Origin: Bacteroidota bacterium
GTDB lineage: Bacteria; Bacteroidota; Rhodothermia; Balneolales; HLUCCA01
Length of the DNA: 64,000 nucleotides
Assembly: GCA_020832235.1 (NCBI GenBank)
Contig: JAFIEZ010000003.1
Location: 528,264 to 592,263 of the forward strand
Reading direction: 5' to 3'
Made by a program: the position numbers and the translations under genes. Of the stretch, positions 1 through 64,000 are shown piece by piece (within the stretch, counting starts at the first letter, position 1; each line of letters starts with the position of its first letter). The notes under the pieces are model-generated. The model was not told where the DNA came from, did not search any database, and saw only the letters and a list, made by a program, of their open reading frames with translations.

Positions 1-1563
1 ATGTGGTTCAATAGCATCAGCCATACGATTGATAACACTCAAGACCCTCTCCTGCTGAAACGCTGTATTCATCAAGTCCATGTGTGTATTTGCAAACTGC
101 TCTTTAAAATCTGGGAAGGTTAACAGTGTTCTGAGCAGCCTGGTAGACCATTCTGATTCTCTTGAGACTCGTTCAATAGTGTTGGCATAGACCTGAGACA
201 AATACGTACTCTCTCTGTGCGTATCAGTCCATGCAAAGCCCATATCGGTATCAAACATCATCCATCGCCAGCGGCCATCTAATGGAGGAGGTGCCGTCTC
301 ATCGAAACCACCCGGTGCTTTATACCTCCAGAAATCGATATTATTATGCGGCCAGTCGCGGTTATTGAAATAAATATTGGATAGCATATACTCCGAAAAG
401 TTTTGCATATCCATTCGAGTCTTCGCCAGATTATATCTGTTTTGAGACGATATAAAAACTGCCTGCAAATGATCTAGCATGTTAACATAATGTGCTCTGC
501 TGCCCTCAACAACAGATGCATTTCCTGTTAAGTAGTCGATGCGATCAGATTCAATTCCGTATTTAATTTCAAAGTAAAAATTATCGTAGCGCTCACGAAT
601 ATTATGAATACCCCAGAACTCCCCATTTAAAAATAAAATTGCAGGTCTATAGGATTGTGTTTCAAAACTCAGGTGTTTAACCAGCTCCTGCATCATTGCA
701 TCACGGAACATCGTCTTATTCATGTCCTGACCAGAAACACGAAGAATAAGTCGATTATAGTTGTCTAACTCCTGATCCGGGAAAACTTGATAGCGAAAAC
801 GGGACGCACCATAATCACTTCTTGAATACAGTCTAAGGGATTTCAACCTCATTGCACGCGACAGACCACCATGTATACGAACACCAATATCCTGTGCGAT
901 CACCCTGCTGCCGTCGATTTCAAACATTTCAAAATGAGCAGGTTTTTCATGCTCTCTGCCTCTTCTGAAATAATTGGCAGGAACACTCCCACGAAATGTG
1001 AGATCCAGAAAACGGTTGTCGCCTGTGTTCCTCCAATTCTCAAAGTCTATTCCTGTAACGTATATCCCCTCTTCATGGCCAAAAAAATTGGTTGAATCTG
1101 TCGCTATAGACAGCACAGGTAGCTTGTAACGGTCAACACCGTCGGGATGTACCAAATAAGTAGCTGTACTGGTTCTGCTCCATTGACCGTCTCGGTACGA
1201 ACGAGCCCTGATTACTGTAGCCATTTGGACGTTTCCTTTCGGCGGGGCATAGGTCATGTATCCGTGTGAAACCCTGTCAATTGTCAGCAGGTTGGGTGGT
1301 TCATCTGACCGGAAGCCTACAGGAATACCTGTGTCGTATTGATGGGAAGAAGAGTCGGGCTCGGAACCATCAATGGTATAAAATATTGTGTCATCATTGC
1401 CCGCTAAGAGTTGCACATTAATTGGATTACTATACACGCCCGCCTGAGGAATGAATAATGGCGGAATTGGTTGTTGTGCTGCGAGGGGAACTGCAGCTAC
1501 CAACCATAAAAAGATCATGGAAAGACGTAGTGCGTAAGTTGAAATCATAATTTGGGGAGTCAT
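1..1563 (-). CDS. CotH-like secreted kinase (partial, C-terminus beyond window)
   Basis: The reading frame is open from the ATG at 1563 to the left edge (521 codons), so the C-terminus is missing. Residues 1 to about 27 form a signal peptide ending in LAAQQ. A chitobiase-type C-terminal domain follows (FYTIDGSEPD), then a CotH kinase domain with RIHGG, a NxxNRDWPHNN catalytic loop and the metal-binding MMFDTDMGF. CotH proteins are atypical kinases that phosphorylate secreted or surface proteins; the substrate here is unknown. The start follows the rsmE stop directly (TAA then ATG), so the two are probably co-transcribed. A second in-frame ATG at 1548 would shorten the N-region by five residues. 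The family call is confident; the biological role is not. Confidence 0.85.
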   Translation of the reverse strand, partial: MTPQIMISTYALRLSMIFLWLVAAVPLAAQQPIPPLFIPQAGVYSNPINVQLLAGNDDTIFYTIDGSEPDSSSHQYDTGIPVGFRSDEPPNLLTIDRVSHGYMTYAPPKGNVQMATVIRARSYRDGQWSRTSTATYLVHPDGVDRYKLPVLSIATDSTNFFGHEEGIYVTGIDFENWRNTGDNRFLDLTFRGSVPANYFRRGREHEKPAHFEMFEIDGSRVIAQDIGVRIHGGLSRAMRLKSLRLYSRSDYGASRFRYQVFPDQELDNYNRLILRVSGQDMNKTMFRDAMMQELVKHLSFETQSYRPAILFLNGEFWGIHNIRERYDNFYFEIKYGIESDRIDYLTGNASVVEGSRAHYVNMLDHLQAVFISSQNRYNLAKTRMDMQNFSEYMLSNIYFNNRDWPHNNIDFWRYKAPGGFDETAPPPLDGRWRWMMFDTDMGFAWTDTHRESTYLSQVYANTIERVSRESEWSTRLLRTLLTFPDFKEQFANTHMDLMNTAFQQERVLSVINRMADAIEPH

Positions 1564-2316
1564 TTACCCCGATAAGACGTTTCTCAAAGAATTGCCAGAT
1601 GAATTATGGGGAAGTTTGCTGAGATGATAATATTGTAATAATGTAAGTGCTGCCGTCTCCGAACGCAACCTGTTAGTACCTAGTAAAACCGATTTTCCTC
1701 CAGAATTTACAACATTTTCGACCTCATCAACAGTAAACCCACCTTCGGGACCAATTAATAAGGTGGCTTTATCTAAATTTTGACTCATTTCAGGGGTGAA
1801 AACATTATCTTCAGTTTCATGTGCTAAGAGTATCTCAGAATGATTTGTGGTTGCTTCTTCAATAATGTCTTGTAGCGTTGCAACACGTGTTGTAGGTAAC
1901 CAGGTTTGTAAAGATTGTTTCATGGCAGAAATCATGACGGATTCAATTCGATCCAGCCGGATTTTCCCTCGTTCTGTGCGATTTGTTTGAATCCAGACTA
2001 ATGACCCTACCCCGAGCTCTGTTGCTTTTTCCGTCAGCCATTCCATTCTATCTTTATTTTTTAGCAATCCAACAGCCAGAGTAAGGTTCCTGTAAAAAGG
2101 TGCATCCGTGTTGGTTTTATCTAGTACTTTAAGATGTATTCTCTTTGATGTTACAAGCACAAGCTCTGCACGAAAAAGTAGTCCCAATCCATTGGTTACG
2201 TATATGATGTCACCAGGTTGATGCCTCAGCACCTTAGCAATATGCCTGGCTTCTTGATCTTTGATCTCCAATTCTGATTGCACTTCATTTATGCCGGCGT
2301 CGTAAAATAGCTGCAT
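1564..2316 (-). CDS. rsmE: 16S rRNA (uracil-1498-N3)-methyltransferase RsmE
   Basis: This 250-residue protein has the SPOUT-fold signature of RsmE. The SAM-binding GPEGG lies near residues 189-193, followed by the knot motif LGTNRLRSETAAL near 213-225. The N-terminal part is the PUA-like RNA-binding segment (RHIAKVLRHQPGD). The enzyme methylates U1498 of 16S rRNA in the decoding region of the 30S subunit. Length is normal for the family. It lies 4 bp downstream of the BFD-like gene and abuts the CotH-like gene. The identification is firm. Confidence 0.95.
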   Translation of the reverse strand: MQLFYDAGINEVQSELEIKDQEARHIAKVLRHQPGDIIYVTNGLGLLFRAELVLVTSKRIHLKVLDKTNTDAPFYRNLTLAVGLLKNKDRMEWLTEKATELGVGSLVWIQTNRTERGKIRLDRIESVMISAMKQSLQTWLPTTRVATLQDIIEEATTNHSEILLAHETEDNVFTPEMSQNLDKATLLIGPEGGFTVDEVENVVNSGGKSVLLGTNRLRSETAALTLLQYYHLSKLPHNSSGNSLRNVLSG

Positions 2317-2320
2317 AATA

Positions 2321-2530
2321 TCAACCCGTATTAGAACGCTTCAACGCGTTCAGGCTGAATTCAGTTTTTCCTGTATTCAACATCTCTTCGATGTACATAT
2401 GACATAATCCACAGTTAGTACCACACCATCCCCTTTCTATCATAATTTTCAACGTATTCACGTTATTCAGCCTGGCGAGTTCTTGCAGCTCTTTGAATGT
2501 TCGTTTGTGGCAAACACAGCGACTTATCAC
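2321..2530 (-). CDS. BFD-like [2Fe-2S]-binding small protein
   Basis: This 69-residue protein has the cysteine layout of the BFD domain (bacterioferritin-associated ferredoxin, also found in NirB and NifU-like proteins). CxC is at residues 5 and 7, and a C-terminal CxxC at residues 40 and 43; an extra cysteine sits at 36. Free-standing BFD proteins bind a [2Fe-2S] cluster and pass electrons, for example to release iron from bacterioferritin. No bacterioferritin gene is nearby, so the partner is unknown. Gaps of 1 bp to dcd and 4 bp to rsmE point to one transcript. The cluster-binding prediction rests only on cysteine spacing. Confidence 0.65.
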   Translation of the reverse strand: MISRCVCHKRTFKELQELARLNNVNTLKIMIERGWCGTNCGLCHMYIEEMLNTGKTEFSLNALKRSNTG

Positions 2531-2531
2531 T

Positions 2532-3722
2532 TCATCCTCCCTTGAAATGCTTGCTCAGCTTTAGGTTCTGACCCTGATAGTTACTTTTGATGTCGCGACC
2601 ATAAATTTGGTCGGGTATTTCTGTGTTGGGTTCAAATACCATTCGGAAAAATGTTTGCCCGTCTTCAATCAGAAATGGAACATCGTGAGAACGAACTTCC
2701 AGTACAGCTCTGGCGCCGCCTTCTTCTACAGGTCCGCCGAATCCGCTATCGAAGAAACCGGCATAGTGGGTGCGCAACTCTCCGGAGCCGGTGTCATATG
2801 GCACCATTTCAGCAGCTAGGTGGGCGGGAATTCGGCAGCGTTCACGGGAGGCAAAGATGTAAAAAGCTTCCGGCTCAAGAATCAGATAGTCTTCAGACTG
2901 CGCGAAGATAGGATCCCAAAACTCTGAGACTTTATAATGATCTATTAAATCAAGATCTATTAAATCTCGGTTCTTTTTGGCTTTATACCCGACTACCTCA
3001 CCCTTTTTACCATGCAAGCTAACGCTCATAAACAGTCCGTTACTAACCTTGAGATTATCAACAGATATGGGTTTTTCGTCTTCACCAAATAAGAAGGGAT
3101 CACTGTGATGAGTTCTGAGAATATCCTCGTCAGACAGCACAGAGAATCCATGACGAATGCGAAGTTGGTTCAATCGCTGGCCTGTTCTAATTCGCACAGG
3201 AAATGATTTAGGGACAACCTCCAGATAAAGTTTACCTTTATAACCCGGAGTTATCTCTTCAAAACGATGTGAGAAATCAGTTATAACACGGGTAAATACG
3301 TCGAGCCGGCCTGTAGAACTTTTGGGATTTGTTCGCGCAGATATTTTGTCATCAATCACAATTTCCGGGAAATCTGTTTTCCGGATGTTATTCCCTGAAG
3401 GCAAATGAAGCTCTTCTAGTAACGGGATGATGTACGTGCAATTGGGTTCAAGCACCGCACCATCAGCAATAGAGAATGAATGTTGGGTTAATTTCTGAAG
3501 CTTACTTTCAACCGTTTCATTTTCGGGTAAAAAGCTACACCTTACCCTATACGCTACTTTTCCGAGCCTAAGATCCAATGAATTAGGTTGAAATTGTTCC
3601 GGTTGCAAAGGATAATCTTCCGGGGTTTTTATGATACCCAGTTGATAAAACAACTGGAGTTTCTGAATGGGAAGAACGCCCTTGGTGCGCAATACCGTTG
3701 GCGATGTAGACGATTTACTCAT
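2532..3722 (-). CDS. dcd: 2'-deoxycytidine 5'-triphosphate deaminase, two-domain type
   Basis: At 396 residues this is about twice the usual Dcd length and matches the tandem form (DCD family) known from alphaproteobacteria and Bacteroidota. The first half has NSLDLRLGK near 48-56 and the conserved SSTGRLDVFTRV near 136-147. The second half has a related trimeric dUTPase/Dcd fold with SGELRTHYAGFFDSGFGG near 316-333. The reaction is dCTP to dUTP plus ammonia, feeding dTMP synthesis and keeping dCTP balanced. It sits between the EVE-domain gene (9 bp upstream) and the BFD-like gene. Whether both halves are catalytic cannot be read from the sequence alone. Confidence 0.85.
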   Translation of the reverse strand: MSKSSTSPTVLRTKGVLPIQKLQLFYQLGIIKTPEDYPLQPEQFQPNSLDLRLGKVAYRVRCSFLPENETVESKLQKLTQHSFSIADGAVLEPNCTYIIPLLEELHLPSGNNIRKTDFPEIVIDDKISARTNPKSSTGRLDVFTRVITDFSHRFEEITPGYKGKLYLEVVPKSFPVRIRTGQRLNQLRIRHGFSVLSDEDILRTHHSDPFLFGEDEKPISVDNLKVSNGLFMSVSLHGKKGEVVGYKAKKNRDLIDLDLIDHYKVSEFWDPIFAQSEDYLILEPEAFYIFASRERCRIPAHLAAEMVPYDTGSGELRTHYAGFFDSGFGGPVEEGGARAVLEVRSHDVPFLIEDGQTFFRMVFEPNTEIPDQIYGRDIKSNYQGQNLKLSKHFKGG

Positions 3723-3731
3723 TACAAGTCC

Positions 3732-4223
3732 TCAGGGTTTAATAATATCTTCTGCACCGGCCAATTCGTGAATAATCTCCCATTCTTCATCGGTGAGTGG
3801 CTGAATAGACAGTCGCGAACCTCTTTTAAGCAACATTAAGTCTTCCAATCCTTTTACGTCGTACAGATTATCTCGTAGAACCGGTGGATCAAACTTCTGC
3901 ACAAAGGTAACATCCACCAACATCCAACGTGGATTTTCCTCTGTACTTTTGGGGTCGAAATACTTAGAATCGGGTTTGAACTGAAGATAATCTGGATATG
4001 GCTCACTGCTCACATACATCGATCCGACAATAGCCAGCGGTTTCGCATTGGAGTGGTAAAACAGAACACCGTCACCAATTTTCATTTCATCACGCATGAA
4101 ATTTCGGGCCTGATAGTTTCGTATACCGGTCCAGCGTGTGGTTTGATTTTCAGATTGTATCAAATCGTCGATACTGAATTCGTCTGGTTCAGACTTCATC
4201 AGCCAGAATCGTCTTTTTGCCAT
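3732..4223 (-). CDS. EVE domain-containing protein
   Basis: The domain begins at RRFWLMKSEPDEFS and includes RWTGIRNYQARNFM and GDGVLFYHSN, the typical core of the EVE (PUA-like, thymocyte nuclear protein 1) family. EVE domains bind modified bases in DNA or RNA. The full domain is about 160 residues and fits the start at 4223 exactly. A longer frame from 4295 would add 24 residues with no domain match and would begin upstream of a likely -7 promoter box at 4284-4291, so 4223 is preferred. It is the first gene of the EVE-dcd-BFD-rsmE-cotH run. The ligand is unknown. Confidence 0.88.
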   Translation of the reverse strand: MAKRRFWLMKSEPDEFSIDDLIQSENQTTRWTGIRNYQARNFMRDEMKIGDGVLFYHSNAKPLAIVGSMYVSSEPYPDYLQFKPDSKYFDPKSTEENPRWMLVDVTFVQKFDPPVLRDNLYDVKGLEDLMLLKRGSRLSIQPLTDEEWEIIHELAGAEDIIKP

Positions 4224-4283
4224 GAAAATAGAACTTGCGTTTGGTATGTCTTTCTTTGCGTTAAACGGTTCGTTTACGGTTAC

Positions 4284-4291
4284 CAAATGTA
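4284..4291 (-). promoter_or_regulatory. Possible -7 box for the EVE-dcd-rsmE run
   Basis: On the minus strand this reads TACATTTG, a match to the Bacteroidota -7 consensus TAnnTTTG. It lies about 60 bp upstream of the EVE start at 4223. No clear TTG is found 20 bp upstream, so support is partial. Confidence 0.35.
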
Positions 4292-4360
4292 ACAAATTCT
4301 GACCGATTAATTAGGTAGTTTATCTTATCTAACTTTAACGTACCATGAACGCACTAACAG

Positions 4361-6019
4361 ATGAAATTTAGCGGATTAACCACACTCATTGCCTTTTCAG
4401 TACTCGTATTCTCCTGCTCCGTTTCTGTACAGGAACCGCGTCCTCTGCAGCCTGGTGAACAAGTTACCATTTCGATTCTGGCAACCACGGATTTACACGG
4501 ATGGGTTTTACCCTTTGATTATTCCAGAGATGAATCGGATGAACGATATGGTCTTGCCAAAGTAGCTACACTAATTGATTCTGTGAGAGAAGTAAACGCC
4601 TACACGCTCCTGCTAGATGCCGGAGATTTTCTACAGGGGAATCAATTTGCTGAATACTACGCCCGCGTAGCCGATGATGCGCCTTCTTACCCATTATTTG
4701 ATGTAATGGAGTATCTTCAGTTTGATGCAACAGTTGTGGGCAACCATGAATTCAATTTCGGAATTCCCTATTTGGATCTTCGTATATCGCAAACTTCCAT
4801 TCCTGTTTTGGGGGGGAGTGTATACACTGCGGGAACGCTTGAACCCTATTACACCCCGTATATAATTCGCAATATTGGAGGCGTGCAGGTTGGCATAGTG
4901 GGACTAACCACACCAGGATCTGCCGTGTGGGACAGACCTCGTACCCAAGGTATTGTCGACTTTGGAGACGGAGTTGAAGCGGCTGCTCGTTTTGTGGCAG
5001 AGGTTCGTGATGCAGGTGCGGAAATGGTCGTTATATTGCAACACTCAGCTATTGAACCGGGTTCGTCGTACGATATGGAGGGTGTTGCAATGGAAAATTT
5101 CGGCAGAGCCGTAATTGAAAACGTCTCTGGCATAGATGCCATGGTCACTGCTCACTCCCATCGCGTTGTGGAGAATGTAAGCATACAAAGTCCGGATGGA
5201 CGTGATATTCCCATTGTTCAGGCCGGTCGGTGGGGGTCACATTTGGGCATAATTGAGCTAGAGGTGGAGCGATTGGATGATGGCCAAATCCGTACGATAG
5301 CCTTCGATAGCCGCGCCCACAGTGTTCGAAACGTAGCGGCCCACCCAGTCATTACAGCTATGGTGGAGGATTCACACCAGCGTGTTAGAGCGCATGTAAA
5401 CCGGGTTGTTGCTCAGACACCTGACATCTGGGATGCTTCTAATGCCCGCATGCAAGACAATCCTATCGTGGATTTGATTCATACTGTACAGATGGAAGTT
5501 ACAGGTGCACAACTATCAGCGGCAGCAGCTTTTAATACGAATGCCAAGTTTGGTCCTGGCGACATTACCCGTCGTGACCTTGCCCTAATCTATCCATTTG
5601 AGAATATGTTATATACAATGGAGATTACGGGAGCCCAGCTTAGAGCATTTCTTGAACATACATCGCAGTATTTTGCCGGCGTTCAAGATGGAGAACCATT
5701 AATTAATACCAGCTGGGCTGGATTCAATTATGACACCATTGCAGGAATCGACTATGAAATTCACATCAGACGACCGGTCGGTCAGCGAATTCAAAATATG
5801 CAATTTGAAGGTCGAACCGTTGGCAATTCCGATGTGTTCACAATTGCAATTAATTCGTATCGCGCTGAGGGAGGTGGTGGATTTTCCATGCTTTTTGACG
5901 CACCAGTGGTATGGGAGTCAGACGAGGCCGTGCGTACCTATATACAAGCATTTTTAGAAGAAAAAGCCAGCTTAACCCATGAAGATGTATTTGTAAACAA
6001 CTGGCGACTGGTTTATTGA
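4361..6019 (+). CDS. 5'-nucleotidase / metallophosphatase family lipoprotein
   Basis: This is a 552-residue exported protein. The N-terminus has a lipoprotein signal with lipobox VFSC (C19). The metallophosphatase core shows TTDLHG (42-47), AGDFLQGN (near 87), VGNHEFNFG (near 126) and VTAHSHR, the di-metal site of the UshA/5'-nucleotidase family. The C-terminal nucleotide-binding domain is present (DLALIYPFENMLYT, NSYRAEGGGGFSML). It probably hydrolyses nucleotides, nucleotide sugars or 2',3'-cyclic nucleotides in the periplasm or at the surface to recover phosphate and nucleosides; the exact substrate is not decided by motifs. It is transcribed alone and faces the M1 peptidase gene across a shared terminator. 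Confidence 0.88.
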   Translation: MKFSGLTTLIAFSVLVFSCSVSVQEPRPLQPGEQVTISILATTDLHGWVLPFDYSRDESDERYGLAKVATLIDSVREVNAYTLLLDAGDFLQGNQFAEYYARVADDAPSYPLFDVMEYLQFDATVVGNHEFNFGIPYLDLRISQTSIPVLGGSVYTAGTLEPYYTPYIIRNIGGVQVGIVGLTTPGSAVWDRPRTQGIVDFGDGVEAAARFVAEVRDAGAEMVVILQHSAIEPGSSYDMEGVAMENFGRAVIENVSGIDAMVTAHSHRVVENVSIQSPDGRDIPIVQAGRWGSHLGIIELEVERLDDGQIRTIAFDSRAHSVRNVAAHPVITAMVEDSHQRVRAHVNRVVAQTPDIWDASNARMQDNPIVDLIHTVQMEVTGAQLSAAAAFNTNAKFGPGDITRRDLALIYPFENMLYTMEITGAQLRAFLEHTSQYFAGVQDGEPLINTSWAGFNYDTIAGIDYEIHIRRPVGQRIQNMQFEGRTVGNSDVFTIAINSYRAEGGGGFSMLFDAPVVWESDEAVRTYIQAFLEEKASLTHEDVFVNNWRLVY

Positions 6020-6055
6020 GTATGGCCTTTAACTAAACCTTAGCTTATACAAAAA

Positions 6056-6086
6056 AAGGCCGGATAGCTTTTAGCATTCCGGCCTT
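6056..6086. terminator. Bidirectional intrinsic terminator
   Basis: AAGGCCGGA and TCCGGCCTT form a perfect 9-bp stem with a 13-nt loop. A-rich sequence precedes it and T-rich sequence follows, so it can end the nucleotidase transcript (plus) and the M1 peptidase transcript (minus). Confidence 0.85.
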
Positions 6087-6114
6087 ATTTATAATTCGTA
6101 TCGCCTCGACAGTA

Positions 6115-8067
6115 TTAACGCTCCCAAATATTATTAGATCGGTTGGTGTCGGGGAAATGTCTGTGAGCGTCGATTTCAACACGAACAACATTTCTATGCG
6201 GCACTGTAATAGTCATTGTTCGCTCACCTCTCAGCCACGGATTTATATCGTTTTCGATAAAGTCTATCTCTTCGCCATTCGACAGGGTGAGGCGTAAATG
6301 AACAGGCATTGGTGCATTTCCGTTATCTCGAATGGTAATTTCAGTAGCTCTTCTGGTTTCATGAACCGATTCTACCTGCTGATCCATAGTCCAGGTTTCA
6401 TAGTACCATGATCTCCAGAACCAGGTTAAATCCATGCCTGATTCAGCCTCAACAAAAGCAAACCAGTCGTAAGGGCTCATGAGTTTAAATCCCCACACCT
6501 GATGCATTTCTTGATGAATTCGATAGAATGTATCCTCGCCGAGTACACCTCTTAAAGCGGTTAAAATCGTTGCTGGTTTAGCATAAGATGCAAATCGAAA
6601 TGCCATTGGTGTATCATGGCTATCTGATCTACGCATCATTTCACCTTCCTGGCCAGTTAGCGCGAACCTAATATATGACTGACGGGTCATTTCACGGTGA
6701 TTCATTTCAGGCAAATAATCTTCCTTGCCACTATCTGTATGAAATACCGTGTAACCTTCATCCAGCCAACTATATCGACGCTCATCAGTGCTGATAATCA
6801 TGGGAATCCACATGTGAGCTATTTCGTGTAAGGTTACGCTATACAGTGCAGCTGGTCCTCGCGAGTTATAATCACCTATGAGCGTCATCATCGGAAATTC
6901 CATTCCTCCCCCGATTATATTGCCCGCCTCAACGGCTGTCATATGCGGCCAAGGGTACGGAAACCCAGTGTATTCTGACAAAAATGTGATGGAGTGCTGC
7001 ATATATTCTATAGATTTCGCCCAGTATGGGGCTGAGTCACGCCAAAAAGAGTGTACCTGTATGAACTCCTCTGTTCCATCTCCCTTAGTATCTCCAATGG
7101 AAGCCCTTGCACCATCCCAAAAAGATGCCCTTGTAGCTGAAAATGCCATATCTCGTACCATTTCAGCGCGAAACTTCCATGTAAGGGTATCTCCTGGCTC
7201 TCCTAAAGTACTTGCATAGCCGAAATCATCAACAGTTACAATGTGAACTGTTTCATCGCTTTGAGCGGCTCTGTTGTATCGCTCCAATATGTGTTTGGCA
7301 AGCACTTCTTCTGGATTCAAAAACGCTCCCGTGCTCATGACCACCCAGTCGGCAGGAGCCGAAATCTGAATATTATAATTCCCAAATCCGTGATAAAACT
7401 CGGCCCTGGATAAAAAGGGATCAGGGTGCCAGCCGATTAAATCATCGTAGGTAGCCATCCTCGGATACCAATACCCTGCAAACAGGACATTGTCTGAATC
7501 ATGTCCAACACGTCCGCCTGCACCCTGCTGTGGCATATGCAGTGTGAAATCAACCTCAATGTGAACACTAGATCCGGGCGCTACAACATTCTCTGGTACA
7601 ATCATTAGTCGGGTAGCATTCACATTATATCGGGCCGTTCCTCTGGGGGACTGCTCGTAGGCGACCCCTTCCACCGCTACACGTTTAAGTGTAATCGCCT
7701 CCGTGACTTGTGCCGGTTCGATGCGAATTGTCCCCTCCTTATGCATATTCAGGTCGAGATCCAGTTCAAGTGTATAGAGTGTATCTGGAGAGTTATTTTG
7801 ATATAAGATAGCAACACTACCTTCAATCATCTGTTGATCTGGGTGATACAATGCATTAATAGTATAATCCGAAAACTGTTGCCAGTAATTTGGCCCGGGT
7901 CTACCATCGTTGGTTCTTGTTCCATTCTCAACGGCCTGCAGGTAATACGCCGGCAGTTCTATCGGATTTATAAATGGCCGTTCCGTTTGCGGTACTTGTG
8001 AAAATACCGAGCCACAGAGGCCAAGACTCAGCAGCAAAACAGCTGTTAGGATTGTTTTGTATAGCAT
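6115..8067 (-). CDS. M1 family zinc metallopeptidase, exported
   Basis: The 650-residue product starts with a signal peptide (MLYKTILTAVLLLSLGLCGSVFSQ). The M1 signature is complete: GGGMEFP near 387 in place of GAMEN, HEIAHMW at 413-419, and the third zinc ligand E near 436 in SWLDEG, giving HExxH-x18-E. The N-terminal region has the aminopeptidase N-type beta-saddle (YTINALYHPDQQMIEGS). It probably removes N-terminal residues from peptides in the periplasm or outside the cell. It lies 32 bp downstream of the redoxin gene and ends at the shared terminator. The catalytic motifs are intact; substrate preference is unknown. Confidence 0.92.
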   Translation of the reverse strand: MLYKTILTAVLLLSLGLCGSVFSQVPQTERPFINPIELPAYYLQAVENGTRTNDGRPGPNYWQQFSDYTINALYHPDQQMIEGSVAILYQNNSPDTLYTLELDLDLNMHKEGTIRIEPAQVTEAITLKRVAVEGVAYEQSPRGTARYNVNATRLMIVPENVVAPGSSVHIEVDFTLHMPQQGAGGRVGHDSDNVLFAGYWYPRMATYDDLIGWHPDPFLSRAEFYHGFGNYNIQISAPADWVVMSTGAFLNPEEVLAKHILERYNRAAQSDETVHIVTVDDFGYASTLGEPGDTLTWKFRAEMVRDMAFSATRASFWDGARASIGDTKGDGTEEFIQVHSFWRDSAPYWAKSIEYMQHSITFLSEYTGFPYPWPHMTAVEAGNIIGGGMEFPMMTLIGDYNSRGPAALYSVTLHEIAHMWIPMIISTDERRYSWLDEGYTVFHTDSGKEDYLPEMNHREMTRQSYIRFALTGQEGEMMRRSDSHDTPMAFRFASYAKPATILTALRGVLGEDTFYRIHQEMHQVWGFKLMSPYDWFAFVEAESGMDLTWFWRSWYYETWTMDQQVESVHETRRATEITIRDNGNAPMPVHLRLTLSNGEEIDFIENDINPWLRGERTMTITVPHRNVVRVEIDAHRHFPDTNRSNNIWER

Positions 8068-8099
8068 AGGTTTTTTGGTTATTGACGATTAAGCCATGT

Positions 8100-8684
8100 T
8101 CAGGCTTTTGAAAAGAAATCAGGTTCGTTTCCGGGCTTCCATTTAATATTACAGCCAATGCTGGGCACCTGCTCTTCTGGAATCTGCTCTCCTACCAGAA
8201 GCTGGTCTATAGCCCTAGCCATATCCTGACCGGTTACAGGGGTAACGTTTTTTGGTCGTGATGCGTCAAACTGGCCACGATAAACAAGTTTCAAATCCTT
8301 ATCGAATAGGAAAAAATCCGGAGTGCATGCTGCTCGATAGGCATGGGCAACCTTTTGGGTTTCATCGTATAGATACGGGAAAGGATAGCTGAAATTCCGA
8401 GATTCCTCTGCCATTTTTTCTGGAGAATCGTCTGGATAGTTATCCACATCATTCGACATTATGGCTACGACACCTACTCCCTTGTTCATCCAATCGCCAG
8501 CCAGCGTTATAAATTGATCTCTGATATGTTTTACATAAGGACAATGATTACACCAAAAAGCAACTAGAAGTCCTTTGTCTCCCTTCACGTCGTTAATTGA
8601 TAGTTTTTTGCCATTCGTATCTTTGAGCGAGAATTCAGGTGCTGTCGTTCCTAAATCTAACATGGTTGAATTTACTGCTGCCAT
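8100..8684 (-). CDS. Redoxin (thioredoxin-like, AhpC/TSA-type) protein
   Basis: This 194-residue protein has a peroxiredoxin/TlpA-like start (GTTAPEFSLKDTNGKKLS) and a CxxC in FWCNHCPYV near residue 45, followed by the VRDQF-like helix. DFFLFDKDLKLVYRGQFD matches the later strands of the thioredoxin fold. No signal peptide is evident, so it should act in the cytoplasm, reducing disulfides or peroxides. It lies 29 bp downstream of the aminotransferase and 32 bp upstream of the M1 peptidase, so the three may share a transcript, though their functions are not obviously linked. Confidence 0.85.
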   Translation of the reverse strand: MAAVNSTMLDLGTTAPEFSLKDTNGKKLSINDVKGDKGLLVAFWCNHCPYVKHIRDQFITLAGDWMNKGVGVVAIMSNDVDNYPDDSPEKMAEESRNFSYPFPYLYDETQKVAHAYRAACTPDFFLFDKDLKLVYRGQFDASRPKNVTPVTGQDMARAIDQLLVGEQIPEEQVPSIGCNIKWKPGNEPDFFSKA

Positions 8685-8713
8685 AACTTCTTGATTTTTT
8701 TATTCATATTTTC

Positions 8714-9907
8714 TTAATCAGGCGGATTTTCTTCTACGGCCTGGATGATGGTATGTAATGTATCTTTTAGCACATCCATCGGTATGGTCAACGGAGGAGC
8801 GAGCCGGATAAGTGTATTGGAATGCAAGGTCCAGCCAAGTAATACCCCTTTGCGCATACAAACATTAACAACTCTTTCGGTCTGTTCGTAGGATTTAAGC
8901 TGCATACCCAGCATGGCCCCTTTTCCTCGAATTTCTGCTATATGGTCCGATTTCAGCACCTCCCGTACTTCGTTTTCTATCAACTTAGCTCGTTCAGGCA
9001 GATTGTCACGTAATATAACCGATAGCGAAGCATGCGCTGCTGCTGCACTCACTGGATGACCACCGAAGGTAGTTACATGATTTAAGGGAGGATTGTATTT
9101 GAACGCTTCAAAAATGTGGTCAGATGAAGCAAATGCACCTATCGGCATCCCCCCACCCAAAGCTTTTGCCATACATAATATGTCGGGAACAACATTGTAG
9201 TGCATGAAAGCAAACAATTCACCGGTTCTACCCATACCAGATTGGATTTCATCAAAAATCAAAAGAGCTCCCACATCCGAACATCGTTTTCTCACTGCCT
9301 TTAGCCAGTCCGCATCAGCTGGTATAATCCCACCTTCTCCCTGGATCGGCTCCATAATAACGCAAGCGGTCTGCGTATCGATAAGATTCAATTCATCATA
9401 GGCATTAAATGAGAGAAAGGTCACGTCCGGGAGTAAAGGTAAATAAGGATCGCGGTACACATCTCTGCCCGTTACACTCAAAGCTCCATGCGTATCTCCA
9501 TGATAGCTGTCTCGAAATGCAACAAGCTTCCGACGACCGGTTGCCTTCTTGGCGAGCTTGAGGGCACCCTCGTTTGCTTCCGTTCCAGAGTTTACAAAAT
9601 ATATACGCTGAAGATTATCAGGTAATTGGGATGCAAGTAATTGGGCAAGTTCACTTTGTGGTTTTTGGATAAACTCACCATAGACCATAACATGCATGTG
9701 CTTAGCGGCTTGATCCTGTACAGCCTGAACTACTTCGGGGTGCGAATGCCCTAGTGAACTCACAGCAATACCCGATATGAAATCTGTGTACCGCTTACCG
9801 TCGGTGGTATAAAAAAACGGTCCACGGGCATATTCGATTTCAAGTCCAATGGGCGCATCACTGGTCTGAGCGATATGATTAAAAAAAGCAGTTTTATGTG
9901 AACTCAT
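8714..9907 (-). CDS. Class III pyridoxal-phosphate aminotransferase
   Basis: At 397 residues it has the class III layout: VNSGTEANEGALKLAKKATG, DSYHGDTHGALSVTG, MEPIQGEGGI, LIFDEIQSGMGRTG and the PLP lysine in MAKALGGGMPIGAF. It resembles acetylornithine/ornithine aminotransferases (ArgD/RocD group), which move an amino group between an omega-amine and 2-oxoglutarate. No arginine biosynthesis gene is adjacent, so the substrate cannot be assigned and no symbol is given. It appears to be first in a three-gene run with the redoxin and M1 peptidase. Confidence 0.88.
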   Translation of the reverse strand: MSSHKTAFFNHIAQTSDAPIGLEIEYARGPFFYTTDGKRYTDFISGIAVSSLGHSHPEVVQAVQDQAAKHMHVMVYGEFIQKPQSELAQLLASQLPDNLQRIYFVNSGTEANEGALKLAKKATGRRKLVAFRDSYHGDTHGALSVTGRDVYRDPYLPLLPDVTFLSFNAYDELNLIDTQTACVIMEPIQGEGGIIPADADWLKAVRKRCSDVGALLIFDEIQSGMGRTGELFAFMHYNVVPDILCMAKALGGGMPIGAFASSDHIFEAFKYNPPLNHVTTFGGHPVSAAAAHASLSVILRDNLPERAKLIENEVREVLKSDHIAEIRGKGAMLGMQLKSYEQTERVVNVCMRKGVLLGWTLHSNTLIRLAPPLTIPMDVLKDTLHTIIQAVEENPPD

Positions 9908-10006
9908 AACATATGTTAATGTTGGAGGAATATAAGGGTATATTTCTGCCTACAGGAATCAAAAGCTGTGAGATTATGTTAAAATGGATTCAACACTAAA
10001 AACAAT

Positions 10007-11158
10007 ATGATGCGTTTATTTCTGATATTATTTCTTTTTTCCCAGTTACATGCATTACAAGCCCAGCAGGCAACGAGCTATTTTCCGGAAACACCCGGTG
10101 CAGGTTGGGTCTATAATCTTACGATATCTCCAAACGACACCATTAGTCAAACTGTTCCTCGTGTTGATGTTTTAACTTCGGTTACGGATGCTGATGATGG
10201 TATAAGGAGGCTAAGTATTACCAGCTCGTTGGCCGGTGTACAAAATATTAACCTTCAGGCAGATACTGTACGCGCATCGTTTGATGTGGTTTTGGCAGCC
10301 GGTGTTATTCTTCAAGCTGACAGCCTCTTGACTTCTTTTCTGGATTTACAGTTACCGCAGTCTACACTTTTTGTCACCAGTGCATCAGTAAATAGTCGCA
10401 GTTCCATAAATTCATTTCGGCAGCGAATAGCGACACCGGAGATTCTAAAAGATGCCATTGAATCAGAAGCCGGATTATTTTCAGTTACACTTGATGACTC
10501 CCTAGATGTAGTGCTCACGCAATCATTTAAAAGACTACCCAACGCGGCCATTCAGCTACCAGCAGGTGAATTCAATGAAACTTTTGTGTTCGAGACTATT
10601 CTCGACATTGAAATTGAAATCGGTGCGAGAACGCCCATTACCGGCAGAATTACATTGACTATCCCTTTTCTTGATGACTATTCCGTCACATCCTGGTATG
10701 CCCCTACGGTTGGACTCATCAAACAAAGTGCACCCTCTCGTACACTTTCTATTGATGATAGACTGCTTCCCGTAGATGTTAACCTTGATACCATTCAAAT
10801 CCCGGCTTTTGAATTGATTTTGGAAAGTTTCACACCATCACCAGTGACTTCTTTGGATAGTAACAAGAATATACCTCACGGAATAACACTTTACCCAAAT
10901 TATCCCAACCCATTTAACCCTTCCACAGTTATCCCTTTTGAACTCCAAGAAAATGCATATGTAAATCTTCGTATTTACGATTCAACAGGACGAACTATTG
11001 CCACACTAACCGACGGTACACTTGCAGCAGGAAAACATCAAGTAACATTTAATGCCGGTGATAGTATAGCGTCGGGAGCCTATTTTATCGTCTTGCTAAC
11101 TCAAACTTCAGATGGAAGTATTACCCGTTTACAACATTCGATGCTGTTGTTAAAATAG
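10007..11158 (+). CDS. Secreted protein with C-terminal T9SS-type sorting domain
   Basis: The first about 20 residues form a signal peptide ending LQAQQ. The body (about 25-290) is beta-rich and not recognised. The last about 85 residues carry the type A sorting domain: LYPNYPNPFNPSTVIPFEL near 298-316, then VNLRIYDSTGRTIATL and SGAYFIVLLTQ. In Bacteroidota and relatives this domain directs export through the type IX secretion system and attachment at the surface. The 3' end overlaps the convergent thioredoxin-like gene by 38 bp. The function of the body is unknown. Confidence 0.85.
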   Translation: MMRLFLILFLFSQLHALQAQQATSYFPETPGAGWVYNLTISPNDTISQTVPRVDVLTSVTDADDGIRRLSITSSLAGVQNINLQADTVRASFDVVLAAGVILQADSLLTSFLDLQLPQSTLFVTSASVNSRSSINSFRQRIATPEILKDAIESEAGLFSVTLDDSLDVVLTQSFKRLPNAAIQLPAGEFNETFVFETILDIEIEIGARTPITGRITLTIPFLDDYSVTSWYAPTVGLIKQSAPSRTLSIDDRLLPVDVNLDTIQIPAFELILESFTPSPVTSLDSNKNIPHGITLYPNYPNPFNPSTVIPFELQENAYVNLRIYDSTGRTIATLTDGTLAAGKHQVTFNAGDSIASGAYFIVLLTQTSDGSITRLQHSMLLLK

Positions 11159-11738
11159 TATCCATTTCAGCGAACAAACTCTTTGACTTATCTGCAGCAT
11201 ACCATTTATGCAGGGCTTCCGCAGTGTGGTTACCGCTAACATCCTTTTCCTTTAATTCAAGTCGCAATGCTTCTGCAGGTTGTGGTCTCGGCCCCCAATA
11301 TGCTAATTCATCCAGAGTTTCCTCGTCTAGTACTATGACTTTAGGGATAGAACGTGATCCATTAGTTAAATATGCATCCATAACATCTAAATGTTCATCA
11401 CGCAGAATGACCTTCATTTCGAGCATCTCCGACAATTCGCAAATCTTTTGGATAACGGGCAGGGTTTGAGCAGCATCTCCGCACCATCCTTCCGATATTG
11501 TAAAAAATATGAGTTTTCTTTGAAGACCTCTTGCAAGTCTTGACGTTGATTCAGGCACAATAGTTGTTTTTTCATGCCTGCGAACCCTGGCCAGATTCAT
11601 TTTTGTATAATTATGCAGTGACTCGGATTGATGTGGTCCAGTAACTTTGCCTTCATCAAAAAGATTTTGAACAAGAGATTTGTATTCAGTATAGCTCATG
11701 GCGTTAGCCACCAAATGGGGTGTAATAGTATTGGGCAT
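11121..11738 (-). CDS. Thioredoxin-like protein with single-cysteine WCGDA motif
   Basis: The protein has a thioredoxin fold: LIFFTISEGWCGDAAQTLP followed by a helix, a strand (KVILRDEH) and the cis-Pro strand SIPKVIVLDEE. The usual WCxxC is WCGDA, so the resolving cysteine is absent. This matches a known thioredoxin-family subgroup with one cysteine; a disulfide exchange role is therefore uncertain. Start is ambiguous: TTG 11750, ATG 11738 or ATG 11699 (MSYTEYKSLVQN). The 11738 ATG is chosen as the longest ATG frame. Its last 38 bp overlap the coding end of the sorting-domain gene on the other strand. Confidence 0.8.
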   Translation of the reverse strand: MPNTITPHLVANAMSYTEYKSLVQNLFDEGKVTGPHQSESLHNYTKMNLARVRRHEKTTIVPESTSRLARGLQRKLIFFTISEGWCGDAAQTLPVIQKICELSEMLEMKVILRDEHLDVMDAYLTNGSRSIPKVIVLDEETLDELAYWGPRPQPAEALRLELKEKDVSGNHTAEALHKWYAADKSKSLFAEMDTILTTASNVVNG

Positions 11739-11822
11739 CGGTATTTTCAATAATTAGTAAAGCATACAATATCGCAATAATACAGCAAATTCGGTTCCTC
11801 CATATAAAGATGATCGTTTTCG

Positions 11823-11830
11823 TATATTTG
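11823..11830 (+). promoter_or_regulatory. Possible -7 box upstream of the 284-residue gene
   Basis: TATATTTG matches TAnnTTTG exactly and lies 23 bp upstream of the ATG at 11854. A -33 TTG at the expected distance is not seen, so confidence is low. Confidence 0.35.
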
Positions 11831-11853
11831 GAGATTACATTTAATTACCCCCT

Positions 11854-12708
11854 ATGGTCGATTGGAAATTAGCAGAACAAGCTCAGAAGAAGCTATTGGA
11901 GCCCATAATAACACCATATCTGGAAGCTCGAAGCCATCACAGAAGACAGCCTGTCACTGATTTTCTTTTTGAGTACTATAGTTTCAGACCAGTTAAACTA
12001 CTGAACTGGAATCCGGGAATCGGAGTTGTTGTGCCACATGACTGGGCTCCCACCGACCATCGCTATAGGAAGAACAGGGATGGTTGGAGTTTACACCCTG
12101 AAGATTTTCCTAATAAAAGGATATCAGCTTTAGAGTGGGTTATCTCATACCAAAAGGCCATTCTGGAACGCCCTCCTGCTTTTGGCTGCCATGGCTTACA
12201 TGAGTGGGCCATGGTTTATCGAATTACAGATGTTCGTCACAATCAGGTTCCACTGCGCTTATCCAAAGATGAAATAACACAGTTTGTAGAATCTCAGCAA
12301 ATACGATGCTCACATTTCGATGCATTTCGCTTTTTTACCGAGCCTGCACGTCCTTTGAATAATCTGCAACCGTCACGTTCAAAAAGAATTGATCTGGAAC
12401 AGGGCGGTTGTATTCATGCAAATATGGACTTATACAAGTGGTGCTATAAATTTTTTCCATGGATTAGCTCTGATATAACCACAAAAGCGTTTCTACTAGC
12501 CTGGGATACACGAAAACTAGATATGATGGCATCTCCTTACGATTTGTCTGATGAGGGCTTGCGCCCGATTAAAATTGAAACTGCATCCGGGCGCGAGGAA
12601 TACACAAGACTTCAAAAAGAAATTGCAGAGCGTGCAAGGCCTATAAGAGAAGAATTAGTCGACCAGCTTGAGTCGCTGGTCGACTGGATTTCATTACCGT
12701 TTAGTTAA
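11854..12708 (+). CDS. Conserved protein, similar to proteins labelled 3-methyladenine DNA glycosylase
   Basis: This 284-residue cytoplasmic protein has blocks recalled from a conserved family often labelled 3-methyladenine DNA glycosylase in Actinobacteria: VTDFLFEYYSFRP, CHGLHEWAMVYR, RCSHFDAFRFFT, GCIHANMDLYKW and MASPYDLSDEG. No helix-hairpin-helix glycosylase motif is visible. The conserved His, Asp, Glu and Cys residues suggest an enzyme or metal site. The label is weakly founded, so function should be treated as unknown. It stands alone on the plus strand and its stop overlaps the convergent alkaline phosphatase gene by 4 bp. Confidence 0.55.
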   Translation: MVDWKLAEQAQKKLLEPIITPYLEARSHHRRQPVTDFLFEYYSFRPVKLLNWNPGIGVVVPHDWAPTDHRYRKNRDGWSLHPEDFPNKRISALEWVISYQKAILERPPAFGCHGLHEWAMVYRITDVRHNQVPLRLSKDEITQFVESQQIRCSHFDAFRFFTEPARPLNNLQPSRSKRIDLEQGGCIHANMDLYKWCYKFFPWISSDITTKAFLLAWDTRKLDMMASPYDLSDEGLRPIKIETASGREEYTRLQKEIAERARPIREELVDQLESLVDWISLPFS

Positions 12709-14123
12709 CCAGCAACTACACCAGCTGCGTCCAACACAAGGTTGAAGAGTGAATTGTTGTGTACCAGCCCGTTAATTGCTTCACTGCCAGGCCCCATAGC
12801 TGCCAATTCAACATGATCTGATGTATGAGCACCGCTAACGAAACTAACGGCCGTATGATTTGCCATTATGCCGCCCATAACAGCACCAGTTGAGCTTTGT
12901 CTGCTGTATGCGCTTCTAAATTCCCGACGCATTGCACTCCGTAACATAGTTGCTTCATCGACCGAAATAGCAATCTTGTTGTGCGCTTCAATAACTTCAC
13001 GTATAGCTGAAATTGAGCTATCTCTGTTAATTTTGGGCAAAAGTACTGCGTTTGATGCTGTAAATTCAGATAACCTCATAAACATATTTTGAGTTTCCAA
13101 ATAACCGGATCCGGTTCCATTCAATCCAGGATTTGCATTACCGTGGTCGGTAGTGATAATCAACAAGGTATCTGGGTTATCTTCTGCGAAACGTAGTGCC
13201 ACAGCTACTGCGTCGTCAAATGCTATTTGGTCATAAAGCAAACCTGAAACGCAGTTTCCGTGAGCGGCATGGTCTACTCTTCCACCTTCAACCTGAAGAA
13301 TAAATCCGTTTCTGTTATCGAGCTGCTGCAAGGCCTTGTCGGTCATCTCAGCGAGTGTTGGTACATTTGCTGCGAGATCAGGATTGTTTCGATGATCTAC
13401 ATCATAAGGAAGATGTTCCTGTGTGAATACACCCAAAAGAGGTTGGTCTGAAGAGGCACCATTCATTTCTTGTTTATTTCTAGCTACGTGATATCCATTT
13501 GATGCAAATTCCGAAAATAAATCACGTCCATCTTCACGTTTTTCGCCATCAAAAAAGCGATCACCACCCCCCATTAATACATCGGCACCGCGCTCTAGCA
13601 TCTGAATAGCGATACCGTTTTCGTTACCCCTTCTTTCCATATTTACTATAAAGCTAGCCGGAGTTGCATGGGTTAAGCGGGTAGTGGTAACAAGGCCCGT
13701 TTTTTTACCGGCATTTCTAAAATGTGTTAATATGGGTGTATAAACTTCTCCATTGGCACCCATATTCAGCATTCCATTAGGTACCCGAACACCGCAACCC
13801 CAAGCAGACCCGCCAGCGGCAGAATCGGTCACAATCGAGTTTGCTGAAGCTGTGTCCATCATTGCACGCTTAACTCGATTTTCCTCGTATAGCGACATCC
13901 ACGTACTCGCAGTTCCATATTGAATGCGTTTTAGCTGGTCTGCCATAGATAAAGTTCCAATACTCATTCCATCAGAGACCATAAATATTACGTTTTTAGC
14001 GCCTCCTCTCCAGTTGCCGGAGCTACCGTTACCAGCAACAGAGCAACCAGCCAGGGTTGTTCCGGCTAATAAACCTGCTAAACCACCTGTTTTTAAGAAA
14101 TCTCTACGTGAAAAATTGGACAT
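12705..14123 (-). CDS. Alkaline phosphatase, Tat-exported lipoprotein-like
   Basis: The 472-residue product begins SRRDFLK followed by a hydrophobic stretch ending LAGC, that is, a twin-arginine signal with a lipobox. The PhoA-superfamily site is complete: metal Asp in SDGMS, nucleophile Ser in VTDSAAGGSAWG, VEGGRVDHAAHGN, ITTDHGNAN and the final His in SGAHTSDHVELAAMG. It folds before export and releases phosphate from phosphomonoesters outside the cytoplasm using zinc and magnesium. Together with the nucleotidase at 4361-6019 it implies phosphate scavenging. It lies 81 bp downstream of anmK on the same strand. Confidence 0.92.
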   Translation of the reverse strand: MSNFSRRDFLKTGGLAGLLAGTTLAGCSVAGNGSSGNWRGGAKNVIFMVSDGMSIGTLSMADQLKRIQYGTASTWMSLYEENRVKRAMMDTASANSIVTDSAAGGSAWGCGVRVPNGMLNMGANGEVYTPILTHFRNAGKKTGLVTTTRLTHATPASFIVNMERRGNENGIAIQMLERGADVLMGGGDRFFDGEKREDGRDLFSEFASNGYHVARNKQEMNGASSDQPLLGVFTQEHLPYDVDHRNNPDLAANVPTLAEMTDKALQQLDNRNGFILQVEGGRVDHAAHGNCVSGLLYDQIAFDDAVAVALRFAEDNPDTLLIITTDHGNANPGLNGTGSGYLETQNMFMRLSEFTASNAVLLPKINRDSSISAIREVIEAHNKIAISVDEATMLRSAMRREFRSAYSRQSSTGAVMGGIMANHTAVSFVSGAHTSDHVELAAMGPGSEAINGLVHNNSLFNLVLDAAGVVAG

Positions 14124-14204
14124 AATAATTGAGTTTAATTAATAGTTAATGGAAACTACAAAATTGATCAGGTTCCAGTGTTAAAGTTTTGTGAAATCCG
14201 TCAT

Positions 14205-15404
14205 TTAATCTGCAAAACTTAGTCTTCCAAGCCGAACGTGCTTTATGTGTCCCTCATCATTGAGTACAGGTAGCTTATTGCCGCATATTAATTCGTTTGC
14301 CATTACAGCAAATAAAAGAGCTTCCTTAGCGTCTGGATTTACACCCGTTTCTTCAAAGCTGACCACGTTATTACCTGCAAAACACGCTTTCAGATTTTGC
14401 ATTAATATGGCATTATGAACACCACCCCCACTAACATATACCTTAAAAGGAGACTTAGGTTGTACGAATGTTTCAACGGCTTCAGCTATCGTTTCGGCAG
14501 TAAATCTATTCAGTGTTGCAATCAGGTTGCTTAGTCCAATACTGATGAGACCGCTACGTTTCAAGGCATCTTGAACATATGATTCACTCAGCAGTTCAGG
14601 ACCAGTAGTTTTAGGTGGTTTTTCAGAAAAGAAACGATGTGCTTTAAGTTCTTTCAAAAGCAACTGATTGACTACTCCATCAGAGGCAATTTCCCCATTG
14701 GCATCATAAAGCAAATCGGTTCGCTCTTTCTGTATTATTACATCCATCAACGTGTTGCCGGGTCCCGTATCAAACGTAAGTGGAATGTGGTCATCTAGTG
14801 CGTTTCCATCCAGAACAGTGATATTGGAGATTCCACCTATATTTAGCAATATTCGTAGCTCACCTTCTTTTGAAAACAGCAGCTTGTCTCCGTAACAGGC
14901 TAATGGTGCCCCCTCCCCACCTGCAGCAATGTGTTTTTGACGGAAATCGCTTACTGTAGGTATACCGGTCAAATAAGCAAGATGATCGGCATCCCCCAGT
15001 TGAAGTGTGGCGTTTGGCAAATGGTTTTTCTGATGTATTCTCCTGGGAGCGTGTCGTACAGTTTGTCCATGTGAGGCAATCAAGTCTACCTCACTAGCAT
15101 CAACGCCCCATGTATGTAAAGCATTTTTTATCATTTCAGCATGCCAGTGAGCCAGCAGCGTGTGTCCTAGTGCAACATCCTGCATATTGACCACGTCACT
15201 GGATGCAAGATTTCTGATAAATGTTCTTTGTTCGTTGTTGTATGAAACCGTATGGTAGTGCAAAACCCGAGCTTGAGTTTCCCTTCCGTGGCCACTAAAT
15301 GAACACAATGCCATGTCAAGCCCATCAATAGATGTACCAGACATGGTTCCTAAAATTAACCGTTGTTTGTTATCAGCTAGCCTAGAAAGTTTTAATAATG
15401 ACAT
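14205..15404 (-). CDS. anmK: Anhydro-N-acetylmuramic acid kinase
   Basis: This 399-residue protein starts its domain with LILGTMSGTSIDGLDMALC, the AnmK signature, and has LIASHGQTVRHAP, NIGGISNITVL and FDTGPGNTLMD, the ATP-binding and catalytic elements of the family. AnmK cleaves the 1,6-anhydro ring and phosphorylates anhydro-MurNAc to MurNAc-6-phosphate in peptidoglycan recycling. Length is normal. MurQ is not in the window. It is divergent from the small acidic gene and thrC. Confidence 0.95.
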   Translation of the reverse strand: MSLLKLSRLADNKQRLILGTMSGTSIDGLDMALCSFSGHGRETQARVLHYHTVSYNNEQRTFIRNLASSDVVNMQDVALGHTLLAHWHAEMIKNALHTWGVDASEVDLIASHGQTVRHAPRRIHQKNHLPNATLQLGDADHLAYLTGIPTVSDFRQKHIAAGGEGAPLACYGDKLLFSKEGELRILLNIGGISNITVLDGNALDDHIPLTFDTGPGNTLMDVIIQKERTDLLYDANGEIASDGVVNQLLLKELKAHRFFSEKPPKTTGPELLSESYVQDALKRSGLISIGLSNLIATLNRFTAETIAEAVETFVQPKSPFKVYVSGGGVHNAILMQNLKACFAGNNVVSFEETGVNPDAKEALLFAVMANELICGNKLPVLNDEGHIKHVRLGRLSFAD

Positions 15405-15483
15405 TATAATATTCTGTAAATGTGTTTGAAAGGTAAGTATCTAAATAAACTCTTGTATGAACTATTTTCATATTTAAGGTAAA

Positions 15484-15756
15484 TTGAAGCATAATTATAC
15501 ATATTTCAATATTACCATGGAAACCGACGATTTAACGAATTTCGAAAACGATATTATTGACCTCGCAGAACAGTTGAAGGCCGCATTTAACTCCAATAAT
15601 ATGCGCTGGTTCCTACATGAACAGACCGATACGCTGTATATTGAGCTCTCAGGACTTGAAGATATGGAGGATGAGCTTATTGGTCAGATAGCCGAGCCCA
15701 TTTTGGATGATCTGGATCTGGATTTTGATGAAATCATTCTCCTTCCTTACTCCTGA
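15484..15756 (+). CDS. Small acidic protein of unknown function, coupled to thrC
   Basis: I do not recognise this 90-residue protein (79 residues if the ATG at 15517 is used; the longer frame starts with TTG). It is strongly acidic, with no signal peptide or membrane segment. The pattern is strand (NYTYFNITME), helix (FENDIIDLAEQLKAAFN), strand (MRWFLHE), strand (TLYIELSGL), acidic helix and a final strand (DEIILLPYS), so a small alpha/beta fold is likely. The gap to thrC is only 5 bp, which argues for co-expression. The N-terminal strand fits the TTG start, but this is a weak argument. Confidence 0.6.
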   Translation: MKHNYTYFNITMETDDLTNFENDIIDLAEQLKAAFNSNNMRWFLHEQTDTLYIELSGLEDMEDELIGQIAEPILDDLDLDFDEIILLPYS

Positions 15757-15761
15757 AAACG

Positions 15762-17450
15762 ATGCCAGAATACACGCTAAACTGCTTCCTTTGTGGCAAA
15801 ATTAATGACGAGCACGTTACCAGTACCTATTGTACTTCATGTGGTGGAGTGCTGACTGTAAACTATCAGTCGGTGCGAACCGAAATTCAATATCCGCTTA
15901 AGTCGACTCCTAAAGATCCCTTACGCAGCGGAATGACAGAACTCCGCTACCTCGCAAAACTAAGTGCGAGATATGATATCGAAATTTGGGCCAAAATGGA
16001 GCTTCAGAATCCTTCAGGTTGTTTTAAAGACCGCGGAAGCCATATAGAGGTACTGAAAGCACTTGAGCTGAATCGAGAAGCTATTTGCCTTGCCTCAACC
16101 GGTAATATGGCTGCGTCGGTCGCTATGTACGCACGTTACTACGAAATACCTTGCTATGTGTTTGTGCCTGAGAATACATCAGAAGGGAAGCTTGCTCAAG
16201 CGAATATGTTTGATGCTACCGTACTACGCATAAAGGGAGATTTTACTAATTGCGAACAGCTCTGTAAAGAATTCGCAAAGTCTGGGAACTACTACCTTGC
16301 GGGCGACTATGTATACAGGGAAGAAGGTCAGAAATCAGTGAGCTATGAGATAATCGAACAACAAAATGAAGAATTCGATTACGTATTAATTCCTGTTGGT
16401 TGCGGAACAAATTTTGGAGCAATTCACAAAGGCTTTAAAGAAGCTGCAGCTGCTGGTTTAATTGAAAGAATACCACGATTAGTATGCGTACAGCCTGAAA
16501 AATCGTCTCCTGTAGTTGAGGGTATTGCAAAACGCACTAAAATTGTCAAAGATAGCGTCATGACTATGGCCACAGCCGTTGCTGCTGCAGATCCTATTGA
16601 TTTTCATAAAGTATTACATGGAGTTGATGATACTCTTGGTCATGCTAGTATCGCTACTGAAAACTCAATTCTTGAGTCACTCAGAGAAATGGCTGTTACA
16701 GAGGGTATTTTTACAGAGCCGGCATGTGCACTACCTTTAAGCGCCATCAAACATGATATCGATTTATACAGAAATAAGAGATGTCTGCTTCTTCTCACTG
16801 GAACAGGATTAAAAGACACAACGGTAGTTACGCGTAGTGTTTTACCCTCCCCAATTTTACCGAACGACGTTGCTCAAGTTTTAGAGTATCTTGATTCAGG
16901 CTATCCCGCACTCCAGTCAGAATCATTCGGGAAACCACGAGACACAGTATTGACTCAAATCAAGTTTTCTGACGATCGTCGAAGACTTTACGAAGACTAC
17001 TTAAGCAGAATTGGTAAAAAAGGAAAATCACTGACGGTTCGTGAACGTGAAGTACTGCAAACCCTAGTTTTTAATGACGACGCTACCTTAAAATTACCTG
17101 TGGTCGTAACCGATTATCGTGTTATTATGCAAAAAAACGGGCTCGTAGCATCAACTGTAACAGCTATACTTAACGAACAGGAGTGTGAAACCGAACACGA
17201 GGGAGTTGGACCTTTAGATTCTGTTTTAGGGGCAATGACAAAACTCACATCCGCAAGTTTTCCGGTCACTCTTGTTAATCATCATCTTGAAATATTAGGT
17301 CCGGGTACAAACGCACTTGTGGTAGCTTCCATAACCCTGACGCATGAGGGTTTGGAAGTTGAAGCAAAAGCGGCTTCACCAGACGTTATTGAAGCGGGCT
17401 TGAACGCCTGGGTGAAAGCATTCTCAATACTCTATAAAAAATTCAGCTAA
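15762..17450 (+). CDS. thrC: Threonine synthase fused to a LeuA-type allosteric domain
   Basis: Residues 8-27 form a zinc ribbon (Cys 8, 11, 24, 27). Residues about 50-355 are a fold-II PLP enzyme with the cofactor lysine K89 in GCFKDRG, plus LASTGNMAASVAMYA and PVGCGTN. This is the threonine synthase group, which converts O-phosphohomoserine to threonine. Residues about 395-562 are unlike ordinary threonine synthase. They have a helical linker and then the dimer/regulatory domain of isopropylmalate synthase: EGVGPLDSV (480-488), GPGTNAL (513-519) and ASPDVIEAGLNAW (538-550). In LeuA this domain binds leucine; here it may sense an amino acid such as isoleucine or threonine. The total of 562 residues is far above the usual 350-430. 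Confidence 0.85.
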   Translation: MPEYTLNCFLCGKINDEHVTSTYCTSCGGVLTVNYQSVRTEIQYPLKSTPKDPLRSGMTELRYLAKLSARYDIEIWAKMELQNPSGCFKDRGSHIEVLKALELNREAICLASTGNMAASVAMYARYYEIPCYVFVPENTSEGKLAQANMFDATVLRIKGDFTNCEQLCKEFAKSGNYYLAGDYVYREEGQKSVSYEIIEQQNEEFDYVLIPVGCGTNFGAIHKGFKEAAAAGLIERIPRLVCVQPEKSSPVVEGIAKRTKIVKDSVMTMATAVAAADPIDFHKVLHGVDDTLGHASIATENSILESLREMAVTEGIFTEPACALPLSAIKHDIDLYRNKRCLLLLTGTGLKDTTVVTRSVLPSPILPNDVAQVLEYLDSGYPALQSESFGKPRDTVLTQIKFSDDRRRLYEDYLSRIGKKGKSLTVREREVLQTLVFNDDATLKLPVVVTDYRVIMQKNGLVASTVTAILNEQECETEHEGVGPLDSVLGAMTKLTSASFPVTLVNHHLEILGPGTNALVVASITLTHEGLEVEAKAASPDVIEAGLNAWVKAFSILYKKFS

Positions 17451-17493
17451 CACAAAGATTATTCAGCTGAACTATCTGAATATAGTCAGGTAT

Positions 17494-18210
17494 TTAGTTA
17501 GGTATGGGCGCTTCCGGGTTACTCATAAGTATAAACCCACGTTTCCTAACTGTCTGGATATATTCTTTGTCCGTCTCTTCGCTTATTTTCTTACGCAGAT
17601 AGCTTACGTAAACATTTATGAAATTCGTTTGCGTATCAAATTTGATACCCCATACCTTATCCGCGAGTTCTTCTTTCTCAATTACTTTATCTACATGCTT
17701 CATGAAGTATGTCATGAGATTAAACTCGTTGTTGGTGAGCCATACCATATTGCCCTGAATAGTAAACTCGCGCTTGAGCAGATTGAGTTCCATTTCACCA
17801 CACCTCAGCACTTCGGTAGCCCCACCACTACTCGAAACATCTGCCTGATCTCTCGAACGTCTGGTTATAGCTTCAATTCGGGCTATTAACTCTTTGTTAT
17901 CGAATGGCTTTGTTAGATAGTCGTCCGCGCCGGAAGAGAGTCCGAGTACTTTAGTATCGATATTTTTTCTTGCAGAAAGTATCAAAATAGGAGTTTTTAT
18001 CCCTTTGTCTCTAAGGTCAGCACAGACTTCAAGTCCACTTTTGTCCGGCAATGCCAGATCAAGTATAATGCAGTCATGTTGACTTTGAAGAGCAATTTTT
18101 TCTCCTTCAAGAGCCTGTGCTGCTGTTGCTACTTCGAATCCATTTTTTTCGAGTACCCGCTGTACCAATGTTCTTACTACATCGTCATCCTCGATTACCA
18201 ATATTCGCAT
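17494..18210 (-). CDS. OmpR/PhoB-family response regulator
   Basis: The receiver domain starts MRILVIEDDDVVR and has the phosphoacceptor Asp in DCIILDLALPD and the switch lysine in DDYLTKPF. A winged-helix DNA-binding domain follows (NEFNLMTYFMKH, TNFINVYVSYLRKKI). The ATG at 18210 places the first strand at the N-terminus as in the family; an upstream ATG at 18249 would add 13 extra residues. No histidine kinase is adjacent, so partner and target genes are unknown. It is convergent with thrC, with only 43 bp between the stops. Confidence 0.9.
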   Translation of the reverse strand: MRILVIEDDDVVRTLVQRVLEKNGFEVATAAQALEGEKIALQSQHDCIILDLALPDKSGLEVCADLRDKGIKTPILILSARKNIDTKVLGLSSGADDYLTKPFDNKELIARIEAITRRSRDQADVSSSGGATEVLRCGEMELNLLKREFTIQGNMVWLTNNEFNLMTYFMKHVDKVIEKEELADKVWGIKFDTQTNFINVYVSYLRKKISEETDKEYIQTVRKRGFILMSNPEAPIPN

Positions 18211-18319
18211 AAAATAATTGTGACTAGATTCTGAAATACTATTGTGCAATTCTAATGATTGTAAATATCAATAATCGTGAAAGAAAACAATAGCAGATGT
18301 TATTTTTTTTAAGGAAATC

Positions 18320-19018
18320 TTAATTTTCTAGTAACTCATACCCTTTTTCCATCAACCAGTTATGAGCTGCGTGAATATATTTGCTATTCAGCTTGTGTGT
18401 TTCATTTAAAACTCGGATTTCTGCTTGAACATTTTTTGATTTTAAGAAGTCAATTGCAGCCTGTTGCGGCGCCAGTTGTACAATTTCATCTTTAGAACCA
18501 TGAATGGCAAGGATTTGCTGGTGCTTCATGTTCGATATCCGGGTTTGAGTTAGAACCTCTGTTTTTATCCTGCCGGCTATAACAATCATATCATTGGTAT
18601 GTTTCCATCGGGTCATGCCAAAATAACCAGCCTGATACCCACCCATGGAATAACCAACGAGGCACAGTCTATTAGCTTGTATGAACTGCCTGACATGATC
18701 AACAATCTCCTGAATGAATTCAGCAGTATATTCAAGTGATTTAATAAATGAACCTTGTTTGCCATTATACAGGTACCACATATACCCCCACTTTTCTCTG
18801 TGCCCAGTCATCTCCGAATCGGCATAAGGACCCTGAATGAATAAATGATAGGCCCTAAACTTAAGCAAGGGAGCCATTGTTTTTTCAAACGTCTCAAGGT
18901 TTTGTCCTCTCCCATGCAGGTAAACAAGCAATGGCTTCTCTCCTCTGTCACCTGTTTCAATAAGTTTGTAGGGTACTTCTACTTTAAATGAGGTCTTCCC
19001 GGATATCAAAACATCCAT
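18320..19018 (-). CDS. Alpha/beta hydrolase (esterase/phospholipase-like)
   Basis: This 232-residue protein has LLVYLHGRGQN for the oxyanion region, the nucleophile elbow GYSMGG, an acid in IHGSKDEIV and a late histidine in the segment KYIHAAHNW. This is a serine hydrolase of the carboxylesterase/phospholipase group. There is no signal peptide, so it should be cytoplasmic. It precedes the response regulator gene on the same strand with a gap of about 110 bp. Substrate unknown. Confidence 0.85.
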   Translation of the reverse strand: MDVLISGKTSFKVEVPYKLIETGDRGEKPLLVYLHGRGQNLETFEKTMAPLLKFRAYHLFIQGPYADSEMTGHREKWGYMWYLYNGKQGSFIKSLEYTAEFIQEIVDHVRQFIQANRLCLVGYSMGGYQAGYFGMTRWKHTNDMIVIAGRIKTEVLTQTRISNMKHQQILAIHGSKDEIVQLAPQQAAIDFLKSKNVQAEIRVLNETHKLNSKYIHAAHNWLMEKGYELLEN

Positions 19019-19196
19019 GCAAAAAGCTTTTTAAAAATAAATTATGTCATTATTAATAATCGTGGGAATATACTGCTTTTCCGTAAAGCGATTGCATTCA
19101 AACGACTTAATAAACTGATATTGAATATGTTTTTTCGGTATGTAAACCTTAATTTAGCAATTGCCGAATTTAAACTTGACCAAACAAATATACTGA

Positions 19197-20180
19197 ATGA
19201 ACGATATTAGAAACGACTGGAGTATTGAGGAAGTCCGTCAGATTTTTGAAATGCCGTTATTGGAGCTGGCATACCAGGCATCATTAATTCATAGAAAATA
19301 CCAGACAACTGCTGAGGTGCAGGTCTGTACGTTACTTTCGATTAAAACAGGTGGTTGCCCGGAAGATTGCTCATATTGTCCGCAATCAGCTCGTTACAAT
19401 ACTGAAATAGATGCTGCAGGGCTCCTTCCTCTAGATGATGTACGTGATGCAGCCCAACAGGCAGCCGCATCGGGAAGTACTCGTTTCTGCATGGGTGCAG
19501 CGTGGCGAAGAGTTCGAAATAACAAAGATTTCGACAGAGTACTCGACATGGTTAGAGAAGTAAATGACATGGGTATGGAAGTCTGTGCAACCCTGGGAAT
19601 GCTAACACCAGAACAGGCTGTACGACTCAAAGAAGCAGGATTGACGGCTTACAACCATAATCTTGACACCAGCGAAAAGCACTACGGGAATATAATTACC
19701 ACAAGAACATACGCTGACCGTTTAGAAACCATATCTCATGTTCAAAATGCCAAGATTTCTGTATGTTCAGGAGGTATAATTGGCCTCGGTGAAACCGACG
19801 AAGATCGCATCGCTATGCTTCACACACTCGCAACGCTCGAAGAACACCCCGAATCTGTACCTGTAAATGCGCTCATCGCTGTTGAGGGAACCCCTCTGGA
19901 AAATCAAGAACGTGTGACTGTTTGGGAAATGATGAGGATGATTGCAACCGCGCGGATTTTAATGCCTAAGGCGATGGTGAGATTATCTGCCGGAAGAGTT
20001 GAAATGCCCGTGACGGAACAGGCGCTATGTTTTATGGCCGGAGCTAATTCCATTTTTGCAGGTGAAAAACTTCTGACCACGGCAAACAATGATATCGACC
20101 AAGACAAAGCCATGTTTGAGCTGCTTGGTCTGAAACCTCGTGTTGCACACAAAACAAAACTACACAACGCCGAGGTTTAG
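19197..20180 (+). CDS. bioB: Biotin synthase
   Basis: The 327-residue product has the radical-SAM cluster motif [10 protein letters not shown] and the BioB-specific [17 protein letters not shown] and the closing region [14 protein letters not shown]. It inserts sulfur into dethiobiotin to form biotin. It is the only bio gene on the plus strand and meets bioA tail to tail across a shared terminator. The ATG at 19197 gives the usual N-terminus. No palindromic BirA operator was found upstream. Confidence 0.96.
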
Positions 20181-20205
20181 CATACTCTCCTTGTTAGCAA
20201 TCCAA

Positions 20206-20231
20206 AAAGGCATCTTTAGAAAGATGCCTTT
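20206..20231. terminator. Bidirectional terminator between bioB and bioA
   Basis: AAAGGCATCTTT and AAAGATGCCTTT are perfect inverted repeats giving an 11-bp stem with a 4-nt loop, flanked by A-rich sequence on the left and T-rich sequence on the right. It serves bioB on the plus strand. The bioA stop codon (20216-20218) lies inside the hairpin. Confidence 0.88.
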
Positions 20232-21526
20232 TTTATTTTATTCAACATCTTTTCTGTCTGCTCGTAAGCCCATACCAATTCGGCTTCTGAAATACAGTAC
20301 GGGGGCATTAAATACAAGACATCCCCAAGAGGACGTAGTAGCAATCCGTATTCAGGGGCTGTTGTTTTAATTTGAGAAGCTACGGAGTTCAAGTACCCCG
20401 CCTCTTCGCTAGTCTTTATATCTACTGCTGCTACCGTACCCTGAATTCTAGGCTTATTCAGAATCTCAGTTCTCTGTACAAGCTGTGGCAACAGATCAAA
20501 ATGAGTGTTTTTAATCGCATTCCTTTGATCATCCGACTGTAAAAGCAAGTCCAAACTCGCATTTGCAGCTGCACAACTGATTGGGTTTCCAGTATAAGAA
20601 TGTCCATGCCATAACGTTTTCATTGCATCGTCTGCATAAAAAGTATCGAAAACAGCGGCGGTACTAAGCGTCATTCCCATAGGTAAAAAGCCACCCGTTA
20701 TTCCTTTGCTGAGGCAAATCAAGTCAGGTGATGTATGCGCCTCCTGAAAAGCGAAGTACGACCCTGTACGGCCAAATCCGGTCATAACCTCGTCGTAAAT
20801 CACCAGTATCTCATATCTTTTTGTTAACTGCTCGAGCTGTTGAAGAAACGCCGGTCTACACATTTGCATCCCTCCTGCCCCTTGTATGAGCGGTTCAATA
20901 ATTACAGCAGCGAAAGATTCCGGTGTAGATTCAAAAAGCAATTCGATTTCCTTCAAGACTTCAAATTCCTTGTCGGTAAAATCATGATCACCCAACCATG
21001 TTGACGGATATGCTACCCTGTCTACATCTATCATCCATTCAGAGAATACTTCATTGAAAACCGATGGAGAGGCAGCCGACATGGCGCCCAAGGTATCGCC
21101 ATGATAGGCGTTGTTAAAGGCAAGGATACGTGAGCGTTTATGCTCCCCCTTATTTTTCCAATATTGGAAGGCTGTTTTTAATGCAACTTCCACAGCAGTT
21201 GAACCGTTATCACTAAAAAATGCATGTTGAAAATGGTAACCACTAAACTCTAAGAGCCTATCAGCAAGTCGTTCAGCACCTTCATGCGTGAATCCCGCAA
21301 ATATTACATGCTCCAGACGGTGAGCTTGTTCGGCTATCGCACAAGCAATGTGAGCATTTCCATGACCGAAAAGATTAACCCACCAGCTCGAGATCATATC
21401 TGCAATTTTACGACCGTCTTCAAGCTGTAACCACAACCCATTGCCCGATTTCACAAGTAAGGGAGTTGTCATGCTTTCGCCCTGTATTGTAAATGGTCTC
21501 CAAATTGTAGGTTTTCCCCGGTTCAT
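20216..21526 (-). CDS. bioA: Adenosylmethionine-8-amino-7-oxononanoate aminotransferase
   Basis: At 436 residues it is a class III PLP aminotransferase with the BioA-type start WRPFTIQGE, SSWWVNLFGHGN, FSDNGSTAVEVALK, AYHGDTLGAMS, IYDEVMTGFGRTG and the lysine in LSKGITGGFLPMG. It makes 7,8-diaminononanoate from KAPA using SAM as amino donor. It overlaps bioD by 4 bp (ATGA) and is the last gene of the bio operon, its stop lying within the terminator hairpin. Confidence 0.95.
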   Translation of the reverse strand: MNRGKPTIWRPFTIQGESMTTPLLVKSGNGLWLQLEDGRKIADMISSWWVNLFGHGNAHIACAIAEQAHRLEHVIFAGFTHEGAERLADRLLEFSGYHFQHAFFSDNGSTAVEVALKTAFQYWKNKGEHKRSRILAFNNAYHGDTLGAMSAASPSVFNEVFSEWMIDVDRVAYPSTWLGDHDFTDKEFEVLKEIELLFESTPESFAAVIIEPLIQGAGGMQMCRPAFLQQLEQLTKRYEILVIYDEVMTGFGRTGSYFAFQEAHTSPDLICLSKGITGGFLPMGMTLSTAAVFDTFYADDAMKTLWHGHSYTGNPISCAAANASLDLLLQSDDQRNAIKNTHFDLLPQLVQRTEILNKPRIQGTVAAVDIKTSEEAGYLNSVASQIKTTAPEYGLLLRPLGDVLYLMPPYCISEAELVWAYEQTEKMLNKIKKASF

Positions 21527-22185
21527 AACTTATTTAGGGCTACAGATATGTTATTTTCAAATCCTTGGGAATGCCATACACTCATGAGAACATCCGGCGT
21601 AACGTCTCCATTCAGTTTAGGTATTCTTCCCAGCAAAGGCACACCAGAAAAACTCACAACGGCTTTTTCGTTCTCCGCGTTTGGTTCGCCACTAAATACA
21701 CAACCCAAAACGGAAATCTGATTTTTTTGAAGCGTTTGGATGGTAAGCAAAGAATGATTTATCGTTCCGAGTGTTGGCCTACAGACCACAATTACAGGTG
21801 CTCTGAGTTTAGCCATAAGCTCGATGAGTAAGGTTTTATGGTTCAGAGGTACATTTACGCCTCCAGCCCCCTCGATAACAAGATATCGACTCAATACCTG
21901 GCTGCTGTCTGGCCACGAAAAGTCATCCAAAGATATCTGCACACCGTCAAGTTTTGCAGCTAAGTGCGGAGAGAACGGTTGGGTAAGAAGCCATCGTTCT
22001 TTAAGAAAATGTCGATCACTTAGTCCTGTCAGGAATTTAACTCTCTCCGTATCTGTTTTGCCTTCATCCAGACCGCTTTGTACCGGCTTCCAGTATACAG
22101 CATTCAGCGCTTTTGTGATAAGGGCAGAAAATACGGTTTTACCCACTCCAGTATCGGTTCCGGTAACCCAAATTGGCTGGTACAT
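21523..22185 (-). CDS. bioD: Dethiobiotin synthase
   Basis: The domain starts MYQPIWVTGTDTGVGKT, which carries the P-loop, and continues with YWKPVQSG and VIEGAGGVNVPL. It is an ATP-dependent carboxylase closing the ureido ring of dethiobiotin. The ATG at 22185 is preferred to a frame starting at 22281, which would overlap bioC widely. With this start the gap from the bioC stop is 4 bp and length is 220 residues, normal for BioD. Confidence 0.93.
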   Translation of the reverse strand: MYQPIWVTGTDTGVGKTVFSALITKALNAVYWKPVQSGLDEGKTDTERVKFLTGLSDRHFLKERWLLTQPFSPHLAAKLDGVQISLDDFSWPDSSQVLSRYLVIEGAGGVNVPLNHKTLLIELMAKLRAPVIVVCRPTLGTINHSLLTIQTLQKNQISVLGCVFSGEPNAENEKAVVSFSGVPLLGRIPKLNGDVTPDVLMSVWHSQGFENNISVALNKL

Positions 22186-22189
22186 TAGA

Positions 22190-22993
22190 TCACTCCGAAT
22201 CAAATTTGCGACGAATTCCACCAAAAGTGATCCCATAGGTGACCTGAAACTTCCGGGTGGTTTTGTGTTTCCAATGCTCATCGAGTTGAACTATAGCACC
22301 GGGGTTATTAGGTCGACCATTTTGCCGGGTTCCTGCTCCAATTCGCTTTAAGTTTCTAAAAAACGAAGCCGGAGTATCAAATATCTCTGTAAATAACTCC
22401 ATAGAAAAAAACGCCCATTCAAATCGTTGTGCATCTATCGCTATGGGCTTGCAAGCAGGTAGAATGTTGCCTGTAAATGGAACTCCCGTTTCAGCACACA
22501 AGGCCTTCCATTCCGGGAAACATCGCTCGTCCAGATAAGAATAGATGAGCATACCACCGGGTTTCAGAGCTTCCAGATATTGTTTTAATGTATACTCCGT
22601 GTTATTAAACCATTGTGCTGTTAGCGCGGTAACAATTAATCCATAACGGCTATCTGTCAAGTCAGATTCGCCATCTCTTTCTTCAAAAAGGATATTTAAA
22701 CCAGCTTTATCGGGTACATTCATCCGACAGGCCTCCAACATTTCGACTGACAAATCTGCCGCGATGTAGGTCCCTCCACCGATTAATTTTACGATGGGTT
22801 GAGTAATAAACCCAGTACCACAGCCAATTTCAAGGTAAGGAGAGTCGAGATCTTTAATGTATTCACCTGATAAGTCAATAAAACGTTGTGCAGCTTGTCG
22901 CTGAACGTGTGCATACATATTGTATGCCTTCGCCTTATCGCCGAAATTGCGTGCTACTTTTTCTTTCAACTCTGTTGTAGATACTTCCTGCAT
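22190..22993 (-). CDS. bioC: Malonyl-ACP O-methyltransferase
   Basis: This 267-residue SAM methyltransferase has the BioC-like start VARNFGDKAKAYNMYAHVQ, motif I LEIGCGTGFIT and the VTALTAQWFNN region typical of BioC. It methylates malonyl-ACP so that fatty acid enzymes can build the pimeloyl chain. It lies between the esterase-like gene (15 bp) and bioD (4 bp), which supports the call. Confidence 0.9.
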   Translation of the reverse strand: MQEVSTTELKEKVARNFGDKAKAYNMYAHVQRQAAQRFIDLSGEYIKDLDSPYLEIGCGTGFITQPIVKLIGGGTYIAADLSVEMLEACRMNVPDKAGLNILFEERDGESDLTDSRYGLIVTALTAQWFNNTEYTLKQYLEALKPGGMLIYSYLDERCFPEWKALCAETGVPFTGNILPACKPIAIDAQRFEWAFFSMELFTEIFDTPASFFRNLKRIGAGTRQNGRPNNPGAIVQLDEHWKHKTTRKFQVTYGITFGGIRRKFDSE

Positions 22994-23008
22994 ACTGTTT
23001 ATAAATCC

Positions 23009-23698
23009 CTAAGTAAAGTGTACAACCGATAATATTAACGATGGATGTGTGTAAGGAATTCCATGCCCTCCATTGGAAATGAGTTGGGTGGACGCATTTA
23101 AATGGGAGGCTAGCTTTGCAGCATGCTCGACATGAACAATGACATCATTATCACCATGAAAGATAACTACTTTACGTATTTGAGATGCGCTTTTTGCTTC
23201 AAGAATACCCGCATCTAACAGCTTAAGATCATTAAGTAATTGATTTGAATTCAAAGTAGCTGCCTCAGATGATAATCGTTGTATGTTCTCCTGATTGTCG
23301 TTTGGATACATCATTCTCTTATGAAATGTTTGAAGAACTCCGGCAGGGTTAATTTTGAAAGACTCCATCATTTTTTTTAATGATCGACGCGAATAAGCTT
23401 CATTAACGTCATGAAATCTTCTGAAGCCGGATATAATAATCCATTGGGATGCAATCTGCAATAAATAGTCCGGTATACAAAAACAACCCAATGAATGACT
23501 TATCAGTATATGATTGTCTTTTTGGTCAAAGATATCTTTATCTGAGGAATACTCGGTCTCCGTATTAAAATATCCCCTGTTGTGCATTATAATCGTACTA
23601 TCAGAAGGATTCCGTCTAGAGTGCAAAAGGTGAACCAATGGGTCCCAGATACGACTATCGCACCCCCATCCGTGAAAAAAATGAATAACTGTTTTCAT
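23009..23698 (-). CDS. bioH: Probable pimeloyl-ACP methyl ester esterase (BioH-like)
   Basis: The 229-residue alpha/beta hydrolase starts VIHFFHGWGCDSRIW, close to the BioH pattern, with nucleophile Ser in SHSLGC, acid in HGDNDVIV and His in NGGHGIPYTHP. BioH removes the methyl group from pimeloyl-ACP ester after chain extension. Its place between bioF (4-bp overlap) and bioC is the main support; several unrelated esterases (BioG, BioK, BioV) fill this role in other bacteria, so the symbol is given by function and context. Confidence 0.75.
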   Translation of the reverse strand: MKTVIHFFHGWGCDSRIWDPLVHLLHSRRNPSDSTIIMHNRGYFNTETEYSSDKDIFDQKDNHILISHSLGCFCIPDYLLQIASQWIIISGFRRFHDVNEAYSRRSLKKMMESFKINPAGVLQTFHKRMMYPNDNQENIQRLSSEAATLNSNQLLNDLKLLDAGILEAKSASQIRKVVIFHGDNDVIVHVEHAAKLASHLNASTQLISNGGHGIPYTHPSLILSVVHFT

Positions 23699-24858
23699 AG
23701 CTCATAGGATTCACTTATGGCAAGAGGAAGTCGCTCTAAAGCATTTTCTGGCAGTGCAGATGATACAGTTAATCGCAGACGTGATGTCCCCTGTTCAACC
23801 GTCGGCGGCCTGATGGGTGTTGCTAAGAACCCTTTTTTTTCGAGTTTTTCAGCAACTCTGATGGAATCATTTTCATTACCCAAAACAACTGGGATAATCT
23901 GAGAAACAGATCCTGAAATATGATAACCTTGCTCTACAAGTTTACGTCTAAGCCAGGCAGCATTATGAATTACTTTAGTTCTGAGGTGATTGAGATCAGG
24001 CATTAATCTCAAAGCTCCCAAATTGGATCCAATAACAGACGGTGGCAAAGCTGTTGTGTAAATAATACCGCTACAGAAGTTTGTCAGGTATTCTTTCATT
24101 TTGGCAGAACATGCAACGAAAGCCCCAAAAGAACCGAATGACTTACCAAATGTGCCTAAAACCAGATCTACCCTTTCCATTCCATATGCAAACCCTCTGC
24201 CATCATCCCCCCATACTCCTGTTGCATGTGCCTCATCAACAATAAGTAATGCATTGTAGCGATCTGCAATCTCTGATATTACGCGTAGATCTGCCACATC
24301 TCCATCCATGCTAAAAACACTTTCTGTTACGATGATAGATCTGCCGTTAGTAGAGCTATGTCTCCGCAGCAATTCTTCGAGATGGCTATAATCAGTGTGT
24401 TTATAACGGTGCAGTGTACCTTTACCTAAAAGAGCACCCTGGATAAGACTATTATGATTTTTCTTGTCATAATAGAGATGGGTATTCTTGTCACTTAATG
24501 ATGCAATAAGTGACACATTCATTTGATACCCTGAATTAAAAACCAAAACTGCCTCACGGCCCAGCCATACTGCTAATTCATCTTCAAGTTCTTTATGTAA
24601 GGGGGTTGTGCCGGTAATAAGCCTTGAACCTGTACTACCGCAGCCGTAATAGTTGACACACTCTATGGAAAACTCTTTGACCGCGGGATGCTTAGATAAA
24701 CCGAGATAGTCATTCCCGCTAACATCAAAAAGTTTTGCACTGCGGTCGTTAAGAAGATAGCCCTCCATATCAGGCCGATATACACGTAACGTTCGCAGTC
24801 GGTCGTTTTCACGGCGGGCGACTAATGGTTGATCCATAAATTGATGGCGGTGATCCAT
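23695..24858 (-). CDS. bioF: 8-amino-7-oxononanoate synthase
   Basis: The 387-residue alpha-oxoamine synthase has NDYLGLSKHPAV, GCGSTGSRLITGT, VDEAHATGVWG and the PLP lysine in LGTFGKSFGSFGAF. It condenses pimeloyl-ACP with alanine. It starts 5 bp after the DUF4837 lipoprotein gene and overlaps bioH by 4 bp, so translation is probably coupled. Length is normal. Confidence 0.95.
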   Translation of the reverse strand: MDHRHQFMDQPLVARRENDRLRTLRVYRPDMEGYLLNDRSAKLFDVSGNDYLGLSKHPAVKEFSIECVNYYGCGSTGSRLITGTTPLHKELEDELAVWLGREAVLVFNSGYQMNVSLIASLSDKNTHLYYDKKNHNSLIQGALLGKGTLHRYKHTDYSHLEELLRRHSSTNGRSIIVTESVFSMDGDVADLRVISEIADRYNALLIVDEAHATGVWGDDGRGFAYGMERVDLVLGTFGKSFGSFGAFVACSAKMKEYLTNFCSGIIYTTALPPSVIGSNLGALRLMPDLNHLRTKVIHNAAWLRRKLVEQGYHISGSVSQIIPVVLGNENDSIRVAEKLEKKGFLATPIRPPTVEQGTSRLRLTVSSALPENALERLPLAISESYEL

Positions 24859-24863
24859 TCAAT

Positions 24864-25955
24864 TTACTCGGTTAGTACCCCTGATAGCGTTACGTCAAAT
24901 TCGGGATTTGTTCGGAATGTGCGAGCAATAGCTTCAAATTGATATAAAAATCTTCGCTGCCGATATCGAGGTGAAAACTGAGCCAATTCCATCATGTAAA
25001 GCCTGTTTTGGTCTGGGCAATGAAAAACATAATTTATATATGGTCCTCCCATAGAAAAATCCGACATAACCCAGACACCTCTGGATTCATAGACCTCCAT
25101 ATCATTTATTCGCATAAACTGAGTTTTGTGATCTTGACGATAATCCGTTCGCACGTATGCATTTTCACGTGAGCCACGAATATAGATATTTAGAAGACTG
25201 TCGCGGGTATTATTTATCCAACGCTCGCTGATGAAATCAAGGTCGGGCACATTGTCTTTGTGCCAAACCCATATCCACCTGTCGTTATCATCTAGAAAAC
25301 GACGCATAGATACGAAGTCGGTAGTGTCAACACCGATGATATAATCGTGCTGAACCCTAAAAGTGAACCCACGCTGTACCCAGAGACTATCGGAAATAGC
25401 TCTCACTTCCCCCCTCCTGTATACCTCCTCAGTCCACCTCGCTAATTCCATTTCATGCAGTGAGCGAATATGGGAGCCTGAGTTATTTCGAATACGTTGC
25501 TCAAGGGTATCCACGTCTGGTGCAGTATGTATGAGAATCCATTGGTCTCTATACCAGCGGTCTCTAAGTGGTATTTCGAATAGCTCACCACGTCTTACGC
25601 GGTCTTGTACGTCCTGACTGAGTAAAGATCGCAGATACGAACCTACATTCGTGTCTTCATCTATAGATGCAACAACCATAAGGTTACGGTGCTTCTGCGC
25701 AAGGTTAAGGTCAGCTTGAGTTCTGAGACCTGAAAATTTCAAGTCAAACCTTGGCTCTGGACGAGGCATGGTAAGCATAAATTCACCATAGACGTCCCTC
25801 AAAGCAGATTCAACAGGACTTTCGAAATGGGTTGAATCGATAAGTACAAATACTTCGGAGGGTAGCCCTTGTGCGCGTTGACGGAAATCGCCGCCGCAAG
25901 CCGTGATTAACAGTAATGTTCCTATCAATAGAAAGAGTAGTATCGTGTTTTTCAT
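24864..25955 (-). CDS. DUF4837-family lipoprotein
   Basis: The 363-residue protein has a lipoprotein signal with lipobox ITAC (C20). The rest fits the DUF4837 family of Bacteroidota: LPSEVFVLIDS, the RDRWYRDQWILIH segment, and an Arg/Trp-rich C-terminal half. The function is unknown; it should sit on the periplasmic face of a membrane. It is 5 bp upstream of bioF and 65 bp downstream of trpA on the same strand, with no obvious terminator in that gap, so it may be the first gene of the bio operon or lie in a longer trp-bio transcript. Confidence 0.8.
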   Translation of the reverse strand: MKNTILLFLLIGTLLLITACGGDFRQRAQGLPSEVFVLIDSTHFESPVESALRDVYGEFMLTMPRPEPRFDLKFSGLRTQADLNLAQKHRNLMVVASIDEDTNVGSYLRSLLSQDVQDRVRRGELFEIPLRDRWYRDQWILIHTAPDVDTLEQRIRNNSGSHIRSLHEMELARWTEEVYRRGEVRAISDSLWVQRGFTFRVQHDYIIGVDTTDFVSMRRFLDDNDRWIWVWHKDNVPDLDFISERWINNTRDSLLNIYIRGSRENAYVRTDYRQDHKTQFMRINDMEVYESRGVWVMSDFSMGGPYINYVFHCPDQNRLYMMELAQFSPRYRQRRFLYQFEAIARTFRTNPEFDVTLSGVLTE

Positions 25956-26020
25956 AAGTTATTCGTGTTGTTCACGGCATAATAAGGAACCCTGACGGCA
26001 GATGGAATTACATAATCATG

Positions 26021-26827
26021 TTAGTTTTGGGAACCGTACTTAATTGTTTTTACAAAAAGTTTAACCTGGTCTAGCCAGTCTGAGTTTGGATAGTTTTTTC
26101 TTATGGTGTCTATCAAAGCACTTCCTACAACAAATCCACTCAGACCGGAAGAAACACGCATTGCGTCAGTATGGGTTCTGATCCCAAAACCAACAAGAAC
26201 AGGATTTTTCGTTATGTTGGCCTTAACACGTCCAATAAACTTATCTACAGATTGGGCAACTTGATCACCGTCTCTTGCTCCAGTTACACCTGTAACAGAT
26301 ACACAATAAACAAAGCCATTCGATTTTGAATCGATTAGTTTCATTCGTGAATCTGTGGTATTGGGCGCAACTAGATGAATCAGCGACATGTCGTATTTGG
26401 TGCAGTGTTCTTCAACCAAACCCGTTTCTTCAACAGGGACATCCGGTAAAATAAACCCATCAACACCAGATTCAGCTGCTTTACTAAAGAACTCATCAAC
26501 TCCATAATGTAAAATAGGATTGATGTAGCCCATTAAAACAATTGGAATTTGAGAAGATTGCCGGATCTCACGAACCATCGAAAATATCATATCCAGGTCG
26601 GTTCCTTTTTCAATGGCTACCTCACTGGAATACTGGATGGTCGGGCCGTCGGCCAGAGGATCACTGAAAGGCATTCCAAGTTCAATTATATCAGCACCAG
26701 ACTCTTCCAGTGCTAATACAAGATCAGCCGTAACAACTGGTTCCGGATATCCGGCTGTAATGAACATGGCCATAACAGACTTATCTTTACTATTTTTAAA
26801 AACGGTATGTATTCTTTCTGAGGGCAT
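26021..26827 (-). CDS. trpA: Tryptophan synthase alpha chain
   Basis: The protein (268 residues from the ATG at 26827) has the TrpA motifs ELGMPFSDPLADGPTIQ, VLMGYINPI and FVYCVSVTGVTGAR. The catalytic Glu is in the first motif and Asp in ILPDVPVEE. It splits indole-3-glycerol phosphate and channels indole to TrpB. The start at 26827 lies 1 bp after the trpB stop; a frame from 26866 would overlap trpB by 38 bp. It is the last trp gene. Confidence 0.95.
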   Translation of the reverse strand: MPSERIHTVFKNSKDKSVMAMFITAGYPEPVVTADLVLALEESGADIIELGMPFSDPLADGPTIQYSSEVAIEKGTDLDMIFSMVREIRQSSQIPIVLMGYINPILHYGVDEFFSKAAESGVDGFILPDVPVEETGLVEEHCTKYDMSLIHLVAPNTTDSRMKLIDSKSNGFVYCVSVTGVTGARDGDQVAQSVDKFIGRVKANITKNPVLVGFGIRTHTDAMRVSSGLSGFVVGSALIDTIRKNYPNSDWLDQVKLFVKTIKYGSQN

Positions 26828-26828
26828 T

Positions 26829-28013
26829 TTATATAAATTTAGATATCGTAGCCATGTCTTTATCACCTCGACCTGAACAATTAATTACCACAATTTCTCC
26901 GGAGCTGGTTGTGGGCATGAGAGTATCCAGAAACGCCATCGCGTGCGCAGTTTCTAACGCAGGAATAATGCCTTCCATCGATGAAGTCAATTTAACACCC
27001 CTTAGTGCTTCTTCGTCTGTCACAGGAACATACTGTACTCGTTTAATGTCGTGTAAGTGAGCATGCTCAGGACCAACACCGGGATAGTCAAGGCCAGCAC
27101 TGACCGAGTGTGCTAATGCTATCTGGCCTTGTGTTGTTTGAAGTAAATAACTCAGTGAACCGTGCAACACACCTGGCTTACCTTTAGCAAATGTTGCGGC
27201 CGTCTGACCTGACTCCACACCATACCCTGCAGCTTCCACACCTATGAGCCTAACCGTATCGTCATCGATGAATGGATAAAAAATACCCATCGCGTTTGAC
27301 CCACCTCCTACACATGCAATTACATAATCAGGGAGTTTTCCTTCTTTTTCCATGAGCTGTTTTCGGGTTTCATCACCAATTATTCTGTGAAAATCGCGAA
27401 CCATCATGGGGTAAGGATGAGGTCCAACAACAGAACCAATAATGTAAAACGTATCATCAACGTTAGTTACCCAATCACGTATAGCCTCGTTAGTAGCGTC
27501 TTTTAAGGTTTGTGAACCACTGGTAACGGGCCTGACCTCTGCACCTAACAAGCGCATTCTGTCTACATTCAACTTTTGTCGCTCGGTGTCCTCCGCACCC
27601 ATATAAACAACGCATTCCATGCCAAATTTGGCGCACACGGTAGCTGTAGCTACCCCATGCTGTCCTGCGCCGGTTTCTGCAATGATACGCTTTTTGCCCA
27701 TGCGCCTGGCCAGTAAAACCTGTCCAACGGTGTTGTTTATTTTATGAGCACCCGTGTGACAGAGGTCTTCTCGCTTAAGGTAAATCTTAGCTTTGCCGTA
27801 GTGATCGGTGAGGCGCTCTGCCAGGGTTAATGGTGTTGGTCTTCCAACATATTCACGAAGTAAATCAAGAAACTCTTCTTGAAAAGATGAGTCTTTCAAA
27901 ATGGCTTCATAGGCAAGCTCTAGTTCCTCAAGTGCCGGTATTAATATTTCAGGTACGAATTTACCACCAAACTTACCGAAATAACCGTTTTTAGTAGGGC
28001 TGCTGTACTGCAT
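26829..28013 (-). CDS. trpB: Tryptophan synthase beta chain
   Basis: This 394-residue protein has the TrpB1-type PLP lysine motif [29 protein letters not shown] and the phosphate loop [10 protein letters not shown]. It condenses indole and serine to tryptophan in an alpha2beta2 complex with TrpA. The gap to trpF is 10 bp. Confidence 0.96.
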
Positions 28014-28023
28014 AGTTTTTTAA

Positions 28024-28683
28024 TTAATGCGCGTTATTAATGCGCTCTATTTCGTCAAAAAAAGCTTCCATTTTGGCAAAGTCTTTTACACCAGGTGATT
28101 CTTCCAATGAACTGGACACATCTACTGCGTAAGGCTGAACAGACTTAATAGCTTTTCCAACATTATTGTTATTCAATCCACCTGATAAGAAGATTTCATA
28201 ATCGTGCACAAGATCTCCGATTACATCCCAATTAAACGTTTCACCGGTACCTCCATAGTGCTCTTTTGAGTATGTATCGAACAAAAAATGATCGACATGA
28301 CGAATATAGGGTTCCATAAGATAACACAGATGATCCGAGGTCATGTCTGGGGTGATGCGAAACGCCTTTATTATCTTTACATGTTCAAGTTGCTCACAAT
28401 ACTCGGGGGATTCATCGCCGTGTAGTTGAACTACCGTAACTCCTGTTGAGGTGGCAACATCCCGCACAAACTCAATGGGCTGGTTTACAAATACACCTAC
28501 ACATTCTGGTCCCTCCACCCAATTAATTATCTCTTTGGCGTCTTCCGGACTTATGTAACGAGGTGAATTCGGATAAAATATGAACCCAAGATAATCGGCC
28601 AGTGCTCCGGAGGCATAACGAGCATGATCTAATCTCGTCAGGCCGCATATTTTTACTTTAGCTTTTTTTTCGTCTAAAAACAT
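28024..28683 (-). CDS. trpF: Phosphoribosylanthranilate isomerase
   Basis: At 219 residues it begins KVKICGLTRLDHA with the catalytic cysteine, continues LGFIFYPNSPRYI, VVQLHGDE and FLLSGGLN-like FLSGGLNNNNV, and ends with the DVSSSLEESPGVKD phosphate-binding segment. It converts phosphoribosylanthranilate to CdRP. It is a separate gene, not fused to trpC. Confidence 0.95.
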   Translation of the reverse strand: MFLDEKKAKVKICGLTRLDHARYASGALADYLGFIFYPNSPRYISPEDAKEIINWVEGPECVGVFVNQPIEFVRDVATSTGVTVVQLHGDESPEYCEQLEHVKIIKAFRITPDMTSDHLCYLMEPYIRHVDHFLFDTYSKEHYGGTGETFNWDVIGDLVHDYEIFLSGGLNNNNVGKAIKSVQPYAVDVSSSLEESPGVKDFAKMEAFFDEIERINNAH

Positions 28684-28691
28684 AATTGTAT

Positions 28692-29492
28692 CTAATTCTG
28701 AACGCGTAACGGTTCTAATATTGAATCAAGTTCCTTTCCTGGATCGGCGGCTTTCATAAAATACTCGCCAATAAGTGCAGCGTGAATCCCTTCTTTTTGA
28801 AGCAATTGCAGGTCTTCAGTGGAAGATAGTCCACTCTCAGAAACAAGACAGACCCCATCGGGCGCCTCTTGCAAGAGAGCAATACCTTTATGAACATCGA
28901 CCTCAAAAGTATTCAGATTTCGATTGTTCGTACCTAAAATACGAACCTGATTGAATGATACCTTGGCAAAGTCTTCTTTACTATAACATTCAACCAGACA
29001 TTCAAGCCCTGCTTCTGTAGCTGCATGATGCAGTTCATTTAGCTGAGATTCACTGGTTATGGTTGCAATAAGCAATACGGCGTCTGCCCCAAAAGCTTTG
29101 GCTTCCTCAACTTGATATGGATCGATGATGAAATCTTTCCTCAATACCGGTACCTCGGCCATTCTGGATACATCCCTCATATAATTTAAATGTCCCTGGA
29201 AAAATGGTTCATCTGTAAGTACTGAGATGGCGGAGGCGCCAGCTTTCATGTATTGTTCGGCATGCAATTCCGGCTGAAAATCAATTCGAATAACTCCTTT
29301 TGACGGAGATGCCTTTTTTATTTCTGCTATTACACGCACTCCGAATGCAGACGTATTCATTAGTGACTCATACAAACTTTTTCTTTGTCGTTCGTAGTCT
29401 TCAAAGCTTCTGAAATCGGTAAAAGAAATCTTTTTCTTGCGTTTTAAGATATCTTCATGTGTTTGCGTAGTAATTTTTTCGAGAATGTTCAC
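28692..29492 (-). CDS. trpC: Indole-3-glycerol phosphate synthase
   Basis: The protein has the TrpC core VIAEIKKASPSKGVI, VLTDEPFFQG, VLRKDFIIDPYQ, LGTNNRNLNTF and LVSESGL. It closes the indole ring of CdRP. The start is taken as GTG at 29492, because GTGA overlaps the trpD stop by 4 bp and the protein then begins NILEKI like other TrpC proteins. An ATG at 29525 would give 11 more residues and a 37-bp overlap with trpD. Confidence 0.93.
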   Translation of the reverse strand: MNILEKITTQTHEDILKRKKKISFTDFRSFEDYERQRKSLYESLMNTSAFGVRVIAEIKKASPSKGVIRIDFQPELHAEQYMKAGASAISVLTDEPFFQGHLNYMRDVSRMAEVPVLRKDFIIDPYQVEEAKAFGADAVLLIATITSESQLNELHHAATEAGLECLVECYSKEDFAKVSFNQVRILGTNNRNLNTFEVDVHKGIALLQEAPDGVCLVSESGLSSTEDLQLLQKEGIHAALIGEYFMKAADPGKELDSILEPLRVQN

Positions 29493-30529
29493 AGTTGCTC
29501 CTGACTGTTTAGGGTCGTAGTGCACAATGCGAAATCATTTAGCGCCTTTAAAGCTGCCCCTGAGCGAATACTTGCTTCGGCCATTTCACGGGCAACGGAT
29601 AGCGACTCCGCTTTTCCGCTGGTGTAAATACCAAAAGCAGCGTTTATTTCTACAATATCATGCTGTGCCTTTGTAGAATTACCTGAGAGTATGGCCTTTA
29701 TAATCTTTGCGTTCTGAACGGCGTCACCACCAAGGAAGGCGTCCTCATGGTACATGGTATAGCCCAGATCGGCAGGATCAAATCGAGTTCCGTCCGAAGA
29801 CACACTATGCTTTAGCTCATAAATTTCGGTCAAGGTTGTAAGAGATACTTCATCGAGCCCATCATTAGCGTGCAACGTCATGGCATAGACCGTATCAAGA
29901 TTGGCCAATATCCGTATCATGTCATGAGCTACATCTCGACTATATGTGCCAATTACCTGACGTTTAACCCCGGCCGGGTTCAATAGCGGTCCGAGTATAT
30001 TAAAAAAGGAGCGCATTCCAAGTGATTTACGCGCAGGCATTACGTATTTCATTGCGGGATGGAATAATGGTGCAAACATAAACACCATACCCGTCCGCTC
30101 AAAACAAATCTTCGCATTTGCCGGACTCAGAGCCGGCTGCGCACCCAACTCTAACAAGACATCATAACTCCCGCTCAAACTTGAAATGCTTCTGTTACCG
30201 TGTTTTAATACCGGCACACCTGAGCCGGCAACAACGAACATAGCAGCAGTTGAAATATTAAACGTACCAGAGTGGTCGCCTCCAGTTCCACATAAATCGA
30301 CAGCACCCTCTGTAATTACATCCAGTTTAACCGCATTTTCCCGCATCACTTGAACGAACGCTGTGAGCTCATCAATGGTCTCGCCCTTGGATCGCATTCC
30401 GAATAAAAAGGCCGCAATTTGCGCATCGGGTACGGTACCGGTAAGTATAGATGCCATGGCGTGCTTCGCCTCATCAGCAGACAGATTTTCCCTGTCGCTT
30501 ATTTTTTGCAATAAGTCTGTGAACATCAT
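29489..30529 (-). CDS. trpD: Anthranilate phosphoribosyltransferase
   Basis: The 346-residue protein has the TrpD signatures DLCGTGGDHSGTFNIST, LKHGNRSISS and the closing DEVSLT motif. It joins anthranilate to PRPP. The start overlaps the trpG stop by 4 bp (ATGA), typical of translational coupling. It is not fused to trpG as in enterobacteria. Confidence 0.95.
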   Translation of the reverse strand: MMFTDLLQKISDRENLSADEAKHAMASILTGTVPDAQIAAFLFGMRSKGETIDELTAFVQVMRENAVKLDVITEGAVDLCGTGGDHSGTFNISTAAMFVVAGSGVPVLKHGNRSISSLSGSYDVLLELGAQPALSPANAKICFERTGMVFMFAPLFHPAMKYVMPARKSLGMRSFFNILGPLLNPAGVKRQVIGTYSRDVAHDMIRILANLDTVYAMTLHANDGLDEVSLTTLTEIYELKHSVSSDGTRFDPADLGYTMYHEDAFLGGDAVQNAKIIKAILSGNSTKAQHDIVEINAAFGIYTSGKAESLSVAREMAEASIRSGAALKALNDFALCTTTLNSQEQL

Positions 30530-31089
30530 GATTTTACCCAGTTTGCGATGAGTTTTGGTCCCTCTACGGTAAGAATGCTTTCAGGATGAAACTGAATTCC
30601 TTCAATTGGATACTCACGATGTCGTACGCCCATTATTACACCATCAGGTGTTTTGGAAGTCACATCAAGTACGTCAGGGAGGGTTTCAGGTTTAAGCACA
30701 AGTGAATGGTAACGCGTTGCCGTGAAATCTTGTTCAACATCTTGGAAAATGGATTTGCCATCATGATTAATAACGGATGTTTTACCGTGCATTAGCGATG
30801 GAGCATGAATTACATCCCCTCCAAAAACCATCCCAATAGCCTGATGACCAAGGCAAACTCCCAAAATGGGTATACGCGAACCGAATCTACTTATTAATTC
30901 CGGTGTGATACCAGCATCTTCCGGACGACCAGGGCCCGGTGATATCAATATTTTATGAGGTTTCATTTTTTCAACCTCATCCAAGGTAATTTTGTCGTTT
31001 CGGATTACGGTATAAACACTGGTGTGAGCTGCCACTAAATGGACCAGGTTATAAGTGAACGAATCGTAATTATCGATAATCAGTATCAT
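30526..31089 (-). CDS. trpG: Anthranilate synthase component II (glutamine amidotransferase)
   Basis: This 187-residue class I amidotransferase has IIDNYDSFTYNLVH, the nucleophile cysteine in GVCLGHQAIG and the His-Glu pair in IQFHPES. It supplies ammonia to TrpE. PabA-type use for folate cannot be excluded, but the operon context favours tryptophan. It lies 9 bp downstream of trpS. Confidence 0.93.
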   Translation of the reverse strand: MILIIDNYDSFTYNLVHLVAAHTSVYTVIRNDKITLDEVEKMKPHKILISPGPGRPEDAGITPELISRFGSRIPILGVCLGHQAIGMVFGGDVIHAPSLMHGKTSVINHDGKSIFQDVEQDFTATRYHSLVLKPETLPDVLDVTSKTPDGVIMGVRHREYPIEGIQFHPESILTVEGPKLIANWVKS

Positions 31090-31098
31090 GAGTCCTCT

Positions 31099-32139
31099 TT
31101 AAAAGTGTCGAACAAGACCAGTTGCCTTGCGAATGGGGTTCATAACTTGCTCAGCTCTATCCCGGGCTTTTTCTCCGCCCAAAGCAAGTATTCTGTGCAC
31201 TTCATCTTCATTATTGGCAAGAACCTTTCTACGGTCACGTGCTGGTGAAAACCGCTCATCAATCATTTCAAGCAGCGCTTTCTTTGCATGCCCATACCCA
31301 AATCCACCTTCTCGATATTTTGTTGCGATATAGCTACGGTCCGAGGCAGATGCAAAGAGCTTAATCAAGGCAAATACGTTGCATTTTTCAGGATCTTTCG
31401 GAGACTCTAATGGAGTAGAATCTGTTTCTATAGCCATTACTCTTTTCTTGAGCTCCTTGCCCTCATCAAATATTCCAATCGTATTCTGATACGATTTACT
31501 CATTTTACGACCGTCAATACCAGGTACAGTGGCAACAGCCTCGAGTATACGTGCCTCAGGCAATCTGAGTAAATTTTGATTGTAGGCGATGTTGAGCTTG
31601 ACTGCCAGATCTCGAGTGATTTCAATATGCTGTTTCTGATCTGCTCCAACTGGTACAATGTCAGCATGATAAATTAATATATCGGCGGCTTGTAATATCG
31701 GATAAGTAAACAGGCCTACGTTCGCAGATAATCCATGAGAAATTTTATCTTTGTAGGAGACAGCTTTTTCCATAAGCCCCATAGGACAAAGGCTTCCAAG
31801 TATCCATGACAGCTCAGTGACTTGTGGAACATCACTTTGTGCAAAGAAAGTACACGTATTATAGTCGAGCCCGAGTGCGAGGTAATCGAGAGCAATATCC
31901 AGTGTATGCCTGTGCATGAGCACACCGTCATGCCGAGATGTCATTGCGTGATAGTTTGCAATAAAAAAGTACGCATCTCCCTGGTCCTGCAAGTCTATGT
32001 GTTGCTGCATTGCTCCAAAATAGTTGCCTATATGCAGACGACCAGAAGGCGTTATTCCAGACAATATTGTTTTATGTATGTTACCTTCACTTTGAGACAC
32101 CGTCGTATCTGCTTTATTAACTGCTTCTTGTTTTTCCAT
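31099..32139 (-). CDS. trpS: Tryptophanyl-tRNA synthetase inside the trp operon
   Basis: The 346-residue class I synthetase has the HIGH-type motif GRLHIGNYFG and KMSKS in GRKMSKSYQN, with VGADQKQHIE typical of TrpRS. It charges tRNA-Trp. An N-terminal tail of about 23 residues precedes the core. It lies 24 bp after trpE and 9 bp before trpG, so it should be under the trp leader attenuator. That makes the enzyme that charges the sensor tRNA part of the regulated set. Confidence 0.95.
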   Translation of the reverse strand: MEKQEAVNKADTTVSQSEGNIHKTILSGITPSGRLHIGNYFGAMQQHIDLQDQGDAYFFIANYHAMTSRHDGVLMHRHTLDIALDYLALGLDYNTCTFFAQSDVPQVTELSWILGSLCPMGLMEKAVSYKDKISHGLSANVGLFTYPILQAADILIYHADIVPVGADQKQHIEITRDLAVKLNIAYNQNLLRLPEARILEAVATVPGIDGRKMSKSYQNTIGIFDEGKELKKRVMAIETDSTPLESPKDPEKCNVFALIKLFASASDRSYIATKYREGGFGYGHAKKALLEMIDERFSPARDRRKVLANNEDEVHRILALGGEKARDRAEQVMNPIRKATGLVRHF

Positions 32140-32163
32140 ATAGGTGTGAATACAAATAATTTG

Positions 32164-33633
32164 TTAAGCGTTCATATTCAAGGCAACGGATAACGCTTCT
32201 ACGAGAGCTTTGGCTTTGTTTACTGTTTCCATGTACTCATTTTCTGCAACTGAATCGGCTACAATGCCTGCCCCGGCTTGAATATATACCGTGTCAGGTG
32301 TAGCAACCATTGTCCGAATTGCAATACAAGTATCCATATTTCCGGAAAAGTCAAAATAGCCGACGGCTCCAGCATAAGGTCCTCTTTTGGAAACTTCTAA
32401 TTCATCAATTATCTCCATAGCACGAACTTTCGGTGCACCGCTAACTGTTCCTGCAGGGAAGCAATGAATGAGAGCATCAACAGCTGTTTTCCCCTCATCC
32501 AACTCCCCCTCAACATCCGATACAATATGCATTACGTGGGAGTACCGCTCTATTGCATGAGATCTAGACAACTTAACTGTACCTGATTTACAAATACGTG
32601 ACAGATCGTTTCTGCCCAGATCAACCAGCATAATATGCTCGGCTAGCTCTTTAGGGTCATTTATCAAATCTTTTTCATAGGCAATGTCTTCCTCGGTTGT
32701 TGCACCACGCGGACGGGTTCCAGCAATCGGTAGTACCTCTGCTTTATTGTCTTGTACCCGTACCAGTACCTCAGGAGAAGATCCAACCAATGCAAAATCA
32801 TTGAAATCCAGAAAAAAGAGATATGGGGAAGGATTTACCATTCGAAGAGCACGGTACAGCATAAAATTATCCCCCTCATACCCTTTGGCGAACCGTTGTG
32901 AAAGTACCACCTGAAAGATATCACCTTCGTAAATGTAGCTTTTTGCCTTCTCCACCATATTAGAAAACTGCTCCTGTGGAGTATTACTGACCAAAGGTGC
33001 ATCACTGAGGGAGAAATCTCCCATAAGAGGTTCGCGATGCAGAACAGATTGCATCTTCTCAAGTGATTTAAAAGCCTCATCATACTGTTCTCTTAAGTCT
33101 TTATTCTTGTCAATGAAGACTGTTTTAATGAGTATGATCTGGTGCTTAACATGATCGAATGCATAAATTTCATCATAAAACGCCCAGGTAGATTCAGGCA
33201 ATTGCAAGTTATCAGCCGGTACATTTGGCAAGTGCTCTGTGTAGCGTATTGTATCATACGATGAATAGCCTACGGCGCCACCGGTTAAGCTCGGAAGTCC
33301 GGGAATCTTAGGTTCAGAGTGCTTTATTATCAATGACCGAAGTACGTCATAAAAGGGTACTCCTTCGTAACGTTGTATTGAGTGATCAGCATGTTTACGT
33401 AACTGTGTCACCCCGTTTTCGATTGTCAGTACCTGAAACGGATTAGATCCGAGAAAGGAGTATCTCGCCAGGTTTTCACCACCTTCAACAGATTCAAATA
33501 AAAATGGGTTTCTGGCACCCTGACGAAGCTTGAGAAATAATGAAACCGGCGTTAGAACATCCGCCATGGCTCTGGTGTATACCGGCACAGCGGAATGATG
33601 TTTAGAAAATTGCAAAAATTGCTGAAATGTCAT
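32164..33633 (-). CDS. trpE: Anthranilate synthase component I
   Basis: At 489 residues it has the feedback-site segment PFLFESVEGG (LLES-like), VVLSQRF, PSPYLFFLDF, SSPEVLVRV, IAGTRPRG and the chorismate-site CFPAGTVSGAPKVRAME. It converts chorismate to anthranilate with TrpG. The ATG at 33633 lies about 30 bp downstream of the attenuator terminator. The feedback motif suggests inhibition by tryptophan in addition to attenuation. Confidence 0.96.
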   Translation of the reverse strand: MTFQQFLQFSKHHSAVPVYTRAMADVLTPVSLFLKLRQGARNPFLFESVEGGENLARYSFLGSNPFQVLTIENGVTQLRKHADHSIQRYEGVPFYDVLRSLIIKHSEPKIPGLPSLTGGAVGYSSYDTIRYTEHLPNVPADNLQLPESTWAFYDEIYAFDHVKHQIILIKTVFIDKNKDLREQYDEAFKSLEKMQSVLHREPLMGDFSLSDAPLVSNTPQEQFSNMVEKAKSYIYEGDIFQVVLSQRFAKGYEGDNFMLYRALRMVNPSPYLFFLDFNDFALVGSSPEVLVRVQDNKAEVLPIAGTRPRGATTEEDIAYEKDLINDPKELAEHIMLVDLGRNDLSRICKSGTVKLSRSHAIERYSHVMHIVSDVEGELDEGKTAVDALIHCFPAGTVSGAPKVRAMEIIDELEVSKRGPYAGAVGYFDFSGNMDTCIAIRTMVATPDTVYIQAGAGIVADSVAENEYMETVNKAKALVEALSVALNMNA

Positions 33634-33655
33634 GATTACCCTTGTTCTTTAAAAC

Positions 33656-33687
33656 AAAAAACCCACAACAGAGTACTGATGCGGGTT
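33656..33687 (-). terminator. trp attenuator terminator (3:4 hairpin)
   Basis: On the minus strand AACCCGCA (33687-33680) pairs with TGTGGGTT (33667-33660) across a 12-nt loop, with one G-U pair, and is followed by a T-rich run. It stands between the leader peptide and trpE. Confidence 0.85.
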
Positions 33688-33743
33688 CGTCAAAAAAGTC
33701 TTTGTTAAATAAACACAGCTTATGCGAACCGCTTTGCGAGCGG
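33681..33743 (-). promoter_or_regulatory. trp attenuator: protector and antiterminator segments
   Basis: Segment 1 CCGCT (33743-33739) pairs with segment 2 AGCGG (33733-33729). Segment 2, read as GCGGTTCG (33732-33725), can instead pair with segment 3 CGAACCCGC (33689-33681) through 8 bp with one bulged C. Segment 3 also forms the terminator arm, so the two are mutually exclusive. A ribosome stalled on the Trp codons would cover segment 1 and free segment 2 for antitermination. A ribosome at the leader stop would cover segment 2 and allow termination. Confidence 0.82.
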
Positions 33744-33782
33744 CCACCACCAGTTTACAGTATTTGCTGTGATTAGTAACAT
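33720..33782 (-). CDS. trpL: trp operon leader peptide with three consecutive Trp codons
   Basis: A 20-codon ORF (ATG 33782, TAA 33722-33720) reads MLLITANTVNWWW then PLAKRFA. The three Trp codons at 33752-33744 lie immediately upstream of attenuator segment 1, and the stop codon lies just after segment 2, the geometry of ribosome-mediated attenuation. Its product has no function beyond being translated as a sensor of charged tRNA-Trp. The promoter -7 element ends only 5 bp before the ATG, so there is almost no 5' untranslated region and no Shine-Dalgarno. Confidence 0.88.
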   Translation of the reverse strand: MLLITANTVNWWWPLAKRFA

Positions 33783-33787
33783 GGCGC

Positions 33788-33818
33788 CAAAATTATATGC
33801 TTGAGACGGCAATGTCAA
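33788..33818 (-). promoter_or_regulatory. trp operon promoter
   Basis: On the minus strand TTGACA (33818-33813) is followed by TAATTTTG (33795-33788), with exactly 20 bp between the TTG and the TAnnTTTG box, the Bacteroidota arrangement. The same stretch holds TATAAT 15 bp after TTGACA. The expected RNA start is near 33784, next to the leader ATG. Confidence 0.72.
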
Positions 33819-33833
33819 TGTAAATTATTCGTT

Positions 33834-33873
33834 AGCTGTAAAAAAATATGTGCAGACGAGCTGTCAGCTGTCC
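33834..33873. repeat. AGCTGT repeats in the divergent trp/lipoprotein regulatory region
   Basis: AGCTGTC occurs twice in tandem (33859-33865 and 33866-33872) and AGCTGT a third time at 33834-33839. The tandem pair also makes the palindrome AGCTG-T-CAGCT (33859-33869). It lies between the two divergent promoters, so it could be an operator. No regulator is known for it. Confidence 0.35.
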
Positions 33874-33879
33874 AATGTG

Positions 33880-33908
33880 TTGACATTCGCCGACATCAAG
33901 GGTATACT
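33880..33908 (+). promoter_or_regulatory. Promoter of the PorV-type operon
   Basis: TTGACA (33880-33885), 17 bp, TATACT (33903-33908) followed by TTG. This is close to an ideal primary-sigma promoter and lies about 30 bp upstream of the lipoprotein start at 33939. Confidence 0.65.
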
Positions 33909-33938
33909 TTGAAGTCTTAAACATCCAATTATTTTGTA

Positions 33939-34769
33939 TTGAAAGCTTATTTCTATCTCATTTTTACTGCCTGTGTTGTAATTGTTTCTTGCAGCGATAT
34001 TCCTTCCAGAGAAGAAGCAGGTGAATTTATTCAAATTACTGATTTCTCGATTTCACCTGATGCGTTCGCCTTTAATATAGATGATGGTGTAGGTGATACC
34101 AGTGTTATCGCGAATCTAAACATTCGATTTAATGTCCTTTCAGACACAGGTGAATCACCAGCCAAGCTAGGCTACATTATCCGAGATGCAACAACAGACC
34201 TCACTTTATTTGAAGGTGAGCATGCAGTGGACTTTTCAACCAATACTGCCCAGATTGAAATACCACTTACACTCAGAACCTTCGACAGCAGAGAGCTTGG
34301 GTTAACATCTTTTTTTATCTCTGATGGTCGTTTACTTTCAAATGTAGCTACTGGAAGTATTCGCGTGAGGGGGTTTTCAGTGGGTTTGCCAGAGGTAGTT
34401 TCTGTAGAAAATCCTGACACTGTAAGAATTCCGGCAGCCAACCAACCAAACGTGGGTTTTAGTTTGAAAGCCCGTGTGATACATCCCGTAGATCAAGCAC
34501 TAATAAATCGCGTATTGGTAGACATACGAGATCAGGGGAATAATCTACTTGCCGGCTCACCCTTTCAAATGTTTGACGATGGAAATTTAGCAACCTTACC
34601 TACCGGCAGCACATCAGGTGACGAAGTAGCCGGCGACAGCCTCTACACGCGTCTCTTTCAGATAAGTTCAGCAAATAATCCCGATGTTTACACCATGTTT
34701 TACCACGCTATAGATAATTTTGGTGCAAGCTCAGACACCGTACAGTCTACCATGAGGTTCATCCGATAA
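33939..34769 (+). CDS. Lipoprotein of unknown function, TTG start
   Basis: The 276-residue protein begins with a lipoprotein signal ending IVSC. The frame has no ATG upstream of the signal, so TTG at 33939 is the likely start. The body is beta-rich. The segment DDGNLATLPTGSTSGDEVAGDSLYT is trimmed here to its core, SGDEVAGDSLY, a pattern seen in surface Ig-like modules of this group. It is first in a four-gene run and its stop is directly followed by the next ATG. Function is unknown; a surface-assembly or adhesion role is only inferred from neighbours. Confidence 0.75.
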   Translation: MKAYFYLIFTACVVIVSCSDIPSREEAGEFIQITDFSISPDAFAFNIDDGVGDTSVIANLNIRFNVLSDTGESPAKLGYIIRDATTDLTLFEGEHAVDFSTNTAQIEIPLTLRTFDSRELGLTSFFISDGRLLSNVATGSIRVRGFSVGLPEVVSVENPDTVRIPAANQPNVGFSLKARVIHPVDQALINRVLVDIRDQGNNLLAGSPFQMFDDGNLATLPTGSTSGDEVAGDSLYTRLFQISSANNPDVYTMFYHAIDNFGASSDTVQSTMRFIR

Positions 34770-36332
34770 ATGAGAGTACTTTACTTCATCCCTATTTTCT
34801 GGATTTCTTTCATTGCTACAGCAAAAAGTCAGGACAACGGCCCCCTTCCGGAGCGAATTGAAATATTCTCACAAAATAGTATTTCCAACATTGCTGCACT
34901 TGGAGACACCCTTTGGGTTGGACCATTACTGGCGAGAAATATTGACAACAGTTTCAACTGGTTTCTGCCAGAAACGGCAGACTCTGTAAACTCTGGCAGA
35001 GGTAGACTTTTTTCTATCGCCCTGGCACCCGATACGGTAGTGGCCGGACTTGGTTTTAACGATTTTGTAGCTGGGTCATCGGTTCAGACAGCTATGGGGT
35101 TTTATTTATCTACAGACGGCGGTGATAATTGGACGTTTATCAATCCTCCCCTCGACAATCCCGAAGAACTATCTGTCAGATACGGAGGACAAGACATTCA
35201 GTCAATTCCAATTATTGTACCACAGCAGTCTCCTCCATTTAACGTGGCATTTCGTGGTGAAGTAATATTTTCAGCTTCATGGGCATCCGGTATTCGAAGA
35301 TCACAAGATTTCGGTCAAGCATGGGAAAGAATTTTATTGCCACCAACCGAGTTAGATGAACTTATTCCGGAAGGAGTCTACGATTTCATTTTTGATCCAC
35401 GCGCACCTGCCTCTGGAACATTGGCAGCAGCCAGATACCCAAGAGGATGGCAAAACTTTCTGGGTTTCAGTACACATATTGACAAAGATGGCTATGTTTG
35501 GGCAGGTACTGCGGGAGGTATCAACATCTCTGATAATGCAATAAGCGCCCCGGCAGACAGTATACGATGGAGACGCATAGGCGCTGGAAATACCTCCGAG
35601 AGTATGCTGGGTAACTGGGTCATCCGAATCCGAGAAAACCCCTCTGACGGAAAAATCTGGTTAACTAACTGGGTTACCAACGCAGGAGAAAATCAAGGCC
35701 TGGTATCTACCTCAGATAAAGGAGCAAGTTTTAGGCGACATCTTCAAGGTGAACGGATAAACGATGTAAATTTTGTCGGCAACACAATTTTTGCAGCCGG
35801 AGATACGGGCCTTTTCATCAGCACAGATAATGGTATGAGCTGGGTAAGGCAACCACAAATACGATCAGCTAATTCATTTTTAAAGCCTAATCCTCAGTTT
35901 CGAACAGTAGCCGCAGGTAGTGGTGTCGTTTGGATTGGAACCAGCGACGGGCTAATCCGAACCTCTGATCGTGGAGAAACATGGCAGATAATTCGAGTTG
36001 ACTTTCCTCTGGCTGGTAATAGTATCCATCAACAAGACGCTCCATCTGTGGATGCTTATGCATACCCGAATCCATTTAGTATAAGTCAGCATGGGATAAT
36101 ACGCTTCCGGTTCAACGCGAGTACAGCGGGTACTGCACAAATTGAACTCTTCGATTTTGCAATGAATAGAATCACGCAACTGCCTCCCAAAGTTATTAAT
36201 CAAAGAGGCGTGTATGAAGTATCTTGGGATGGAAGGACTGACAACCGAATACGCGTGGCCAATGGTCCGGTTTTTTACAGAATAAAGATTGGCAGCCAGG
36301 AAATTAATGGCAAATTTTTGATGCTTGATTGA
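34770..36332 (+). CDS. Secreted Asp-box (BNR) propeller protein with FlgD-like C-terminal domain
   Basis: The 520-residue protein has a signal peptide (ending AKSQ). At least five Asp-box repeats follow: STDGGDNW, SQDFGQAW, TSDKGASF, STDNGMSW and TSDRGETW, typical of a sortilin/sialidase-like beta-propeller. The C-terminal about 90 residues begin DAYAYPNPFS and match the FlgD-Ig-like/T9SS sorting fold, ending GKFLMLD. It is probably exported to the surface. No sialidase catalytic Arg triad could be assigned, so enzymatic activity is not claimed. It follows the lipoprotein gene without a gap. Confidence 0.8.
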   Translation: MRVLYFIPIFWISFIATAKSQDNGPLPERIEIFSQNSISNIAALGDTLWVGPLLARNIDNSFNWFLPETADSVNSGRGRLFSIALAPDTVVAGLGFNDFVAGSSVQTAMGFYLSTDGGDNWTFINPPLDNPEELSVRYGGQDIQSIPIIVPQQSPPFNVAFRGEVIFSASWASGIRRSQDFGQAWERILLPPTELDELIPEGVYDFIFDPRAPASGTLAAARYPRGWQNFLGFSTHIDKDGYVWAGTAGGINISDNAISAPADSIRWRRIGAGNTSESMLGNWVIRIRENPSDGKIWLTNWVTNAGENQGLVSTSDKGASFRRHLQGERINDVNFVGNTIFAAGDTGLFISTDNGMSWVRQPQIRSANSFLKPNPQFRTVAAGSGVVWIGTSDGLIRTSDRGETWQIIRVDFPLAGNSIHQQDAPSVDAYAYPNPFSISQHGIIRFRFNASTAGTAQIELFDFAMNRITQLPPKVINQRGVYEVSWDGRTDNRIRVANGPVFYRIKIGSQEINGKFLMLD

Positions 36333-36333
36333 T

Positions 36334-37386
36334 ATGAAACTGTACCAGACAATTATATTACTAGCAATCCTTCTGCCAAATGTGAATAAAACATTCGCTC
36401 AGTCAGGATCTCCTGCCTCCTACAGTCAGATAGGTATTTCACCCCGTACCATAGGAATAGGCAATGCATATACTGCAGGTGGCGCGGAAGGTATATTCAC
36501 GTTTCATAACCCTGCCATGACAGCTTCAACCAGCGGAGGTCAGGTTGATTTCAGCGGTGCAACTATGCAATTTGGCAGGAGTCTTGCCACATTACAAGTT
36601 GCTTTTCCACTGCCGCCAAGCGCTGGTTTGGCCTTAGATATAGCCTACGCAGGAGTTAGTGGATTCGATGGCCGCACACAAAGTGGTTATCATACGGAAG
36701 AGTTTAACACTCATGATATGCAGTTGGGTGCGTCATTTGGCCTGCAAGTAAGTACCCGATTTAGTTTGGGAACCCGCATATCGTACAGAACTATGCGTTA
36801 TACACTATCGGGACTCGACACACCTTCAAGTATTGGCGTTGATATCGGGTTCCTTTTTCGCTTTAACGATAGAACATCAATTGGTTTTAGCGTACAAGAC
36901 CTTATAGGAGAATTTGTTTGGGATACTTCTGAATATTACGGCACTACCGGAAGCCGGCAAACGACCGATAAAATGCCTATTCGCCTAAAAGCTGGTCTCT
37001 GGCATCAATTAAACACACCACTTCCCTTAAATTTGTATGCGGAATTTGAAAACCGGATACTGCGCAGCGAGGAAGTTTACGCTATTACAGCATACACAGG
37101 TAGCAGGCCTACGATACAGCAAAGACGTGAAGAGATATCTTTCGCTAAACAGTTCATTAGATTGGGTGTATCCAGTGCTTTGCATGAAAGGATTACAGCA
37201 AGGGTCGGCTGGCAATCAGATTCTGACGAGTCTTCCTACAACGCGCAGCGGTTTTCAGGTGGTTTTTCGATATCATTACCCTTTGATTTGTATGCTCCGG
37301 AAATAGATTACGCCATTTTACGTGAACCTGGAGGCGTAAGCTGGATGCATATGTTTGCCATTCGACTAAATTTAACAAACAGGTAA
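36334..37386 (+). CDS. PorV/PorQ-family outer-membrane protein
   Basis: After a signal peptide (ending KTFAQ), the segment IGISPRTIGIGNAYTAGGAEGIFTFHNPA, here reduced to its core RTIGIGNAYTA and FHNPA, marks the PorV/PorQ (UPF0164-like) FadL-related barrels. The remaining about 300 residues alternate as beta strands. PorV helps type IX secretion substrates at the outer membrane. The ATG at 36334 is chosen over a TTG at 36325 that would overlap the previous stop. It lies 1 bp after the propeller gene stop. Confidence 0.8.
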   Translation: MKLYQTIILLAILLPNVNKTFAQSGSPASYSQIGISPRTIGIGNAYTAGGAEGIFTFHNPAMTASTSGGQVDFSGATMQFGRSLATLQVAFPLPPSAGLALDIAYAGVSGFDGRTQSGYHTEEFNTHDMQLGASFGLQVSTRFSLGTRISYRTMRYTLSGLDTPSSIGVDIGFLFRFNDRTSIGFSVQDLIGEFVWDTSEYYGTTGSRQTTDKMPIRLKAGLWHQLNTPLPLNLYAEFENRILRSEEVYAITAYTGSRPTIQQRREEISFAKQFIRLGVSSALHERITARVGWQSDSDESSYNAQRFSGGFSISLPFDLYAPEIDYAILREPGGVSWMHMFAIRLNLTNR

Positions 37387-37388
37387 TC

Positions 37389-38315
37389 ATGGTGAGGCGA
37401 ATCACTTTATTAGCTCTATTTTCCATTTGTACTACAGCACTAGTACAAGCACAATCCGGTGGTCTACAATTGCTCAGTATAGGTCCCGAATCTGTATCAT
37501 TGTCTTTATCAGAGTCTGTTACTGCAGTTCATATAGGTCCGGCATCTATATTCACAAACCCTGCACAAACAGCGACAGATCAAGAAGCAGCTGTGTCTCT
37601 TTCACACACATTCTGGCTTGCTAACTCTGGAAATTCTCATGCTGCAGTCTCCATACCATCAGCCAGGTATACATGGAGTTTCGGAGCATTGAGCAGTACC
37701 GTAAGCGATATTGAAGCCAGGCAGACTCCCGGTGCACCAGCAGGAACGTTCGATGTAAACTACTACGCTTTTGCCGGTGGACTTTCAAGATCTTTTGGCA
37801 ATATTTCGGCCGGTGTAACGGCTATGTACCTTTACGAGCAACTTTTTCAATTATCGGCCTCTGGTTACGGATTCAATGCAGGGTTGTCTGGTACGCTGAT
37901 GGATGACCGCATACGGATTGGAGCCTCAGTACTAAATATGGGAAGAATGGAAGTTCTTGCTGAATCACGCACTCCCTTGCCAACAGTAGGCAAAGCTGGT
38001 TTATGGGCTGATGTTGCCCAGTTTAGTGTGAGTGGGTCAGCAGATGTACCCGTTTTAATTTCATTAGTCAGCGATTTACATATTCCCTTTAATGAACAAG
38101 ATAATAGCATGTGGCTAAGTGGTGGTTTACAAGCTACATTTTCAAATATCGTTGCATTGAGAGCGGCCTTTCGTACCGGCGAAACAAAACGTCCGTTTAG
38201 TACTGGCATTGGCATAACCTTTGAAAAGCTGGTATTTAGTTATGCATTTGTACCATTTGAGACTGGATTTGGGCTTACTCATTCTGTAGGTATGCGCTAT
38301 TTTTTCGATTTGTAA
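37389..38315 (+). CDS. Second PorV/PorQ-family outer-membrane protein
   Basis: The 308-residue protein has a signal peptide (ending LVQAQ) and the family start LLSIGPESVSLSLSES with the FTNPAQTA motif matching the NPA box of PorV/PorQ proteins. The barrel ends with an aromatic C-terminal strand (VGMRYFFDL), as expected for outer-membrane insertion. It is 2 bp from the preceding barrel gene, so the pair arose by duplication or works as a pair. The specific cargo is unknown; the propeller protein upstream is the obvious candidate. Confidence 0.78.
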   Translation: MVRRITLLALFSICTTALVQAQSGGLQLLSIGPESVSLSLSESVTAVHIGPASIFTNPAQTATDQEAAVSLSHTFWLANSGNSHAAVSIPSARYTWSFGALSSTVSDIEARQTPGAPAGTFDVNYYAFAGGLSRSFGNISAGVTAMYLYEQLFQLSASGYGFNAGLSGTLMDDRIRIGASVLNMGRMEVLAESRTPLPTVGKAGLWADVAQFSVSGSADVPVLISLVSDLHIPFNEQDNSMWLSGGLQATFSNIVALRAAFRTGETKRPFSTGIGITFEKLVFSYAFVPFETGFGLTHSVGMRYFFDL

Positions 38316-38455
38316 GCTTTTTGTAAGCCTAAATTAATGAACGATAAACGTAGGCTTATGAACACGGTGGCTTTTAAAAAACGGTAAAATCATTCCCTTA
38401 CTTCCATTCTATACTTGCGCACACCGTAAATTAGGCTTGTAAATAACATTTGCCT

Positions 38456-38956
38456 ATGAGACGATACGCTACATTTATCCTTACAATATTCCTATTCATC
38501 GGTTGCTCCCAGAACCGGAACCATTTTTCTATGCCTTTTTCATGGGTAAGCATGGAAGAAGCCCAAAACAATGCGCAGTTAGACGGGAAAAAGATACTCG
38601 TAAATGTTTACACAGATTGGTGTGAGTATTGCAAAAAAATGGATGCTACTGTGTACAAAGATTCATTAATTAAAAACAGCATTTCAACCTACTATCACTC
38701 CGTCAGAATCAATGCAGATTCAGAAGACACCCTAGTATTCAACGGAGTCGAAATTAGTCAACATGATTTGGCCAGAAAAATGGGTATAAGATCGTACCCA
38801 ACAATACTCTTTCTGGATAACAGTGGAGATTTAATCCTTCAAATTAATGGATTCATGCCAATCGGCGACTTTAAAAACATGATTACCTTTATAGGAGAAG
38901 ATATATTTCACAAAACTGACTTTCACGAGTTTGCATCGGGCGAGTGGAACAGATAG
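38456..38956 (+). CDS. Thioredoxin-fold lipoprotein
   Basis: From the ATG at 38456 the protein (166 residues) has a short signal with lipobox FIGC. The thioredoxin fold shows the redox site in TDWCEYCKKMD, and the cis-Pro segment IRSYPTILFLDNSG. It should act in the periplasm, possibly reducing or forming disulfides like a DsbD/SoxW-type partner. It is separated from the PorV-type genes by 140 bp and is convergent with pssA, with 12 bp between stops. Confidence 0.83.
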   Translation: MRRYATFILTIFLFIGCSQNRNHFSMPFSWVSMEEAQNNAQLDGKKILVNVYTDWCEYCKKMDATVYKDSLIKNSISTYYHSVRINADSEDTLVFNGVEISQHDLARKMGIRSYPTILFLDNSGDLILQINGFMPIGDFKNMITFIGEDIFHKTDFHEFASGEWNR

Positions 38957-38968
38957 TCGGTTATTCGC

Positions 38969-39784
38969 TTAATTTATCTCACTATTATCGTCGCTTATAA
39001 GCTCAACCCAGTACTGATGCAAAAAAGTAGCAAGGCCTTTTATTATAAAAATGCTAAAGGCAATAATTAATCCCCACTCCTGCAGAATAATAATCACCAG
39101 TACGTAAAAGAGAAAAAGAATTATTTCATTTCGGGATTGCCTCAACTTTCCTTTTTCAAACCGGGGCACCTTATCAAACGGCACCGTACTTACCATAAGC
39201 AATGACAGCAGTATCACCATTGGGATAAGAACGCTGTTCATACCGTAATTAAAACTAGAAAATAACTCACTATCGTTTCTAAATGTGAGATAGAAGCCTA
39301 CCGTCATAATGGCCTGTACAGGAATTGGCAAGCCTTTAAAGTATTTAGATTGTTCGACTTTAGTATCTACATTAAACCGGGCTAGACGTACAGCGCCACA
39401 AACTGCGGGCAATGCTGCAAGAATAAGACCAGGTATTTGCAGTTCATTTAAACCGAAATGATATAATAGAAATCCCGGAGCAACTCCAAATGAGACGACA
39501 TCACTTAGTGAATCTAATTCAATACCAAATGAGCTGGTAGAATTAGTTATTCTGGCCATAAATCCATCCAATGCATCGAAGAGTCCAGCCAGTACGATTA
39601 ACCAGGCTCCATAGTGCAGATATCCTTCTGATATTTGGATAATAGCCAGAAAGCCACAAAAGAGATTCATTAGAGTGAAAAAGCTGGGTACTACAACTTT
39701 CGGTATTGGCTTTTTGAACCGGCTTCTAAGGCGTTCGTTATAGCGTTCTCTAAATCGGGCTCTTTTTGCAGCAGGCGTCATCAT
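38969..39784 (-). CDS. pssA: CDP-diacylglycerol-serine O-phosphatidyltransferase
   Basis: The 271-residue membrane protein has the CDP-alcohol phosphatidyltransferase motif DGFMAR-x8-G-x3-D-x3-D near residues 60-85 and several membrane segments. It makes phosphatidylserine. It overlaps psd by 4 bp, so the two steps to phosphatidylethanolamine are coupled. It is the last gene of a seven-gene minus-strand run. Confidence 0.92.
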   Translation of the reverse strand: MMTPAAKRARFRERYNERLRSRFKKPIPKVVVPSFFTLMNLFCGFLAIIQISEGYLHYGAWLIVLAGLFDALDGFMARITNSTSSFGIELDSLSDVVSFGVAPGFLLYHFGLNELQIPGLILAALPAVCGAVRLARFNVDTKVEQSKYFKGLPIPVQAIMTVGFYLTFRNDSELFSSFNYGMNSVLIPMVILLSLLMVSTVPFDKVPRFEKGKLRQSRNEIILFLFYVLVIIILQEWGLIIAFSIFIIKGLATFLHQYWVELISDDNSEIN

Positions 39785-40437
39785 TTTATAACCACCTCAC
39801 CAATAATTGTCTCTCCTGCGACAATACGATCACCGGGTTTTACATTCAGACGGATGTCGTCTCGGTACAGTAAGTCCATTCTTGAGCCAAATTTCATCAT
39901 TCCAAAACGATCACCAGCTTTGATAGTATCTCCCTGCTTGATATGAAATGTAATTCTTCGGGCTACATATCCGGTGATTTGTCGGAAGAGCATACGGGCA
40001 CCAGATGCGTGCAATACACCGAATTCTGAACGTTCATTTAACTCCGAGGCTTTCTCGTGCCAGGCAACCAGGTATTCACCAGGATAATACTTAGCATACT
40101 CTATCAAACCTGAAATGGGGTTCCTGTTAACATGAACGTCCAGCGGAGATAAAAAAATACTTACTTGAGTAACTTCCCCTTTGAAATAATTCTTCTCCTG
40201 AACCTGCCGGATGTCAATTACCTTACCATCAGCTGGTGCAATAATATAATGTTCGCCTTGTGGGATTGAACGATCGGGATCTCTGAAAAAATAAAGTGTA
40301 AATAAAATGGTAAAAATACCGAGTACACCCAGAATGATCAGCCATATTCCTCCCAGCCATATTCCAAGTCCCAATAATATCGCACTAATCACAGATGCTT
40401 TTAAAATCACATCATAACCATCTTTGGCGAATTTCAT
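39781..40437 (-). CDS. psd: Phosphatidylserine decarboxylase
   Basis: At 218 residues this is the short archaeal/Bacteroidota-type proenzyme. It has two N-terminal hydrophobic segments, IAPADGKVIDI, the SPLDVHVNRNP histidine motif and the self-cleavage site in MMKFGSRMDL, where the serine becomes the pyruvoyl group. It converts phosphatidylserine to phosphatidylethanolamine. It abuts rseP with no gap. Confidence 0.93.
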   Translation of the reverse strand: MKFAKDGYDVILKASVISAILLGLGIWLGGIWLIILGVLGIFTILFTLYFFRDPDRSIPQGEHYIIAPADGKVIDIRQVQEKNYFKGEVTQVSIFLSPLDVHVNRNPISGLIEYAKYYPGEYLVAWHEKASELNERSEFGVLHASGARMLFRQITGYVARRITFHIKQGDTIKAGDRFGMMKFGSRMDLLYRDDIRLNVKPGDRIVAGETIIGEVVIK

Positions 40438-41790
40438 TTAACCTCCAATAACCCTGAGAATATCATTGAATGTGACAAATATCATGAGGCCAATAAGCAG
40501 AACCATCCCAACCTGCTGGAGTGCCATACGGACTTTTAAGGAAGGCTCTCTTCTGGTAATACCTTCGTAGATTAAAAATACAAGATGTCCTCCATCGAGA
40601 ACCGGTATTGGCAGAATGTTCATAATTGCCAGTGTGATACTTAACATAGCTGTAAACATCCAAAAGCCTACCCATCCACCACGATCTGTAGCTTCTCGTG
40701 TTACCGTTGCAATAGCAACAGGTCCTCCCAGATTTTCCCTTACCGATATACTACCTGTCACAAGGCGACCCAAACCTTGAACGATACCAACTGTATTTTC
40801 TTTCGTTGTCCGTGTTCCTTCTACAATAGATGTAAAAAACCCAAATCGAACATATTCAACCCCAAAGTAATCTACCAGGTCAACAGGAGCAATACCTATG
40901 GTGCGTGTATCGGGATTTGGCGTTACTTGAGCCTCTATTATGTCACCATCTCTGAGAACCTGAATATCGAGTGTTCCTTCAGCTGCACGTATGCGTGAGG
41001 CCATCTGCAACCAAAAGCTTATGGGTTCTCCGTTAATTGCAATAATTTGATCGCCTGACTGGAGTCCGGCTTCATAAGCCGGTGAACCACTTACTACCTG
41101 GCTCATTTTGCTTGGCAGTGCGTTTTGAATATCCAGAAATTCAGGGTTTCTGTTGAGCATATCCAGTAAGTCTGCAGGAGCAATAATTGGCAAGATCTCT
41201 CCATCCCTTTCAACCTCAAATACAACTTGACTTCTTGTAATTTCCTGAATGGAAATCATGCTTCCAAATCGGTAACGTTCGGGTACGTTCCCGTTCACTG
41301 TTACCAGCCTATCTCCTGTCTGGAAACCTAGTTCGTACGCTAATGAATGCTCCGGTATATAAAGTTTGCCTACATTTTCCGCAGGCACATGCTGTGCCCC
41401 ATACGAAAAAAACATAGTAGCATAGATTACAACTGCGAGAATCATGTTGAAAATAACGCCTGCAGAAATAACTATAACCCTTTGCCAAACCGGTTTGCTA
41501 CGATACTCCCAGGGCTGAGGTTCACTAGATTCAAATTCTGAATCCATACTTTCATCAACCATACCGGATATTTTAACATATCCTCCCAAAGGCGTTGCTG
41601 AAATACAATAATCGGTATCCCCCCTTTTTATACCGAACAAACGCGGTGGGAATCCGATTGAAAAACGCTCAACACGCATTTTAAAGAATTTTGCAGCCAG
41701 AAAGTGCCCAAGTTCATGAACAAGTACCAATATAAAAATGGCGGCAGCAAAGATTGCAATTGTCTGCAGTAAACTGAATAATGATTCCAT
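40438..41790 (-). CDS. rseP: Site-2 intramembrane metalloprotease RseP
   Basis: The 450-residue membrane protein has the zinc motif VHELGHFLAAK near residues 25-35, two PDZ domains (one around SGSPAYEAGLQSGDQIIAINGEPI, core EAGLQSGDQII) and the second active-site motif ILPIPVLDGGHL near 390. It cleaves membrane anchors such as anti-sigma factors and signal peptides. The dxr-rseP adjacency is common in bacteria. No sigma/anti-sigma pair is in the window. Confidence 0.93.
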   Translation of the reverse strand: MESLFSLLQTIAIFAAAIFILVLVHELGHFLAAKFFKMRVERFSIGFPPRLFGIKRGDTDYCISATPLGGYVKISGMVDESMDSEFESSEPQPWEYRSKPVWQRVIVISAGVIFNMILAVVIYATMFFSYGAQHVPAENVGKLYIPEHSLAYELGFQTGDRLVTVNGNVPERYRFGSMISIQEITRSQVVFEVERDGEILPIIAPADLLDMLNRNPEFLDIQNALPSKMSQVVSGSPAYEAGLQSGDQIIAINGEPISFWLQMASRIRAAEGTLDIQVLRDGDIIEAQVTPNPDTRTIGIAPVDLVDYFGVEYVRFGFFTSIVEGTRTTKENTVGIVQGLGRLVTGSISVRENLGGPVAIATVTREATDRGGWVGFWMFTAMLSITLAIMNILPIPVLDGGHLVFLIYEGITRREPSLKVRMALQQVGMVLLIGLMIFVTFNDILRVIGG

Positions 41791-41797
41791 GTAAGTA

Positions 41798-42952
41798 TTA
41801 AATCGTCAATGTTTGCGCGAACTCCCTGCTATACTTGTCAACCTCAATTATAGAGTCGACACTAAGTGTGCTGGTTTCGTTAATTTGCTCAAGTGATTTT
41901 TCCACAATTTTAGAGATAGCAATATACGGAATTTCTTTGTTCAAGAATCTTGCGACGGCTATTTCGTTAGACGCGTTTAGTACAGCGGGTGCATATCCTC
42001 CGTCCTTGTATGCTTGAAGAGCAAGGCCGTAGCAAGCATAGAGTTGGGTATCAACAGGCCTAAACGTCCAGGTGTGCGCCTCACTCCAACTAATACGTGG
42101 TACATCTCCAGGCCAGCGATCCGGGTAACTAAGCGCATATTGAATAGGTAATCGCATATCGGGAATTCCCAACTGTGCTTTAGCTGACCCATCTTCAAAT
42201 ACAACCATCGAATGAATAATACTTTGAGGATGAATAACGGCTTCAACGCTTTCTAAGGGAAGATCAAAAAGCCAGCATGCTTCAATAACTTCAAAACCCT
42301 TATTCATCATCGTTGCCGAATCTATAGTAATTTTTGCACCCATACTCCAATTGGGGTGTTTCAGTGCTTTCTCTACAGTTACCTGTTCAAGTCCCTCCAA
42401 GGAATAGTCTCGAAAAGGTCCGCCACTAGCCGTAATTATAAGCTTTTCGATACTTTTTAACGGTTCACCAACAAGACACTGAAGAATTGCACTGTGCTCG
42501 GAGTCTACAGGAAAGACCTTTATTTCAGCCAGTCCCAGATGCTCTTTTATGAGCTCTCCACCCACTACGAGGGACTCTTTGTTCGCAAGGGCTACCCTTT
42601 TTCCGCTTTCCAGCGCTTTGCAGGTAGGAATAAATCCGGAAAAGCCTACAAGGCTGTTTAATACTACATCTATTTCAGGCTCTGCGACCAATGCAGCTAT
42701 ATATTCATGACCGAAATATAGCTGTGTTTGCTCATGTCTAACCGCGTTTCTAAACTGTTTCTCTGAAGCTTTATCGGCGAGAACAGCAACCTTAGGTTTA
42801 AACTCATTTACCTGCTTAGCGAGTAACTCCCAGTTTTTATTACCTGTTACACCAAATACAGTAAGTTTCTCGGGGTTATTACGAACTACATCGAGTGTTT
42901 GTGTTCCGATTGAACCTGTTGATCCCAGCAAGAATATAGATTGATTTCGCAT
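41798..42952 (-). CDS. dxr: 1-deoxy-D-xylulose-5-phosphate reductoisomerase
   Basis: The 384-residue protein has the NADPH site LLGSTGSIGTQTLDVV, NKESLVVGGELI, the substrate segment VDSEHSAILQCL and SMGAKITIDSATMMNKG. It makes MEP in the non-mevalonate isoprenoid pathway. It lies 7 bp upstream of rseP and 9 bp downstream of the deacetylase gene. Confidence 0.96.
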   Translation of the reverse strand: MRNQSIFLLGSTGSIGTQTLDVVRNNPEKLTVFGVTGNKNWELLAKQVNEFKPKVAVLADKASEKQFRNAVRHEQTQLYFGHEYIAALVAEPEIDVVLNSLVGFSGFIPTCKALESGKRVALANKESLVVGGELIKEHLGLAEIKVFPVDSEHSAILQCLVGEPLKSIEKLIITASGGPFRDYSLEGLEQVTVEKALKHPNWSMGAKITIDSATMMNKGFEVIEACWLFDLPLESVEAVIHPQSIIHSMVVFEDGSAKAQLGIPDMRLPIQYALSYPDRWPGDVPRISWSEAHTWTFRPVDTQLYACYGLALQAYKDGGYAPAVLNASNEIAVARFLNKEIPYIAISKIVEKSLEQINETSTLSVDSIIEVDKYSREFAQTLTI

Positions 42953-42961
42953 TGAGGAAGA

Positions 42962-43870
42962 TTACATCATTATTGAATATCGAATAACCGCTTCTTCGTA
43001 CATAATGGCATGTGCCTGTACTGTTTGTTCAACCGTTGGTGCATACCCACCTGATAAAAGTAACACGATAGGAAGCTCTCTGGATGATATCAAACGCAGA
43101 ACCATACGGTCGCGTTCACGCAACCCGTTAAGTGTCAAAGACAACCTGCCGAAGCGGTCTGTTTCGAGTGGGTCAATTCCACCCAAATAAAAAACTAGAT
43201 CAGGAGAAAACTCAGCCAATATATCATTAAGATGTGTTTCAAGCGTTTCCAGGTAAACCTTATCCGTAGTTTTGTCTGGCAGACCAACATCTCTGGTCGA
43301 AGGTGGTTTTCGAAATGGAAAGTTCTTCTCACCGTGCATTGAAAACGTGTATACATCAGGATCATCATGAAAAATTGCTGCAGTACCGTTACCCTGATGA
43401 ACATCTAAATCGATAATAAGTACCTTTTTCACCCACAAACTCTGCTTTAAAACACGAATAGCGACGGCTACATCATTAAACACGCAAAATCCTTCACCAA
43501 AGTCTGAGAACGCATGATGTGTACCACCGGCCAGATTACCGGCTACACCGTCTTCCAGAGCCATCATAGCCGCATTTAACGTACCTTGAACAGCCAGTTG
43601 TGAACGTATTGCCAGAGATTCGCTCCATGGTAAGCCCAATCGTCGGGCTTCTTTTTTTTCAAGATTTCCATTTAAAATGGCGTCTACATATCTAGGTGTA
43701 TGTACCGTAAGCAAGTGCTCTGTGAGTACAGGTCTCGGATTAATAATATTACGCTCACGTACAATGTTTTTTTTTAATAGGAAGCCTCGTAAACCCGGGA
43801 ATTTCCCCATCGGGAAAACATGTCCCTGCGGTATTTCAGCCAAATAACCAGGATGATATGATACCCTCAT
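42962..43870 (-). CDS. Histone deacetylase-family protein
   Basis: The 302-residue protein has the HDAC superfamily site: GGTHHAFSDFGEGFCVFND, zinc ligands in LIIDLDVHQGNGTAAIF and the third ligand in LGGIDPLETDRFG. It is close in size to AcuC/acetylpolyamine amidohydrolase-type bacterial members. The substrate could be acetyl-lysine proteins or acetylpolyamines; the sequence does not decide. It overlaps pgeF by 4 bp and sits in the aroE-to-pssA run. Confidence 0.9.
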   Translation of the reverse strand: MRVSYHPGYLAEIPQGHVFPMGKFPGLRGFLLKKNIVRERNIINPRPVLTEHLLTVHTPRYVDAILNGNLEKKEARRLGLPWSESLAIRSQLAVQGTLNAAMMALEDGVAGNLAGGTHHAFSDFGEGFCVFNDVAVAIRVLKQSLWVKKVLIIDLDVHQGNGTAAIFHDDPDVYTFSMHGEKNFPFRKPPSTRDVGLPDKTTDKVYLETLETHLNDILAEFSPDLVFYLGGIDPLETDRFGRLSLTLNGLRERDRMVLRLISSRELPIVLLLSGGYAPTVEQTVQAHAIMYEEAVIRYSIMM

Positions 43871-44604
43871 GATTTCAGCATAATTAGAGCCATCATCCTA
43901 CCACTTTCCGTACCCTGCCTACGGTAAGAGAAAAACCTTGAATCGGTCACAGTGCACCGTTGATCAGCATAAATATTCTGGTGCTTAATATCACATTTCA
44001 CAAGCTGATGCTCTATAAAACCCTGGAGATCTACCCTTGGTTTTTCGTAACCATCTGATAAAACAAAAGCGGATGGGAAAAAGCAGGCTACATCGTGACC
44101 GACCTCAAATGCATGGGTGCCAATACAAGGACTAATCCAGGCAGAAATCTTCTCTGCTCCCAATTCACGCATTTCATAGACACCTTTTGCAATTATTCCC
44201 GTAGCAGCTCCCCTCCAACCAACATGCAAAGCACCAACAATGTTGTTTCTTTCGTCTGCCAGTAAGACAGCCGCGCAGTCAGCCACCAGAATTGCAAGTG
44301 GTAATCCTATTATATCAGTAACCAAACCATCCGCTTGTCCTAAGAACCCTGATTGTTTAGCATATACGACGTCATTGCCATGTACTTGTTGAAGATATGC
44401 GGTTTCAGTAGTACTACCGGTCACTAAGCGAGTAAACTTGTCTCGGTTAGCAGCCGTTATTGCGGCTGGTGTTTTCGTATTGATCCCCATGTCGGCTTCG
44501 CTCAGCGTGGTTGCAGCCACAGAGAATCCACTGACTACCGTTTTGCTCTTACGCAAGAACGTATCGAAAAACGGTTTTTTATTTTTTTCTATTTTCTTCT
44601 GCAC
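43867..44604 (-). CDS. pgeF: Peptidoglycan editing factor PgeF (YfiH family)
   Basis: The 245-residue protein has QQVHGNDVVYA, LVADCAAVLLAD and ALHVGWRGAATGI, the His/Cys/His metal site of the YfiH/DUF152 family. In E. coli PgeF removes wrongly incorporated serine-containing precursors from peptidoglycan synthesis; homologues also act as laccase-like or purine nucleosidase enzymes. It lies 13 bp downstream of aroE. Confidence 0.9.
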   Translation of the reverse strand: MQKKIEKNKKPFFDTFLRKSKTVVSGFSVAATTLSEADMGINTKTPAAITAANRDKFTRLVTGSTTETAYLQQVHGNDVVYAKQSGFLGQADGLVTDIIGLPLAILVADCAAVLLADERNNIVGALHVGWRGAATGIIAKGVYEMRELGAEKISAWISPCIGTHAFEVGHDVACFFPSAFVLSDGYEKPRVDLQGFIEHQLVKCDIKHQNIYADQRCTVTDSRFFSYRRQGTESGRMMALIMLKS

Positions 44605-44617
44605 TGATTAAATAATG

Positions 44618-45490
44618 TTATTGACCTAAAGCTTTTAGCAAAACCGGTCTGACACGGTCTAACGGAAATTTCTGATTAAAAAACAGTTCAAATGCAAATG
44701 CTGCCTGACCTAGAAACATTTCAGTCCCATCTATACAAATAGCATGCTGTCTCGCAGCTTGACGGAGAAACATGGTCTGTTGAGGACGATAGACTATATC
44801 GTAACAGATTTTCTTGTGTAAGAATTCTTCCTGAGTTGGATTAACTACTGAACTTTCGGTATCTGGATACATTCCTAAAGGAGTTGTGTTTATAAGCAAA
44901 CCAACAGAGTTTATTACGTCTGTCCATTGGTCATAACCTAGATATTTCACATAATCTTTACTCAGGTCGCCCACTTTGGAGACGGCTTTTCTGGATACGA
45001 TGTAAATTTGCTTAATACCCGTCTTTTTGAGCCCATAAGCAATTGCATCTGAGGCGCCGCCAGAACCAAATATGATAGCATTTTTACCTTCCAGCAAAGT
45101 ATTATACTCATGCAATGGCCTCATGAATCCTTCCACATCCGTGTTTTCTCCTTGCAAATACCCATTGACAGGTACGATGGTATTACAAGACCCAGTATGC
45201 CGTACAGTTTCTGAAATGGAATCTAAAAACGGAATGATACTGCGCTTATGTGGTATGGTAACATTTGCACCACGAAAATGTGGGTTTTTAAAAAGATTTT
45301 CGAGTCTGTCAAAATCTTTAAGTGATACATCTACGGGATAGTACGTCACATCACTTTTAATTTCTTTCAGAACATAATTATGTATGAGTGGTGAAAGAGA
45401 ATGTTTTATGGGATGGCCAATTACTAAAGCAAAAGGTTTGTTTATTAAATCACTTGACAGAAAGTCTCGTAAAGGATATGAGCTGCGCAT
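44618..45490 (-). CDS. aroE: Shikimate dehydrogenase
   Basis: The 290-residue protein has GHPIKHSLSPLIHN, GANVTIPHKR with the catalytic lysine, and NADP-binding FGSGGASDAIAYGL. It reduces 3-dehydroshikimate, upstream of chorismate and hence of the trp operon in this window. It is the first gene of the aroE-pgeF-HDAC-dxr-rseP-psd-pssA run and has a recognisable promoter about 40 bp upstream. Confidence 0.94.
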   Translation of the reverse strand: MRSSYPLRDFLSSDLINKPFALVIGHPIKHSLSPLIHNYVLKEIKSDVTYYPVDVSLKDFDRLENLFKNPHFRGANVTIPHKRSIIPFLDSISETVRHTGSCNTIVPVNGYLQGENTDVEGFMRPLHEYNTLLEGKNAIIFGSGGASDAIAYGLKKTGIKQIYIVSRKAVSKVGDLSKDYVKYLGYDQWTDVINSVGLLINTTPLGMYPDTESSVVNPTQEEFLHKKICYDIVYRPQQTMFLRQAARQHAICIDGTEMFLGQAAFAFELFFNQKFPLDRVRPVLLKALGQ

Positions 45491-45528
45491 TTTAGGCAGT
45501 TTAATTAGGTAATCTAGTATCAGATGGG

Positions 45529-45560
45529 CAAAATTAGTGATTACCTTGCAGAGGAGGAAA
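45529..45560 (-). promoter_or_regulatory. aroE-operon promoter
   Basis: On the minus strand TTTC (45560-45557), 20 bp, TAATTTTG (45536-45529). The -7 box is identical to those of trp, nuo and the SRPBCC gene; the -33 has one mismatch to TTTG. The predicted RNA start is about 35 bp upstream of the aroE ATG. Confidence 0.55.
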
Positions 45561-45565
45561 TAAAA

Positions 45566-45588
45566 AAGGGGGCCTTGTGAGCCCCCTT
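45566..45588 (-). terminator. Intrinsic terminator of the SRPBCC gene
   Basis: AAGGGGGC and GCCCCCTT form a perfect 8-bp stem with a 7-nt loop, followed on the minus strand by TTTTTTA. It lies 14 bp past the SRPBCC stop. Confidence 0.85.
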
Positions 45589-45601
45589 GAAAAAAGAGAT
45601 A

Positions 45602-46063
45602 TTACGCTGTAGCTTCCTCGCTGACAGTAGCATCGTCATTGAGGGTGCCAGCTTCAGCAGCTTCCTTGAACGCCTGTAACTCTGACTGAAGAGTTGACGG
45701 AAGGTTGTTGATGAATGCAGCTACTTCCTCGGATGGGTCACCAAAAAATGTTCGGTAATCTAAGCTGAAATCAACGCGTGTACGGGTTCCGTTATCCAAT
45801 GGAGTAAAACGGATAGTACCTGTTTGATTCAGGTTACCGTTGATGGTAATCCATGCGAAGCGAGTATTACGTAAATCGTCGATAATATTGGTCGTCCAAC
45901 GAAATTCTTCGCCACCGATTTGTGTTATATATTCGAACGTCTGAGAATTGATCTTGTTAACCTGGTTTATAGATTTCATGAATTTAGGAAAATCTACCGG
46001 TGAGCTCATTAATTCATAAACCTTTGCAAGAGGCAGGTTAACTTCGATATTTTCGTGCGCCAT
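45602..46063 (-). CDS. SRPBCC-superfamily (START-like/polyketide cyclase) protein
   Basis: The domain reads NIEVNLPLAKVYELMSSPVDFPKFMKS then IGGEEFRWTTNI and GTRTRVDFSLDY, the ligand-cavity fold of the SRPBCC/COQ10-like family; the first quoted segment's core is EVNLPLAKVYELM. Ligand unknown, cytoplasmic. From the ATG at 46063 the protein is 153 residues, normal for the family. A longer frame from the ATG at 46153 adds 30 residues; the promoter at 46161-46191 would make that longer message almost leaderless, so both starts remain possible. Confidence 0.82.
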   Translation of the reverse strand: MAHENIEVNLPLAKVYELMSSPVDFPKFMKSINQVNKINSQTFEYITQIGGEEFRWTTNIIDDLRNTRFAWITINGNLNQTGTIRFTPLDNGTRTRVDFSLDYRTFFGDPSEEVAAFINNLPSTLQSELQAFKEAAEAGTLNDDATVSEEATA

Positions 46064-46160
46064 ATGTACTGTTATGCTTCGTGGAGTTGTTAACTTTATC
46101 TTCGCGATGGCGTTCACCGCTGATCTTACGGATACACAACATGGTATATCCATAATTCAA

Positions 46161-46191
46161 CAAAATTACGCATTTTATCTTTCATCAGCAA
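46161..46191 (-). promoter_or_regulatory. SRPBCC gene promoter
   Basis: On the minus strand TTG (46191-46189), exactly 20 bp, TAATTTTG (46168-46161). Spacing and -7 box are identical to the trp and nuo promoters. The expected RNA start is near 46157. Confidence 0.65.
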
Positions 46192-46207
46192 TTTAATTTC
46201 AGTACTA

Positions 46208-46237
46208 TTGTCATCTTCCATATCCTATACCTATATA
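46208..46237 (+). promoter_or_regulatory. Possible promoter of the OMP-RND pair
   Basis: TTGTCA (46208-46213), 18 bp, TATATA (46232-46237), about 28 bp upstream of the ATG at 46265. Plausible but less typical than others in the window. Confidence 0.4.
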
Positions 46238-46264
46238 CCAGATGGCTTGAATACTTTATTTAGT

Positions 46265-47602
46265 ATGCACGTACGGTGGCTTTTTTTATCATCTCTTCTG
46301 TTCTTTATTGTCACAACAGCATATACCCAGTCTTCTTTCAACGGATATCTGCGACATGAAACCGGCTTAGCCCATACTCGTGAACAACCCCTTATTTTTT
46401 CGAGAAATGTGGCCAATATTGACTTTTCAGCTGGAACCTCAACATGGCAGTTCAGGGCATCACCCCAGCTTCGTCAGAATCTTCTCAGCGAAAACCCTAC
46501 TGGAACCGCTGAGCTTCGTTTACGTGAAGCGTATGTTGAGTGGTTTAGTGATAATTGGGATATTCGCGTTGGCAGACAAATACTAATAGCACCCAGTGGT
46601 GTAGTGAACCCGGGAAATGAGTTCTTCTCACCCCTCGACCTTTCCGAGTTTATTGCACAAGATATCAGTGATATACAGCTGGGAGTTACCGCTGCAAACA
46701 TACAATACTTCCGGGGGAACAATTCATTTCAAGCCATCTTTGTACCTGTATTCGAAAGCTCCATCCTCCCTGACGCCAATTCCAGATGGAACCTACTTCC
46801 GATAGACGCACTAACTGGTGGTGTGAGTCCGCTAGGGCCAGACCTTTCGTATCGCAGCGGTCGTGATTTGCAGGCTTCTGTAGGTTGGCAAAACCGTTCA
46901 CTTTTAACCTGGGATTTCAACTTTAGGTTGTTTTATGGCTATTACCCACTTCCAGGTATTCAAAAGGAAATTACTTTCTCATCTCAAACTGGGGCCCCAA
47001 ACGACATTTTACTTCGTTACAGTTACGAAAAAAGTACTGCATTACGATTCAGCAGTGAATACCGTTCACCTGCCAACTGGATTATTGGTACCCAATTGAC
47101 ATACTGGCATGATCGGGTGTTCGATACATTCCCTCCTGAGTTGAGCGAAGGAAGTACGGTTTCACTGCAAGAAGTATTAGATATCATCGACTCCTACAAC
47201 AGTACATCGTTTCAGGCCTCATCCCCATTCATTACCATGTCTGTATCAGCACAGCAAACCTGGCTGAATACACGCGTGTTGCTCCAATACCAATTCGAGC
47301 AAATCACACACCATAGATATGACATATTGCAGGATGAATTCTTTCATTCAGTTGACTTTAGTGCTTCCAGAAGCGTCTTTAACGACTTCATTCAATTTAG
47401 GTTAAATGGCAGGTATAACGTTAACGGCAGAGATTTTTGGGTAAATCCGAATCTTACATATACGCTGTTTGACGGTCTTAGCACTAGTCTCGGATCTCAA
47501 TTTTTTAGCGGAAAAAAGCCAGACCCGCTCTACGCACACTTAAGCTTTTATCAGTTCCGCCAAAATAGTTTCTCTTATCTGAAACTAACGGCCTATTGGT
47601 GA
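46265..47602 (+). CDS. Outer-membrane beta-barrel protein, DUF1302/alginate-export-like
   Basis: From the ATG at 46265 the protein (445 residues) has a signal peptide ending TAYTQ. The mature part alternates amphipathic strands: LREAYVEWFSDNWDIRVGRQ is characteristic of DUF1302/porin-like barrels (core WDIRVGRQ, then GVVNPGNEFFSPLDL). It ends with YLKLTAYW, an aromatic final strand. In other bacteria DUF1302 barrels neighbour MMPL/RND lipid transporters, as here (gap 40 bp). A role in moving a hydrophobic compound through the outer membrane is inferred from that pairing. Confidence 0.75.
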   Translation: MHVRWLFLSSLLFFIVTTAYTQSSFNGYLRHETGLAHTREQPLIFSRNVANIDFSAGTSTWQFRASPQLRQNLLSENPTGTAELRLREAYVEWFSDNWDIRVGRQILIAPSGVVNPGNEFFSPLDLSEFIAQDISDIQLGVTAANIQYFRGNNSFQAIFVPVFESSILPDANSRWNLLPIDALTGGVSPLGPDLSYRSGRDLQASVGWQNRSLLTWDFNFRLFYGYYPLPGIQKEITFSSQTGAPNDILLRYSYEKSTALRFSSEYRSPANWIIGTQLTYWHDRVFDTFPPELSEGSTVSLQEVLDIIDSYNSTSFQASSPFITMSVSAQQTWLNTRVLLQYQFEQITHHRYDILQDEFFHSVDFSASRSVFNDFIQFRLNGRYNVNGRDFWVNPNLTYTLFDGLSTSLGSQFFSGKKPDPLYAHLSFYQFRQNSFSYLKLTAYW

Positions 47603-47642
47603 GTGTTCTGATGTCTGAAACATCACGTCTAACAATTTACCT

Positions 47643-49973
47643 GTGCGCATTTTAGCTGATTTCATCCTGGCATTCCCCAGATTTATTATTGCTGTCATAA
47701 TTGTACTTACAATTGGTGCCATTTTTCCAGCACTAAATGTGCAAACCGATTTTAACCTGGAAGGATTCTTCCCGGAAGATTCCGTCACTATTGAAGATTA
47801 TCAACGCCTTGCCGAAGATTTTGGCAGAGATGACAATGCCATAGGAATTGCATTTAAGGCCCACTCTGTTTTTGATGATCAAACACTTCTACATATAAAC
47901 AGCATTGCGTCACGGCTAGAGCAAATTCCAAATGTAGAAAATGTGTTAAGCATTGCTACAGCAAGTCGCCTCAGATCTGAAGATGGAATGCTTATATCAG
48001 AACCGTATGTAGATTTCAGCAGAGATAGTCAATACCTGAAACCATCTGAACAGATCGAGCTGAAAAACGATCCTTTTGTAAGTGACATTTTAATTAACTC
48101 CTCAGGCACAGTAACAGCCATTTACCTGGAAGTCAATGAACAGGTGAATCAATTTGTGGTCAGGAGACAGGTTATAGCAGATTTACAGTCGGTCTTATCT
48201 GACTACCAAGAATTTTATGATTTTAATATAGCAGGTATCCCTTTTTTCAGGAATATTTACGTTGAAATGCTAAATGCGGAGATTTTTGTATTCGTCAGCA
48301 TTTCTTCAGTACTGATAATTGGTATACTCTGGCTCATATTCGGCAATATCAGAGGTATATTGATACCGATTCTAATAGTATGGCTAACCATTCTTTTCAC
48401 CGTAGCTATTGTGGTATTGACTGGTGGGTACTTTGAAATTATGAGCTCCACCATTGCTCCGATCCTGTTGTGTGTAGGAGTGGCTGACTCGATTCACCTG
48501 CTCACAAAATATCAGGATGCAAGGGCTACGGGAATGTCTTCCGGGCCCGCTCTGCGGGAAACGATTATAATTCTAGGAAGTGCTACACTCCTTACAAGTG
48601 TTACCACAGCCATCGGTTTCGGAACACTGGCAACCTCCTCAGTTGTTCCTATGCAACGTTTCGGATACTATACTGCAGCCGGTGTTATAATAGCTTTTTT
48701 GATCACCATATTCCTCCTGCCATCCATCCTGCCTTATTTTAAAGAGCGAAGAAACCCGGAGATTAAACCAACAAAAATACATCAGCTTACGGGTGTACTT
48801 CTAAAGCACTCTTACGAGTTTGTAATCAGCCAGCACAAATTAATTGTAATTGGGACGTTCATTTTAACTGTTTTTTTCGCATGGGGAGCAACATCACTAA
48901 AGGTCAACGGTAAAATTTTTGATGACGTTGATGATGAACACCCAGTTATGATTCAGAGTCAATTCTTCAGTACTAATCTGGCACCTCAGTTCCCGCTTGA
49001 GTTTGTTATCGATACCCATAATCCGGATGGTGTATTCTCGCCGGAGTTTTTAAATGAGGTTGAAGAGTTTGAATCGTATTTACTCACATTTCCCGAAATC
49101 GAAAAGACCACCTCACTGGCCACACTGATTCGGCAAATCAATGGCGCACTGACTGGTAATAGCGAACTTCCTGAAAGCCGCGAAGCTATTGCTCAGTATA
49201 TGCTGTTACTCGAGCTATCCGGTGCAGATGGAGCAGAAAGGCTGGTAGACTTCGATTATAGTACCATTCGTATAGCTACCAATATTCAAGACGTGGGTTC
49301 ATACCGGGTCAATCAGATAAGAGAAACCATCCAAATATGGCTGGAGGATCGGTTTTTAGAGGAAAGTGTGATCATAACGGGTACGTCAATACTGGTTGGT
49401 GATATCACCCAAAAGATTGTTAGCTCCCTGACCTGGAGTATCGGGCTAGCGTTTGTGCTGATATCCTTGCTGATGGGCTGGCTCTTTAAGGATATCAAGT
49501 TGGTTTTGATATCAATTTTACCCAATGTAATTCCATTACTAATCATGGCAGGAACGATGGGTTATCTGGGCATAGATCTGAAACCATCTACGGCCGTAGT
49601 ATTCACAATCGCTTTTGGTATAGCTGTTGATGATAGCATTCACTTTCTTGCAAGGCTTCGTATCGAACTTTCTAGACAAAGTTCCATGGCGCAGGCGCTG
49701 TCAATTACCACACAGAGAACCGGCAGAGCCATACTTCTCACAAGTATAATTTTAATGATTGGATTTGGGATATTGGTTACCAGTGAGTTTACTTCTACAC
49801 TGCTGATGGGTGCGCTGGTAAGCCAGGCCATTGTAACTGCTTTGTTGGCCGATATTCTTTTTCTACCAGCATTTCTACACTGGTTAAATCCAAAATTGGG
49901 AAGTAGAAAAGGGTTCAAAGCTGAAGTAAAGGAAGAGTCTGCTCCCAGATTGTTTGATGAATCTGTTCAATAG
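47643..49973 (+). CDS. RND/MMPL-family transporter
   Basis: The 776-residue membrane protein has two similar halves, each with one membrane helix, a large periplasmic loop and a five-helix bundle. The sterol-sensing-like bundles include GVADSIHLLTKYQDARA and AFGIAVDDSIHFLARL, with the Asp-containing helix 4 of MMPL transporters. It probably moves lipids or hydrophobic compounds. It starts with GTG at 47643, which begins an amphipathic N-terminus typical of the family. Its last 59 bp overlap the convergent tmk gene. Confidence 0.85.
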   Translation: MRILADFILAFPRFIIAVIIVLTIGAIFPALNVQTDFNLEGFFPEDSVTIEDYQRLAEDFGRDDNAIGIAFKAHSVFDDQTLLHINSIASRLEQIPNVENVLSIATASRLRSEDGMLISEPYVDFSRDSQYLKPSEQIELKNDPFVSDILINSSGTVTAIYLEVNEQVNQFVVRRQVIADLQSVLSDYQEFYDFNIAGIPFFRNIYVEMLNAEIFVFVSISSVLIIGILWLIFGNIRGILIPILIVWLTILFTVAIVVLTGGYFEIMSSTIAPILLCVGVADSIHLLTKYQDARATGMSSGPALRETIIILGSATLLTSVTTAIGFGTLATSSVVPMQRFGYYTAAGVIIAFLITIFLLPSILPYFKERRNPEIKPTKIHQLTGVLLKHSYEFVISQHKLIVIGTFILTVFFAWGATSLKVNGKIFDDVDDEHPVMIQSQFFSTNLAPQFPLEFVIDTHNPDGVFSPEFLNEVEEFESYLLTFPEIEKTTSLATLIRQINGALTGNSELPESREAIAQYMLLLELSGADGAERLVDFDYSTIRIATNIQDVGSYRVNQIRETIQIWLEDRFLEESVIITGTSILVGDITQKIVSSLTWSIGLAFVLISLLMGWLFKDIKLVLISILPNVIPLLIMAGTMGYLGIDLKPSTAVVFTIAFGIAVDDSIHFLARLRIELSRQSSMAQALSITTQRTGRAILLTSIILMIGFGILVTSEFTSTLLMGALVSQAIVTALLADILFLPAFLHWLNPKLGSRKGFKAEVKEESAPRLFDESVQ

Positions 49974-50523
49974 AATCAGAAGCATCGACCGTTCTGTACC
50001 TTGGTTCCCGTCTGGAAATACTATCAAATCCGTAAATTACGTCTTGATAGAATTTTTCGCCCGATTGTTCCATTCTGTCAGCCAATTGATGTTTCAATCT
50101 TTGACGCGATAGCTCAACAGACACCCTAAGGTAGAATGTAAGTGATGGAACCAGTCCGTGTGCGGCGACCGCGTTTATACTATGGATTTTATCCAATGGA
50201 AGACATGATCTTCCATAACCTTGATACGCAACAGTAGAGTCGTAAAATCGATCTAGAATAACAACAATACCATCTTTAAGCGTTGGTATAACCTTTGTGG
50301 CAATGAGCTGAGATCTTGCCGCTGAAAACAACAGCATTTCACTTACAGGGTGAATTTCCATGCTGGTATCCAATAGTATACTGCGTATTTGCTCAGAAAG
50401 TTCGGTACCTCCCGGTTCTCTAAACACAGCCACACTTTTTCCGATAGACTCTATTTTGGTTTTGAGCAATGATATTTGTGTGGTTTTTCCACTTCCGTCT
50501 ATACCTTCAAATGATATGAGCAC
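49915..50523 (-). CDS. tmk: Thymidylate kinase
   Basis: The 202-residue P-loop kinase has FEGIDGSGKTTQ, FREPGGTELSE and the DRFYDSTVAYQGYGR motif. It phosphorylates dTMP to dTDP. It is the last gene of the bfn-bshC-fthC-pspC-tmk run; its coding end overlaps the RND transporter gene by 59 bp on the other strand. Confidence 0.95.
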   Translation of the reverse strand: MLISFEGIDGSGKTTQISLLKTKIESIGKSVAVFREPGGTELSEQIRSILLDTSMEIHPVSEMLLFSAARSQLIATKVIPTLKDGIVVILDRFYDSTVAYQGYGRSCLPLDKIHSINAVAAHGLVPSLTFYLRVSVELSRQRLKHQLADRMEQSGEKFYQDVIYGFDSISRREPRYRTVDASDSIEQIHQTIWEQTLPLLQL

Positions 50524-50534
50524 ACTACAGCTTT

Positions 50535-51125
50535 CTAAAATGGATGTTTGGGTTCTTTAGGCAAGATAACTCCAAGTACGAAATATAGTAGTATGGGAGC
50601 TCCGTAACCAAAAAATACGCTTGCAATAAATGCGATACGAATGAGGGTTGAATCTAGCCACAAATATTTCGCCACCCCTCCACACACTCCCAAAAATCGG
50701 GAATCGGATCGCGACCTGGTTAATTTTATCGATTGCATCAATGCAAATTCATCAAACCCCTGATCTGGTTTGGTTTTTTTACCAGACTTCAACTTTGGTT
50801 TCTTTAGACTCTGCAACTTTTTGGAATCGCTGTTGGTGCTGAATAACCCCATACCTATGAGCACAACCAGAACACCTCCAATAAGTGGGAGAACACGAAT
50901 AAGGGAATCTAGTTGAGTTCCAACAGGAAAGATGGATTGCATTACGGCAAGGAAGCCTACAATTAAAAAAGCAAAACCTGTAAGCGTTATGATATTAACG
51001 AGTTTGGGCTGTTTTTTTTGGTCAATATCAGCATCCAGATACTTCTCTAACGTATGCTCAAGGTCATTGTCTTCTATATTAAAGACGTCCTGAATATCTG
51101 CATATTTATCCTTGCTATTTTCCAC
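50535..51125 (-). CDS. PspC-domain membrane protein
   Basis: Of 196 residues, the C-terminal about 60 form a PspC domain (SRFLGVCGGVAKYLWLD and GAPILLYFVLGVILP; first core FLGVCGGVAKY). An acidic cytoplasmic N-terminus (about 45 residues), two membrane helices near 45-95 and a basic linker precede it. PspC domains sense membrane stress together with PspA, or act in toxin-like or envelope roles. No PspA or PspB gene is nearby, so its job here is unknown. It lies 11 bp upstream of tmk. Confidence 0.82.
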   Translation of the reverse strand: MENSKDKYADIQDVFNIEDNDLEHTLEKYLDADIDQKKQPKLVNIITLTGFAFLIVGFLAVMQSIFPVGTQLDSLIRVLPLIGGVLVVLIGMGLFSTNSDSKKLQSLKKPKLKSGKKTKPDQGFDEFALMQSIKLTRSRSDSRFLGVCGGVAKYLWLDSTLIRIAFIASVFFGYGAPILLYFVLGVILPKEPKHPF

Positions 51126-51159
51126 TTCAATACCTCTGCAGTTAAAAATTATACGTGAG

Positions 51160-51723
51160 TTATGATATACGTAAGGTATTCTTTTCGGTTACTATGTAGT
51201 TTAAAGGTATGTCATGCCTTTCCACAGGTATTTCTTCATGTAGTGTCAACATCGGACATAAGCCTATGGTTATAATATGAGGATACCTGGCCAAAAAACG
51301 ATCATAATAACCTTTACCATAGCCAATACGGTATCCACTTTTATCAGCACCTAACATAGGAACAATTGCAACAGTTAACTCTTCTCCAGAAACGGACTCC
51401 AACTCCTTCGGTACTGGTATACCCCATTTGTCTTCTATCAATGATGTGTTTTGGGACATTCTGGAAGGTATTATATCATGAATTGAAGTTGTAACCGGAA
51501 CGGCCACCATAATATTGCCGTCAAGACAATATTTCATGATATCATCAGTTGCGATTTCACGGTTTCTTCGAGACGCTAAATACAAAATAACTGATGTGGA
51601 TTTTAGTTCCTGCAATAATTGAATGGCACCAGCCTGAATATTGGTTTCTATTTGATGCCAATCGTCTTTAGTAACGGCCTCACGTACAGATTTTAGTTTA
51701 ATTCTGAGTGAATGCTTATCCAT
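51160..51723 (-). CDS. 5-formyltetrahydrofolate cyclo-ligase family protein
   Basis: The 187-residue protein has the family motif GADKSGYRIGYGKGYYDRFL (ATP and folate site) and PMLTLHEEIPVERHD. It converts 5-formyl-THF to 5,10-methenyl-THF using ATP. Length is normal. It follows bshC by 5 bp. Confidence 0.92.
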   Translation of the reverse strand: MDKHSLRIKLKSVREAVTKDDWHQIETNIQAGAIQLLQELKSTSVILYLASRRNREIATDDIMKYCLDGNIMVAVPVTTSIHDIIPSRMSQNTSLIEDKWGIPVPKELESVSGEELTVAIVPMLGADKSGYRIGYGKGYYDRFLARYPHIITIGLCPMLTLHEEIPVERHDIPLNYIVTEKNTLRIS

Positions 51724-51728
51724 TTCAT

Positions 51729-53339
51729 TTAAAGGTCAATCATCCGATGTGCTGTACCATCACTAATTTCAGCTTCCTGGATTATTTTATCAATAAAAGA
51801 CCTTCCATATTTACACAATGGATAGATAAATGCCATTTCCCTCTCCTGTAGATTCATATTGGGGAACAGCGCCAATTGCACCTTCGAAATTCTTTTCAGT
51901 TGTACATCGAGCCGGTTTTTTTCAGATTTTATCATTTTTTGGCGCAATGTATGAACTGCATTAACTTGTTCCTGCCTTACCCTTACAAGAGTCCCTACTA
52001 AAGTGGTATCGAAACCGTCTACATCAGAAGTTCTTTCGTCTGCTAACTTTTCAATCTCTGTAATCCACTTGTTTGCAAATGCCTGAATATCAAATGTTTG
52101 CTCTTTTTCTACATACCGTTGTTGAAGATCTTCTACTCTTTCGGCGTAGTCCCCTATAGCAAAAGGCAAGCCAGCAAGGAATTTATTAATATTCGGCTCA
52201 ATCAAAGTTGCACTTAGTCGTGGCACAATAACAGGCATGCTTTTTTTACATACCTTGTAAAGCTCTTTCATTTGAGCGTAGTAAGCGATTTCACCGGGTC
52301 CTGCTACATATGCTATATTGGGTAGTAAGGTATCTTGCAGTATAGGTCGGAGGAAGACGTTCGGAGAGAGTCGATGCGGACTTTTTTTAGCTACCTCTAA
52401 TAACTCTTCTTTTGTGAAAGTCATATTGCCTGATGACCACTCATTTTTATGAAACTGCAGCTTTCTTCTATATCCTTTTTCGTCAAGAATGAACCAATTT
52501 GATGTAGAAACAGCAGCTTGTCTATGATAGCTGGTTTCCAGCAAAGCAGACTGTCGTTCAAGAGCTGCATGTACCTCGCCTGTGCGATCGATGAGATTTG
52601 TTATCTGATCTTTCAGTAATTGCTTAACTCCATTTGAAGAAGAGCCAGCCAAAATGAGACCGTAATCGGCAAATAGGTTCTGTATAATTGCACCAAAAGC
52701 CTGTGCATGCGTTTTCCCGGGCTGATAACCATCGGTTAGAAGATGAATGATATCGCTGGAAAAATCAGTTTCCGGCAACTCCTTTTTCAAGGCATCCAAT
52801 AAAGAGTTTATTGAGTTTTCTAATGGTATTTTACCAACAGGCCACCCTGTAAAATCAGTTTCCGGGAGCTGGAAAGTATTCCATTCAATTCCCTTGTCTG
52901 GAAAGCCTAATTTGGCAATCTCATGAAAGTCGTGGTCTTCATCAGCAAGCCAAAATACAGGTATAATTCTTCTATTCAGTAACTCTGTGTACTTTCGACT
53001 CAGGGCGATTGCAGTTGCTGCTTTATATAATGTGAATAGCGGCCCGCCAAAAGTAGTTAGTTGCTGCCCCGTGACAACCGTCAAACTCTTATTGTCATCA
53101 CGCAATGTTTTCAGATTCTCATCTACCTTTCTGAGTGAAGTATTGTTGTACTCCTTAATGGCTTCATAGAGATTGGTCCGTGATGCTGTAAAATGAGTGG
53201 ATGCTGCTTTACTTTTAATGTCAGCGGGTTGAAATGGGCCGTAATCAAAAAATGACTGTATTGAAGTCGCACCTTTTACGTAATCTCGAAATAGCTTTCC
53301 GAAAGGTAGCGCATCGTAAGAATGCGGGTTACTGGTCAC
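51729..53339 (-). CDS. bshC: Bacillithiol biosynthesis cysteine-adding enzyme
   Basis: The 536-residue protein has the BshC signature VTGQQLTTFGGPLFTLYKA near 92-110, IPVFWLADEDHDFHEI, VFLRPILQDTLLPNIAYVAGPGEIAYYAQ (core LPNIAYVAGPGE) and a C-terminal coiled-coil region. BshC adds cysteine to GlcN-malate, the last step of bacillithiol synthesis, and indicates bacillithiol rather than glutathione as thiol buffer. BshA and BshB are not in the window. It follows bfn by 3 bp. Confidence 0.93.
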   Translation of the reverse strand: MTSNPHSYDALPFGKLFRDYVKGATSIQSFFDYGPFQPADIKSKAASTHFTASRTNLYEAIKEYNNTSLRKVDENLKTLRDDNKSLTVVTGQQLTTFGGPLFTLYKAATAIALSRKYTELLNRRIIPVFWLADEDHDFHEIAKLGFPDKGIEWNTFQLPETDFTGWPVGKIPLENSINSLLDALKKELPETDFSSDIIHLLTDGYQPGKTHAQAFGAIIQNLFADYGLILAGSSSNGVKQLLKDQITNLIDRTGEVHAALERQSALLETSYHRQAAVSTSNWFILDEKGYRRKLQFHKNEWSSGNMTFTKEELLEVAKKSPHRLSPNVFLRPILQDTLLPNIAYVAGPGEIAYYAQMKELYKVCKKSMPVIVPRLSATLIEPNINKFLAGLPFAIGDYAERVEDLQQRYVEKEQTFDIQAFANKWITEIEKLADERTSDVDGFDTTLVGTLVRVRQEQVNAVHTLRQKMIKSEKNRLDVQLKRISKVQLALFPNMNLQEREMAFIYPLCKYGRSFIDKIIQEAEISDGTAHRMIDL

Positions 53340-53342
53340 TAT

Positions 53343-53945
53343 TTAACCCCTGAGCTTTTGGATTTCGTCGCGAAGTTTGGCTGCAAGTTCATAATCTTCA
53401 GCAGAGATTGCTGCATTAAGATTTTTCTCCAATAAATCCAGACGTGTAGCCTCTGAGTTTTTCTTTCTGGCTTCTTTTTCCGACTCCGTAGCTTTAATTA
53501 CTTTACGCGGTTTCTCACCGGTGCTTTCGGACCCGGCTTCAGAGTCCAGACCGGCTTCTTCCAATACGGTAGAAGCAACATAAACCGGTGCATTAAAACG
53601 TATGGCTACTGCAATGGCATCGCTGGGCCTTGCGTCAATTGATACTGTTTCCCCTTTTACGTTGAGTTCTATTTGAGCAAAAAACGTACCTTCTTTCAAT
53701 GCGTTAATATAGACCTCCGTAAGGGTCGCTTCAAAAGACTTGATAAGATTTTTGATGAGATCGTGTGTCATTGGTCGCGGCGGCTTAATATGCTCTAACT
53801 CAAGTGCAATAGCCTGCGCCTCATAAGTTCCTATGATTATTGGCAATCTCCGAGCACCTTCCAGTTCGTTTAATATTAGAGCGTATGCCCCTCCACTACT
53901 CGGACTAGTTGACAATCCGAGAATTTCTACCTGGACTTTTTCCAA
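53343..53945 (-). CDS. Bifunctional nuclease-domain (DUF151) protein with UVR motif, TTG start
   Basis: The 200-residue protein has a DUF151/BFN domain (residues 1-130: VEILGLSTSPSSGGAYALIL core LSTSPSSGGAY, and IDARPSDAIAVAIRF) followed by a basic linker and a C-terminal UvrB/UvrC motif (AISAEDYELAAKLRDEI). This arrangement is common in Bacteroidota. BFN domains have been reported to have DNase/RNase activity. There is no in-frame upstream ATG; the TTG at 53945 is preceded by a purine-rich AGGGGAG that can act as a ribosome binding site. Confidence 0.85.
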   Translation of the reverse strand: MEKVQVEILGLSTSPSSGGAYALILNELEGARRLPIIIGTYEAQAIALELEHIKPPRPMTHDLIKNLIKSFEATLTEVYINALKEGTFFAQIELNVKGETVSIDARPSDAIAVAIRFNAPVYVASTVLEEAGLDSEAGSESTGEKPRKVIKATESEKEARKKNSEATRLDLLEKNLNAAISAEDYELAAKLRDEIQKLRG

Positions 53946-54238
53946 AAGAAATACTCCCCTTTTACAATTTATTCGGTTTACATTTCATTGAGTATGTTAA
54001 ACTGCAATATCTTCTAAATCATTCATAGGCATTGCATAATAATACCTCAATATTACGGAATTTTGAGCAATGCGCAGATGGATTTACCAATAAACCATAG
54101 GTTCTACATACTATCGATACAAGAATTCACAACAGATAATGAAAATAACCAATCTAAACTAATAAAGAATGCAGGCTTTGATTGACATTTCAAGCAGATG
54201 ACCCTAATTTTGCGCATCCAAAAATATACATAGCCATT
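53946..54238. other. Divergent bfn/nuoA intergenic region
   Basis: About 290 bp without a credible gene. The right end holds the nuo promoter and the left end the purine-rich site before bfn. A minus-strand promoter for bfn was sought; only weak candidates were seen. No hairpin or RNA motif was recognised. Confidence 0.6.
54182..54212 (+). promoter_or_regulatory. nuo operon promoter
   Basis: TTGACA (54182-54187) and TAATTTTG (54205-54212), with exactly 20 bp between TTG and the box. The predicted RNA start near 54217 leaves a short 5' region of about 22 nt before the nuoA ATG and excludes the longer frame that begins at 54182. Confidence 0.72.
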
Positions 54239-54628
54239 ATGTTCGAACTATACTTCCCCATTCTTCTTTTATTGGGCCTCGCTGTAGTACTGTCAATCGT
54301 TTTGATGCTACTCTCAAGATACTTGGGTCCACACAGACCAAATAAGCCTAAACTCATGCCATATGAAAGCGGTATGGACCCTTATGGCCAGGCTAAAGAC
54401 CGATACTCTATTAGTTTTTTTCTGGTAGCTGTAGAATTCATCGTATTTGATCTCGAGGTAGTCTTCATCTATCCCTGGGCCGTAACCTATCAAAATCTAG
54501 GTCCGGAATCTTTCTGGGCTATGATGGTGTTTATTGGAATACTATTTCTCGGGTTAGTTTATACTTTGAAAAAAGGAACCATGGATTGGAATGCCAAGCC
54601 AGAACCTGGAATACAGAAAATCATTTAA
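54239..54628 (+). CDS. nuoA: NADH-quinone oxidoreductase subunit A
   Basis: From the ATG at 54239 the 129-residue protein has three membrane helices and the conserved loop MPYESGMDP and FDLEVVFIYPWAV. It is a membrane-arm subunit of complex I near the quinone site. The chosen start lies just downstream of the nuo promoter and gives the standard N-terminus MFELYFPILL. It is first in the operon. Confidence 0.95.
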   Translation: MFELYFPILLLLGLAVVLSIVLMLLSRYLGPHRPNKPKLMPYESGMDPYGQAKDRYSISFFLVAVEFIVFDLEVVFIYPWAVTYQNLGPESFWAMMVFIGILFLGLVYTLKKGTMDWNAKPEPGIQKII

Positions 54629-54649
54629 CTTTACAGGATTTTAATTGTT

Positions 54650-55135
54650 ATGGGTATGGATAAAGCTATGGGCGGAGAAGGATTTTTAACAACTAAGCTA
54701 GATGCTCTGGTGAATTGGGGGCGGTCTAATGCCGTTTGGCCCATGCCTATGGGCCTGGCTTGCTGCGCTATTGAAATGATGGCGTTTGCCGGACCAAAAT
54801 ACGATGCAGCCAGATTTGGCTCAGAAGTAATGCGTTTTTCACCAAGGCAAAGTGATGTTATGATTGTAGCCGGTTGGTGTACATACAAAATGTCACACGC
54901 AATACGGCGCGTCTGGGACCAGATGCCTGATCCAAAGTGGTGTATAGCTATGGGCGCATGTGCCTCAACAGGTGGAATGCACCGCTGCTATGGTGTAGTT
55001 CAAGGAGTTGACAATTTCCTGCCAGTAGATGTATACATTTCTGGCTGCCCACCACGCCCAGAATCATTACTGAACGCTCTAATACAGATTCAGGAAAAAA
55101 TCAGAAATGAACATACGCTCAAATTAGACGCATAA
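54650..55135 (+). CDS. nuoB: NADH-quinone oxidoreductase subunit B
   Basis: The 161-residue protein has the N2 cluster ligands: adjacent cysteines in LACCAIEMM, then [13 protein letters not shown] and [12 protein letters not shown]2 passes electrons to quinone. The stop overlaps the nuoC ATG by one base (TAATG). Confidence 0.96.
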
Positions 55136-55638
55136 TGGCTAAAGAAACAATTATTGCAGTAAGCAAAGCCATCTCAGAGAAATTCGGGGAGCTGGTTCTC
55201 GGAACAACGGAGCATGCAGGCGATCACATCGTCATTGTGGACAAAAGCGTCATTCATGATGTTTTGAAATACCTTAAGGAAGAACATCATTTTATTTATC
55301 TGGCTGATATTGTGGCGGCTGATAGATTTACCGAAGATGATCGTTTTGAGGTCATCTACAACCTGTTGTCGCTGCGTGATCAGCACAGGATTTTCATAAA
55401 AACCAGGCTCCCAGAGGAGAATCCTTCTTTGCCCACAGCTACAGATATCTGGAGAGGTGCGAATTGGAACGAACGAGAAGCCTACGATATGTTTGGTATT
55501 CAGTTCGAAGGTCATCCAGACCCACGCAGAATCTTTCTTCCAGAAGATTTTAAATACCATCCGCTACGAAAGGAATTCCCTCTTCTTGGTGTTCCCGGCT
55601 CACTAGATCTTCCTAATACCAATCCAGACGCTGAGTAA
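55135..55638 (+). CDS. nuoC: NADH-quinone oxidoreductase subunit C
   Basis: At 167 residues it has the 30-kDa subunit signature NEREAYDMFGIQFEGHPD and RRIFLPEDF. It is a separate protein, not fused to NuoD. It forms part of the peripheral Q-module and is 2 bp from nuoD. Confidence 0.95.
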   Translation: MAKETIIAVSKAISEKFGELVLGTTEHAGDHIVIVDKSVIHDVLKYLKEEHHFIYLADIVAADRFTEDDRFEVIYNLLSLRDQHRIFIKTRLPEENPSLPTATDIWRGANWNEREAYDMFGIQFEGHPDPRRIFLPEDFKYHPLRKEFPLLGVPGSLDLPNTNPDAE

Positions 55639-55640
55639 TT

Positions 55641-56927
55641 ATGTCTACAGATAGTATTTCTACAAAACTGAAACCTAAATTTCAGAAAGAACACCAGCTC
55701 GCATACTACAAAGCGCTGGAAGACAAACATACTACCATTGATGTTGACCAGGATCCGCTTGGTACACGCATGATTTTGAATATGGGTCCACAGCACCCTG
55801 CAACCCATGGTGTGTTACGTGTACTTACCGAACTAAACGGTGAAAAAATTGTCAAAAACAAACTTGATATAGGATACTTGCACAGAGGTGTAGAGAAAAT
55901 TGCCGAGAACAAGACCTATCAGGAGTTTATGCCATACACCGATCGTATGGATTATCTCTCACCATACTCAAATAATGTAGCACTTTGCACTGCTGTGGAA
56001 AAAATAGCGGGTATTGAGGTACCAGAACGTGCTCAATATATACGTATGGTTGGTGCTGAACTCGCCAGAATTTCCTCACATCTACTCTGGCTCGGTACTA
56101 TGGTAATGGATGCCGGAGCTATCTCATTCTTCATATGGACGTTTCGGGAGCGTGAGCGAATCTATGATATTTTTGATGATTTCGCCGGTCACCGTTTTAC
56201 AGTCTCACATTCACGTATCGGCGGTGTTGCATCAGATTTAACGCCTGAGGCACTGGAGAAGATTCGTGCATTTATAGCACAGTTTCCAGATGAAATACGA
56301 GATTGGAAAAAATTGCTGAATAGAAATCGTATCTTTATTGATCGCAATAAAGACGTAGGTACTATAAGCTACGAAGATGCTATCGATCTTGGACTCAGCG
56401 GAGCCAATATTCGAGCAACCGGGATAGCTTATGATATACGGAAAGTGGAGCCCTACCTGAAATATGCGGAAATAGACTTTGAGGTGCCTACCAGATTGGA
56501 AGGTGACAACCTTGCTCGTTATTTTGTTAGAATGGAAGAAATGTCAGAATCTGTGAAGATTATTGAACAGTGTCTGGCTAAAATGGAAAGAGGACCCATT
56601 CGTGTAGACAATGCGAAGAAAACCTACCCCTCTAAAGACGAAGTTTATTACTCAATGGAAGGTCTCATCCATGATTTCATGATGACTGATACTGGTGTTT
56701 GCCCACCAGCAGGAGTTGAAAGCTATCATGCCGTTGAAGCCCCGAAAGGTGAGCTAGGGTATTATATACAGAGTGATGGTACCGGTCACCCATGGAGGCT
56801 TAAAGTGAAATCGCCATCTTTCAGTAATCTGCAAGGTTTAGAGATTATTCTGGATGGTCAAATGTTGGCAGACACGGTAGTAGTAATCGGTGGTATTGAT
56901 CCGGTAATGGGGGAGGCTGATAAATAA
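55641..56927 (+). CDS. nuoD: NADH-quinone oxidoreductase subunit D
   Basis: The 428-residue 49-kDa subunit has NMGPQHPATHGVLR, LDIGYLHRGVEK, the AELARISSHLLWLG segment and ends close to GGIDPVMGEADK. It shapes the quinone-binding pocket with NuoB. Length is usual for the family with a short N-terminal extension. Confidence 0.96.
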   Translation: MSTDSISTKLKPKFQKEHQLAYYKALEDKHTTIDVDQDPLGTRMILNMGPQHPATHGVLRVLTELNGEKIVKNKLDIGYLHRGVEKIAENKTYQEFMPYTDRMDYLSPYSNNVALCTAVEKIAGIEVPERAQYIRMVGAELARISSHLLWLGTMVMDAGAISFFIWTFRERERIYDIFDDFAGHRFTVSHSRIGGVASDLTPEALEKIRAFIAQFPDEIRDWKKLLNRNRIFIDRNKDVGTISYEDAIDLGLSGANIRATGIAYDIRKVEPYLKYAEIDFEVPTRLEGDNLARYFVRMEEMSESVKIIEQCLAKMERGPIRVDNAKKTYPSKDEVYYSMEGLIHDFMMTDTGVCPPAGVESYHAVEAPKGELGYYIQSDGTGHPWRLKVKSPSFSNLQGLEIILDGQMLADTVVVIGGIDPVMGEADK

Positions 56928-56929
56928 TT

Positions 56930-57475
56930 ATGGAAAAATTCGAATTTACAAAAGAAGAGCTGGCAGTCATTGATGAAATCATTGCCAAGTATCCGAACCC
57001 TCAACCTGCTGTTATGCCTGTGCTTTGGATGGCACAGGATAAATTTGGTCATGTAGAGCCGGATGTACAGAAGCTTGTTGCTAATACCCTGGGTTTACCG
57101 GAATCACACGTTCATGGCGTAGCCACCTTCTACACACAGTACTACAAGGAGCGAAAGGGCAAGTATGTTCTTGATGTTTGTACCAGTTTTAGCTGTCAGG
57201 CATGTGGTGCTTACGATACGCTTCATTATATAGAAGACAAGCTCGGCATAAAAGCTGGTGATACTACGGAAGACGGCATGTTCTCAATACAAAGTGTTGA
57301 GTGCCTAGGTGCCTGTGGATATGCTCCAATGATGCAAATAACCAACGATATTTACGTGAACCACCTCACAAAAGAAAAAATCGATACTGTTATTGAGGAC
57401 CTAAAAAAAGATAAACTTCCCGAATTCGAACCCATTCCATTGGTTCAAAACCGAGAAATAGCTCAGGAGAAATAA
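56930..57475 (+). CDS. nuoE: NADH-quinone oxidoreductase subunit E
   Basis: The 181-residue protein has the thioredoxin-like [2Fe-2S] site: CTSFSCQACGAYDT and VECLGACGYAPMM. It has the HVHGVATFYTQYY segment typical of the 24-kDa subunit. Part of the NADH-oxidising module with NuoF and NuoG. Gap 2 bp to nuoD and 1 bp to nuoF. Confidence 0.95.
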   Translation: MEKFEFTKEELAVIDEIIAKYPNPQPAVMPVLWMAQDKFGHVEPDVQKLVANTLGLPESHVHGVATFYTQYYKERKGKYVLDVCTSFSCQACGAYDTLHYIEDKLGIKAGDTTEDGMFSIQSVECLGACGYAPMMQITNDIYVNHLTKEKIDTVIEDLKKDKLPEFEPIPLVQNREIAQEK

Positions 57476-57476
57476 T

Positions 57477-58769
57477 ATGTCTTCAATTGACTGGAAATCA
57501 TATACGCCCACGCTAATACCAAACATCAAAGATTATCATAAAATTGATGTTTACGAAAAACATGGCGGTTACGGTGCGTTGAAAAAAATCCTAAAAGATC
57601 CATCTGCACATACTCCTGAATCCGTTACCAATGCAGTTAAGGATTCCGGCCTTCGAGGTCGGGGCGGTGCAGGGTTTAATACAGGTCTGAAATGGTCATT
57701 TATGCCAAAACCAGATGGAGGACCTCGATATATTGCTGCCAACGGCGACGAGTCGGAACCGGGTACATTTAAAGACCGTGTAATTTTTGAGTACAATCCG
57801 CATACATTCATAGAAGGCTCCATCATTGCGGCCTATGCTATGTCGGTGAGTACAGTATATGTATATATCCGCGGAGAATACCGTTCCTGGATAAGAATGA
57901 TGGAAAAAGCCGTTTCTGATGCCTATGAAAAAGGTTATTTAGGGAAAAATATTTTAGGAAGCACATTCAGTGTAGACATGATTGTTCACAGCGGTGCGGG
58001 TGCTTACATATGCGGTGAAGAATCTTCTCTAATGGAATCTCTCGAAGGTAAAAGAGGATACCCGAGAGTTAAGCCCCCCTTCCCTGCTCAGAAAGGTTTA
58101 TGGGGGAGACCTACCACCATCAATAATATTGAGTCACTTGCTAATGTTCCTCTTATAATGAACAAGGGTAGCGAGTGGTTTAAAAACATCGGTGCATCAA
58201 CACATCCGGGACCATTATTATATGGTATCTCAGGTCACGTTAACCGTCCTGGTGTTTACGAATATCCTACAGGCATGCTCATTAGTGAATTAATTAATGA
58301 CGTTGCTTTGGGAGTACGTGGCGGGAAAAAAGTTAAAGCTGTTATACCTGGCGGTTCGTCCACCCCACCATTACGAGGTGATTCTTTAGAAGGTGTTCGT
58401 ATGGACTCTGACTCCCTCCGCGAAGCTGGATCTATGCTTGGAACTGCTGGTATGTGTATTCTCGATGAAGACACCGATATGGTAGATTTCCTCTGGAGGG
58501 TATCGCACTTTTATCATCATGAAAGTTGTGGACAGTGTACACCATGTCGTGAAGGAACCGGTTGGTTGGAAAAAACACTATTAAAAATAAAGAACGGTGA
58601 AGGTACAACCAGAGATTTAGATCTTTTGCTCGATATCTGCGGCCAGATGGAGGGTCGCACCATATGCGCATTAGCCGACGCTGCAGCATGGCCTGTTCGC
58701 TATACCATTAATCGCTTTAGAGATGAATTTGAAGCACGTGTAAAAAATACCGTTTACGCTTTAGCATAA
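57477..58769 (+). CDS. nuoF: NADH-quinone oxidoreductase subunit F
   Basis: The 430-residue protein has the NADH/FMN sites GLRGRGGAGFNTGLKW and ICGEESSLMESLEGKRG, and the 4Fe-4S motif ESCGQCTPCREG with a later cysteine in GRTICALAD. It receives hydride from NADH. All ligands are in place. Confidence 0.96.
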   Translation: MSSIDWKSYTPTLIPNIKDYHKIDVYEKHGGYGALKKILKDPSAHTPESVTNAVKDSGLRGRGGAGFNTGLKWSFMPKPDGGPRYIAANGDESEPGTFKDRVIFEYNPHTFIEGSIIAAYAMSVSTVYVYIRGEYRSWIRMMEKAVSDAYEKGYLGKNILGSTFSVDMIVHSGAGAYICGEESSLMESLEGKRGYPRVKPPFPAQKGLWGRPTTINNIESLANVPLIMNKGSEWFKNIGASTHPGPLLYGISGHVNRPGVYEYPTGMLISELINDVALGVRGGKKVKAVIPGGSSTPPLRGDSLEGVRMDSDSLREAGSMLGTAGMCILDEDTDMVDFLWRVSHFYHHESCGQCTPCREGTGWLEKTLLKIKNGEGTTRDLDLLLDICGQMEGRTICALADAAAWPVRYTINRFRDEFEARVKNTVYALA

Positions 58770-58789
58770 TTTGAAATACTACTTCGCTC

Positions 58790-60532
58790 ATGGCTGAAAT
58801 CTTTATAGATAATAATCGATACGAGTTTGAGGGACCTACAAAAGTTCTCCAGTTTATACTGGACCAAGGACTAGAGTTGCCCTTTTTCTGTTATCACCCG
58901 TCTCTTTCAATACCTGCAAACTGTCGACAGTGCTACGTAGAGGCGGGGCAACCTGTTATGAACCGGGAAACTGGCAAATATGAGGTTGATGAAGAAGGTA
59001 ATCGGGTTATCCGATTCTTTCCTAAACTCATGACAGCCTGTAGCTTAGATGCAACTGATGGCATGGTAATAAAAACGCATGTCACATCTGAACTAGTGAG
59101 AAGAGGTCAAAAGGATGTACTTGAGTTCATTTTAATTAACCATCCTTTGGATTGTCCTATTTGTGATCAAGCAGGTGAATGTCCACTTCAAATTCAGACA
59201 TACAAATATGGGCCTGAAGGCAGCCGATTCGAGCATAAAAAAGTTCATAAACCAAAACGTATTCAGTTAGGTCCACGAGTTGTATTGGACGCTGAACGAT
59301 GCATTAATTGCACCCGGTGTGTGCGATTTACCGAAGAAGTAAGTAAATCAAATCAACTTACCATTGTGCAACGTGGTGACAAGAATTATCCTGTAACAGC
59401 GCCAGGCACAGAGTTTGACGACCCTTATTCAATCAATACTGTCGATATTTGCCCTGTTGGAGCACTGACTTCATCTGACTTTAGATTCAAAGCCAGAGTT
59501 TGGGAAATGAGTTCAACACCGTCTTTGGATATAACAAACGGGAAAGGATGTTCTGTGGATGTATGGACACGTGATAACCTTGTTATGCGTATCACCCCAC
59601 GACACAATCCGCATATTAACGACTACTGGATGCCAGATGCCGGACGTGAAGCCTATAAAATTTATAATGAAAACCGTATCTCAAGGCCCGATTTAAATAT
59701 TGATGGTGATAAGGTTAAATCGTCCTGGAATAATGCTCTTTTAACCATCGCTGAAAATCTCGACACTGTTAAACCCTCCGAAATTCTCGTTCTTGGCAGC
59801 GGTTATGGTTCTGTAGAAGATAATTACGTACTTGGCAAGTTTTTCTCTGTTCTGGGGCAAGAGCAAGCTCATTTTGTTCCGAATATACTTGCAGGTACCG
59901 GAGATAACTTTCTAATATCAGACGATCAGGCACCGAATACAAATGGTTGTCGCTTTCTTGGATTCAATGAGCTTAAGCCTGATTCAATAAATAAAGAAAT
60001 CACTTCTGGCAAATATAAAACCATTATAGTTTTACAGGAAGATATTGTAGGTCGAAATTTAATTACTACCCAGGATTTATCTAATGTCTTTATGGTATAC
60101 CTGGGTACCAATAATAATGATACATCCAGATTTGCCAATGTGACCATACCTGTGACTACTGCAATCGAACACGTAGGTAGCTATGTTAACGTAGACGGGC
60201 GCGTACAGCGGTCTATGCCAGCAAAGGAAACTGTGTATACAGATAGACGAATCAATCTAGAGATGTCAATGGGGCGGTTAGACCATTTCGGAACTCGTTT
60301 TGACAACTGGGTATCTGACAAAAACAAGGTAGATTGTATTCCTGCCTGGGAGTTTTTTGTACGTCTCGCTCATGAAATGAATAAGGAGTTTCAGTACAAC
60401 GATGTAAGAGAAATTATCAGTGAGATTTCTTTGACGAACAAACACTTTAGTGGGGTAAGTTACGAGCGCATGGACAATGAGCTCGGCATTGATTTGGTAA
60501 ATAAACAAAAAGAAGAACTCAATTTAGCCTGA
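58790..60532 (+). CDS. nuoG: NADH-quinone oxidoreductase subunit G, short form
   Basis: Residues 1-220 hold the Fe-S domains: CYHPSLSIPANCRQC for the 2Fe-2S cluster, HPLDCPICDQAGECPLQ for the His-Cys cluster, and RCINCTRC with DICPVGAL for a 4Fe-4S cluster. The molybdopterin-oxidoreductase-like part (about 225-580) is reduced, and the total of 580 residues is short compared with the usual 700-900. The extra N7 cluster motif was not seen. The subunit wires electrons from FMN to the Q-module. Gap 20 bp to nuoF. Confidence 0.93.
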   Translation: MAEIFIDNNRYEFEGPTKVLQFILDQGLELPFFCYHPSLSIPANCRQCYVEAGQPVMNRETGKYEVDEEGNRVIRFFPKLMTACSLDATDGMVIKTHVTSELVRRGQKDVLEFILINHPLDCPICDQAGECPLQIQTYKYGPEGSRFEHKKVHKPKRIQLGPRVVLDAERCINCTRCVRFTEEVSKSNQLTIVQRGDKNYPVTAPGTEFDDPYSINTVDICPVGALTSSDFRFKARVWEMSSTPSLDITNGKGCSVDVWTRDNLVMRITPRHNPHINDYWMPDAGREAYKIYNENRISRPDLNIDGDKVKSSWNNALLTIAENLDTVKPSEILVLGSGYGSVEDNYVLGKFFSVLGQEQAHFVPNILAGTGDNFLISDDQAPNTNGCRFLGFNELKPDSINKEITSGKYKTIIVLQEDIVGRNLITTQDLSNVFMVYLGTNNNDTSRFANVTIPVTTAIEHVGSYVNVDGRVQRSMPAKETVYTDRRINLEMSMGRLDHFGTRFDNWVSDKNKVDCIPAWEFFVRLAHEMNKEFQYNDVREIISEISLTNKHFSGVSYERMDNELGIDLVNKQKEELNLA

Positions 60533-60536
60533 TAGC

Positions 60537-61547
60537 ATGGAATTATTTACTCCTGAACTGATTAAATCTCTTCTAGTACTCCTTGGAGCTACTTTGGGTT
60601 TTCTTCTACCATCTGCTGCTATTGTAGTTTACGCAGAGCGTCGGGTTGCAGCATTTATTCAAAACCGCGTCGGGCCAAACCGAGTTGGACCATTTGGTTT
60701 ACTACAGCCTTTAGCGGATGTAATTAAACTTATTATGAAAGAGGATGTTACTCCAACTCAGGGTAACAAAACACTTCATACACTGGCCCCATTGGTACCT
60801 GTGATTACAGCGTTAATGACTGTAGCTGTGATACCTTTTGGAGATGGTCTTGTTGTTTCAGACTTGAACGTAGGACTACTCTACCTCCTTGCAGTGGCGT
60901 CGTTGAGTGTCTACGGCGTAACAATCGCCGGATGGGCGTCTAACAGTAAGTACTCCCTGCTAGGTGGCTTGCGTAGTGCAGCTCAAATGGTTAGTTATGA
61001 ACTTCCTATGGGTATGGCTGTAGCATCTGTCGCTTTACTCGCATCATCACTTAGCGTTGTGGAAGTCGTAAATGCTCAGGAAATGTGGTGGTTCATATTT
61101 CTAAATCCTATTGGAGCAATCATATTTATTATCGCTGCTTTCGCTGAAGCAAATAGAACGCCATTCGATTTAGTTGAGGCCGAGCAAGAATTAGTAGGAG
61201 GGTTTCACACCGAGTACAGTTCCATGAAATTTGGTATGTTCTTCCTAGCTGAGTATATGCACGTGGTTATTGCCAGCATGCTCATATCTACCCTCTTTTT
61301 TGGAGGATATCACCTACCATTTGCAGCAGCCTGGCTACCGGAATTGAGTCCTTTTGTGAAGGGTGTTCTTGATATTCACGTGTTCCTGGCGAAAACCGTT
61401 TTCTGGATTTTTGTATTCATCTGGGTTCGTTGGACTATACCAAGATTTAAATTTGATCAACTGATGAATTTAGGTTGGTCGCGGTTACTTCCACTTTCTA
61501 TTCTGAATTTCATGGTAATAGCCATAATTCTTTACGTGATTAATTAA
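60537..61547 (+). CDS. nuoH: NADH-quinone oxidoreductase subunit H
   Basis: The 336-residue membrane protein has [42 protein letters not shown] (core [13 protein letters not shown]) and eight or so helices. It anchors the peripheral arm and lines the quinone entry. It is last in the operon and is followed within 25 bp by a strong terminator, so nuoI to nuoN are not transcribed from here. Confidence 0.96.
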
Positions 61548-61570
61548 TTACCAGTAAAATATTGTTTTTT

Positions 61571-61598
61571 AAAGGCCGGAAAAGAACCGGCCTTTTTT
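61571..61598 (+). terminator. Intrinsic terminator after nuoH
   Basis: AAAGGCCGG and CCGGCCTTT form a perfect 9-bp stem with a 7-nt loop, followed by TTT and ATTTT. It closes the nuo operon. Confidence 0.9.
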
Positions 61599-61700
61599 AT
61601 TTTGGTATCAGGAAAAAGAAGTTTAATGAATGTGACTGTTGATTTACGTAGATTAGCACACTTACAGTGAAGGGTTAATTACCTCTTTTGTATAATCGAA

Positions 61701-62495
61701 ATGACTCATATCGACAAATTATATACTCGTTTAATCCGTTATATTGATCAGCAAGAGGTATTGTATGGGAAGCCTGAGTTCCAACCGACGAATAGTAGTG
61801 AACACGCCCGCCCTGAACTCCCGAATATAAACTCGGACACAACGCCAACTGATGGACCTCTTGTTGAGCTATCCAATGACCCAGAAATGATAATTAATCC
61901 AGACATCACCGATCCTAAGCTGGCTAGCATACAAACCCTAGACGAGTTAAAACTTTATTGTGAATCATTAGATACCCTCAAAACAGACCTTTCGGGGACC
62001 AAACTTGTTTTTGGCAAGGGCAACCCCAAGGCTGACCTAATGCTTATTGGTGAAGCCCCGGGTGCAGAGGAAGACAAACTTGGGGAACCCTTTGTTGGAC
62101 GTTCTGGACAATTACTTACGAAAATATTGGCTGCAATAAATATTAGCAGAGAAGATATCTATATAGCCAATATCCTGAAGCACCGACCACCTGACAACAG
62201 AAACCCTTCGCCTGAAGAACGAAAAAGGAGCCTACCCTACTTACTCAAACAAATCCAGATTGTTAATCCTAAGTTAATATTGTGCCTAGGAAAAGTTCCG
62301 ACTGAAACACTCCTTCAGACAAAATCGAGCTTAAAAGAACTGAGAGGTACATTTCATCCATTTATGGAGAATTACGAGGTTTTGTTAACGTATCATCCCG
62401 CATATTTGTTAAGAGACCCGAGAAAAAAACATGATACCTGGGAAGATGTTCAGTTACTTCGTAAGCGCTACGATGAACTGGGATGTAAGCCGTAA
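61701..62495 (+). CDS. Uracil-DNA glycosylase, family 4-like, without canonical Fe-S cysteines
   Basis: The glycosylase domain starts near residue 78: [22 protein letters not shown] (core GEAPGAEED, motif A) and YHPAYLLR (motif B, 231-238). It excises uracil from DNA. In family 4 four cysteines bind a 4Fe-4S cluster (CxxC, KCRPP, CxxF-type). Here only C87 remains; the other positions read L90, H161 (LKHRPP) and S177. The first about 77 residues are a charged extension without a recognised domain. It is 29 bp upstream of dnaB, so the two may be co-expressed. Confidence 0.88.
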
Positions 62496-62524
62496 ACAGA
62501 AAAGTTTTATAACACGCTACTTCT

Positions 62525-64000
62525 ATGGCACGAAATTTCAAAAAGAAAAATACGGATAACCCTATAACGGTATTGGAATCAGAGGGTAGAATTCCACCGC
62601 AGGCTGTTGAAATTGAAGAGGCCGTACTAGGCGGAATGCTTATAGACCGAGATGCTTCTCTGATGGGTATGGAAAGCCTCAAAGGTTCTGATTTTTACAA
62701 GCCAGCGCATCAGACTATTTTTGAGGCAATGACAGATTTGATTCAGCGGAAAAACCAGCTCGATCTACTCACACTTGAAAATGAGCTCAGAGACAGAGGT
62801 GCTCTCGATTCAATTGGAGGGCCAGGGTATCTGACTCAGCTTACACGTACGGTAAGTTCTTCAGCTAATATAGAGTACCATATTCAGATTATCGCTGAAA
62901 AGGCTTTAAAACGAAATCTGATTTTATCGTGCACAGAAGTAATCAAAGAAAGTTACGATCCTGCCAGCGACCCCTATGATGTACTTGAACTCGCTGAAAA
63001 AAGAGTCTTTGAACTCTCTAATACGAATAGCCGAGGTGCGGTTGAACCTATAACAGATACCATCAAACATACGCTCGAATACCTGGAAGAATTACGAGGT
63101 AAAAAGAGTGCTATTACAGGAGTTCCAACCAATCTGGATGTAGATAAAATGACCGCAGGCTGGCAGCGTGGCGACCTAATTATCATTGCGGCTAGACCGT
63201 CTATGGGCAAAACTGCTTTCGTTCTTACGATTGCCAGAAACGCAGCCTTACATCCTGATCCAGAAAAACGAGCTCCCATTGCACTCTTCAGTCTGGAGAT
63301 GTCAGACCAGTCTCTTGTTCAACGTTTACTTACAATGGAAGCGCGCGTAGACGCACAAAAAGCAAGAACAGGTCAACTAAGCGACGAGGAATTTCAGCAA
63401 TTGATAGACGCGGCAGGCAGACTCTACCCTGCCCCTGTATATGTTGACGATACACCCGGCATTAGTCTAATGGAATTACGCTCTAAGTGCCGTCGGATGA
63501 AAAATGAAAAGAATATCGGGCTTATCATAATTGATTACTTGCAGTTGATGACGGCTTCGGTGAAAGACAGTGCCAATAGGGAGCAAGAAATCGCTACCAT
63601 TTCCAGAGGTTTGAAAGGGCTGGCAAAGGAACTCGACGTACCGGTAATTGCACTTGCTCAGCTGAGTCGGGCTGTTGAGCAACGCGGGAGAGATAAACGA
63701 CCTCAACTAAGCGATTTACGTGAGTCGGGTTCAATTGAACAAGATGCAGATGTTGTGTGTTTTCTCTATCGGCCAGAATATTATGGCATTACAACCACTG
63801 ATGAAGGTGAATCTACACATGGAATTGCGGAAGTAATCATAGGCAAGCAGAGAAATGGTCCGGTAGGAACGGTTCCCCTCCACTTTGTTAAAGAATACGC
63901 ACGCTTTGAAAATCTTACCTCTGCATCATATTCAACTGACTATATGCCTAAAGATTTTGGTTCGGATGTTTACATGCCCGACGAAAGCGAGCCTTATAAG
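62525..64000 (+). CDS. dnaB: Replicative DNA helicase DnaB (partial, 3' end beyond window)
   Basis: The frame is open for 492 codons to the right edge. It begins with a DnaB N-terminal domain (PPQAVEIEEAVLGGMLID), followed by the RecA-like helicase with Walker A in ARPSMGKTAF, SLEMS, IIIDYLQLM (Walker B) and QLSRAVEQR, LRESGSIEQDAD and GKQRNGPVGTV. DnaB is the ring helicase at the replication fork. The motifs are uninterrupted, so no intein lies in this part. The stop codon is not in the window, but the protein is nearly complete. The ATG at 62525 gives the usual basic start. Confidence 0.95.
   Translation, partial: MARNFKKKNTDNPITVLESEGRIPPQAVEIEEAVLGGMLIDRDASLMGMESLKGSDFYKPAHQTIFEAMTDLIQRKNQLDLLTLENELRDRGALDSIGGPGYLTQLTRTVSSSANIEYHIQIIAEKALKRNLILSCTEVIKESYDPASDPYDVLELAEKRVFELSNTNSRGAVEPITDTIKHTLEYLEELRGKKSAITGVPTNLDVDKMTAGWQRGDLIIIAARPSMGKTAFVLTIARNAALHPDPEKRAPIALFSLEMSDQSLVQRLLTMEARVDAQKARTGQLSDEEFQQLIDAAGRLYPAPVYVDDTPGISLMELRSKCRRMKNEKNIGLIIIDYLQLMTASVKDSANREQEIATISRGLKGLAKELDVPVIALAQLSRAVEQRGRDKRPQLSDLRESGSIEQDADVVCFLYRPEYYGITTTDEGESTHGIAEVIIGKQRNGPVGTVPLHFVKEYARFENLTSASYSTDYMPKDFGSDVYMPDESEPYK

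Follow-up and report, generated by a model that had tools for sequence, protein, structure and literature searches.

The window, by which we mean the whole 64,000-nt stretch of DNA analysed here, forms part of a 597-kb contig in a 3.38-Mb genome belonging to Balneolales, the order from which the closest named trpE records also come, and carries on its minus strand a tryptophan operon with the gene order trpE-S-G-D-C-F-B-A. Upstream of trpE lie a short Trp-rich open reading frame, a series of segments with alternative pairing partners, and a terminator. In the direction of transcription, the features are:

33813..33818, minus strand: -35-like TTGACA of a putative promoter, its TTG 20 nt before TAnnTTTG (from sequence; a similarly spaced TTG(A/C) precedes most Balneolales leaders)
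33788..33797, minus strand: -10-like TATAAT / TAnnTTTG of the putative promoter, ending 5-9 nt before the leader ATG (from sequence and relatives)
33720..33782, minus strand: trpL leader ORF of 20 codons, MLLITANTVNWWWPLAKRFA followed by a stop, with ATG at 33782-33780 and TAA at 33722-33720 (from sequence)
33766..33771, minus strand: 5' strand of the outer stem, with core CACAGC and extending further in the predicted fold (from folding and cognate duplex comparison)
33744..33752, minus strand: Trp triplet TGG TGG TGG, putative stall site (from sequence and conservation)
33739..33743, minus strand: segment 1, CCGCT (from sequence; paired in the predicted fold)
33725..33733, minus strand: segment 2, AGCGGTTCG, partner of segment 1 or segment 3 (from sequence; tracks segment 3 across relatives)
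33714..33719, minus strand: outer stem, 3' strand, core GCTGTG (from folding and cognate duplex comparison)
33681..33689, minus strand: segment 3, CGAACCCGC, 3' strand of the antiterminator and 5' strand of the terminator (from sequence and comparison with relatives)
33659..33666, minus strand: segment 4, GTGGGTTT, 3' strand of the terminator (terminator -15.9 kcal/mol)
33651..33661, minus strand: T-run of the terminator, TTTTTTGTTTT (from sequence)
32164..33633, minus strand: trpE, first structural gene (Pfam PF00425 and PF04715, Chorismate_bind and Anth_synt_I_N)
31099..32139, minus strand: trpS, tryptophanyl-tRNA synthetase, 24 nt after trpE and before trpG (Pfam PF00579)
26021..31089, minus strand: trpG, trpD, trpC, trpF, trpB and trpA, in that order (Pfam for G, D, C, F and B)
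26021-26866, minus strand: trpA (assigned by position and sequence, without a family search)

An earlier, sequence-only reading of this DNA had described a 20-codon leader ORF with three consecutive TGG codons on the minus strand upstream of trpE, together with segments that pair as 1:2, as 2:3 with one bulge, and as a 3:4 terminator followed by a T-run. All of these elements were located as claimed, and the identity of trpE, whose ATG lies at 33633, is backed by Pfam. On the minus strand, CCGCT (33743-33739) pairs with AGCGG (33733-33729), GCGGTTCG (33732-33725) pairs with CGAACCCGC (33689-33681) around the single bulge, and GAACCCGC (33688-33681) pairs with GTGGGTTT (33666-33659) to form the terminator. 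The T-run consists of T6 at 33661-33656, then G, then T4, and ends 17 nt before the start of trpE. The predicted fold of 146 nt of the window has a z of -2.5, with equal stability in 2 of 200 shuffles. The window 2:3 duplex is unremarkable when taken alone (-12.6 kcal/mol, shuffle p 0.125); judged from the comparisons below, the significance of this pairing comes from relatives, not from the window sequence alone.

The putative promoter, whose elements immediately precede the leader ATG, places the predicted RNA start at the leader, not downstream of it. In nearly all Balneolales a TAnnTT-type -10 element, with TTG(A/C) upstream, precedes the leader start codon by 5-12 nt. From this spacing we infer a 5'UTR of ~0-4 nt, too short for a Shine-Dalgarno sequence, and the mRNA from which trpL is translated is therefore probably leaderless or nearly so. 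On the opposite strand, a divergent ORF (33939-34769, plus strand; 276 aa, with a lipoprotein-like start) begins ~120 nt from the trp promoter and has no Pfam match.

Conservation of the leader was assessed in the trpE-upstream DNA of 69 Balneolales genomes (the window's own included), ~40 other members of the class and 40 other members of the phylum, scoring short ORFs with WW or WWW no more than 330 nt from trpE, with reverse strands and dinucleotide shuffles as controls. A consecutive-Trp leader, WW, is present in 65/69 Balneolales and WWW in 62/69; the corresponding figures are 25/41 and 15/41 loci for the rest of the class, and 27/40 and 25/40 for the rest of the phylum. Reverse strands yielded 0, 2 and 0 WW leaders in these three groups respectively, shuffles yielded 1.4, 1.4 and 0.4, and WWW was found in neither control. 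Two of the four Balneolales that fail the leader test (L109 and L149) have a WWW leader that is merely farther from trpE than 330 nt. In the third, L144 (G103), the leader carries Trp-Cys-Trp (TGG TGC TGG) in place of WWW. The fourth, L115 (G029), retains a terminator-like hairpin upstream of trpE and has no Trp-codon leader, and attenuation may have been lost there. Peptide residues other than WWW are poorly conserved among Balneolales leaders. A pattern scan of the window's own genome for ATG-N-TGGTGGTGG returned 29 matches, against 22 in the control.

The remainder of the anatomy is similarly widespread within the order. Nearly all Balneolales leaders are followed by a terminator with a T-run, of ~-14 to -23 kcal/mol; the search missed that of L130. 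Segment 3 has either CCCGC or CCCAC as its core, and segments 2 and 4 change along with it. At the variable position after CCC, the combinations across segments 2, 3 and 4 are T/A/T in 28, C/G/C in 22, C/G/T in 8, T/G/C in 3 and T/G/T in 1, all of them compatible with standard or G-U pairs; segment 2 is unassigned in two cells. Within the CCCAC subgroup, two genomes have C-G for U-A in the 2:3 pairing while segment 4 is still U. When core types are swapped, the duplex between segments 2 and 3 is 4-6 kcal/mol weaker than the cognate one. Within alignments of a single subgroup, segments 2, 3 and 4 hardly change and the outer stem is put out of register by gaps, so that covariation counts stand out poorly from those of shuffles; covariation was instead assessed through between-genome cross-pairing and the three-way table of segments 2, 3 and 4. 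By these comparisons segment 3 covaries with both segment 2 and segment 4, and clearly so between subgroups; the relatives thus supply the compensatory changes, joining all three segments, that the sequence-only reading had looked to them for. Of the outcomes named there as counter-evidence (an unconserved leader ORF, missing compensatory changes, or an RNA start downstream of the leader), none is borne out by these comparisons or by the predicted promoter position.

One element had escaped that reading, namely an outer stem in which the 5' half of the leader ORF, from codons 2-9, pairs with RNA just past segment 2. Its sequence is highly variable among genomes, with pairing retained: across 64 leaders the mean duplex energy is -12.8 kcal/mol for cognate strands, -8.5 for non-cognate and -7.6 for shuffled. 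The outer stem would prolong the 1:2 hairpin around the Trp codons, and a ribosome at WWW would be expected to open it.

The behaviour of these structures was examined by folding the RNA through segment 3 while the 31 nt of a ribosome footprint were kept unpaired. With the ribosome placed on the first Trp codon, the 5' arm of the terminator pairs with upstream RNA at a mean of 0.70 over 64 leaders; the mean is 0.62 for the last Trp codon, 0.16 for the stop codon and 0.35 without a ribosome. For the window leader the values are 0.55, 0.53, 0.12 and 0.28. Switching, defined as Trp-codon and stop values that differ by over 0.2, is seen in 62/64 leaders and in 37% of controls in which the intervening RNA was shuffled. 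The E. coli trpL positive control behaves alike under the same protocol (Trp 0.57, stop 0.02, free 0.06). In 62 of the 64 leaders, then, the antiterminator is predicted to form with the ribosome at the Trp codons and not at the stop, in agreement with the earlier suggestion that stall site and stop codon fit the classical E. coli model. When the full-length RNA including segment 4 is folded, the terminator is favoured at equilibrium in every state, stall mask included, and the switch must therefore be kinetic, set by the order of transcription, as is likewise assumed for trp attenuation in E. coli. The antiterminator of some relatives also forms without a ribosome in these folds, so that termination is less clearly the default there.

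We consider it very probable that the window element is a classical, ribosome-mediated transcription attenuator of the trp operon. The support consists of computed anatomy, conservation, compensatory changes, folding and gene order, from which we infer start site, translation, stalling, termination, read-through and the response to tryptophan. Transcription would start no more than a few bases from the leader ATG. With charged tRNA-Trp plentiful, the ribosome would reach the TAA and cover segment 2, and the 3:4 terminator would end the transcript at ~127 nt. With charged tRNA-Trp scarce, the ribosome would stall at WWW and open the 1:2 and outer stems, so that segments 2 and 3 could pair before segment 4 has been transcribed, and polymerase would continue into trpE-S-G-D-C-F-B-A. 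Should the leader not be translated, the 1:2 structure would form and termination would be the default.

The same arrangement might instead be a constitutive intrinsic terminator behind a chance short ORF, giving a fixed read-through with a leader that senses nothing. Terminators alone are common and the 2:3 duplex of the window alone is not significant, but WWW leaders occur in 62/69 Balneolales against 0 in shuffles, segment 2 tracks segment 3 across the order, and the masked folds switch in 62/64, and we regard this explanation as extremely improbable. It is also very unlikely, if a shade less so, that the main sensor is something else (a TrpR-type repressor, a TRAP-like protein or a T-box) and the leader ORF secondary. 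A search of 21 genomes recovered no Trp repressor above cut-off, a single sub-threshold match in the window's own genome containing stop codons, and a search of the whole window at gathering score found no Rfam family, T-box and Trp_leader (RF00513) included; Trp_leader is not among the matches at E up to 10 either. The regulator search covered TrpR and the Rfam families, and a promoter-level regulator could act in addition. A further alternative adds to the attenuator a trans role for the ~127-nt terminated RNA or for the peptide, as with rnTrpL/peTrpL in Sinorhizobium meliloti. The two systems share an outline, in that trpL is probably leaderless here and attenuation operates without a repressor, and in Rfam the RNA resembles the sRNA family RcsR1 weakly and without significance (E 1.5). 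Poor conservation of the peptide outside WWW argues against a peptide function, and we assign this extension a small chance.

Taking the element as a ribosome-mediated attenuator, its most interesting feature is the presence of trpS within the controlled operon. trpS directly follows trpE on the same strand in all 44 of the 44 Balneolales with enough downstream DNA, and in several class members outside the order it lies ~540-740 nt further on. Exactly one trpS match was obtained in 56/60 Balneolales genomes (the window's own and 55 relatives), and the four genomes without a match are assemblies of 390 to 520 contigs. In the window's own genome no TrpRS gene was found besides this trpS. Because this single gene lies inside the operon, the attenuator is predicted, barring an internal promoter, to precede the only TrpRS gene, and the switch would therefore adjust the charging enzyme as well as the pathway. 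The operon thus offers a natural case in which a charging enzyme and its pathway lie under one predicted attenuator whose sensing ORF is probably translated leaderless. A related trp operon in L020 (PZPG01000012.1) has trpG directly after trpE; it lacks trpS at that place and shows no clear WWW leader.

More broadly, one near-leaderless Trp attenuator may be the main control of both Trp synthesis and the only TrpRS across an entire order, forming a feedback loop through tRNA charging that dispenses with a repressor; we give this wider proposal an even chance. If it is true, low charging caused by a lack of Trp and low charging caused by a lack of TrpRS would be sensed as one signal, and TrpRS, an essential enzyme, would have to come from basal read-through of the terminator.

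Beyond Balneolales, a strong terminator follows 23/25 WW leaders in the rest of the class, segment 2 passes a simple duplex test in 17, and by these sequence criteria the predicted switch is common to much of the class. In the rest of the phylum the same search finds a terminator after 20/28 WW leaders, and the antiterminator duplex test is passed by only 2/28; we therefore claim only leader and terminator there. Elsewhere in the phylum (L211-L224 and L235-L250), WWW or W-rich leaders such as WFWWW and WAWWW are seen upstream of trpE, many with terminators. A small-genome block in the phylum sample (L230-L232 and relatives) has no WW leader. Our search of the open-access literature returned nothing relevant on trp attenuation in Balneola, Rhodothermus, Flavobacteria or Bacteroidota. 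Vitreschak and colleagues, in a comparative study of 2004, reportedly already predicted some attenuators in Bacteroidetes/Chlorobi, and we therefore make no claim of priority. The mechanism is a known one, and the lineage is apparently undescribed. Our analysis extends trp attenuation, with support from covariation, to Balneolales and much of their class, and indicates that Trp-run leader peptides upstream of trpE are widespread in the phylum.

Several known systems share parts of this arrangement. E. coli trpL (RF00513) has the same tandem-Trp leader ORF, the same segments 1-4 and the same terminator and T-run before trpE, with a stop codon placed for the ribosome to cover segment 2 and similar behaviour in masked folds. 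The window element differs in giving no match to an Rfam model at gathering score, in having three Trp codons where E. coli has two, in its predicted near-leaderless start and an outer stem running through codons 2-9, and in the inclusion of trpS in an operon for which no TrpR was found. A leaderless trpL is not new in kind, with precedents in S. meliloti and S. lividans. In S. meliloti the RNA begins at the trpL AUG and attenuation operates without repression (PMC7298713), as predicted here, and leaderless translation of trpL has been observed (PMC10117765); that system belongs to another phylum, encodes another peptide and controls a trpE(G) transcript. The leaderless trpL of S. lividans is likewise known (PMC8079986), and trp attenuators have been predicted in Streptomyces (PMC1262725). 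Streptomyces places a leaderless WWW leader, trpL1 (MFAHSTRNWWWTAHPAAH), before trpE and a Trp leader, trpL2, before trpS (PMC8079986). The first of these resembles the probably leaderless WWW leader described here, but trpE and trpS are separate units with leaders of their own in Streptomyces, whereas a single leader precedes both in Balneolales. Finally, the pheST attenuator of gamma-proteobacteria (mentioned in PMC1262725) also sets an aminoacyl-tRNA synthetase operon behind a cognate leader; pheST contains no biosynthetic genes, whereas here the synthetase and the pathway share one attenuator.
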